DNA of 33,693 bases from Alphaproteobacteria bacterium (lineage in GTDB: Bacteria; Pseudomonadota; Alphaproteobacteria; ATCC43930; Allostellaceae), in assembly GCA_020852355.1 (NCBI GenBank), contig JADZBA010000419.1, positions 1 to 33,693 of the forward strand. Direction: 5' to 3'. The translations under genes were made by a program, and so were the position numbers. Positions within the stretch are counted from its first letter, which is position 1. Every line of letters starts with the position of its first letter. Below, one piece after another: positions 1 through 33,693 of the stretch. Below the pieces are notes generated by a model. The model worked only from the letters and a program-made list of their open reading frames with translations, was not told the origin of the DNA and searched no databases.

Positions 1-228
1 ATGGGTCCCTGGGTGATCGGCGCATCCTACCTCGACGCCAAGCGCGAGCTGCCGGGCCTGAAGGACGACAAGATGCAGCGCGCCATGGTCGGTGGCCGCT
101 ACACCTACGGCCCGGGCATGGACGTTCGTGCGTCGGTGCAGTGGTACGGGCTGGACAGCGACAATTCCCGTCCGACCGCCAGCGGCGACAGCTGGGCCGT
201 CGTTCTCGGCACGGTGGTCAACTTCTGA
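1..228 (+). CDS. Outer-membrane porin, C-terminal fragment
   Basis: This is the last 75 residues of a Gram-negative trimeric-type porin; the 5' part lies outside the window, so the ATG at base 1 is probably internal. The visible segment alternates short amphipathic beta strands with charged turns, for example around GRYTYGPGMDVRASVQWYGL. It ends in a strand finishing VVLGTVVNF, and a terminal phenylalanine is the usual outer-membrane assembly signal recognised by the Bam complex. The protein would form a diffusion channel for small solutes. A strong intrinsic terminator follows at 255-278, so the porin is a transcription-unit end. Porin identity is well supported by the terminal strand pattern, but substrate preference cannot be inferred. 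Confidence 0.75.
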   Translation: MGPWVIGASYLDAKRELPGLKDDKMQRAMVGGRYTYGPGMDVRASVQWYGLDSDNSRPTASGDSWAVVLGTVVNF

Positions 229-254
229 TCCTCTCCATCAGGAGAGAATTGCGG

Positions 255-285
255 ACGGGGGGCCTTCGGGCCCCCCGTCTCGTTT
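255..285 (+). terminator. Intrinsic terminator after the porin
   Basis: A perfect 10-bp stem ACGGGGGGCC (255-264) pairs with GGCCCCCCGT (269-278) around a UUCG tetraloop. It is followed by CTCGTTTG, a short T-containing tail. It starts 27 bases after the porin stop and ends only 14 bases before the next start codon at 293. The stable UUCG-capped GC stem is typical of rho-independent termination, although the U-tract is modest. Confidence 0.8.
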
Positions 286-292
286 GTCCGGC

Positions 293-2419
293 ATGACCGA
301 TCGTTCGGCCGCGGCGCGCGCGCTGGAGGAAGCGCTGGCGCTTCACCGCGCCGGCCGGCCCGAGGCGGCCGAGCCGCTCTACAGGCGGGTGCTCCGCGCA
401 TCCCCCGACCACAAGGACGCCCTCTATCTCCTGGCCATCGCGCAGCTCGACCAGCGCCGCATCGGGGACGGCACTGCAACGCTGCGCCGGCTGCTCGTCG
501 TCAATCCGGGCCATCTCGCCGGCCGCCACGCTCTCGGCAAGGCGCTGGCCGCCCAGGGCGAGACGGCGGCGGCGCGCGAGACCTTCGCCGCCGTCCTGGC
601 CCACGCGCCCGGCGCGTTCGACACGATCCTCGAGCTCGCCAACCTGGAGGCCAGGGACGGGGCCGCGGCGGTCGCCGAGGCGCTCTACCGGCGCGCCTTG
701 CAGATCGCCCCGGGGCACCCCGGCCTGCTCAGCAATCTCGGCCTGCTGCTCGTCACCGATGGCCGCACCGCAGAGGCGGAAGCGCTGTTCCGGCGCGCGC
801 TGGCCGCCGATCCCGCGATGATCGTCGCGGCGGTCAACCTGGCGACGGTACTGCAGTCGCGCCGACGACCCGACGAGGCGGAAGCCGTGCTGGCTGCCGC
901 GCTCGCCCGCCGGCCGGCCGCCGCGGACCTGCACCACGCGATGGCGGTCGCCCACTACCGGGCCAAGCGCCATCCTGAAGCCGCGGCGGCCGCGGCCCAG
1001 GTCCTGCGGCTCGACCCGGGGCATCGCCGCGCCCTCGTGCAGCGGGCCCGTGCCCTCCAGGCGACCTGCGACTGGGATTCCTTGGAGCCGTTGCTGCCCC
1101 GGCTGACCGCCGAGGCCGGGCGCGCCGAGGCCGGCGAAGACTGCGAGCTGTCGCCGCACTATGCCCTGCTCCTGCCGCTCTCGGATATCCAGCGAGCCGC
1201 AGTGGCGCGGGCACGGTCGCGGGTGATCGGGCGGCGCGCGCCGGCGGTGGTGCCGGCGGCGCCGACCCAGGATCCGGGTACGTCGGCCCGGGATCGGCTG
1301 CGCATCGGCTATCTCTGCGGCGACGTGCGCGACCACGCAACAGGACATCTCATGCGCGCGATGTTCGCCGCACACGATCGCAGGCGCTTCGCGGTCACCC
1401 TCTATGCGTGGGGTCCCGACGACGGTAGCGTCTATCGCCGCGATATCGCCGCCGGAGTCGAACGCCTCGTCGATATCGACACGCTCGGGCACGCCGCCGC
1501 GGCGGAACGCATCCGTGCCGACGGCATCGAGGTGCTCGTCGACCTCAATGGCCATACCACCGGCGCGCGCCTGGAGATCGCAGCCCGCCGGCCCGCCCCC
1601 GTCCAGGCGACCTATCTCGCCTTTCCGGGGACCACGGGCGCCGACTTCCTCGACTATGCGATCGTCGACGGCATCGTGGTGCCGTCCGGTCAGGCGGCGC
1701 TCTACAGCGAGCGACTCGTGCGGCTGCCCGGCAGCTACCAGATCAATGACCGCGATCCGCCCTGTGCGGCGGCGCCGAGCCGGGCGGCGGTCGGGCTGCC
1801 CGAGGGTCGGCCGGTGCTCGCCTGCTTCTGCGGCGGCTACAAGATCGACCGCCAGGTCTTCCGCCTGTGGTGCGACATCCTCGCGGAGTCGCCGGCCGCC
1901 GTCCTCTGGCTGCTCGCCGACAGTCCGGCCACCGGCCGCAATCTGCGCGCGGCCGCGGCGCGCGAAGGCCTCGCGGCCGACCGGCTGATACTCGCCGATC
2001 CGCTGCCCAAGCCGGCGCATCTCGCCCGTGTCGGGCTCGCCGATCTGTTCCTCGACACGCTGGTCTACGGCGCCCACACGACGGCTTCCGACGCGCTCTG
2101 GGCGGGGGTGCCGGTGGTGACGCGACTGGGCGACGCCTTCGCCAGCCGCGTCGGCGCCAGCGTGGTGCGCGCCCACGGCCTGCCGGAACTCGTGGTCGAG
2201 GATCTCGGTGCCTATCGTCGGCTCGCGGTCGCACTGGCGAACGACCCCCAGCGCCTGGCGGCGCTGCGGGCCCGCACCCGGGCCAATCGGGCGACGATGC
2301 CGCTCTTCGACACGGCACGCGGCGTGCGCCATCTCGAGCGTGCCTACCTGGCGATGTGGCGGCGCCATGCCGCCGGCCTGCCACCGGACGCCATCGACAT
2401 TCCGGCCGAGGGAACCTAG
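293..2419 (+). CDS. TPR protein O-GlcNAc transferase-like glycosyltransferase (SPINDLY/GT41 type)
   Basis: This 708-residue protein has two parts. Residues about 1-260 are tandem TPR helices (LYRRAL, LFRRAL and similar units about every 34 residues). Residues about 335-700 form a GT41-type catalytic domain. Recognisable GT41 blocks are RIGYLCGDVRDHATGHL (from 337), the RPAPVQATYLAFPGTTG region, and GAHTTASDALWAGVPVVT at 593-610, which in eukaryotic OGT contributes to UDP-sugar binding. The family transfers a sugar from a nucleotide donor to protein Ser/Thr; in bacteria the acceptors are often surface or flagellar proteins, but the acceptor here is unknown. The start at 293 was chosen because translation from an upstream in-frame ATG at 92 would run through the porin gene and the terminator. 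There is no signal peptide, so it should be cytoplasmic. Confidence 0.88.
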   Translation: MTDRSAAARALEEALALHRAGRPEAAEPLYRRVLRASPDHKDALYLLAIAQLDQRRIGDGTATLRRLLVVNPGHLAGRHALGKALAAQGETAAARETFAAVLAHAPGAFDTILELANLEARDGAAAVAEALYRRALQIAPGHPGLLSNLGLLLVTDGRTAEAEALFRRALAADPAMIVAAVNLATVLQSRRRPDEAEAVLAAALARRPAAADLHHAMAVAHYRAKRHPEAAAAAAQVLRLDPGHRRALVQRARALQATCDWDSLEPLLPRLTAEAGRAEAGEDCELSPHYALLLPLSDIQRAAVARARSRVIGRRAPAVVPAAPTQDPGTSARDRLRIGYLCGDVRDHATGHLMRAMFAAHDRRRFAVTLYAWGPDDGSVYRRDIAAGVERLVDIDTLGHAAAAERIRADGIEVLVDLNGHTTGARLEIAARRPAPVQATYLAFPGTTGADFLDYAIVDGIVVPSGQAALYSERLVRLPGSYQINDRDPPCAAAPSRAAVGLPEGRPVLACFCGGYKIDRQVFRLWCDILAESPAAVLWLLADSPATGRNLRAAAAREGLAADRLILADPLPKPAHLARVGLADLFLDTLVYGAHTTASDALWAGVPVVTRLGDAFASRVGASVVRAHGLPELVVEDLGAYRRLAVALANDPQRLAALRARTRANRATMPLFDTARGVRHLERAYLAMWRRHAAGLPPDAIDIPAEGT

Positions 2420-2425
2420 GCCCGC

Positions 2426-3676
2426 TCAGCCCGCCCGGGTCGCCGCCAGTGTCTCGACCGCACGGCGCGCCACCTCCGGGCCGAGGGTCGCGAGAAGGGC
2501 CACGCACGGCACCGGCTCGCGCAGCAGCAGGCGCTCGACCACGGCCGGATCGGCGGCCTGGGCGACTCGGGGCAGCCGGTCGAGGCCGACGCCGAGGGAA
2601 CCCATGCAGCCGATGCGGCCCTCGGCCGTGATGCGCAGCTTGGCGAGCCCGCAGGGGGCGGCGCAATGCGGCCCGACGAAGGGTACCGTCCACGGCACCA
2701 GGTTGCGGAACCGGCCCTGCAGAACCTCGGGCGGCGCGGAGGTGTAGACCGCGATGCCGGGCGTGGCGAACAGCTTGGCCATGTGGGCCGGGCCGCTGTC
2801 GGCGGCGACCACGAAGTCGAACGCGGCCAGGGCCCGCAAGAGCCCGCCGATCGACGGGTATGCGTCGACCACGGCTACGCCGTCGGGCACGGCGAGTGCG
2901 CTGCGATAAAGCCGGCCCTGATGCTGGTTCGCGTTGAGGCACAGCGTCACCGCGCCGCGCGGCGCCAGCGCCTCGGTCACCGCCTGGGTGACCGCCGCCG
3001 GCAGCGTCCGCAGCGGCGAGGAGGCGAGCGGCAGGATGCCGATCCGCGGCGGCCGGTCGGCGGGCAGCCGCCGCGGCGCGGCCGGATAGGCGCTCGCCGG
3101 CGGCAGGTCGCCGAAGGCGGCCAGCAGCTCGCCCTCCATGTCGACCGGCCAGATCTCGATGTCGCGCCGGGATTCGAGATGCCCGAGGTCGACGACGACG
3201 TCGAAGCGGCGCAGGTCCCGGGCACCGAGCCACAGGGCGAAGACCTCGATCGACGGGTCGGTGCGCCAGATGTCGGCGGCCGAGCCGGCGCAGAAGACGC
3301 CGACCCCGCGCATCGCGAAGCGCTCGCGCAGGGCCGCGATGAACAGCAGGGTGCAGACGTTCGATCCCAGCGCCTGGCTCGGCAGCAGGAACAGGACGCG
3401 CTTGCCCGTGAAGTCGAAGCCCGCCCATGCCGCGCGCGGCAGGCAGGGCAGCGCCGTCGTGCCGGCGTCCAGCCGGAACTGGCGCGGATGGCGGGCGAGC
3501 ACGTTGCGGGTGAACTGCGCCAGCGAGGTGTGGCAGACCTCGCCGGGCCGTCCCTCCTGCTCGGTCTCGGGGTCGGTGCCGGCCTGATGGAAGCGGAACG
3601 GCGTCGCCGCGCGGAACGCGACCAGCGGGGTCGTGGTCTGCCCGGCCCGCGGATCGCCTGGCCCGTGCGCAGTCAC
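2426..3676 (-). CDS. Glycosyltransferase family 9-like (heptosyltransferase-type) protein
   Basis: A 416-residue protein beginning with GTG at 3676, whose first bases overlap the TGA of the upstream methyltransferase (GTGA), implying coupled translation. The C-terminal half carries the GT9 signature AADSGPAHMAKLFATPGIAV, the nucleotide-sugar-binding region of ADP-heptose:LPS heptosyltransferases. The preceding Rossmann-like half contains GKRVLFLLPSQALGSN and strand-helix repeats. About 90 N-terminal residues before this core do not match the usual short heptosyltransferase start. It probably adds a sugar to lipopolysaccharide or another surface glycan in the cytoplasm. The gene ends 6 bases from the convergent OGT-like gene. 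Donor and acceptor are not determinable, and a GT9-fold protein acting on protein glycans is possible given the neighbour. Confidence 0.72.
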   Translation of the reverse strand: MTAHGPGDPRAGQTTTPLVAFRAATPFRFHQAGTDPETEQEGRPGEVCHTSLAQFTRNVLARHPRQFRLDAGTTALPCLPRAAWAGFDFTGKRVLFLLPSQALGSNVCTLLFIAALRERFAMRGVGVFCAGSAADIWRTDPSIEVFALWLGARDLRRFDVVVDLGHLESRRDIEIWPVDMEGELLAAFGDLPPASAYPAAPRRLPADRPPRIGILPLASSPLRTLPAAVTQAVTEALAPRGAVTLCLNANQHQGRLYRSALAVPDGVAVVDAYPSIGGLLRALAAFDFVVAADSGPAHMAKLFATPGIAVYTSAPPEVLQGRFRNLVPWTVPFVGPHCAAPCGLAKLRITAEGRIGCMGSLGVGLDRLPRVAQAADPAVVERLLLREPVPCVALLATLGPEVARRAVETLAATRAG

Positions 3677-4239
3677 GTCGCGGGCTTCAGCGCGCGCAGG
3701 ACGATGCTGGTCGCTCCGATGACGTTGCGGTAGGTGCGCGCCGCGTATGCCAGGTCCTGCGGCGAGATCTCGCGCTTGCGCAGGCGCGTCAGCCACGGTT
3801 CCACGGGCTGGGCCTCGGCCGACACGACCTCGAAGTCGACGTCGAGCATGAGCGCGAGCGGCGTCGTCGCGGCGCCGCGCGCCTGGCCTTCGCGGATCTT
3901 CTTGCGCGAGAACATCTCCAGCCCCTGCAGGGTGATCGGCCGGACGTGGGTCGGGTCGGTCAGGAAGTCGTCGTGGTGGGGATGCGGCACGACGACGCGC
4001 ACCAGCGCGTCCGGCCGGCACACCCGGTACAGCTCCTTGATGATGCCGAGATAGACGGCCGGCGCCTGGCCGAGATGCTCCAGCACGTGGCTCATCACGA
4101 TCTCCTCGGCGCTCGACGTCTCGAACGGCCAGGGCAGCACCTCGAGGTCGACCAGCAAGTCGGGCTCGCAGTGCGGCGAGGCATCGACGTTGAGATGGCC
4201 GTCGAGCTTGCGCATGCCGCAGCCGAGGTTGAGCTTCAT
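3673..4239 (-). CDS. Class I SAM-dependent methyltransferase
   Basis: A 188-residue protein. The start at 4239 puts the SAM-binding motif I (KLNLGCG) at the extreme N-terminus, as is common in this surface-polysaccharide-associated subfamily; an in-frame ATG at 4296 would add 19 residues without recognisable structure. After LPWPF, SHVLEHLG (motif-IV-like region) fits the Methyltransf_11 fold, and the conserved HPHHDDF stretch follows. Members often sit in O-antigen or capsule loci and modify sugars or their precursors. The gene overlaps the downstream GT9-like gene by four bases, which suggests that both act on the same glycan. The substrate is unknown. Confidence 0.75.
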   Translation of the reverse strand: MKLNLGCGMRKLDGHLNVDASPHCEPDLLVDLEVLPWPFETSSAEEIVMSHVLEHLGQAPAVYLGIIKELYRVCRPDALVRVVVPHPHHDDFLTDPTHVRPITLQGLEMFSRKKIREGQARGAATTPLALMLDVDFEVVSAEAQPVEPWLTRLRKREISPQDLAYAARTYRNVIGATSIVLRALKPAT

Positions 4240-4313
4240 CGTCTCGTCCGATCGAGGATGGGGCGCGATCGTGGCGGGAGGCTCCATCGCGGTCAAGGCG
4301 CCGCCGGCGGACG

Positions 4314-4342
4314 TTTACGCCGGCCGCCCGAGGGACTAGAGA
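4314..4342 (+). promoter_or_regulatory. Candidate sigma-70 promoter for yggS
   Basis: TTTACG (4314-4319), a 17-base spacer and TAGAGA (4337-4342) lie in the 134-base divergent region between the methyltransferase and yggS. The predicted transcript would start about 25 bases before the ATG at 4374. This is consensus matching by eye only. Confidence 0.35.
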
Positions 4343-4373
4343 AAGGGCCTCCTCCATCGCCGGGTCTTCGACC

Positions 4374-5078
4374 ATGCCCAACGATCCCGCCGTCATCGCG
4401 GACACCCTGGCCGGCCGCCTCGCCGCCGTGCGGGCCGCGATCGCCGAGGCCGCGCGCGCCACGGGCCGCGACCCGTCCGACGTCATCCTCGTCGCCGTCG
4501 GCAAGACCTACGGCGCCGAGGTCATGGAGGAGGCGATCGCCGCCGGCCAGCGCATCTTCGGCGAGAACCGCGTGCAGGAGGCGGCGGGCAAGTGGCCGGG
4601 GCTGAAGGCGCGCTGGCCCGACATCCGGCTGCACCTGATCGGGCCGCTGCAGACCAACAAGGTGAAGGACGTGCTCGGCCTGTTCGACGTCGTGCAGACG
4701 CTCGACCGCGCCGGTCTCGCCGAGGCGCTGGTCAAGGCGCGCGATCGCGGCGCCGCTCTGCCGGAGCTGCTGGTCCAGGTCAACACCGGCAAGGAGCCGC
4801 AGAAGGCGGGCGTCGATCCGGCGGAGGCCGATGCCTTCCTCGCGCGCTGCCGCGACGAATGGCGCCTGCCGGTAACCGGCCTCATGTGCATCCCCCCGGC
4901 GGACGAGCCGCCGGCGCTGCATTTCGCGCTGCTGCGCGAGATCGCCCGGCGCAACGGGCTCGACCGCCTCAGCATGGGGATGAGCGGCGACTACGCGACG
5001 GCGGTGCGCTTCGGCGCGACGATGGTACGGGTCGGCTCGGCGATCTTTGGGGCGCGGCCGTCCGTCACGACGGGCTGA
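4374..5078 (+). CDS. yggS: YggS/PROSC family pyridoxal 5'-phosphate homeostasis protein
   Basis: A 234-residue protein of the usual size for the YggS/PLPHP family, a single TIM-barrel domain related to alanine racemase. Lys44 in LVAVGKTYG is the expected PLP Schiff-base lysine. Further family blocks are FGENRVQEA, HLIGPLQTNK, LVQVNTGKEPQKAG, GLMCIPP and LSMGMSGDYATAV near the C-terminus, the last forming the phosphate-binding loop. The family has no known catalytic activity; it buffers PLP and affects amino-acid and 2-oxoacid pools. The 3' end overlaps the convergent L,D-transpeptidase gene by 14 bases. The gene appears monocistronic. Confidence 0.95.
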   Translation: MPNDPAVIADTLAGRLAAVRAAIAEAARATGRDPSDVILVAVGKTYGAEVMEEAIAAGQRIFGENRVQEAAGKWPGLKARWPDIRLHLIGPLQTNKVKDVLGLFDVVQTLDRAGLAEALVKARDRGAALPELLVQVNTGKEPQKAGVDPAEADAFLARCRDEWRLPVTGLMCIPPADEPPALHFALLREIARRNGLDRLSMGMSGDYATAVRFGATMVRVGSAIFGARPSVTTG

Positions 5079-5589
5079 CGCACAGCCGCGCCCCGATCGG
5101 AGTGCGGGCCAGCAGCCAGCGCAGATCCGCGGCGGCAAGCGCGACGCATCCTTCGGTCGGCGCATAGCCCTCGCGCGCGACATGGACGAAGATCGCGCTG
5201 CCCGCGCCGGGCACGACCGGCGCGTCGTTGTGGCCGACGACGACCACGAGGTCGTAGAGCGCGTCGTCGCGCCACATCCGCTCGTGGCCGGCGGGGTGCG
5301 GCAGAAGCACGGGCCGGTTGTAGTCGGGGTGTCCGGGGTCGTCGCACCAGCCGTCCTCGGGCGCGACCGCCGCGGTCGGCAGCGGCGTGACCGGCGGCGG
5401 GCCGCGGTCGGGCCGCCACAGCACCCGGCGCAGGCCGAAGATGCCGGCCGGCGTGGCGCCGTCGCCTTCCCGCTTGTCCGCGCGGATGCCGCCGCGCCCG
5501 AGGGCGCACCGCAGGCGCCGGCCGTGGGCGACGAGAAGGCCCGCGCCGGTGACCGCCCAGTCCCCGCACGCGCCGCCGCCTGGATCCAT
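5065..5589 (-). CDS. YkuD-type L,D-transpeptidase domain protein
   Basis: A 174-residue protein starting at 5589, eight bases after the ribA stop, so it is probably cotranscribed with ribA. The fold markers are the REGDGATPAGIF segment near the N-terminus, IFVHVARE with the conserved histidine, and TEGCVAL carrying the presumed nucleophilic cysteine. Classical YkuD enzymes cross-link peptidoglycan peptides and show S-x-G-C-[IV]-R; here the serine is Thr and the arginine is Ala, a pattern I associate with a proteobacterial subfamily of short YkuD proteins. No signal peptide is visible, which is odd for a periplasmic cell-wall enzyme. Domain assignment is good; the reaction is uncertain. Confidence 0.78.
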   Translation of the reverse strand: MDPGGGACGDWAVTGAGLLVAHGRRLRCALGRGGIRADKREGDGATPAGIFGLRRVLWRPDRGPPPVTPLPTAAVAPEDGWCDDPGHPDYNRPVLLPHPAGHERMWRDDALYDLVVVVGHNDAPVVPGAGSAIFVHVAREGYAPTEGCVALAAADLRWLLARTPIGARLCVSPS

Positions 5590-5597
5590 GGGTGGCG

Positions 5598-6764
5598 TCA
5601 GAAGAGATGGCCGCTGCGCACGGCCTTGGTCCGCAGGTACTCCGCGTTGTGGTCGTTCGACGGGAAGACGTGCGGGACCCGCTCGACGACCTCGACGCCG
5701 CAATGGGCGAGCGCCTCGACCTTGAGCGGATTGTTGGTCATCAGCCGCACCCGCGCGAAGCCGAGCAGGCGGAGCATCTCGGCGGCGGGGACGTAGATCC
5801 GCTCGTCCGCGTCGAAGCCGAGCTGCAGGTTGGCGTCGACCGTGTCGAAGCCCCGGTCCTGCAGCTGGTAGGCCCGCAGCTTGTTGACGAGGCCGATGCC
5901 GCGACCCTCCTGCGCCAGGTAGAGCAGGACGCCGGCGCCGGCGTCGGCGATCTCGCGGATCGCGCCGCGCAGCTGGTCGCCGCAGTCGCAGCGCAGGCTG
6001 GCGAGCAGGTCGCCGGTGAAGCATTCGGAATGGATGCGGGCCAGCACCGGCGTCGCCGGATCGGGCGTGCCGATGACGATCGCCAGGTGCTCCAGCCCGC
6101 CGTCGGCGGGCCGGTAGGCGATGATGCGGGTGTTCTCCGCCCCGGCCAGCGGCACGCGGGCCTCGCCGACGCGGGCGAGCCGGCGCGCGGACTCGACCGG
6201 GTAGGCGACGACCGCTGCGGCTTCGATCACCAGCAGGGATTCCCGCCGCGCCCATTCCTCGAGCGCACGGTCATGCGCGACGAACCCCGCGGCCGCGGTG
6301 ACCGCGGCGGGCAGCAGGCGGGCGATCTTCGCCAGCGCGACCGCGGCGCTGTCGCCGTCCTGGGGGCGGGCCGGCGTCACGGCGACCACGGTGGGCGCCG
6401 TCTCCGGCCGGGCGAGCGGGTCGGCCATGTCGCGCAGGTCCTGGGCGGCGGCGGTGCCGGCGAGCGCCACCCGCACGACGCCGGCGCGGTCCTCGCCGAG
6501 GCCGAGCAGGGCGGCCCGCCGCCCGGTCATGGCGAGGCTGGGGCTGGATCCCGCGAGGCGCACGAAGCGGGCGAGCCGCTCCTCCGTCAAGGCCTCCACG
6601 GCGAGCGCCAGGACCGCGCGCTCGCCGTCGCGGATGACCACCGGCTCGCCGCGGCGGAAGTCGGCCACGGCACGATCGACGGCTACGGCACCATGGGCCC
6701 CGCGCTGTCCTGCGGCGGCGGCGGTGACGTCGGACAGGCGGATTCGGCTGAGCGGCATTGGCAC
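5598..6764 (-). CDS. ribA: GTP cyclohydrolase II with degenerate N-terminal RibB-like domain
   Basis: A 388-residue protein. Residues about 210-385 are a complete GTP cyclohydrolase II domain, which opens the imidazole ring of GTP as the first step of riboflavin synthesis. Zinc ligands are Cys248, Cys259 and Cys261 (CFTGDLLASLRCDCGD), and AQEGRGIGL (284-292), the catalytic Asp/Arg of DADER (318-322) and MTNNPLK (342-348) follow. Residues about 25-205 align by eye with 3,4-dihydroxy-2-butanone 4-phosphate synthase, but the acidic metal-binding stretch normally like DDEDRENEGDL reads RDGERAVLALA (45-55), so that half should be inactive. Active RibB must then be encoded elsewhere. The L,D-transpeptidase gene follows directly. 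No FMN riboswitch is evident upstream. Confidence 0.92.
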   Translation of the reverse strand: MPMPLSRIRLSDVTAAAAGQRGAHGAVAVDRAVADFRRGEPVVIRDGERAVLALAVEALTEERLARFVRLAGSSPSLAMTGRRAALLGLGEDRAGVVRVALAGTAAAQDLRDMADPLARPETAPTVVAVTPARPQDGDSAAVALAKIARLLPAAVTAAAGFVAHDRALEEWARRESLLVIEAAAVVAYPVESARRLARVGEARVPLAGAENTRIIAYRPADGGLEHLAIVIGTPDPATPVLARIHSECFTGDLLASLRCDCGDQLRGAIREIADAGAGVLLYLAQEGRGIGLVNKLRAYQLQDRGFDTVDANLQLGFDADERIYVPAAEMLRLLGFARVRLMTNNPLKVEALAHCGVEVVERVPHVFPSNDHNAEYLRTKAVRSGHLF

Positions 6765-6872
6765 CTTCTGGCGGGGGCTATGGAAGGGTAGGGCTGCGGC
6801 GACGGATTTCCAGGCTGCTCAATCGGAGTGTGCCGCCGTAGAGTTGCGGTCATCAGAAGGACGGGGGAAGGG

Positions 6873-7727
6873 ATGGCCGTATTCCGGGAGTACGATCAGG
6901 CGGCGTTGGACGCGCAGTATAACGCGCGAGCGGCCGTTCCGGATCATCCCGCGGTCATCCAGCGCTGGGACCTCGCCGGCGCCGCCGCCCTCGACCGGCT
7001 GACGGTACGCCCCGACCTCGCCTACGGCGACGGCCTGCTGGAGACGCTCGACGTCTATCCCGCCGCGGCTCCCGGCGCGCCGGTGCTGCTCTTCATCCAT
7101 GGCGGCTACTGGCAGTGGCGCGACAAGAAGGATTTCGTCTTCCTGGCCGAGCCCTGGGTGGCGGCCGGAGCGACCGTCGTCATGATCAACTACCCGCTGG
7201 CGCCGGTGGCGGGGATGGACGAGATCGTCGATGCCTGCCGGCGCGCCGTCGCGTGGACCGCGGCGCGCATCTCCGCCATGGGCGGCGATCCCGCCCGCAT
7301 CTGGGTGGCCGGCCACTCCGCCGGCGGCCATCTGACCGCGGAGATGCTGGCCACGGACTGGCGCGGCTTCGGGTACATGAGCGCGCCCGTGGCCGGCGGC
7401 TTCGCGCTGAGCGGCCTCTACGAGCTGGAGCCGATCCGCCTCACCTATCTCAACGAGGTGCTGGGCATGGACGCCGAGACGGCGCGCAGGAACAGTCCCG
7501 CCCTGCATCCGCCGGCCTCGGCGCCGCCCCTCCTGGCGGCGGTCGGCGGCGCGGAGACCGCGGAGTTCCATCGCCAGCAGGCGGCCCTGGCGACGGCGTG
7601 GCGCGGCGCCGGGCTGGACGTCGAGACGGTGGCGGCACCAGGGCGCAACCATTTCACCATCCTCGACGCCTTCATCGATCCCGGGCATGCCGTGCACCGG
7701 GCGCTGCGCGCCCGCCTGCTCGGCTGA
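6873..7727 (+). CDS. Alpha/beta hydrolase, kynurenine formamidase/esterase-like
   Basis: A 284-residue cytoplasmic alpha/beta hydrolase. FIHGGYW (74-80) is the oxyanion-hole motif characteristic of arylformamidase (KynB-type) and related carboxylesterases. GHSAGG (147-152) presents nucleophile Ser149, and GRNHF gives catalytic His260; Glu228 in VGGAETAEF is a plausible acid. It hydrolyses an amide or ester; N-formylkynurenine is the best-known substrate for HGGYW enzymes, but no other tryptophan-degradation gene is nearby, so this remains a guess. The start at 6873 follows a good GGGGGAAGGG ribosome site; a start 45 bases upstream lacks one. It is divergent from ribA across 108 bases and followed by a response-regulator gene. 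Confidence 0.82.
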   Translation: MAVFREYDQAALDAQYNARAAVPDHPAVIQRWDLAGAAALDRLTVRPDLAYGDGLLETLDVYPAAAPGAPVLLFIHGGYWQWRDKKDFVFLAEPWVAAGATVVMINYPLAPVAGMDEIVDACRRAVAWTAARISAMGGDPARIWVAGHSAGGHLTAEMLATDWRGFGYMSAPVAGGFALSGLYELEPIRLTYLNEVLGMDAETARRNSPALHPPASAPPLLAAVGGAETAEFHRQQAALATAWRGAGLDVETVAAPGRNHFTILDAFIDPGHAVHRALRARLLG

Positions 7728-7805
7728 CCCCGGGGGCGGCTGGCGCAGGACGGCGCGCCGTACGGCGTGGTAGGGTCGCGCCGGGGTTCAGAGCGACGAG
7801 GGCCG

Positions 7806-8504
7806 ATGACGACCCAGAAATCCGGCAAGCGAATCCTTCTCGTCGACGACGACGACGCCCTGCGGCAGTCGCTCGCCGAGCAGCTCGCGCTGCACGAGGA
7901 GTTTCATGCCGAGGAGGCGGAGACCGCCGCCAAGGGCCTGGAGCGTGCCAAGGCCGAGACCTTCGATCTCGTCCTCCTCGATGTCGGGCTGCCCGACATG
8001 GACGGGCGCGAGGCGTGCCGGCTGATGCGACGCAACGGCGTGCGCTGCCCGGTGATCATGCTGACGGGCGCCGACAGCGAGGCCGACACGATCCTCGGGC
8101 TGGACGCCGGTGCCAACGACTATGTGACGAAGCCGTTCCGCCTCGGCGTCCTGCTCGCCCGCATCCGCGCCCAGCTGCGCCAGCACGAGCAGAGCGAGGA
8201 TGCGGTCTTCCAGATCGGGCCCTACAGCTTCCGTCCCAGCGCCAAGCTGCTGGTCGAATCGGCGGGCAAGAAGAAGGTCCGCCTGACCGAGAAGGAGACG
8301 GCGATCCTCAAGTACCTCTTCCGCGCCGGCGATCGCCCGATCGGTCGGGACCAGCTGCTGCACGAGGTCTGGGGCTACAACGCCGGGGTCACGACCCATA
8401 CGCTGGAGACCCATGTCTACCGCCTGCGCCAGAAGATCGAGCGCGATCCGCAGAAGGCGGAGATCCTGGTGACCGACCCGGGCGGCTATCGCCTGGTGCC
8501 GTGA
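7806..8504 (+). CDS. OmpR/PhoB-type response regulator transcription factor
   Basis: A 232-residue two-component response regulator. The receiver domain (residues about 8-125) has the acidic pocket VDDDD (13-17), phosphoacceptor Asp59 in LLDVGLPDMDG, Thr87 and Lys109 in YVTKPF. The C-terminal winged helix (about 135-232) ends with the usual THTLETHVYRLRQKIE recognition helix and the DPGGYRLV hairpin. No histidine kinase gene is adjacent, so it is an orphan whose partner and targets are unknown. The start at 7806 follows GAGGGCCG. The preceding 78-base gap contains a perfect 12-bp palindrome, ACGGCGCGCCGT (7750-7761), of unknown meaning. It converges on the MFS gene with a 3-base gap. Confidence 0.93.
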   Translation: MTTQKSGKRILLVDDDDALRQSLAEQLALHEEFHAEEAETAAKGLERAKAETFDLVLLDVGLPDMDGREACRLMRRNGVRCPVIMLTGADSEADTILGLDAGANDYVTKPFRLGVLLARIRAQLRQHEQSEDAVFQIGPYSFRPSAKLLVESAGKKKVRLTEKETAILKYLFRAGDRPIGRDQLLHEVWGYNAGVTTHTLETHVYRLRQKIERDPQKAEILVTDPGGYRLVP

Positions 8505-8507
8505 CGC

Positions 8508-9695
8508 TCAGCGCCGGCCCGGCCCGCGGACGAGCGGCAGGACGGCGAGGATCGGCAGCAGCGACAGGGCGGCGACGAGGCCCCCGACCGCCCGCCAGTC
8601 GCCGAGCAGGCCGAATGCCTGGGCGTAGGCGAGCGGACCGGCGATGACGCCGAGGTTGCGGCCGGCCATCAGGATCCCGAAGGCGTGCGCGCCGGCCCGG
8701 CCGGGCCCGAGGATGATCCCGGGCAGCGCGAAGAGGCAGGTCGGCGTGATGCCCGCGCCCATCGCGTAGGCGACCAGCGCGAACGCGCCGAGCGGCCCGG
8801 CATCGAGCCAGGGCATGGCGACCCAGACGAGCGCCTGGGCGGCGAGCCCGATCAGGATGATCGTGGTCGCGCGAACGCCGGCGCGCAGCGCCCAGCCGGC
8901 GACGAGGTTGAAGCCGCCGACCACGACGACCGGCAGCGTGTAGGCCAGCACGGCTGTCTCGCGGTCGAGACGGAAGCTGTCGATCAGGAGCTGCGGCAGC
9001 CAGGTCATGGTGCCGATGTACTGCGCCGACCACAGCATGAAGACGACCGCGACGATGAGGATGGCGCGCCGCTCGGCCGCGGTCGGCGGCGCCAGGCCGG
9101 CGGCGGCGGGGCGCGCGCCGACGTCGACGGCGCCGGTGCGGTGCAGCGCCAGGGTCCACCCCATGGCGGCGACGGCGACGGCGACCGCCACCCACCAGAG
9201 CGGCTCCCAGCGTCCCTCGGCGAGGAACGGCAGGGCGATCAGCCCCGCGGCGACCTGGCCGATCGGGATCCAGGTGGCGGTCAGCGCGGCGGCGATCGGC
9301 AGGTGGCGCGAGCCGGCGTTGACGGTCGCGAAGGTCGGGCCGGCGATCGCCAGGACCGCGAAGCCGATGCCCTCCAGCGTGCGCGCGCCCAGCACCAGCA
9401 GGCCGTCCTGCGGCCTGAGCAGGGTCAGCAGCGTGCCGGCCAGCGTCAGCCCGAAGGCACCCAGCAGGAACGGCAGCGCGCCGTGCCGTTGCATCCAGCG
9501 TCCGATGTTCCAGGACAGCGCCAGGCCGGCCAGCGCGAACACCGACATGAAGCCGCCGGCCAGCACCCGGTCGTAGCCGTAGCGCTCGATCATGAGCGGC
9601 AGCACCGGCGGCAGCTTGAACTGCTGGAACGCGGCGACGACGGCGATCGCCAGGCCGAAGAGCACGCCCGTCCAGTTTGTCGTCTTCTCGGCCAT
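8508..9695 (-). CDS. Major facilitator superfamily transporter
   Basis: A 395-residue integral membrane protein with about twelve hydrophobic helices in two halves separated by a hydrophilic loop near residues 195-210 (ALHRTGAVDVGARPAAAG). The cytoplasmic loop between helices 2 and 3 has the weak MFS motif WNIGRWMQRHG. There are no signature residues that identify a substrate, so export of a drug-like compound or uptake of a metabolite are both open. The start at 9695 begins MAEKTTNW immediately before the first helix; an upstream ATG at 9737 would add a basic tail without family resemblance. It is divergent from the MBL-fold gene across 86 bases. Confidence 0.85.
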   Translation of the reverse strand: MAEKTTNWTGVLFGLAIAVVAAFQQFKLPPVLPLMIERYGYDRVLAGGFMSVFALAGLALSWNIGRWMQRHGALPFLLGAFGLTLAGTLLTLLRPQDGLLVLGARTLEGIGFAVLAIAGPTFATVNAGSRHLPIAAALTATWIPIGQVAAGLIALPFLAEGRWEPLWWVAVAVAVAAMGWTLALHRTGAVDVGARPAAAGLAPPTAAERRAILIVAVVFMLWSAQYIGTMTWLPQLLIDSFRLDRETAVLAYTLPVVVVGGFNLVAGWALRAGVRATTIILIGLAAQALVWVAMPWLDAGPLGAFALVAYAMGAGITPTCLFALPGIILGPGRAGAHAFGILMAGRNLGVIAGPLAYAQAFGLLGDWRAVGGLVAALSLLPILAVLPLVRGPGRR

Positions 9696-9781
9696 CGATC
9701 GGTCGCGGAGTGTCGCGGAGCCGGGACGCCGGCGCAACCCGTGCCCTTGCCGGGCGTGCGCTGCTACGATGCCGGGCGACG

Positions 9782-10612
9782 ATGGACGGGTCGGCGATCA
9801 GCGTGAGGTTCTGGGGCGTGCGCGGCTCGATCGCCTGCGCCGGGCCGCAGACCGCCCGCTACGGCGGCAATACCGCCTGCGTCGAGTTGCGCTGCGGCGG
9901 CCACACGCTGGTGTTCGATGCCGGGACCGGCATCCGGCCGCTGGGCCTGGCCCTGGCCCGTGAGCCGGCGGCCGACCTCGACCTGTTCTTCAGCCACACG
10001 CATCTCGACCATGTGCTGGGCCTGCCCTTCTTCGCCCCGGCGCTGACCGCGGGCCGCCGGCTGCGCCTGTGGGCCGGCCACCTGCTGCCCGCCATGACCC
10101 TGGAGGCCGCGGTGCGCCGCATGATGACGCCGCCGCTGTTCCCGGTGCCGGTGGAGACGCTGCGCGCCGATCTCGAGTTCCGGGACTTTCGCGCCGGCGA
10201 GACGCTGCGGCCATGCACCGGCGTCACCGTGCGCACCGCGCCGCTCGACCATCCCGACGGCGCCACCGGCTACCGGGTCGAGCATGGCGGCCGCGCCGTC
10301 GCCTACGTGACCGACATCGAGCATCGCCCGGGCGAGCGCGCTGCCGCCGTCGTCGATCTCGTGCGCGGCGCCGACCTCATGATCTACGACTCGACCTACA
10401 CCGATGCCGAGTTCGTCGAACGCAAGGGCTGGGGCCATTCCACCTGGGAGGAGGCGCTGCGCGTCGCCGACGCGGCCGGGGTCGGCCGCGTCGTGCTGTT
10501 CCACCACGACCCCGGCCACGACGACGACTTCATGGACGCGGTGGCGGCCGCGGCCGCGATCTCGCGGCCGGGCACCGTGGTCGCGCGCGAGGGCGAGACG
10601 CTGACGGCCTGA
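9782..10612 (+). CDS. MBL-fold metallo-hydrolase (PhnP/RNase Z-like)
   Basis: A 276-residue metallo-beta-lactamase-fold enzyme. The metal motif SHTHLDH places His72, His74, Asp76 and His77; later ligands are likely His in PLDHPDG and in DIEHR. The N-terminus VRFWGVRGSI followed by YGGNTACVEL and FDAGTG marks the phosphodiesterase-like subgroup that includes PhnP and RNase Z relatives. It probably hydrolyses a phosphodiester or cyclic nucleotide, but the substrate is unknown. The start at 9782 puts the conserved beta strand at residue 6. TGCTACGAT at 9762-9770 resembles an extended -10 element and would give a very short leader. It converges on a VOC-like gene with a 14-base gap. Confidence 0.85.
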   Translation: MDGSAISVRFWGVRGSIACAGPQTARYGGNTACVELRCGGHTLVFDAGTGIRPLGLALAREPAADLDLFFSHTHLDHVLGLPFFAPALTAGRRLRLWAGHLLPAMTLEAAVRRMMTPPLFPVPVETLRADLEFRDFRAGETLRPCTGVTVRTAPLDHPDGATGYRVEHGGRAVAYVTDIEHRPGERAAAVVDLVRGADLMIYDSTYTDAEFVERKGWGHSTWEEALRVADAAGVGRVVLFHHDPGHDDDFMDAVAAAAAISRPGTVVAREGETLTA

Positions 10613-10626
10613 GGCCGCCCGATCTC

Positions 10627-11091
10627 CTACGCCGCCGCGGGCAGGCCGAAGATGCGCCGCCAGTTCTCGCTGCTCACCTGGCTCAGGTACGCACGCTGCA
10701 TCTCCGGCGTCAGCGCCTCGATCAGCAGGCGGTCGTCGACCCAGACCTCGACGACGCGGAAATAGCCGCCGCGGTCGCATTCGCGCGCGGTCCAGCCCAT
10801 GCGTGCGGCGATCGCCAGGACCTTCGCCGTGTCGTGCGGCACGCCGATCGCGACATGCACGCCGATCGGAGCTGTCGGGTCGGCCGCGCCCGCGTCGACG
10901 GCCGTCGGGCCGGGAACCAGGGCCATGTCGGCGGGGCAGATCTCGAGCGCGGTGCCGCGGCCGTCGTCGGCGAAGACGATGTAGCTGCCGGGGAACGGCG
11001 GGAACGGCAGGGCGGTGCCGTCCCAGAGCTCGGCGATGGCGGCGGCGGTGCGCGCCGGGTCGGCGGCGGGAAGCGAGGCGTGGAACAGCAT
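10627..11091 (-). CDS. VOC (glyoxalase-like) domain protein, function unknown
   Basis: A 154-residue protein that I recognise only at fold level. Two beta-alpha-beta modules are visible: MLFHASLPAADPARTAAA to TALEICP, and GVHVAIGVPHDTAKVL to LLIEALTPEM, the arrangement of the vicinal-oxygen-chelate superfamily. Each module ends near a glutamate (Glu in LEICP and IEALTPE), where VOC proteins usually hold a metal ligand, but first-position histidines are less convincing. There is no signal peptide or membrane segment. The start at 11091 follows a GGAGGGG ribosome site seven bases upstream. It lies 79 bases downstream of the membrane protein gene on the same strand. It could be a dioxygenase-like or resistance-like VOC protein, or non-enzymatic. 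Confidence 0.6.
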   Translation of the reverse strand: MLFHASLPAADPARTAAAIAELWDGTALPFPPFPGSYIVFADDGRGTALEICPADMALVPGPTAVDAGAADPTAPIGVHVAIGVPHDTAKVLAIAARMGWTARECDRGGYFRVVEVWVDDRLLIEALTPEMQRAYLSQVSSENWRRIFGLPAAA

Positions 11092-11170
11092 GGACGGACC
11101 CCTCCGGGAAGGCGCTGTCCGTGTCCGTCGCAACCATGCCGCCGGCGGTTCTGCCCGCCGCGCGGAAATC

Positions 11171-11704
11171 TCAGCGGTCGGCCGGCAGCACGTCCATCGG
11201 CGGGGCGCCCGTGGCGGGCTGGTCGTCGACCGGGGCGCCGAGCGCGCGGAAGTTGGCGCGCGTCACGTCGTCGACCGGCAGGTCGCGGGCGCGCACCTCG
11301 TCGGCGACGCGCTGGGCGATCGCGCCGAAGTCGGCGATCGTCGAATCGATGCGGATCGGCCCGCCCGGACCCTCCAGGCGCAGATGCATCCAGCCGCCGG
11401 CGCGGTCGCGCCGCGTCGAGTAGTAGCGCAGGCGGGCGTCGGCGAGCGCGGCCCATTCGATGCGCCGTTGCCGGCCGCCCGTCGCCGCGATGCCGCTCTC
11501 GTCGAGCGCGACGCGCGTGCGCTGGCGCTCGAAGGTGCGCCAGGCGAAGACCGCGAACAGCACCGCGAGCGCACCCATGGCCACCGCGATCCAGCTCGCG
11601 ACCGGGACCAGCAGCAGCGGGCCGGCGGTCGCGGCGAGACCGATGCCGGCCCGGCCGTAGTCGGCCCACAGCGCATCGGGCGGATAGCGATGCTCCGCGC
11701 TCAT
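11171..11704 (-). CDS. Small membrane protein, PH-like domain, unknown function
   Basis: A 177-residue protein whose ATG overlaps the exonuclease III stop codon (ATGA), implying translational coupling. Residues about 20-50 form one long or two short hydrophobic helices (AGIGLAATAGPLLLVPVAS, then WIAVAMGALAVLFAVFAW). They are followed by a soluble domain with alternating strands (TRVALDESGIAATGG, IEWAALADARLRYY, WMHLRLEG) resembling bacterial PH-like (bPH) membrane proteins. The tail is proline-rich and probably disordered. No catalytic motif is seen and I do not recognise a specific family. The link to exonuclease III may be only positional. Confidence 0.7.
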   Translation of the reverse strand: MSAEHRYPPDALWADYGRAGIGLAATAGPLLLVPVASWIAVAMGALAVLFAVFAWRTFERQRTRVALDESGIAATGGRQRRIEWAALADARLRYYSTRRDRAGGWMHLRLEGPGGPIRIDSTIADFGAIAQRVADEVRARDLPVDDVTRANFRALGAPVDDQPATGAPPMDVLPADR

Positions 11705-12507
11705 GGCGTCCCGGAGTCCAGCGTGACCAGGACCGGCACATGGTCGGACGGCTGCGTCCAGCCGCGCGCCTCGCGCAGGATGCGCGCCTGCTGCAGGCCC
11801 GCCACCAGGGGCGGGGTGACCCAGACATGGTCGAGGCGGCGGCCGCGGTCGGAGGCGTCCCAGTCCTGGGCGCGGTAGCTCCACCAGGAATAGAGCTTGC
11901 GGTCGGCCGGCACGAAATGGCGCACCGCGTCGACCCAGCCGCCGGCCTTCTGCATCGCCGTCAGCTTCTCGACCTCCACGGGCGTGTGGCTGACCACGTC
12001 GAGGAGCTGCTTGTGCGACCACACGTCGTGCTCGAGCGGCGCGATGTTGAGGTCGCCGACCAGCACCATCGGACGCGGGGTGCTGCGCGCCTTCTTCAGC
12101 CAGGCAGTCGTCTCGTCGAGGAAGGCGAGCTTGTGGGCGAACTTGTCGTTGACCGCCGGGTCGGGAACGTCGCCGCCCGAGGGGATGTAGAAGTTGTGCA
12201 GCTCGATGCCGCCCGGCAGCGTCGCGAAGACGTGACGGCAGTCGTCCTTGGCGCACCATGTCTCGCTGCCGACGTCCGCGAGAGGCTGGCGGGACAGGAT
12301 GGCGACGCCGTTGTAGCTCTTCATCCCGCGGATCGCCTGGTGCCGCCAGCCCTTGTCAGCGAACGCCTTGGCCGGAAAGGCGTCGACGATCGCCTTGGTC
12401 TCCTGCAGGCAGAGCACGTCGGGCCGGTGCTCCTCAAGGAAGCGCAGCACGAGGTCGAGGCGCAGGCGGACCGAGTTGATGTTCCAGGTGGCGACGGTGA
12501 TCGCCAT
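11701..12507 (-). CDS. xth: Exonuclease III / AP endonuclease
   Basis: A 268-residue member of the exonuclease III family, matching the roughly 270-residue bacterial enzymes. Family motifs are ATWNINSVRLR at the N-terminus, LCLQETK (Glu36, metal ligand), YNGVAILSR, VLVGDLNIAP (catalytic Asp/Asn pair), RRLDHVWV and the terminal SDHVPV with the catalytic histidine. It cuts the backbone 5' to abasic sites and removes 3' blocking groups during base-excision repair. The gene lies 11 bases after the FAH-family hydrolase stop and overlaps the small membrane protein gene, giving a three-gene minus-strand operon. Identification is secure. Confidence 0.95.
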   Translation of the reverse strand: MAITVATWNINSVRLRLDLVLRFLEEHRPDVLCLQETKAIVDAFPAKAFADKGWRHQAIRGMKSYNGVAILSRQPLADVGSETWCAKDDCRHVFATLPGGIELHNFYIPSGGDVPDPAVNDKFAHKLAFLDETTAWLKKARSTPRPMVLVGDLNIAPLEHDVWSHKQLLDVVSHTPVEVEKLTAMQKAGGWVDAVRHFVPADRKLYSWWSYRAQDWDASDRGRRLDHVWVTPPLVAGLQQARILREARGWTQPSDHVPVLVTLDSGTP

Positions 12508-12518
12508 TGTCCGCCGCC

Positions 12519-13208
12519 TCAGCCGATGGTGACGGTCAGGTCGCCGACGCCGTCGACATGCCCTTCGAGCCGGTCCCCCCGGACCACCGCCTTCACCCCC
12601 TCCGGCGTGCCGCTGAAGATGAGGTCGCCCGGCGCCAGCGTGACCAGGGTCGACAGGTAGGCGATGGTCTCCGGCACGTTCCAGATCATGTCGGCGAGAT
12701 CGCCCTTCTGGCGCTCGACGCCGTTGACCTTCAGCCAGATCGCGCCCTTGTCGGGATGGCCGATCTGGGCGGCGCGCACCAGCGCGGTGCAGGGGGCGGA
12801 GTTGTCGAAGCCCTTGCCCATGTCCCAGGGGCGGCCGGCCGTCTTGGCCATGCCCTGCAGGTCGCGCCGGGTCATGTCGAGGCCGACGGCATAGCCGTAG
12901 ACGAGGTCGAGGGCCTTCTCGGCGGGGATGTCGGCGCCGCCGCCCTTGAGCGCCACCACCAACTCGATCTCGTGGTGCAGGTCCTTGGTCGCCGGCGGGT
13001 AGGGCATGACGCTGCCGCTCGGCAGCAGCGCATCGGCCGGCTTCATGAAGAAGAACGGCTCCTCGCGGTCCGGATTGTGCCCCATCTCGCGGGCATGGGC
13101 GGCGTAGTTGCGCCCGACGCAGTAGATGCGGCGCACCGGGAACAGCTCGCTGGTGCCGACGACCGGCAGGGCCGGCGGGTTCGGCAGCGGAATCGCGTAG
13201 GAGGGCAT
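12519..13208 (-). CDS. Fumarylacetoacetate hydrolase (FAH) family protein, fumarylpyruvate hydrolase-like
   Basis: A 229-residue single-domain FAH-family enzyme. [16 protein letters not shown] (28-43) is the typical start of the short acylpyruvase/fumarylpyruvate hydrolase group. Metal ligands are Glu80 and Glu82 in HHEIELVV and Asp111 in [19 protein letters not shown], a substrate-loop feature, and FSGTPEGV near the C-terminus are also present. Relatives hydrolyse fumarylpyruvate (gentisate pathway) or decarboxylate oxaloacetate (FAHD1). No other aromatic-degradation gene is adjacent, so the exact reaction is open. The start at 13208 has GAGGATC upstream. It is the first gene of the unit with exonuclease III. 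Confidence 0.9.
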
Positions 13209-13256
13209 GGAGATCCTCGGCTCGAGACGGGCAGCGGGAAAGGCGGGCAATTTAGG

Positions 13257-13276
13257 GGCATCGCGGTCGCGATGCC
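13257..13276 (-). terminator. Hairpin after the peptide ABC operon, possible weak terminator
   Basis: An 8-bp perfect stem, GGCATCGC (13257-13264) with GCGATGCC (13269-13276) around a GGTC loop, lies between the last permease gene and the FAH-family gene. On the minus strand it is followed by CCTAAATTG, which is not a real U-tract. It may slow or separate transcription, but termination is uncertain. Confidence 0.3.
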
Positions 13277-13301
13277 AGAGGCGCGGCGGCGGTCTCGCCC
13301 G

Positions 13302-14222
13302 TCAGTTCCGGTTCTCGGGCGCGGTGACGTCGCGGGCGCCGTCGCCCAGCAGGTTGATCGAGAGGACCAGGACGAACAGCGCGATGCCGGGCAGCGCGAT
13401 CATCCAGGTGTTGAAGAAGATCTCCTCCTTGGCCTCCGCCAGCATGAGTCCCCAGGAGGGCTGCGGCGGGCGGACGCCGAGGCCGAGGAAGGAGAGCGCG
13501 GCCTCCAGCAGGATGGCGTTCGCCATCTCGATCGTCGCCACGACGATCAACGGGTTGAGGACGTTGGGCAGTACCTCGCGCAGCAGCAGATAGGGGGTGG
13601 AGCAGCCGATCGCCTCGGCGGCGGCGACGTAGTCGAGGCTGCGCGCCTGCTGGGTCGCCGCCCGCATCACCACCGCGAAGCGGTCCCACAGCAGCAGGCC
13701 CAGCACCAGCACGAGGACGAGCAGCGAGCTGCCGGTCAGCGCCACCACCGCCAGCGCCACCAGGACGACGGGCAGGCTGAGGCGGGTGGTGACGAAGAAA
13801 TTCACGATCATGTCGACCTTGCCGCCGAAATAGCCGGCGAGGAGGCCCAGGGTCGAGCCGATGAAGCCGGAGATCAGCATGGCCGAGACGCCGATCACCA
13901 GCGAGATCCGGCTGCCGTAGATGAGCCGGCTCAGATAGTCGCGGCCGAGGCGGTCGGTGCCGAGCGGGTAGGTCCAGCCGGCCTTCGGGCTGTCGTAGAG
14001 CCAGGCGTGCCAGATCGGCGGGATGCGCCGGCGCGCCAGGCTGCCGGTGTAGGGATCGTGAGGGGCGACCAGCGGCGCCAGCAGCGCCATCGCGAGGATC
14101 AGCGCGAGGACGCCCGCGCCGGTCATCAGGCCGAGGTGGCCGCGCGCGCGCCGCCACGCCAGCGTGCGCGGGCCGGGCGCGACGGGCGCGGGCGCCGCCC
14201 CGGTCGGCTGGGCGGCCGTCAC
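13302..14222 (-). CDS. Peptide/opine-type ABC transporter permease (DppC-like)
   Basis: A 306-residue inner-membrane permease of the DppC/OppC family. After a hydrophilic Ala/Pro-rich N-terminus, a first helix (GVLALILAMALLAPLVA) and a periplasmic loop lead to TDRLGRDYLSRLIYGSRISL, a block characteristic of DppC proteins. The transport domain holds five further helices and the EAA loop EAIGCSTPYLLLREVLPN, which contacts an ATPase. ALSFLGLGVRPPQPSWG is another family hallmark. Translation starts with GTG at 14222, overlapping the upstream permease stop (GTGA). It works with the DppB-like and binding-protein genes upstream. No ATPase gene is present in this cluster. Confidence 0.92.
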   Translation of the reverse strand: MTAAQPTGAAPAPVAPGPRTLAWRRARGHLGLMTGAGVLALILAMALLAPLVAPHDPYTGSLARRRIPPIWHAWLYDSPKAGWTYPLGTDRLGRDYLSRLIYGSRISLVIGVSAMLISGFIGSTLGLLAGYFGGKVDMIVNFFVTTRLSLPVVLVALAVVALTGSSLLVLVLVLGLLLWDRFAVVMRAATQQARSLDYVAAAEAIGCSTPYLLLREVLPNVLNPLIVVATIEMANAILLEAALSFLGLGVRPPQPSWGLMLAEAKEEIFFNTWMIALPGIALFVLVLSINLLGDGARDVTAPENRN

Positions 14223-15142
14223 GCCACGGCCACCCGCAGCCGCGGGTCGAGCCAGCCGTTCAGCAGGTCGGCGAGGAAGGTCAGCACGACGTAGAAGAGG
14301 GCGATCATCAGGACGATCGCCTGGATCACCGGCAGGTCGGAGCGCTGGATCGATTCCCAGGCGAGATAGCCGACGCCGTGCAGCGAGAACACCGCCTCGA
14401 TGACGATCGAGCCTCCGAGCATGAAGCCGAACTGCACCGCGGCCAGCGAGACGACGGGAATGACCGCGTTGCGCAGGGCGTGCTTGAAGAGAACGGACGG
14501 CGTCAGCAGGCCCTTGGCGCGAGCGGTCCGGACGTAGTCGGACCCCAGCGCCTCCAGCATGCCGGTACGCGTCAGGCGCATCAGGGCCGGCGTCGCGTAG
14601 TAGCCGAGCGCCACGGCCGGCAGCACGAGATGCTCCCACGTCTCCGATCCCGAGGTCGGGAGCCATTGCAGCCAGACGCCGAAGACGACGATGAGGACGA
14701 GCGCGAACCAGAAGTTCGGCAGCGCCTGGCCGAGAACGGCGAGCGCCAGCGCGAAGCGGTCGACGAGGGAGTTCTGGCGCACCGCGGCGGCGACGCCGAG
14801 CGGGATCGCCAGCGCGACCGCGAAGGCGAGCGCCATGACGCCGAGCGAGAGCGTGATCGGCAGCCGGTGGACGACCAGCTCCACCGCGGGCTCCTTCATC
14901 AGGTAGGAGCGGCCGAAGTCGCCCGACGCGGCGCGGGCGATCCATTCGAGGTACTGCACCGGCAGCGGCCGGTCGAAGCCCTCCGCCTTGCGGATCGCCT
15001 CGACGTCCGCCGCCGTGGCGTTCTCGCCGGCCATGGCCCGGGCCGGGTCGGCGGCGATGTGCGTCAGGCCGAAGACGATGACCGAGACGACGAGGACGAC
15101 CAGAACGGCGACGCCGAGCCGTCCCATGGCATAGCGCAGCAT
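14219..15142 (-). CDS. Peptide/opine-type ABC transporter permease (DppB-like)
   Basis: A 307-residue DppB/OppB-family permease. The N-terminal helix is followed by the large periplasmic segment that marks the family (TAADVEAIRKAEGFDRPLPV). Five more helices follow, with the EAA loop around TARAKGLLTPSVLFKHALRN and the block SIVIEAVFSLHGVGYLAWES. LPNFWFALVL is also typical. It forms a heterodimeric channel with the DppC-like protein encoded by the overlapping downstream gene and receives substrate from the binding protein encoded 26 bases upstream. Confidence 0.93.
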   Translation of the reverse strand: MLRYAMGRLGVAVLVVLVVSVIVFGLTHIAADPARAMAGENATAADVEAIRKAEGFDRPLPVQYLEWIARAASGDFGRSYLMKEPAVELVVHRLPITLSLGVMALAFAVALAIPLGVAAAVRQNSLVDRFALALAVLGQALPNFWFALVLIVVFGVWLQWLPTSGSETWEHLVLPAVALGYYATPALMRLTRTGMLEALGSDYVRTARAKGLLTPSVLFKHALRNAVIPVVSLAAVQFGFMLGGSIVIEAVFSLHGVGYLAWESIQRSDLPVIQAIVLMIALFYVVLTFLADLLNGWLDPRLRVAVA

Positions 15143-15168
15143 GGCGTCCCCGGCGCCGTGTCAGCCGG

Positions 15169-16686
15169 TCATTTCCACGAATAGACGAAGTAGCGCGGGA
15201 TCTCGTCCTTGTAGGCGCGGAAGTCGAGTTCGGCGGTGTGGGCGTAGTTGGTGACGAACGTGTTGAGCGGGACCCAGTAGGCCTGCTCCATGATGCGGTC
15301 GATCGCCTTCTTGTAGTTGGCCTTGCGCACCGCGACGTCGTTGCTGTTGTCGGCGATGTCGAGCCATTCCTTGACCTGCCGGTCGCGGGCGTAGTCGTCC
15401 TCGCCGCCCTTGAAGAAGGTGCTGACGATGGCCGACGCGTCGTTGACCGAGAACGAGCCCCAGTCGCCCTGGTAGATCGGCGTCTCGCCCTTCTGGAAGC
15501 GCTGGATCAGGGTGGCGACCGGCAGCATGTTGACCTCGGCGTCGATGCCGACGGCCTTGAGATCGGCCTGGATCGCCTCGGTCCAGACGCGTGAGCGGAA
15601 CGCCATGAGCTGCGTCCTGAAGCCGTTGGGGAAGCCGGCCTCGGCCAGCAGCGCCTTCGCCTTCGTCGGGTCGAAGGCGTATTTCGGCGCCGAGGTGTCG
15701 TCGCAGCCGAGCTGGGTCGGGAAGCATGGCGCGTGGATCACCCGCGCCTCGCCCTGCACCAGGTTGTCGACGAAGCTCTTGCGGTCGATGGCGTGCAGGA
15801 TCGCCTGGCGGACCTTCTGCCTGGTCAGCGGGTTGTCGGCGCCGCTGCGCCCGGCCGCGTCGAGCACGAGGTAGCCGATCCGCATCGTCTCGGCGCTGAC
15901 CGTCCTGAGGTTGCGCTGGCGCTGGATGCTCGGGACCTGGTCGGCGTCGACGTACCACAGGAGGTCGGCACGCCCGGCCAGCAGCTCCGCCAGCTCGGTC
16001 GCGGCGTCGGTGATGATCCGGACCTGCACCTTGCCGATCCGCGCCTTGCCCTTGGGGCTGCCCTCGTAGTGCTCGGCGAACCGCTCGAAGCGGTATTCCT
16101 TGCCCGGCTCGATGGCGGCGACCCGATAGGGGCCGGTGCCGATCGGCCGCTTGTTCTGCTCCTCGGGTCCCGTGTAGCTGCGCGAGAAGATGAAGATCGG
16201 CAGCGACAGGAACTCGATCGCCGGCGGGAAGGGCCGGTGCAGATGGATGCGGACCTTGTGCGCGTCCACCGTCTCCGCGTTCCTGATCCAGTTGGTGTTG
16301 CGCTGGTAGAGCGCCTTGTTCTCGGGCCTGGCGATGTAGTTCAGCGTGTGGACGACGTCCTCGGCGCCGAAGGGGCTGCCGTCGTGGAACCTGACGCCCT
16401 GGCGCAGGGTCAGGTCGAGGGTCGTGTCGTCGACCCATTTCCATTCGGTCGCCAGGCCCGGCCGGTAGGCGAACGTGTCGGGATCGCGCTCGATCAGGTG
16501 ATCCCAGACATGATGGGCGAAGACGACGCCGTCGCGCAGGCCGTTGAAGTAGGGGTCGACGTTGGGGATGACGTTGCGCCAGACGACGCGCAGCTCGTCC
16601 TTGGCCTTCTGCGCGTGGGCCGGTGCCGCGGCCAGCGTCGCCGCCACCGCCATGCCGACCCAGCCGAGCCGCCGTACGATGCCCAT
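15169..16686 (-). CDS. ABC transporter substrate-binding protein, family 5 (DppA/OppA type)
   Basis: A 505-residue periplasmic binding protein. A signal peptide is clear (MGIVRRLG, hydrophobic WVGMAVAATLAAA, cleavage after AHA-Q). Family 5 features include the long N-terminal lobe with WKWVDDTTLDLTLRQGVRFH and DGSPFGAEDVVHTLN, and RPIGTGPYRV in the middle. The family binds peptides, nickel, opines or sugars; the pocket cannot be read here. It is the first gene of the binding-protein/permease operon and follows the candidate promoter at 16719-16748, with a GGGGGAA ribosome site. ATPases must come from elsewhere in the genome for the system to work. Confidence 0.92.
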   Translation of the reverse strand: MGIVRRLGWVGMAVAATLAAAPAHAQKAKDELRVVWRNVIPNVDPYFNGLRDGVVFAHHVWDHLIERDPDTFAYRPGLATEWKWVDDTTLDLTLRQGVRFHDGSPFGAEDVVHTLNYIARPENKALYQRNTNWIRNAETVDAHKVRIHLHRPFPPAIEFLSLPIFIFSRSYTGPEEQNKRPIGTGPYRVAAIEPGKEYRFERFAEHYEGSPKGKARIGKVQVRIITDAATELAELLAGRADLLWYVDADQVPSIQRQRNLRTVSAETMRIGYLVLDAAGRSGADNPLTRQKVRQAILHAIDRKSFVDNLVQGEARVIHAPCFPTQLGCDDTSAPKYAFDPTKAKALLAEAGFPNGFRTQLMAFRSRVWTEAIQADLKAVGIDAEVNMLPVATLIQRFQKGETPIYQGDWGSFSVNDASAIVSTFFKGGEDDYARDRQVKEWLDIADNSNDVAVRKANYKKAIDRIMEQAYWVPLNTFVTNYAHTAELDFRAYKDEIPRYFVYSWK

Positions 16687-16718
16687 CGCGATTCCCCCGC
16701 CCCTCGTTATGGCGCGCG

Positions 16719-16748
16719 AGTATGGCGGCGATTTCCCGCGGCTGACAA
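16719..16748 (-). promoter_or_regulatory. Candidate sigma-70 promoter of the peptide ABC operon
   Basis: Read on the minus strand, TTGTCA (16743-16748) and CATACT (16719-16724) are separated by 18 bases. This matches five of six -35 and four of six -10 consensus positions. The predicted start point lies about 25 bases before the binding-protein ATG. Visual assignment only. Confidence 0.45.
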
Positions 16749-16783
16749 CACGCCTCTCGGCCGTGGCCTGGCCCGGCGCCGGC

Positions 16784-17503
16784 TCAGGCGGCGAGCGCCG
16801 CCTCGATCTCGGCGACGATCGCGGCGGCGGCGGCGCGCGGATCGGCGGCCTCCGTCACGGGCCGTCCGACCACGAGATAGTCGGCACCCGCGGCGATCGC
16901 GGCCGCGGGGGTGGCGACCCGCTTCTGGTCCTGGACGGCGGCGCCGGCCGGGCGGATGCCCGGCGTCACGATCAGTAGCCGGCTGCCGGCACGCGCGCGG
17001 ATCGCCGCCGCCTCCGTGCCCGCGGCGATGACGCCGTCGCCGCCGGCCGCCAGCACGATGTCGGCGCGGTCGAGCACGAGGTCCGCCAGCGGCCTCGTGA
17101 TACCGGCCGCGCGCAGGTCCGCCTCCTCGACGCTGGTCAGCAGGGTGACGAACAGCAGCTTCAGGGACGAATCCCCGCGCCCCTCGATCGCGGCTCGGCA
17201 GGTCTTGGGGTCGGCATGCACCGTCAGGAACGTGGCGCCGAGGCGGGCGACGCTCTCGACCGCCTTGCGCACCGTCTCGGGGATGTCGAGGAACTTCGCG
17301 TCGATGAACACGTGCTTGCCGTCCCCGGCGAGGCGGCGGACGAGGTCGATGCCGCCGGCGAACAGGAGCTGCAGCCCGATCTTGTAGAAGCTCGCCGCCG
17401 GGCCGATGCGCGCGACCATGTCCTCGGCGGCCGCGACGGTCGGCAGATCGAGGGCGACGATCAGGCGGTCGCGGGTGGGGATCGGGCGGTGCGGCGCGGG
17501 CAT
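16784..17503 (-). CDS. pyrF: Orotidine 5'-phosphate decarboxylase
   Basis: A 239-residue TIM-barrel enzyme that converts OMP to UMP, the last step of de novo UMP synthesis. Active-site residues are all present: Asp19 in IVALDLP, Lys41 in FYKIGLQL, and the catalytic Asp68-x-Lys70-x-x-Asp73 set in [28 protein letters not shown] and [12 protein letters not shown] (phosphate-binding region with the usual Arg) follow in order. Length fits group I bacterial PyrF. The start at 17503 has CGGAGAGAC upstream. It lies 49 bases after the stop of the ferredoxin-type reductase and may be cotranscribed with it. Confidence 0.97.
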
Positions 17504-17552
17504 CTCGGGGTCTCTCCGGGCTGGGGCTGCGCCTTGTCACCCGGTCGACGGC

Positions 17553-18554
17553 TCATGGCAAGGGCGTGGCCGGGCGGAAGGCGTCCGCGTGGATGAAGGC
17601 CGGATCGACGCCGGCTGCCGCCAGCGCCGCGGTCAGCGCCGCGATCATGGCGGGCGGGCCGGCGGCATGGACGGCGAGGCCGTCGGTGGCGTCCCGCAGC
17701 GTCGCCATCGCGAGATCGACTGCGGTGCGGGCGCCGTGGGCGGATCCGCCGGGATCGCCGAGCGCGACGTGCCAGCGCAGGCACGCATGGCGCGCGGCCA
17801 GCCGCTCGATGTCGGCGAGGCCGTAGAGCTCGGCCGGATCGCGGGCGCCGACGCACAGATCGACGAAGCGTCCCGGGCAGGCGGCCAGGGCGGCGCGGGC
17901 GATCGCCAGCATCGGGCCGAGGCCGGTGCCGCCCGCCACCAGCAGCAGCGGGCCGCGGTGTCGCCGCCGCAGGTGGGCGCGGCCGAAGGGACCCTCGACG
18001 GTGACGGGATCACCGGCTCGCGCCGTCGCGACGGCATGGGCGCCGGCGCTGCCCGGGCCGGCGTCGCGGATGTGGAAGACGAGGCCGGGATCGCCCGGCA
18101 GCGAGGCCAGCGAGAAGTCGCGGGCGGCGTGGCCCGCGAATCCCAGGGTCGCGTACTGGCCGGGCAGGAAGGCGAGACCGCCCGCCGGTGGCGCCAGGGT
18201 CACCGCCGCGGCGGCCGGGGTCAGCGGCGCGACGGCGACGACCGTCGTCGCGAAGCGGCGGGGCGACGGCGGCGACGGATCGTCGGCCACGAGGTCGATC
18301 GCGACGTCGCCTTGGGCCCGGGCGCGACAGGCGAGGGCCATGCCGGCGGCACGCTCGCCCGCCGTCAGGGCCGCCGGCGAGCAAGGGTCGTGTGCGACCG
18401 TCCCCCGGACGACGGCCACCCGGCAGGCGCCGCAGATACCGGAGCGGCAGCCGTGCGGCAGGTCCGCGCCGGCGCGCAGCGCCGCCTGCAGCAGCGTCTC
18501 GTCCGGCCGCAGCGCGATCGGCGCCGCCCGGCCGGCGATTCGGAGGGTCGCCAT
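17553..18554 (-). CDS. 2Fe-2S ferredoxin/FAD/NAD(P)H oxidoreductase
   Basis: A 333-residue electron-transfer protein with three domains. An N-terminal plant-type 2Fe-2S domain has ligands Cys36, Cys41, Cys44 and Cys76 (CRSGICGAC and ALACRA). An FAD domain has RDFSLAS (145-151) as the flavin-binding signature. A C-terminal NAD(P) domain has LLLVAGGTGLGPML (203-216). The order ferredoxin-FAD-NAD matches reductase components of oxygenases (phenol hydroxylase, benzoate dioxygenase types) and the CDP-deoxyhexulose reductase group. It would pass electrons from NAD(P)H to a partner enzyme, but no oxygenase or dehydratase is adjacent, so the partner is unknown. The start at 18554 opens directly on the ferredoxin strand. 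Confidence 0.88.
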   Translation of the reverse strand: MATLRIAGRAAPIALRPDETLLQAALRAGADLPHGCRSGICGACRVAVVRGTVAHDPCSPAALTAGERAAGMALACRARAQGDVAIDLVADDPSPPSPRRFATTVVAVAPLTPAAAAVTLAPPAGGLAFLPGQYATLGFAGHAARDFSLASLPGDPGLVFHIRDAGPGSAGAHAVATARAGDPVTVEGPFGRAHLRRRHRGPLLLVAGGTGLGPMLAIARAALAACPGRFVDLCVGARDPAELYGLADIERLAARHACLRWHVALGDPGGSAHGARTAVDLAMATLRDATDGLAVHAAGPPAMIAALTAALAAAGVDPAFIHADAFRPATPLP

Positions 18555-18585
18555 GGCGGGCACTCTAAGGGGGGTCGGGAGAAAC

Positions 18586-18616
18586 AAAAACGCCCGGCCG
18601 GGGGCGGCCGGGCGTT
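18586..18616 (-). terminator. Intrinsic terminator of the PuuD-like gene
   Basis: An 11-bp perfect stem pairs AACGCCCGGCC (18589-18599) with GGCCGGGCGTT (18606-18616). On the minus strand the stem runs into TTTTTGTTTC, a good U-tract. It lies about 185 bases beyond the stop codon of the PuuD-like gene and just upstream of the reductase start, so it separates the two transcripts. A second, weaker 7-bp hairpin (GAGCGGC at 18636-18642 with GCCGCTC at 18654-18660) lies in the same 3' region. Confidence 0.8.
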
Positions 18617-18799
18617 CGAGGGGCGAGGAGGTCGAGAGCGGCAGGGGGGAGGCGCCGCTCTCATCGCCGTGTCGCGACCGACAGGGAGAGACGATCGCGT
18701 GACGAAAAGATTAATGCCGCCGCCCGGCCGTCAGGTCCAACGCATCTCTTGCAATTCTGGCATGCAAACGCGGAATGCCGGCGCTCGAATGTCCGCCGC

Positions 18800-19582
18800 T
18801 CAGGCGGCCCGTGCCGGCAGTGCGTGGCGCCGCCGGGCGCGGGCGCGCACCGCATCGGCGAACGCCTCGAAGATGCGCACGCTGTAGGGATTCTCCCGGG
18901 GCTTGTATTCGGGGTGCCATTGCACGCCCATCACGAAGCCGGGGGAGGACGGCATGGAGACCGCCTCGATGGTGCCGTCGGGCGCCGTCGCCTCCACGAC
19001 CAGCGGCCGGGCGACGCGGTCGATCGCCTGCTGGTGCAGGGAGTTGACGACCAGCTCGTCGACGCCGAGCAGGCGCTGCAGCGTCCCGCCCCGGGTCAGC
19101 GTGACGGCGTGCGCGGGGCCGTAGTTGCGGTCCATGTCCGGCGAGCGGACCGAGCGGTGGTCGAAGCGGCCGGGCACCGTCTGGACGCGCTGCGTCAAGG
19201 TGCCGCCCAGCGCCACGTTGAGCTCCTGGATGCCGCGGCAGATGGCCAGGATGGGCAGCCCCTCCTCGACGGCGGTGCGGATCAGCGGCAGCGTCGTGGC
19301 GTCGCGCTTGGGATCGTGCAGGTCGGGGGTCTCGCTCTCGCCGCCCTCGTAGAGATGCGGCTCGACGTTGGACGGGCTGCCCGTCAGCATGAGCCCGTCG
19401 AGGCGCTGCACCAGGTCGTGCAGGTCGATGGCGGTGCCGGCGGCCGGGATCAGCAGCGGCAAGGCGCCCATCCAGGTCATGGCGTCGACGTAACGCTCGT
19501 TGACGCAGTGGAAGTGCGCGTAGCGGACGAATCGGATGCAGGAGGGCACACCGACGACGGGTGGGCTCGCGGGCAGGGTCAT
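18800..19582 (-). CDS. Gamma-glutamyl-gamma-aminobutyrate hydrolase family protein (PuuD-like, class I glutamine amidotransferase fold)
   Basis: A 260-residue protein of the peptidase C26 family. The nucleophile elbow is LAICRGIQELN with Cys115, and the His/Glu pair is His223 and Glu225 in GVQWHPEYK. LDGLMLTGSPSNVEPHLY (61-78) is a hallmark of the PuuD group, which cleaves gamma-glutamyl amides such as gamma-glutamyl-GABA in putrescine degradation. No PuuA, PuuB or PuuC gene is nearby, so a different gamma-glutamyl amide may be the substrate. The start at 19582 was chosen because upstream in-frame codons lack conserved sequence and would extend into the divergent gene. It has its own terminator at 18586-18616. 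Confidence 0.88.
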   Translation of the reverse strand: MTLPASPPVVGVPSCIRFVRYAHFHCVNERYVDAMTWMGALPLLIPAAGTAIDLHDLVQRLDGLMLTGSPSNVEPHLYEGGESETPDLHDPKRDATTLPLIRTAVEEGLPILAICRGIQELNVALGGTLTQRVQTVPGRFDHRSVRSPDMDRNYGPAHAVTLTRGGTLQRLLGVDELVVNSLHQQAIDRVARPLVVEATAPDGTIEAVSMPSSPGFVMGVQWHPEYKPRENPYSVRIFEAFADAVRARARRRHALPARAA

Positions 19583-19706
19583 GGGCCGGGTCTCTTCGAG
19601 AGGTATCTCAGCCGGAAAGGTAATGGCGCGGGACAAGTTCGCGATCACGCCGCCGTTAGATTTCGTATCATTGCATGGAACGCGCCAGAGGGGGAGTTCT
19701 TCCAGG

Positions 19707-20453
19707 ATGCTGCGGGCGATTGCGACCACATGTCTCGCGGCGGCGCTGGTGACGGCGCCGGGCGACGGCCCGGCGGCGGCGCAGGTGCCGGTCGACACGG
19801 CGCTGGTGCTGGTGGTCGATTCCTCCGGCAGCATCGACGAGGGCGAGTTCCGCCTGCAGAAGGAAGGGATCGCCGCCGCGGTGACCAGCCCTCGGGTGCT
19901 GGCCGCGGTCGCGAGCGGCCCCTTCCGGCGGCTCGCGGTCGCCTACGTGGAATGGGGCTCGCCCGGCGGCGCCGAGACGGTGGTCGGCTGGATGCTGGTC
20001 GAGGATGCGCGCTCGGCCGCGGCGTTCGCCGACGCGGTGGTCGCCGCTCCGCGCTCGGCGCAGAGCTACAACGCCATCGGCGACGCCATCGACCATGCCG
20101 CCCTCCTGCTGTCGCGCTGTCCCTGCGAGGCGACGCGCAAGGTCGTCGATCTCTCGGGCGACAACGCCGACATGCGCAGCCTCAACCCCGTCGCCGCGGC
20201 GCGCGACGCCGCCGTCGCCCGCGGCGTCACGGTGAATGCCCTCGCGATCCTCGAGAACGACCGCATCGGGCCGACCGGACGGCCCTGGCTCGTCGAATAC
20301 TACGAGCGCGCGGTGATCGGCGGCCCGGGCGCCTTCGTCGTGGCGGCGCGCGACCGCGCCGACTTCACCCGCGCGCTGCTCGACAAGATGGTGCTGGAGG
20401 TGGCCGGAGCGGCCCTGCCCGGCCCGTCGGTCGCCGCGACTCCTTCCCGCTGA
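19707..20453 (+). CDS. Exported von Willebrand factor A domain protein (DUF1194)
   Basis: A 248-residue protein with a signal peptide (MLRAIATTCLAAALV, cleavage near AAA-Q26). Its single vWA domain carries an intact MIDAS motif DSSGSID (Asp38, Ser40, Ser42). Further blocks are FRRLAVAYVEWG, YNAIGDAIDHAA and KVVDLSGDNAD, a set I associate with DUF1194 proteins, which are common in Alphaproteobacteria and have no assigned role. It probably binds a divalent metal and a protein partner in the periplasm. The RpiR-type regulator gene starts 14 bases after its stop, suggesting cotranscription. It is divergent from the PuuD-like gene across 124 bases. Confidence 0.85.
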   Translation: MLRAIATTCLAAALVTAPGDGPAAAQVPVDTALVLVVDSSGSIDEGEFRLQKEGIAAAVTSPRVLAAVASGPFRRLAVAYVEWGSPGGAETVVGWMLVEDARSAAAFADAVVAAPRSAQSYNAIGDAIDHAALLLSRCPCEATRKVVDLSGDNADMRSLNPVAAARDAAVARGVTVNALAILENDRIGPTGRPWLVEYYERAVIGGPGAFVVAARDRADFTRALLDKMVLEVAGAALPGPSVAATPSR

Positions 20454-20467
20454 GCGCCGCGCCGCTC

Positions 20468-21349
20468 ATGGACATCGCGGCGGTCAGGGAACGGCTGGAG
20501 GCGGCCTATCCCGAACTCAGCCCGCAGCTTCGCGGGGCGGCCCGCTTCGTCCTGAAGGAGCCGGAAGCGGTGGCGCTCTACCCGCTGCGCGACGTCGCGG
20601 CGCGCGCCGGCGTCAGCCCGGCGACCCTGGTGCGCCTCGCCGCCCATCTCGGTTTCCGGGGCTACCGGGCCTTCCGCGACGTGCTGCGCGACGGGCTGCA
20701 TTCCGCCTCGGCGCGCTATTCCTCCCATGCCCAGAACCTGGTGGCGCGCCGCGGCCGCGGCGGCTTCGCCGCGGTGTGGCGGGCCGCCGGCGAGACGCAG
20801 GCGGCGAACATCGCGGCGATGCTGGGCGCGATACCGGCCGCCGACGTCGAGGCGGCCGGCCTGTGCCTCGCGCGCGCTCGCACCGTCCATCTGCTCGGCC
20901 TGCGCAGCAACTACGCGGCGACGTTCCATTTCCACTATGTTCTGCGCACGTTCATGCCGGGGGTCGTGCTGCTCGACGGCGGCCACGGCATGCTGATCGA
21001 CGAGCTCGCCGGCATCGGGCCGCGCGACGCGCTGCTCGCCATCAGCTACGACCCCTATGCGGCCGAGGCGGTGAAGGTGGCCCGCGCCGCCCGCGCGGCC
21101 GGCGCCAAGGTCGTCGCGCTGACCGACCAGAAGCTCTCGCCGATCGCGCAACTGGCCGACCATCTCTTCCTGGTGCCCACCGCCGGCGCCTCCTTCTACC
21201 AGTCGCTGGTGCCGACGATGACGCTCCTGGAGGCGCTGGTCTGCTGTCTGGTCGCCCGCGGCGGCCGGGCGGCGGTCGACCGCGTGGAGGCGGAGTTCCG
21301 CCGGCGCGAGGAGTTCGGCGTCTACTGGCGCGACGGCGACGCAGGATAG
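20468..21349 (+). CDS. MurR/RpiR-family transcriptional regulator
   Basis: A 293-residue regulator. The N-terminal helix-turn-helix spans about residues 38-65 (LRDVAARAGVSPATLVRLAAHLGF), typical of RpiR proteins. The C-terminal SIS sugar-isomerase-like domain spans about 125-265 (VHLLGLRSNYAATFHFHY, LLAISYDPYAAEAVKVARA, VVALTDQKLSPIAQLADHLF). SIS domains in this family sense phosphorylated sugars or other metabolites. It lies 14 bases after the vWA gene and directly upstream of the hotdog/ligase/binding-protein set, with palindromic sequence in the 88-base gap, so it is the likely regulator of that set. The ligand is unknown and need not be a sugar phosphate, because the downstream genes act on CoA-linked acids. 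Confidence 0.9.
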   Translation: MDIAAVRERLEAAYPELSPQLRGAARFVLKEPEAVALYPLRDVAARAGVSPATLVRLAAHLGFRGYRAFRDVLRDGLHSASARYSSHAQNLVARRGRGGFAAVWRAAGETQAANIAAMLGAIPAADVEAAGLCLARARTVHLLGLRSNYAATFHFHYVLRTFMPGVVLLDGGHGMLIDELAGIGPRDALLAISYDPYAAEAVKVARAARAAGAKVVALTDQKLSPIAQLADHLFLVPTAGASFYQSLVPTMTLLEALVCCLVARGGRAAVDRVEAEFRRREEFGVYWRDGDAG

Positions 21350-21372
21350 CCGCGCGGGCCACAATGCCGTTG

Positions 21373-21418
21373 ACGGAACAAATGTTTCAGACGAACGTGT
21401 CCGGCACATTCGTTCCGT
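21373..21418. promoter_or_regulatory. Nested dyad, candidate operator upstream of the hotdog/ligase set
   Basis: The gap after the RpiR-type gene contains an inner dyad, ACGAA-N-GTG-N5-CAC-N-TTCGT (21391-21413), with eight matched arm pairs. An outer inverted repeat pairs ACGGAACAAATG (21373-21384) with CATTCGTTCCGT (21407-21418), matching at 11 of 12 positions. TTGACG (21370-21375) could be a -35 element, though I see no convincing -10. No U-tract follows, so a regulator-binding role fits better than a terminator. Assignment to the neighbouring RpiR protein is inference. Confidence 0.5.
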
Positions 21419-21437
21419 AGAACATGCGAGGGCGGCG

Positions 21438-21863
21438 ATGACCGATGCGGCGCTGGACCGCTGGGTCGCGGAGATCGAGGTCAGGGTCGACAGCCACTAC
21501 GCCGACGGCGTCGTGTCGCTCGGCACCATCGTCGAGCTGTTCGGCATGGCAGGCACCAAGCTCGCCTACATGCTGGACGGCGACGGCGGGCTGATGCGCG
21601 CCTTCGAATCGGTGGAGTTCCTGGCGCCGGTCTATCACGGCGACTTCGTGCGCGTGACCGCGCGCCTGCTCGCGGTCGGCCGCACCTCGCGCCGGCGCGC
21701 CTACGAGGCGCACGTCGTCGCCCGCGGCTTCGGGATGGGCACCGAAAAGACCCATGGCGCGCTGCTCGACCCGCCGATCCTCGCCGCCCGCGCCGTCGGC
21801 ACCACGGTAACGCCGCTCGACCGGCAGCGGCTGACGCCGCCCGAGCTGCGCGGCCAGGGCTGA
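21438..21863 (+). CDS. Hotdog-fold protein similar to 3-aminobutyryl-CoA ammonia-lyase
   Basis: A 141-residue single hotdog-domain protein. The fold is seen as the central helix region (GTIVELFGMAGTKLAYML) followed by strands. The segment AFESVEFLAPVYHGDFV (68-84 region) closely resembles, from memory, the conserved block of 3-aminobutyryl-CoA ammonia-lyase (Kal) of lysine-fermenting bacteria, which removes ammonia from 3-aminobutyryl-CoA to give crotonyl-CoA. Length is near Kal's 125-145 residues. A MaoC-like hydratase or acyl-CoA thioesterase remains possible. The next gene, an acyl-CoA ligase, starts 16 bases downstream, which fits a CoA-thioester substrate. The ribosome site is GAGGGCGG. 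No fermentation genes are present nearby. Confidence 0.72.
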   Translation: MTDAALDRWVAEIEVRVDSHYADGVVSLGTIVELFGMAGTKLAYMLDGDGGLMRAFESVEFLAPVYHGDFVRVTARLLAVGRTSRRRAYEAHVVARGFGMGTEKTHGALLDPPILAARAVGTTVTPLDRQRLTPPELRGQG

Positions 21864-21879
21864 CCGAAGGGATCCGACG

Positions 21880-23508
21880 ATGCTCCGCCAGGCCGTCCTG
21901 GACCAGCCCGTCCCCTCCGTCGAGCATCGCCGCCGGGCGATCGAGGCGACGCCACTGCCGGCCAACATGGGGGCCCTGATCGATGCCGCCGCGGCGGCCG
22001 CTCCCGACCGGCTGGCCTGGAACTTCTTCGAGAGCGGCGAGACGATGACTTTCGCCGGGCTGCGGGTGGCGGTGAACCGGCTCGCCGCCGGCCTCGCCGC
22101 GGCCGGGGTGCGCAAGGGGACGCACGTCGCCGTCATGCTGCCCAACGTCGCCGCCTTCCCCTTGACCTGGCTGGCGCTGGCGCGGCTCGGCGCGGTGATG
22201 GTGCCGATGAACGTCGCCTACACGCCGCGCGAGATCGCCTACGTGGTCGAGGACGGCGACGTCGAGTGGGCGGTGGTCGACGCCACCTGCCTCGCCGGGT
22301 TCGCCCCGCCGCCGGGGCGCCTCGCGGCCGAGCGCATCTTCGTGGTCGGCGAGGCGACGCCGGGCCACCGCGCGTGGGAGACGCTCGGGGACGGGCAGCC
22401 CGACGACTTCGCGGCGCCGGAGCCGGTCGGCCACGACGACCTGCTGAACATCCAGTACACCTCGGGCACGACCGGGCTGCCCAAGGGCTGCATGCTGTCG
22501 CAGCGCTACTGGCTGCAGGCCGGGCTGGTCAACGCGCGGCGCGACGGGCGCGACTACGAGCGGATCCTGGCGGCGACGCCGTTCTTCTACATGGACCCGC
22601 AGTGGCTGCTGACGATGGCGCTGTGGCTGCGCGCGACGCTGTTCGTGGCGCGCCGGCAGAGCGCCACCCGGTTCATGGGCTGGGTCCGCGAGCGCCGCAT
22701 CCAGTTCACCCTCTTCCCGGCCATCGTCGTCAAGCAGCCGCCGGATCTGCGCGACCCCGACAACGAGATCGTGCGGGTCAACGTCTACGGCCTGCCGAAG
22801 CACGAGCATGCGGAGCTGGAGCGGCGCTTCGACTTCGTCGCGCGCGAGGCCTACGGCATGACCGAGATCGGCTCGGGCATGTTCATGCCGATCGAGGCGG
22901 TCGACATGGTCGGCTCGGGTTCCTGCGGCATCCCCTCGCCGTTCCGCGAGGCGCGCATCGTCGGCGCCGACGGACGGCCGGTGCCGCCGGGCGGGGAAGG
23001 CGAGCTGGAGATCCGCGGGCCCGGGATGCTGCATGGCTACTACAAGAATCCCGAGGCGACCGAGGCCGCCTTTCATGACGGCTGGTTCCGCACCGGCGAT
23101 CTCTTCCGCCAGGACGCGCGCGGCTACTTCCACATCGTCGGGCGGATCAAGGACATGATCCGGCGCGCGGGCGAGAACATCGCGGCGCGCGAGGTCGAGG
23201 CGGTGCTGGGTGCCCTGCCCGAGGTCCGCGAGGCGGCGGTCGTGCCGGTGCCCGACCCCGTCCGCGGCGAGGAGGTGAAGGCCTATGTCGTGCTCCAGCC
23301 CGGGCTGACCCGCGACGAAGTGCCGCCCGAGCGCATCCTCGGCCATTGCGCCGCCGGCCTCGCGCGCTTCAAGGTGCCGCGCTACCTCGCCTACCGCGAC
23401 GCGTTTCCCAAGACGCCGTCGGAGAAGATCGCCAAGCGGCTCCTGGTGCAGGGCGAGAGCGACCTGCGGACGGACAGCTGGGACCGGGTCGAGGGTCGCT
23501 GGCGATAG
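21880..23508 (+). CDS. AMP-forming acyl-CoA ligase (ANL superfamily)
   Basis: A 542-residue adenylate-forming enzyme that activates a carboxylic acid with ATP and CoA. The P-loop-like A3 motif YTSGTTGLPKG is at 193-203; later motifs are EAYGMTEIG (A5), GWFRTGDL (A7) and GRIKDMIRRAGENIAAREVE (A8). The C-terminal A10 lysine is Lys516 in KTPSEKIAKRLL, where the usual glycine before the lysine is glutamate. The N-terminus resembles crotonobetaine/carnitine-CoA ligase (CaiC-like) and medium-chain ligases, so a short or amino-substituted acid is plausible. GAAGGGA precedes the ATG. It sits between the hotdog protein and a solute-binding protein, suggesting that it activates the imported compound. 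Confidence 0.93.
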   Translation: MLRQAVLDQPVPSVEHRRRAIEATPLPANMGALIDAAAAAAPDRLAWNFFESGETMTFAGLRVAVNRLAAGLAAAGVRKGTHVAVMLPNVAAFPLTWLALARLGAVMVPMNVAYTPREIAYVVEDGDVEWAVVDATCLAGFAPPPGRLAAERIFVVGEATPGHRAWETLGDGQPDDFAAPEPVGHDDLLNIQYTSGTTGLPKGCMLSQRYWLQAGLVNARRDGRDYERILAATPFFYMDPQWLLTMALWLRATLFVARRQSATRFMGWVRERRIQFTLFPAIVVKQPPDLRDPDNEIVRVNVYGLPKHEHAELERRFDFVAREAYGMTEIGSGMFMPIEAVDMVGSGSCGIPSPFREARIVGADGRPVPPGGEGELEIRGPGMLHGYYKNPEATEAAFHDGWFRTGDLFRQDARGYFHIVGRIKDMIRRAGENIAAREVEAVLGALPEVREAAVVPVPDPVRGEEVKAYVVLQPGLTRDEVPPERILGHCAAGLARFKVPRYLAYRDAFPKTPSEKIAKRLLVQGESDLRTDSWDRVEGRWR

Positions 23509-23541
23509 GGGCATTCACGGGGTGACAGGAGGGCAACGACC

Positions 23542-24609
23542 ATGACTTCGTTCCGCCGCAGACAGATCCTGAAGGGCGCGCTGGCGACGCTCGCCGCCGT
23601 CGCGCCGGCCACGGCCGCGCTGGCCCAGGCCGAGCCGCCCAAGCCGGCGCAGATCGTCATCAACGATTCCGGCGGCGCCATGCAGAGCGCCATGCGCCAG
23701 CTCTTCTACAGCGAGTTCGAGCGCCGCTACGGCATCAAGGTGGTGGCCACCAGCCCGGTCGACCTCGGCAAGCTGCAGGCCCAGGTGCAGACCGGCAACG
23801 TCGAGTGGACCGTCACCGAGATCGGCGGCGAGGACGCGATCCGCGCCGAGCGTTCCGGCCTGCTGGAGCGGCTCGACCTCAAGATCATCGACCTGTCGCG
23901 CTTTCCCAAGCATCTGCAGAATCGCGCCTACGTCTTTCCCAAGGCGGTCTACTCGACCGTGATGGGCTACCGCAGCGACGTCTTCAAGGAAGGCCAGCGG
24001 CCGAAGAGCTGGGCCGACTTCTGGGACGTCGCGAAGTTCCCGGGGCCACGCACGCTGCAGAACAGCCCGACCGACAACCTGGAGTTCGCGCTGCTCGCCG
24101 ACGGCGTCGCGGCGGACAAGCTCTATCCGCTCGACGTCGACCGCGCCTTCCGCAAGCTCGACCAGATCAAGAAGCACATCGCGGTGTGGTGGACCACCGG
24201 GGCGCAGTCGGCCCAGCTCCTGATCGACAAGGAAGCGGTCCTCGGCACGGCCTGGAATGGCCGCTACTACGCCGCGATCGCCGCGGGCGCGCCGCTGGTC
24301 ATGGAATGGAATCAGGGGTCGATCAAGGAATCCGCGTTCGGCATCCCCAAGGGGGCGAAGAACGCCTATTGGGGTCAGAAGTTCCTGGCTCTCGCCGCCG
24401 AGGCGGAGCCGCAGGGCAAGTACGCCGACATCATCGGCTATCCCGGGCTGAACCTCGACGCGACGAAGTTCACCGATCCGAAGATGATCCCCTACCTGCC
24501 GACCAGCCCGGACAACCTGCCCAAGCAGTTCTGGACGGACCTCGCCTGGTGGGCCGACAACGGCAACACCGTCAAGGAGCGCTGGTCGCGCTGGATGCTG
24601 CAGCAGTAG
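23542..24609 (+). CDS. ABC transporter substrate-binding protein (PotD-like, Tat-type signal)
   Basis: A 355-residue periplasmic binding protein of the extracellular solute-binding family 1/8 class, which includes polyamine-binding PotD. The N-terminus has a twin-arginine-like signal (RRRQILKGAL, hydrophobic core, cleavage near ALA-Q29). Typical blocks are VINDSGGAMQSAMRQLFY, WTVTEIGGEDAIRAE, PRTLQNSPTDNLEFALLADG and the C-terminal WTDLAWWADN. A strong AGGAGGG ribosome site precedes the ATG. It lies 33 bases after the ligase gene and ends 15 bases from a convergent gene, so no permease or ATPase follows. It may use a transporter encoded elsewhere. The ligand could be a polyamine, amino acid or carboxylate. 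Confidence 0.88.
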   Translation: MTSFRRRQILKGALATLAAVAPATAALAQAEPPKPAQIVINDSGGAMQSAMRQLFYSEFERRYGIKVVATSPVDLGKLQAQVQTGNVEWTVTEIGGEDAIRAERSGLLERLDLKIIDLSRFPKHLQNRAYVFPKAVYSTVMGYRSDVFKEGQRPKSWADFWDVAKFPGPRTLQNSPTDNLEFALLADGVAADKLYPLDVDRAFRKLDQIKKHIAVWWTTGAQSAQLLIDKEAVLGTAWNGRYYAAIAAGAPLVMEWNQGSIKESAFGIPKGAKNAYWGQKFLALAAEAEPQGKYADIIGYPGLNLDATKFTDPKMIPYLPTSPDNLPKQFWTDLAWWADNGNTVKERWSRWMLQQ

Positions 24610-24624
24610 CGCCGCGGCCCGGCG

Positions 24625-26070
24625 TCATCGCGCCTTGAGCTTGTCCTCGAGACGGATGCGCCGGATGGCGGTCGGGTGCAGGGCGAGCGCGCGCTCCCAT
24701 TCGGCGCGCGCCGCCTCCTGCCGGCCCATGGCGGCGTAGACGTCGCCCAGATGCTCGCGCAGGGCGCCGGGCTCGACCGCCTCCAGGCCCGTCGCGCGTT
24801 CCAGCACCGCGGCCGCCTCGGCCAGCCGCCCCATGCGGAAGAGCGTGTAGCCGAGCGTGTCCTGGACATCGCCGGACCGCGGCTGCTGTGCCGCCGCGGC
24901 GCGGGCATGGCGCTGTGCCTCGGGCAGGTCGCGGTTGCGGATGGCGAGGAACCAGGCGAGCGAGTTCTGCCCCTGCCAGAAACCCTGCTGGGCGGCCGCC
25001 CGGTAGTAGCGCTCGGCCGCCGCCTCGTCGATCGGCACGCCGAACCCCTGCTCGTAGAGCCAGCCCAGCGCCACCTGGGCGCGTGCGTCACCCTGGCCGG
25101 CGGCGGCCTCGTACCAGCGCGCGGCCTGGCCGTAGTCCTGCCGCACGCCGCGGCCCTGCTGGTAGAGCCAGGCGAGATTACGCTGGGCGTCGGCCGCGCC
25201 CTGGCGGGCGGCGCGGCGATACCAGTCCGCCGCCTCGGTCTCGTTCGTCGCGACGCCCAGCCCCTGCTCGTAGGCCCAGCCGAGCTGCGCCTGCGCCTGG
25301 GCGTCGCCCTGCTCGGCCGCCCGGCGGAACCAGCGTGCCGCCTCGGCCAGGTCGCGCGGGACGCCGCGCCCCTCCTGGAGCACGAAGCCGTAGGCCGTCT
25401 CCGCCTCGGCCTCGCCCTGGGCGGCGGCGCGCCCGATCCACTCGGCGCCGGCCATCTCGTCGGCGACGACGCCGCGGCCCTGCTGGAAGAGGCGCCCCAG
25501 CATGAGCTGCGCCTGCGGGTCGCCGCGTTCGGCGGCCTGGCGGAACCAGCGCGCGGCCTCGCGCGGGTCGCGCTTCATCCCTTCGCCATCGAGATTGAGG
25601 GCCCCGATCGCGGTGTCGGCCGGGGGGAAGCTCTGGATCGCCGCGAGCCGATACCAGCGCAGCGCGGTCGCCGAGTCCTGGGGCACGCCGCGTCCATCCT
25701 CGTACAGCCGGCCGAGGGCGGTCTGGGCCGGCGCGTAGGATTCTTCGGCCGCGCGGCGGTAGCTCGCCACCGCCTCGTTCCAGCGCTGCGCCTTGTCGAG
25801 CGCGCGGCCGAGCTGGAAATGGGCGCGGATCAGCGACGGATCGGCGGCCACGGCCTCGCGGCAGGCGGCGATCGCAGGCTCGGGGTCGAGGCGGGCGAGG
25901 CGCGGCCCGGGTCGCGGCGGCGGCTGCTCGCCGTGCCCCAGCCACGGCAGGGGCAGGCCGGCCAGGCGGTCGCACTGCGCAAGATCGGCTGTCGCGGGCG
26001 ATGCGAGCGCCAGCGCGGCGGCGAGAATCGCCGTCCCCGGGACGGTCCGGCGGGCGGTGCCCGCGGCCAT
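24625..26070 (-). CDS. Exported SEL1/TPR-repeat protein
   Basis: A 481-residue secreted protein with a signal peptide (ARRTVPGTAILAAALALA, cleavage near ATA-D). A TPR unit around residues 80-112 is followed by seven tandem 36-residue SEL1 repeats (113-364), each with a core like ALGRLYEDGRGVPQD and WYRLAA. Further TPR helices occupy about 365-475 (LGYTLFRMGRLAEAAAVLERA). Such solenoids are protein-binding scaffolds, here in the periplasm. The ATG at 26070 lies 5 bases beyond the LolA-like stop; a GTG at 26079 overlapping that stop is an alternative start. Both genes should be cotranscribed. No enzyme motif is present and the partner is unknown. Confidence 0.85.
   Translation of the reverse strand: MAAGTARRTVPGTAILAAALALASPATADLAQCDRLAGLPLPWLGHGEQPPPRPGPRLARLDPEPAIAACREAVAADPSLIRAHFQLGRALDKAQRWNEAVASYRRAAEESYAPAQTALGRLYEDGRGVPQDSATALRWYRLAAIQSFPPADTAIGALNLDGEGMKRDPREAARWFRQAAERGDPQAQLMLGRLFQQGRGVVADEMAGAEWIGRAAAQGEAEAETAYGFVLQEGRGVPRDLAEAARWFRRAAEQGDAQAQAQLGWAYEQGLGVATNETEAADWYRRAARQGAADAQRNLAWLYQQGRGVRQDYGQAARWYEAAAGQGDARAQVALGWLYEQGFGVPIDEAAAERYYRAAAQQGFWQGQNSLAWFLAIRNRDLPEAQRHARAAAAQQPRSGDVQDTLGYTLFRMGRLAEAAAVLERATGLEAVEPGALREHLGDVYAAMGRQEAARAEWERALALHPTAIRRIRLEDKLKAR
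24979..25734 (-). repeat. Seven tandem 108-bp coding repeats (SEL1 units)
   Basis: The coding sequence of the SEL1-repeat protein contains seven consecutive units of 36 codons each (residues 113-364). Units share the pattern A-x-A-Q-x-x-L-G, E-x-G-R-G-V and A-x-x-W-[YF]-R-x-A-A. DNA identity between units is partial, so this is old protein-repeat structure and not a recent expansion. Confidence 0.85.
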
Positions 26071-26075
26071 GGCCG

Positions 26076-26747
26076 TCACTGATGCTGGGTGACGCCGCCC
26101 GGCTGGTTCTCGTCGAACACGAAGAGGCTGCGGTCGAGCGCCACGTCCTGGCGTGTCTCGGTCAGCGCGATGTTCGTGGTGATGCCCTGGGCATCGGTCA
26201 CCGACCATTGGCGCAGCGCCAGCGGCTCCGCCTGGAACGCCAGCTCAACCGAACCCGCGGCCGGGTCCTTGGTCTGCACCAGGGCGATGCGGATGACGCC
26301 GCCCTGGCGCTCGAAGCGGGTGACCGTCACGTCGCCGGTGAACTGGATGCGCTCGCGCAGCAGGAACCACAGGGGCGTCAGGTTGATCGGGATCTGCGTC
26401 GTCTGCTTCAGCCCGGTGTCGTAGGAATAGACCACGCTGCCGTCGGCGACGATCAGCAGCGGCGTCGGAGGGTCGTACTGGAAGCGCAGGCGGCCCGGAC
26501 GCGACAGGTAGAACGTGCCTTCGGCATAGGCGCCGTTGGAGGCGACCTGGACGAAGCGCGCCCGCAGGGTGCGGACGCCCGAGAGATAGCTCTCGATGCG
26601 CGTCATGTCGGCGCGCTGCTCGGGCGTCAGGGTGGCCGCGCCGGTCTGGGCGCCGGCGTCACGCGGCGCCGCGGTCGCCATCACCAGGGCCGCGAAGGTC
26701 ATGGCGAGCACGGAGCGACGGCCGGTCGGCAGGGAGAAGACGCGCAT
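26076..26747 (-). CDS. lolA: LolA-family outer-membrane lipoprotein carrier protein
   Basis: A 223-residue periplasmic protein with a signal peptide (GRRSVLAMTFAALVMATAA, cleavage near AGA-Q). The mature region starts with the helix IESYLSGVRTLRARFVQVAS, then strands such as YAEGTFYLSRPGRLRFQYDPPTP, LLIVADGSVVYSYDT and the hydrophobic TPLWFLLRERIQF. This is the LolA half-barrel pattern in which FxQ and RPGRLRW/FxY are conserved. LolA ferries lipoproteins from the LolCDE complex to the outer membrane. The start at 26747 was chosen over 26849 because it opens on the signal peptide. It is followed closely by the SEL1-repeat gene. No lolB gene is visible. Confidence 0.88.
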   Translation of the reverse strand: MRVFSLPTGRRSVLAMTFAALVMATAAPRDAGAQTGAATLTPEQRADMTRIESYLSGVRTLRARFVQVASNGAYAEGTFYLSRPGRLRFQYDPPTPLLIVADGSVVYSYDTGLKQTTQIPINLTPLWFLLRERIQFTGDVTVTRFERQGGVIRIALVQTKDPAAGSVELAFQAEPLALRQWSVTDAQGITTNIALTETRQDVALDRSLFVFDENQPGGVTQHQ

Positions 26748-26911
26748 CGGGACCTCGTCGGAAACGTCGGAGGTCACCCCGGGGGCCGGGGGGCCGGGCG
26801 ACCATGCGGACAAGCGTCGGATGAAGCCAGCCGAATGCGGCAAAGGCAAGGCGGAAGGACGGCTTCGCCGGTGCGCCGGCGCGGGCGTCCGTGCTGCCCC
26901 GGGGTCGGGGA

Positions 26912-27595
26912 TCAGGCGGCGCGGTCCGCCGCGTCGGGCTCGTGGAAGTCGATGGCCGCCAGGAACCTGGCCCGTCCGGCGCGGCCGTGCTCCTCGGCGC
27001 GGCGGCGCGCCAGGTCGGCGTCGCCCGCGAGGATCGCCTCGACGAGGCGCCGGTGCTCGGCATTGGCCTCGCCCATGTTGGCGCTGGGCTCGAACGAGCG
27101 GCGCCGGAAGAGCTGCAGCTTCTTGGTGTAGCCGAGATAGGCGGTCGCCACCTCGCGATTGCGGGCCGCAGCGACGATGCGCTCGTGCAGGCGGCTGTTG
27201 CGCTCGAAGAACGCCTCGCGGTCGGTGGCCGCGATGGCCGCGTCCATGCCGTCGACCAGCCGGACGAGCTCGCCCGCCCGGGCGGCGTCCACCGTCTGGG
27301 AGAGCTGGGCCGACGCGAAGGCGAACAGCAGGGTGGCGAGTTCGTAGATGTCGATGGCCTCGTCGACCGAGAGCGCGCGCACGAAGGCGCCGCGGTTCAT
27401 GATGACGGTCACGAGGCCGGTGCGCTCCAGTGCGCGCGCCGCCTCGCGCACGGGGCCGCGGCTGACGCCGAGCCGGCGGGCGAGCGCGATCTCGTTGAGG
27501 CGCTCGCCGGGGGCCAGCGCGCCCTCCAGGATCATGCGCTCGAGCGCCCCCTGGACGCGGCTCGCCAGCGGCGCGGGGGCGAGCGCGCCGGTCAT
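26912..27595 (-). CDS. GntR-family (FCD domain) transcriptional regulator
   Basis: A 227-residue regulator. The N-terminal winged helix (about 10-70) contains LNEIALARRLGVSRGPVREAARALERTGLV, the GntR signature. The all-helical FCD effector domain (about 85-215) has metal or ligand residues in NSRLHERI, AEHRRLVEAI and EEHGRAGR. FCD regulators commonly respond to small organic acids. An alternative ATG at 27625 would add ten residues, but that codon lies within the palindrome at 27624-27635, a likely operator, so the later start was preferred. It is divergent from the CoA-transferase/crotonase/ABC set and is its probable repressor. Confidence 0.92.
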   Translation of the reverse strand: MTGALAPAPLASRVQGALERMILEGALAPGERLNEIALARRLGVSRGPVREAARALERTGLVTVIMNRGAFVRALSVDEAIDIYELATLLFAFASAQLSQTVDAARAGELVRLVDGMDAAIAATDREAFFERNSRLHERIVAAARNREVATAYLGYTKKLQLFRRRSFEPSANMGEANAEHRRLVEAILAGDADLARRRAEEHGRAGRARFLAAIDFHEPDAADRAA

Positions 27596-27623
27596 CGCGC
27601 CCGCGCGCCCGGACACGGGCGAC

Positions 27624-27635
27624 ATTGTTTACAAT
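27624..27635. promoter_or_regulatory. Candidate GntR operator
   Basis: ATTGTTTACAAT is an inverted repeat (ATTGT-N2-ACAAT) in the divergent region between the GntR/FCD gene and the CoA-transferase gene. FCD-type GntR proteins often bind short AT-rich palindromes with this TTGT...ACAA outline. It overlaps the candidate -35 element at 27628-27633, a repressor-like position. Confidence 0.6.
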
Positions 27636-27657
27636 CTGCCGGGACGCCAGCTATAAA
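27628..27657 (+). promoter_or_regulatory. Candidate sigma-70 promoter of the CoA-transferase/ABC set
   Basis: TTTACA (27628-27633), an 18-base spacer and TATAAA (27652-27657) form the best promoter-like sequence in the window. Transcription would start near 27664, leaving a leader of about 105 bases before the ATG at 27769. The leader contains a perfect 12-bp palindrome, AGTGTCGACACT, at 27711-27722. Confidence 0.6.
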
Positions 27658-27768
27658 CCACAGCATAGGGACGGAACGTACAGGAAGAAGGCGGTATCAG
27701 GCCATCTCGAAGTGTCGACACTCGACATCCTGCACGCATTCCAGGCACGACGGATCGGGAGAGCGGCG

Positions 27769-28977
27769 ATGAACGACGCCACCCCTCACGCGGACAGCCG
27801 GTCGACGGCCGGCCTGCCGCTGCGCCGGATCAAGGTCCTCGACCTGACGGTGGCGCGTGCCGGGCCGACCTGCGTGCGCCATCTCGCCGACTGGGGCGCC
27901 GACGTCATCCGCATCGAGCCTCCCGCCGCGGGCGTGGGCGAGGTCGGCAACCGCGACGGCTTCGACTTTCAGAACCTGCATCGCAACAAGCGGGCGATGA
28001 AGCTCGATCTCAAGTCCGAGAAGGGCAAGGAGATCTTCTTCCGCATGGCCGCCGGCGCCGACGTGATCGTCGAGAACATGCGAGCACAGGTGAAGTATCG
28101 CCTGGGCGTCGACTACGAGAGCGTGCGGCGGATCAACCCGCGCATCGTCTATGCCTCGATCTCCGGCTTCGGCCAGGACGGTCCCTACGGCCACCGCGCC
28201 GGCGTCGACCAGATCGCCCAGGGCATGGGCGGGCTGATGTCGATCACCGGCGAACCGGGGCAGAAGCCGCTACGCGTCGGCATCCCCATCGCCGACCTCA
28301 CCGCCGGCAACCTGCTGGCGCTGGCCACCATGATGGCGCTCTTCCAGCGCGAGGAGACCGGCGAGGGCCGCTGGGTGCATACCAGCCTGCTGGAGGCGCA
28401 GGTCTTCATGCTCGACTTCCAGGCGTCACGCTGGCTGCTCGCCGGCGAGGTGGCGAAGCCCGCGGGCAACGACCATCCGACCTCGATTCCGACGGGCGTC
28501 TATCCGACCGCCGACCGGCCGATCACCATCGCCGCCTCCTCGCCGCGGCTGTGGGGGCGCTTCTGCGAGGCCCTCGGCCGGCCCGAATGGCTGGCGCGCC
28601 CGGAATGGTCGAACGGCGAAGGGCGCTCGCGCGACCGTGCCGCGATCAACCAGGCGATCGCCGAGGTGACGAGCGAGAAGCCGAGCCTGCACTGGATCGA
28701 GGTGCTCGACGGCGCCGGCATCCCCTGTGGCCCGATCAACACCATCGACCAGACGTTCGCCGACCCGCAGGTGCAGCATCTGGGCCTTGCCCGGCCGGTC
28801 GAGCATCCGCGGCTCGGCGCGCAGCGCGTGGTCGGCACGCCGATCAACCTCGAGGGCATCGAGGACAGCATCCGCATGCCGACCGCCGACGCCGGGCAGC
28901 ACACGGACGAGGTGCTGGCGGCCCTCGGCTACGACACCGCCGCCATCGCGAAGCTCCGCGCCGACGGCGTCATCTAG
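27769..28977 (+). CDS. CaiB/BaiF (class III) CoA transferase
   Basis: A 402-residue family III CoA transferase, which moves CoA between carboxylic acids through an aspartyl-CoA thioester. Asp176 in GIPIADLTAGN aligns with the catalytic aspartate of formyl-CoA transferase. Other family blocks are KVLDLTVARAGPTCVRHLADWGADVIRIE at the N-terminus (22-50), NLHRNKRAMKLDLKSEKGK, DVIVENM, and YASISGFGQDGPY (128-140). The start at 27769 follows GGGAGAG; an in-frame upstream ATG at 27625 lies within the promoter/operator and was rejected. It probably activates the acid imported by the ABC transporter encoded downstream. Donor and acceptor acids are unknown. Confidence 0.93.
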   Translation: MNDATPHADSRSTAGLPLRRIKVLDLTVARAGPTCVRHLADWGADVIRIEPPAAGVGEVGNRDGFDFQNLHRNKRAMKLDLKSEKGKEIFFRMAAGADVIVENMRAQVKYRLGVDYESVRRINPRIVYASISGFGQDGPYGHRAGVDQIAQGMGGLMSITGEPGQKPLRVGIPIADLTAGNLLALATMMALFQREETGEGRWVHTSLLEAQVFMLDFQASRWLLAGEVAKPAGNDHPTSIPTGVYPTADRPITIAASSPRLWGRFCEALGRPEWLARPEWSNGEGRSRDRAAINQAIAEVTSEKPSLHWIEVLDGAGIPCGPINTIDQTFADPQVQHLGLARPVEHPRLGAQRVVGTPINLEGIEDSIRMPTADAGQHTDEVLAALGYDTAAIAKLRADGVI

Positions 28978-29037
28978 CGGGCCGGCGGGGGCCGCGCGCG
29001 CCCTCGCCCGGCCGCTGCCTGGAAGGAACGGAGAGTC

Positions 29038-29850
29038 ATGGACGGCGATTCGCGCATCGAGCTTCCCACCGGCAAGGTCCTGGCCGAGCGGCGCGACGGC
29101 GTCGGCTGGCTGACCTTCAACCAGCCGGAGCGGCGCAACGCGATCTCCGTCGAGATGTGGGACGGGATCGCCATCGCGGTGAACGCGTTCGCCGCCGATC
29201 CTCTGGTCCGCGTCGTCGTGATGCAGGGGGCCGGCGACAAGGCATTCACCGCCGGCGCCGACATCAGCGAGTTCGAGAAGGTGCGGGCCGACGCGGCGGC
29301 GCAGGAGGCCTACCGCGCCCGCTCGGCGGCGGCCGGTGCGGCATTCAAGGCGCTCGACAAGCCCCTGATCGCGATGATCCGCGGCTTCTGCATGGGCGGC
29401 GGCATGGCGATGGCGCTGCGTGCCGACATCCGCATCGCGTCCACGGATGCGCGCTTCGGCATCCCCGCGGCCCGCCTCGGCATCGCCTACGCCCAGGAGG
29501 CGCTCGCCCGCCTGACGGCGCTGACCGGCCCGTCGAAGGCCAAGATGATCATGTTCCTCGCCCGTCAGTACCCGGCGGCCGAGGCCCTCGACCTCGGCAT
29601 CGTCGACCTCGTGGTGGAGCCCGACGCGTTGGCGCCGACCGTGACCGCGATGGCGGCCGAGATGGCGGGCAACGCGCCGTTGTCGATCCGCGCCTCGAAG
29701 GCGATGATCGACGAGCTGGCGGTCGATCCGGCACAGCGCAACCCCGAACGCATGGCGGCGCTGGAGCGCGCCTGCTTCGATAGCGACGACTACAAGGAGG
29801 GCCGCCGGGCCTTCATGGAGAAGCGGCGCCCGGTATTCGTCGGGCACTAG
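29038..29850 (+). CDS. Crotonase-fold protein lacking both hydratase glutamates
   Basis: A 270-residue member of the enoyl-CoA hydratase/isomerase superfamily. Oxyanion-hole segments are intact: AFTAGADISEF (69-79) and CMGGGMAMAL (118-127). However, the positions equivalent to the two catalytic glutamates of mitochondrial enoyl-CoA hydratase are alanines (Ala124 and Ala144 in FGIPAARLG), so ordinary hydration of enoyl-CoA is unlikely. The C-terminus DYKEGRRAFMEKRRPVF is typical of the superfamily. Crotonase relatives also act as decarboxylases, isomerases, thioesterases and C-C hydrolases. AAGGAACGGAGAG precedes the ATG. The gene lies 60 bases after the CoA transferase, which would supply its CoA thioester. 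Confidence 0.9.
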   Translation: MDGDSRIELPTGKVLAERRDGVGWLTFNQPERRNAISVEMWDGIAIAVNAFAADPLVRVVVMQGAGDKAFTAGADISEFEKVRADAAAQEAYRARSAAAGAAFKALDKPLIAMIRGFCMGGGMAMALRADIRIASTDARFGIPAARLGIAYAQEALARLTALTGPSKAKMIMFLARQYPAAEALDLGIVDLVVEPDALAPTVTAMAAEMAGNAPLSIRASKAMIDELAVDPAQRNPERMAALERACFDSDDYKEGRRAFMEKRRPVFVGH

Positions 29851-29932
29851 GAACGCGAGGCGCGCGAGGCATCGGCCGGATCCGTCCGCAACGATGCCCG
29901 GCGACACCGAAACGGCAGGAGGAAACGGCACC

Positions 29933-30994
29933 ATGACGAACATCACGAGGCGCACGCTGCTCAAGGCGGGCGCGGCGCTGGGCACCGTCGGCGCGCTGGG
30001 CGGCCATCATGCGAGCGCGCAGGAGATGGGCCCGTACGAGCGGCAGCTCTACGAGGCCGCGAAGAAGGAGGGCCAGGTCACCTGGTACTCGGGGCAGCTC
30101 AGCGCCGAGCCGGGCGAGGCCGTCGGCCAGGCCTTCGCCGAACGCTATCCCGGCCTCAAGGCCAACGTCATCCGCAGCACCTCCCAGGTCGCCTTCCAGC
30201 GCCTGTCGCAGGACCTGCGCGCCCGCACGCCGCAGTGCGACATCCTGAGCTCGACGGATTCCGGCCACTACAGCTTCCTCAAGCGCGAGGGGCTGCTGAT
30301 GAAGTTCCGGCCGAAGAACGCCGACGGGATGATCGAGGCGGCGCGCAGGGGCGATCCCGACGACACCTTCCAGATCTGCTACTTCGGCCTTTATCTCATG
30401 GGCTACAACACCCAGAAGGTGTCGGCGGCCGATGCGCCGAAGAGCTGGACCGACCTGCTCGATCCGAAATGGAAGGACCAGATCGCCATCGGCCATCCGG
30501 GCTACAGCGGCGCCATCGGCATCTGGGCGCTGATGATGAAGCAGATGTACGGCGCCGACTACCTGAAGAAGCTCGAGCGCAACAAGCCGCAGATCGGGCG
30601 GTCCAGCATGGACCCGGTGACGCTGATGAACGGCGGCGAGCGCGCGATCGGCATCGCCATCCCGTCCGCCACGACGCTGCTCAGCATGTCGCGCGGCAAC
30701 CCGCTCAAGCTGATCTATCCGACCGACGGCACGGTGGCGACGCCGGCGCCGACCGCGATCATCGCCAACGCGCCGCACCCGAACGCCGCCAAGCTGTTCA
30801 TGGAGTTCGCGACCGGGCCCGAGTATTCGCGCGTGATCACCAGATTCTTCAATGAGTCTCTGCGTCCGGAGGTGCCGCCGCCGGTCGGCGGCCGGCCGCT
30901 CAATGAGATCAAGCTCATCATGCCGACCATGGCGGAGGCGGAGAAGGGCGTGCCGGAGATGCGGGAGGTCTGGCGCGACGTCTTCGGCGTCTGA
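29933..30994 (+). CDS. ABC transporter substrate-binding protein (Fbp/iron-type family, Tat signal)
   Basis: A 353-residue periplasmic binding protein of the class usually annotated as iron(III) or family 1 solute-binding. The N-terminal TRRTLLKAGAAL matches the twin-arginine consensus, with cleavage near ASA-Q30. Family blocks are AAKKEGQVTWYSG, FAERYPGLKANVIRSTSQ, LLDPKWKDQIAIGHPGYSGA and the C-terminal hinge PNAAKLFMEFATGPEYSRVI. The paired tyrosines of true iron binders were not confirmed, and relatives bind phosphonates, thiamine or carboxylates. AGGAGGA precedes the ATG at 29933. Fused permease and ATPase genes follow, giving a full importer. Confidence 0.9.
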   Translation: MTNITRRTLLKAGAALGTVGALGGHHASAQEMGPYERQLYEAAKKEGQVTWYSGQLSAEPGEAVGQAFAERYPGLKANVIRSTSQVAFQRLSQDLRARTPQCDILSSTDSGHYSFLKREGLLMKFRPKNADGMIEAARRGDPDDTFQICYFGLYLMGYNTQKVSAADAPKSWTDLLDPKWKDQIAIGHPGYSGAIGIWALMMKQMYGADYLKKLERNKPQIGRSSMDPVTLMNGGERAIGIAIPSATTLLSMSRGNPLKLIYPTDGTVATPAPTAIIANAPHPNAAKLFMEFATGPEYSRVITRFFNESLRPEVPPPVGGRPLNEIKLIMPTMAEAEKGVPEMREVWRDVFGV

Positions 30995-31085
30995 GCCGCG
31001 TCGTTCCCTCGCCCGCGGCGACCCGGCGATTGGCGCGCCGGGCTCCCGCGGGCCATCGCCTCCCCGAGGAGCGGATCGCCCGAGC

Positions 31086-32819
31086 ATGACCGACACGACC
31101 GCGCCGGGTGCCGCCGCCCGCACCGCCTCCCTTGCAGCCCGGCTGCGCAACGTCGAGCCGGCGACGCTGCTGTGGGTGGCGCTGGCGGCCGTGCTGCTGG
31201 TTCTCGTCGCCTATCCGCTCGGCAAGCTCCTCGTCGTCAGCTTCGAGACGCGGGGCACCGGCGCATTCACCGTCGACAACTACCTGACCGCCTACGGCCG
31301 CGCCCGCTACGTCGAGGCGCTGGTGCATTCGTTGGAGCTGGGGGCGCTGGCCGCGGCCATCGCCACCGTGCTGGCGGTGCCGATGGCCTGGGCGGTGTCG
31401 CGAACCGACATGCCGGGCAAGTGGGTGGTGTGGATCGCGGTACTCGGCGCCTTCATCCTGCCGCCCTTCCTCGCCGCGATCGGCTGGATCCTGCTGGCGG
31501 GACCCAATGCGGGCTTCATCAACCAGGTCTGGCGCTGGGCGACCGGTGCCTCCGCCCCGCTCGTCAACGTCTACACCTTTCCGGGCCTCGCCGCGGTCAT
31601 CGCGCTCCACTCCTTCCCGCTGGTCTTCATCTTCGTGAAGTCCGCCCTCGACCTCGTGTCCTCGGAGATGGAGGACGCGGCCAACATCCTGGGTGCGGGC
31701 ACCTGGTCGGCGACGCGGCGGATCACCCTGCCGCTCGTCCTGCCGGCCATCGTCGGCGGCACCATCGTCGTCTTCCTGGAGACGATCGCGCTCTTCGGCA
31801 CGCCGGCGATCATCGGCATTCCGGCGCGCATCAACGTCGTCACCACCCAGCTCTGGCAGTTCTTCGAGTATCCGGTACGGGTGGAGGTGGCGTCCGCCTA
31901 TGCGATGCCCCTGCTCGGCATCACCGTCGTCATGATCATCGCCCAGAGGCTGCTGCTCGCCCGCAAGGGCTTCGTCTCGCAGACCGGCAAGGGCGGCGAG
32001 CGGCGGCCGATCCGGCTCGGGCCCTGGCGCTGGGTCGTGTTCGCCTGGTGCGCGCTCGTCGGCCTGCTCGCCGTCGCCCTGCCGATGCTGGTGCTGGTCC
32101 AGGCGTCGTTCGCGAAGGGCTGGGGACGCGGCTTCAGCTTCGACAACCTGACGCTGAGCAACTACGAGTACCTGCTGTTCCGCCACGAGATGGCCATCCA
32201 GTCGATCTGGAACACGCTGCTCTTCTCCAGCCTCGCCGCGACGTTCGCCGCGGCGCTGGCGCTGCTCGTCGCCTACATCGCCGGCCGCCGGCTGGTGCCC
32301 TTCTCGGGCGCGCTCGGCTTCCTGGCGATGGCGCCCTTCGTCATTCCCGGCATCGTCATGGCGATCGGTTTCTACGCCGCCTATGCGGCGCCGCCGCTCG
32401 CCCTCTACGGCACCTCGATCATCATCGTGCTGGCCTTCACCGCGCGCTTCCTGCCGATCGCCTACGCCAACTCGACCGCCGCCATCCGCTCGGTGCACCC
32501 GGAGATGGAGGAGGCCGCCCGCATCCTGGGCAGCGGGCGGCTGCGCACGATCGCGCGCATCACCGCGCCGCTGATCCGCAAGAGCCTGCTCGGCGGCTGG
32601 CTGCTGGTCTTCATCGTCTCGGCGCGCGAGCTGTCCTCCGCGGTGTTCCTGGTCGGGCCCAAGACGCTGACGATGGCGGTGCTGATCTACGACCTCAGCG
32701 AAGCCGGAAATTTCGAGGTCGTGGCGGCGCTGGGCGGCCTGATGCTGGTGATCACGCTGGCGCTGGTCGCCGTCGGCACCAGGCTGGTCGGGCGCGACTT
32801 CATGCTGCGGAGGGAATAG
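31086..32819 (+). CDS. ABC transporter permease, fused two-domain (FbpB-type)
   Basis: A 577-residue inner-membrane protein made of two homologous permease domains, as in FbpB-type transporters, with about twelve helices. Each half has an EAA loop: EDAANILGAGTWSATRRITLP in the first and EEAARILGSGRLRTIARITAP in the second. The halves are joined by a hydrophilic linker (RKGFVSQTGKGGERRPIRLG). The start at 31086 opens MTDTTAPG shortly before the first helix. It lies 91 bases after the binding-protein gene and 3 bases before the ATPase gene, so the three form one importer. Substrate specificity is not set by this subunit. Confidence 0.93.
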   Translation: MTDTTAPGAAARTASLAARLRNVEPATLLWVALAAVLLVLVAYPLGKLLVVSFETRGTGAFTVDNYLTAYGRARYVEALVHSLELGALAAAIATVLAVPMAWAVSRTDMPGKWVVWIAVLGAFILPPFLAAIGWILLAGPNAGFINQVWRWATGASAPLVNVYTFPGLAAVIALHSFPLVFIFVKSALDLVSSEMEDAANILGAGTWSATRRITLPLVLPAIVGGTIVVFLETIALFGTPAIIGIPARINVVTTQLWQFFEYPVRVEVASAYAMPLLGITVVMIIAQRLLLARKGFVSQTGKGGERRPIRLGPWRWVVFAWCALVGLLAVALPMLVLVQASFAKGWGRGFSFDNLTLSNYEYLLFRHEMAIQSIWNTLLFSSLAATFAAALALLVAYIAGRRLVPFSGALGFLAMAPFVIPGIVMAIGFYAAYAAPPLALYGTSIIIVLAFTARFLPIAYANSTAAIRSVHPEMEEAARILGSGRLRTIARITAPLIRKSLLGGWLLVFIVSARELSSAVFLVGPKTLTMAVLIYDLSEAGNFEVVAALGGLMLVITLALVAVGTRLVGRDFMLRRE

Positions 32820-32822
32820 CGG

Positions 32823-33693
32823 ATGCCTCGTCTGGTCCTGCGGCGCCTGGGCAAGGTCTTCGGCACGACGACGGTGGTCGACGGCGTCGACCTGGCGCTG
32901 GAGGAGGGCGAGTTCGTGTCGCTGCTCGGCCCCTCGGGCTGCGGCAAGACGACGAGCCTGCGCATGATCGCCGGCTTCATCGAGCCCACCGCCGGCACCA
33001 TCGAGATGGACGGCCAGGTGATCTCGGCGCCGGGCTCGGTGCTGCCGCCCGAGCGCCGGCGCATGTCGATGATCTTCCAGAGCTACGCCATCTGGCCGAA
33101 CATGACGGTGGCCGAGAACGTCGCCTTCGGCCTCAAGCTGCGCAAGCTGGCCACTTCCGAGGTGACGCGCCGGGTCGGCGAGATCCTCGACATCGTGCAG
33201 ATGGGCCACCTCGCCGGCCGCTACCCCGCCGAGCTGTCGGGCGGCCAGCAGCAGCGCGTGGCTCTGGCCCGGGCGATCGTCGTCAAGCCGGCGGTGCTGC
33301 TCCTCGACGAGCCGCTCTCCAACCTCGACGCCAACCTGCGCGAGGAGATGCGCTTCGAGATCCGCCGCCTGCACGACGAGTTCCGCATCACCACCGTTTA
33401 CGTCACCCACGACCAGGCCGAGGCGATGGCGACGTCCGACCGCATCGCCGTCATGAACGCCGGCCGCATCGAGCAGGTCGACGCCCCCCACGTGCTCTAC
33501 ACGCGCCCCAGCACGCGCTTCGTCGCCGGTTTCATCGGCCGCACCAACCTGCTGGAGGGACGCTGGCAGGACGGCCACCTCGGCTTCGACGGCTTCGCCC
33601 TGCCGACCGCGGGGCTCGGCCTCGCCGCACCCCAGGGCGGGCCGACGGCGACGGTGTCGATCCGCCCGCAGGGCATGCGCCTGTACCGCGCCG
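32823..33693 (+). CDS. ABC transporter ATP-binding protein (FbpC/PotA type), 3' end outside window
   Basis: The first 290 codons are present and open to the window edge. Motifs are Walker A GPSGCGKTT (36-44), Q-loop Gln86 in IFQSYAIWPN, signature LSGGQQQ (138-144), Walker B VLLLDEP (158-164), D-loop SNLD and switch His196 in YVTHDQAEAMA. The C-terminal TOBE-type domain begins near residue 240 (RTNLLEG). This matches the roughly 350-residue CUT2/FbpC/PotA group, so about 50-70 residues are missing. It starts 3 bases after the permease stop and powers that transporter. Confidence 0.95.
   Translation, partial: MPRLVLRRLGKVFGTTTVVDGVDLALEEGEFVSLLGPSGCGKTTSLRMIAGFIEPTAGTIEMDGQVISAPGSVLPPERRRMSMIFQSYAIWPNMTVAENVAFGLKLRKLATSEVTRRVGEILDIVQMGHLAGRYPAELSGGQQQRVALARAIVVKPAVLLLDEPLSNLDANLREEMRFEIRRLHDEFRITTVYVTHDQAEAMATSDRIAVMNAGRIEQVDAPHVLYTRPSTRFVAGFIGRTNLLEGRWQDGHLGFDGFALPTAGLGLAAPQGGPTATVSIRPQGMRLYRA

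Follow-up and report, generated by a model that had tools for sequence, protein, structure and literature searches.

What reaction is catalyzed by a crotonase-fold protein that lacks the catalytic glutamates of a hydratase? The question is raised by one gene in the window, meaning here the whole 33,693-nucleotide stretch of alphaproteobacterial DNA that was analyzed. This gene is an intact reading frame of 270 amino acids, and its product matched PF00378 with 174 bits, which places it within the crotonase superfamily fold, and passed the cut-off of the PRK06127 subfamily (NF004781; 338.8 vs 291 bits). An AlphaFold2 model (pLDDT 92.9) was closest in a Foldseek search to the PDB folds 4k2n (TM 0.92) and 4olq, and YgfG was absent among the best 50 matches. 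These nearest solved folds (4k2n and 4olq/5c9g, from Magnetospirillum and Hyphomonas) share 36-38% identity with the window crotonase, and 4k2n and 4olq are named only by family, as putative hydratases. The features discussed below are collected in Table 1.

Table 1. Coordinates of features in the window, in its genome and in related loci.
Feature	Location	Strand	Remarks
AMP-binding acyl-CoA ligase, then second solute-binding protein (SBP_bac_8)	window 21880-24609	+	
GntR/FCD regulator	26912..27625	-	divergent from CaiB-crotonase operon
CaiB/BaiF (class III) CoA-transferase	27769..28977	+	PF02515, 370 bits; start codon inferred
Crotonase-fold protein, PRK06127 subfamily	29038..29850	+	Ala124/Ala144/Tyr151 and Arg83; proposed malonyl-type CoA-thioester decarboxylase
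Tat-signal solute-binding protein of ABC importer, SBP_bac_6-like	29933..30994	+	ORF 29894-30994, later ATG preferred
ABC permease of importer	31086..32819	+	ORF 30852-32819, start inferred
ABC ATPase of importer	32823..33693	+	truncated by window end
Further Glu-lacking crotonases, window's genome (G000)	C113:52-831, C354:30933-31682, C21:3961-4698		
Aldolase-adjacent gammaproteobacterial loci	L039 1939-2853; L045, L050, others		
Relative with Glu124 but without Glu144, with its importer and CaiB genes	L161 3400-9753	-	
PF00884 sulfatase-like genes	L197 5159-6721, L205 10052-11548, L207 9888-11405		
Hexapeptide proteins downstream of MatB	L207 13029-13628, L197 2940-3593		

HMMER alignments to the solved crotonases 5z7r, 9qwv and 5zai set GGGMA of the window protein over GGGCE and FGIPA over FGQPE, with Ala124 at the position of Glu144 and Ala144 at that of Glu164 of rat enoyl-CoA hydratase (numbering per PMC3584854). 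The glutamate pair of the rat ECHS1-type hydratase is therefore absent in alignment to solved hydratases. The sequence-only reading had arrived at both replacements by eye, and the alignments agreed, with no Glu or Asp at either site. It had also described the oxyanion-hole segments as intact, as we observed among 47 aligned homologues, where G73, G120 and G122 were invariant and A74 and G121 were at least 90% conserved; the two-amide oxyanion hole of the superfamily (A74, GGG120-122) is thus retained. Ala144, Tyr151, Arg83 and Arg132 were likewise invariant in the 47 aligned sequences. Because the acid/base residues for hydration are missing, the hydratase label is unsafe and, judged from sequence, probably wrong. 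Membership in NF004781 brings a family name that implies hydration, yet the catalytic residues required for it are lacking.

To set this in a wider frame we assembled 148 homologues with at least 39% identity to the window crotonase, drawn from 61 related GTDB-genome loci, plasmid loci and stretches of same-class genomes. Ala144 and Tyr151 occurred together in 138 of them, a recurrence which argues that the glutamate loss is neither a chance event nor a sequencing error, and which bears out the earlier doubt about a plain enoyl-CoA hydratase. The double alanine proposed in that reading stood only in part as a trait of the group, since Ala144 is the one fixed residue while position 124 is merely small (Ala in 85 of the 138, Gly in 37, Asn in 10, Ser in 3 and others in 3). 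Two features that the reading did not mention are the near-invariant Tyr151, within the motif PA[AGV][KR]L[GS]x[GAS]Y and at a site where hydratases have Pro, and Arg83, found in 135 of the 138. The same Ala144/Tyr151 pattern was observed in the other PRK06127 members tested. Small side groups included kin of 4olq, with Pro144 and the shared Tyr, kin of 4k2n, which retain Glu124 and lack Glu144, and a third with Asp124 beside Ala144 and Tyr151. The window's own genome encodes three more crotonases without one or both glutamates, with the patterns AAY, GAY and DAY.

The Ala/Tyr family was separate from the Glu-bearing hydratases in two maximum-likelihood trees (support 95/90 and 94/91). Escherichia coli CaiD, a long branch, grouped with the Glu-bearing hydratases, and YgfG fell on the side of the Ala/Tyr family in both trees, but its branch is also long and its placement weak. 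The family had been thought common in Alphaproteobacteria, and we found profile matches of E 1e-60 or better in 126 of 289 sampled alphaproteobacterial genomes, some of these matches being close relatives that do not belong to the Ala/Tyr group. It is not confined to that class, however, with loci also in many gammaproteobacteria, some betaproteobacteria and a few genomes titled Acidimicrobiia, actinobacterium or Deltaproteobacteria. Our literature search found no paper mentioning PRK06127, in keeping with the earlier remark that no reaction had been assigned, and searches on Glu-less crotonases with CaiB and on malonyl-CoA synthase (MatB) with CaiB returned nothing relevant. We know of no assay of a crotonase from this subfamily, which is widespread and uncharacterized.

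The gene upstream of the crotonase encodes a class III CoA-transferase, as indicated by PF02515 and by the active-site Asp of its GVD, which aligned with the Asp of GYD in two solved transferases and which we take to be the catalytic residue of the class. The nearest solved relatives of this transferase were succinate-hydroxymethylglutarate CoA-transferase and formyl-CoA transferase. The sequence-only reading had the crotonase acting on an imported acyl-CoA, which we revise, as cells do not take up CoA esters; the importer encoded downstream would instead deliver a free acid, onto which the transferase would load CoA. Assignment of the importer to 2-aminoethylphosphonate uptake was rejected, with PhnS2 and PhnT2 cut-offs missed (87.3 vs 392.75 bits, and 333.7 vs 457.7 bits for a protein cut off at the window end), and the regulator also missed the curated cut-off for PhnR. 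A regulator of the same kind, for which the best NCBIfam match was TIGR03338, below cut-off, was observed in a Roseivivax plasmid operon. Further upstream, the ligase and SBP_bac_8 pair was also found ahead of the operon in Stella L021, and these two genes may serve the pathway of the crotonase operon. The ligase was rejected as a malonyl-CoA synthase (231 vs 558 bits).

The placement of CaiB beside the crotonase, to which significance had been attached earlier, proved to be conserved. Of the 136 Ala144/Tyr151 loci with enough sequence ahead of the crotonase to hold another gene, 79 had CaiB immediately before it, compared with none of 33 other crotonases in the same set of loci (5 of 34 had it downstream), a control that is weak because the loci were picked for the Ala144/Tyr151 family. 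The importer also recurs: gene order in the window is conserved in Stella vacuolata with 73-88% identity (87% for the permease, in strain L021), and the same importer type was observed in Stella, Reyranella, Caenimonas and Variovorax. Other relatives carry tripartite-tricarboxylate or TRAP transporters in its place. Roseobacter operons carry a separate PaaI-type thioesterase. Gammaproteobacterial relatives have an HpcH/HpaI (CitE-like) aldolase directly before the crotonase and an acyl-CoA dehydrogenase nearby on the other strand, and some relatives adjoin amidases, PrpD, or IPMDH- or Ldh-type enzymes. One relative with Glu124 but without Glu144, from a genome of the same taxonomic order as the window, has the same ABC importer type and a CaiB gene beside it.

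We also observed a linkage of this crotonase to MatB, which is reported here for the first time in the alphaproteobacterial family f110, in Roseobacter plasmids and in one further genus (g36), with MatB called only above the curated NF005702 cut-off (558 bits). Both genes were present in 43 of the 61 f110 genomes searched, and in 21 of these 43, spanning six genera, they lay within 6 kb, compared with 0.27 expected at random places under a treatment of these related genomes as independent. In two of them (G330, G346) both genes share a strand, with the crotonase first and MatB following after 24 bp. Three species of g36 have the order GntR, crotonase, 47 bp, MatB, with the crotonase sitting where malonyl-CoA decarboxylase (MatA) often adjoins MatB in other genomes. 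On plasmids of Roseivivax and Octadecabacter, MatB (801 and 780 bits, respectively) and GntR are divergent from CaiB-crotonase-thioesterase. Mapped onto the tree, MatB linkage required four changes, at least two of them forced by well-supported branches, and it is a minority arrangement among the relatives. The window's genome had no MatB match at E 1e-100 and carries a classical MatA, so plain malonyl-CoA is not obviously the task of the window enzyme. We rejected the crotonase as a general stand-in for a missing MatA, since MatA is present elsewhere in that genome and in four MatB-linked genomes (G109, G033, G162, G260).

Known decarboxylating systems share several of these features. The methylmalonyl-CoA decarboxylase of E. 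coli (YgfG/ScpB), 31% identical to the window crotonase, has the same fold and oxyanion hole, and its Tyr140, presumably part of the active site, corresponds to Tyr151 in the alignment of LGIAY with LGVPY. It too has an adjacent CoA-transferase gene, scpC, whereas the window partner is of CaiB/BaiF type. In the window protein Ala74 and Ala124 stand in place of YgfG His66, which we take to be the proton donor, and Glu113; should both enzymes run the same reaction, the proton must come from a different donor. The equivalog cut-off for YgfG (NF008506) was missed (155.7 vs 257 bits). Formyl-CoA transferase and oxalyl-CoA decarboxylase (Frc/Oxc) run as a CoA-recycling cycle, and the window pair resembles them in joining a class III CoA-transferase to a second enzyme on a diacid, with an acyl-CoA product that could recycle CoA; Oxc, however, is a thiamine-diphosphate enzyme acting on oxalyl-CoA, and the window partner is crotonase-fold. 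In malonate decarboxylase the crotonase-fold MdcDE uses two main-chain amides as an oxyanion hole that stabilizes the transition state of decarboxylation, in a cycle with the transferase MdcA (PMC5534430). That system differs in using an acyl-carrier protein (MdcC) and a heterodimeric, biotin-independent decarboxylase (MdcD-MdcE) related to carboxyltransferases.

We propose that the window crotonase decarboxylates a malonyl-type CoA ester by means of its oxyanion hole and that CaiB passes CoA on from the resulting acyl-CoA to the next imported diacid, a reading to which we give about even chances. The hydration acid/base pair is gone while the oxyanion hole, the main need of malonyl-thioester decarboxylation, is kept; Tyr151 aligns with YgfG Tyr140; MatB is linked in three settings; and the trees set the family apart from Glu-bearing hydratases with 94-95% support. 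A diacid substrate is favored by the dicarboxylate and oxalate enzymes nearest to the transferase and by the tripartite-tricarboxylate and TRAP transporters that replace the importer. Import, CoA transfer and decarboxylation are proposed from sequence and gene linkage, and the CoA cycle by analogy with Frc/Oxc and MdcA/MdcDE. The periplasmic binding protein and ABC importer would take up a small (di)acid, which CaiB would load with CoA; the backbone of Ala74 and Gly121, as the oxyanion hole, would bind the thioester carbonyl, and the carboxylate would enter the Ala124/Ala144 pocket, emptied of acidic side chains and close to Tyr151. Loss of CO2 would leave a thioester enolate to be protonated, with no cofactor, and the acyl-CoA product would then serve as CoA donor for the next acid. 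We infer the reaction, the substrate class and the roles of Tyr151 and Arg83 alike, and a 2-substituted malonyl-CoA seems a more likely preferred substrate than malonyl-CoA itself.

The aldolase, amidase and PrpD contexts of relatives indicate that the substrate may vary or that the reaction is some other enolate chemistry. The sequence-only reading had named decarboxylation or bond cleavage, and while the MatB linkage and the YgfG-type Tyr lead us to favor the former, we retain the latter as a rival in which the enzyme would make or break another C-C bond, as a retro-Claisen or retro-aldol lyase or a beta-keto hydrolase, on a keto- or hydroxy-diacid CoA ester supplied by CaiB. The aldolase and divergent dehydrogenase of gammaproteobacteria and the PrpD, IPMDH- and Ldh-type neighbors would suit such a role, as would the precedent of the Anabaena beta-diketone hydrolase, a Glu-less crotonase that performs C-C hydrolysis (PMC3584854). 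The linkage to MatB is nevertheless left unexplained by it. Crotonase C-C hydrolases also depend on His/Asp residues, and no His was observed among the invariant or near-invariant positions of the 47 aligned sequences, and we consider this rival unlikely.

More doubtful again is a hydratase, dehydratase or isomerase in which other groups, for example Tyr151, Arg83 or water, replace both glutamates. The NCBIfam name and the resemblance of a crotonase beside CaiB to the E. coli cai operon, with its crotonobetainyl-CoA hydratase CaiD, would speak for it, but in all 138 sequences the second glutamate site is Ala, and in most of them Ala, Gly or Asn fills the first, and CaiD itself falls with the Glu-bearing hydratases from which the family stands apart. 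We find it improbable, more so than either of these rivals, that the protein is a thioesterase, a CoA-ester racemase or epimerase, or a non-catalytic acyl-CoA carrier serving the transferase. Non-catalytic crotonases do exist, EchA6 of Mycobacterium tuberculosis reportedly among them; however, the PAAxLGxGY segment, Arg83 and the oxyanion hole are strongly conserved among sequences of 40-77% identity, which speaks for catalysis, and the Roseobacter operons already have their separate thioesterase.

Should the subfamily consist of malonyl-type decarboxylases, many pathway reconstructions would be wrong at the step now called enoyl-CoA hydratase, and the operon of importer, transferase and decarboxylase would offer a testable dicarboxylic-acid route in soil and marine bacteria. 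Only tentatively, and with less confidence than for the window pair, do we extend the reading to a widespread proteobacterial two-gene module, in which CaiB/BaiF and a Glu-free crotonase might decarboxylate imported (substituted) malonates with self-recycling CoA, sometimes primed by MatB, and with no ATP per turnover, acyl-carrier protein, biotin or thiamine diphosphate.

Other genes were also observed around MatB. A PF00884 sulfatase-like gene lies between CaiB and MatB in several f110 genomes, and a hexapeptide protein adjoins MatB downstream at two loci, with the L207 copy resembling gamma-carbonic anhydrase, CaiE and PaaY. This neighbor fits CO2 release, but it may equally be thioesterase-like.
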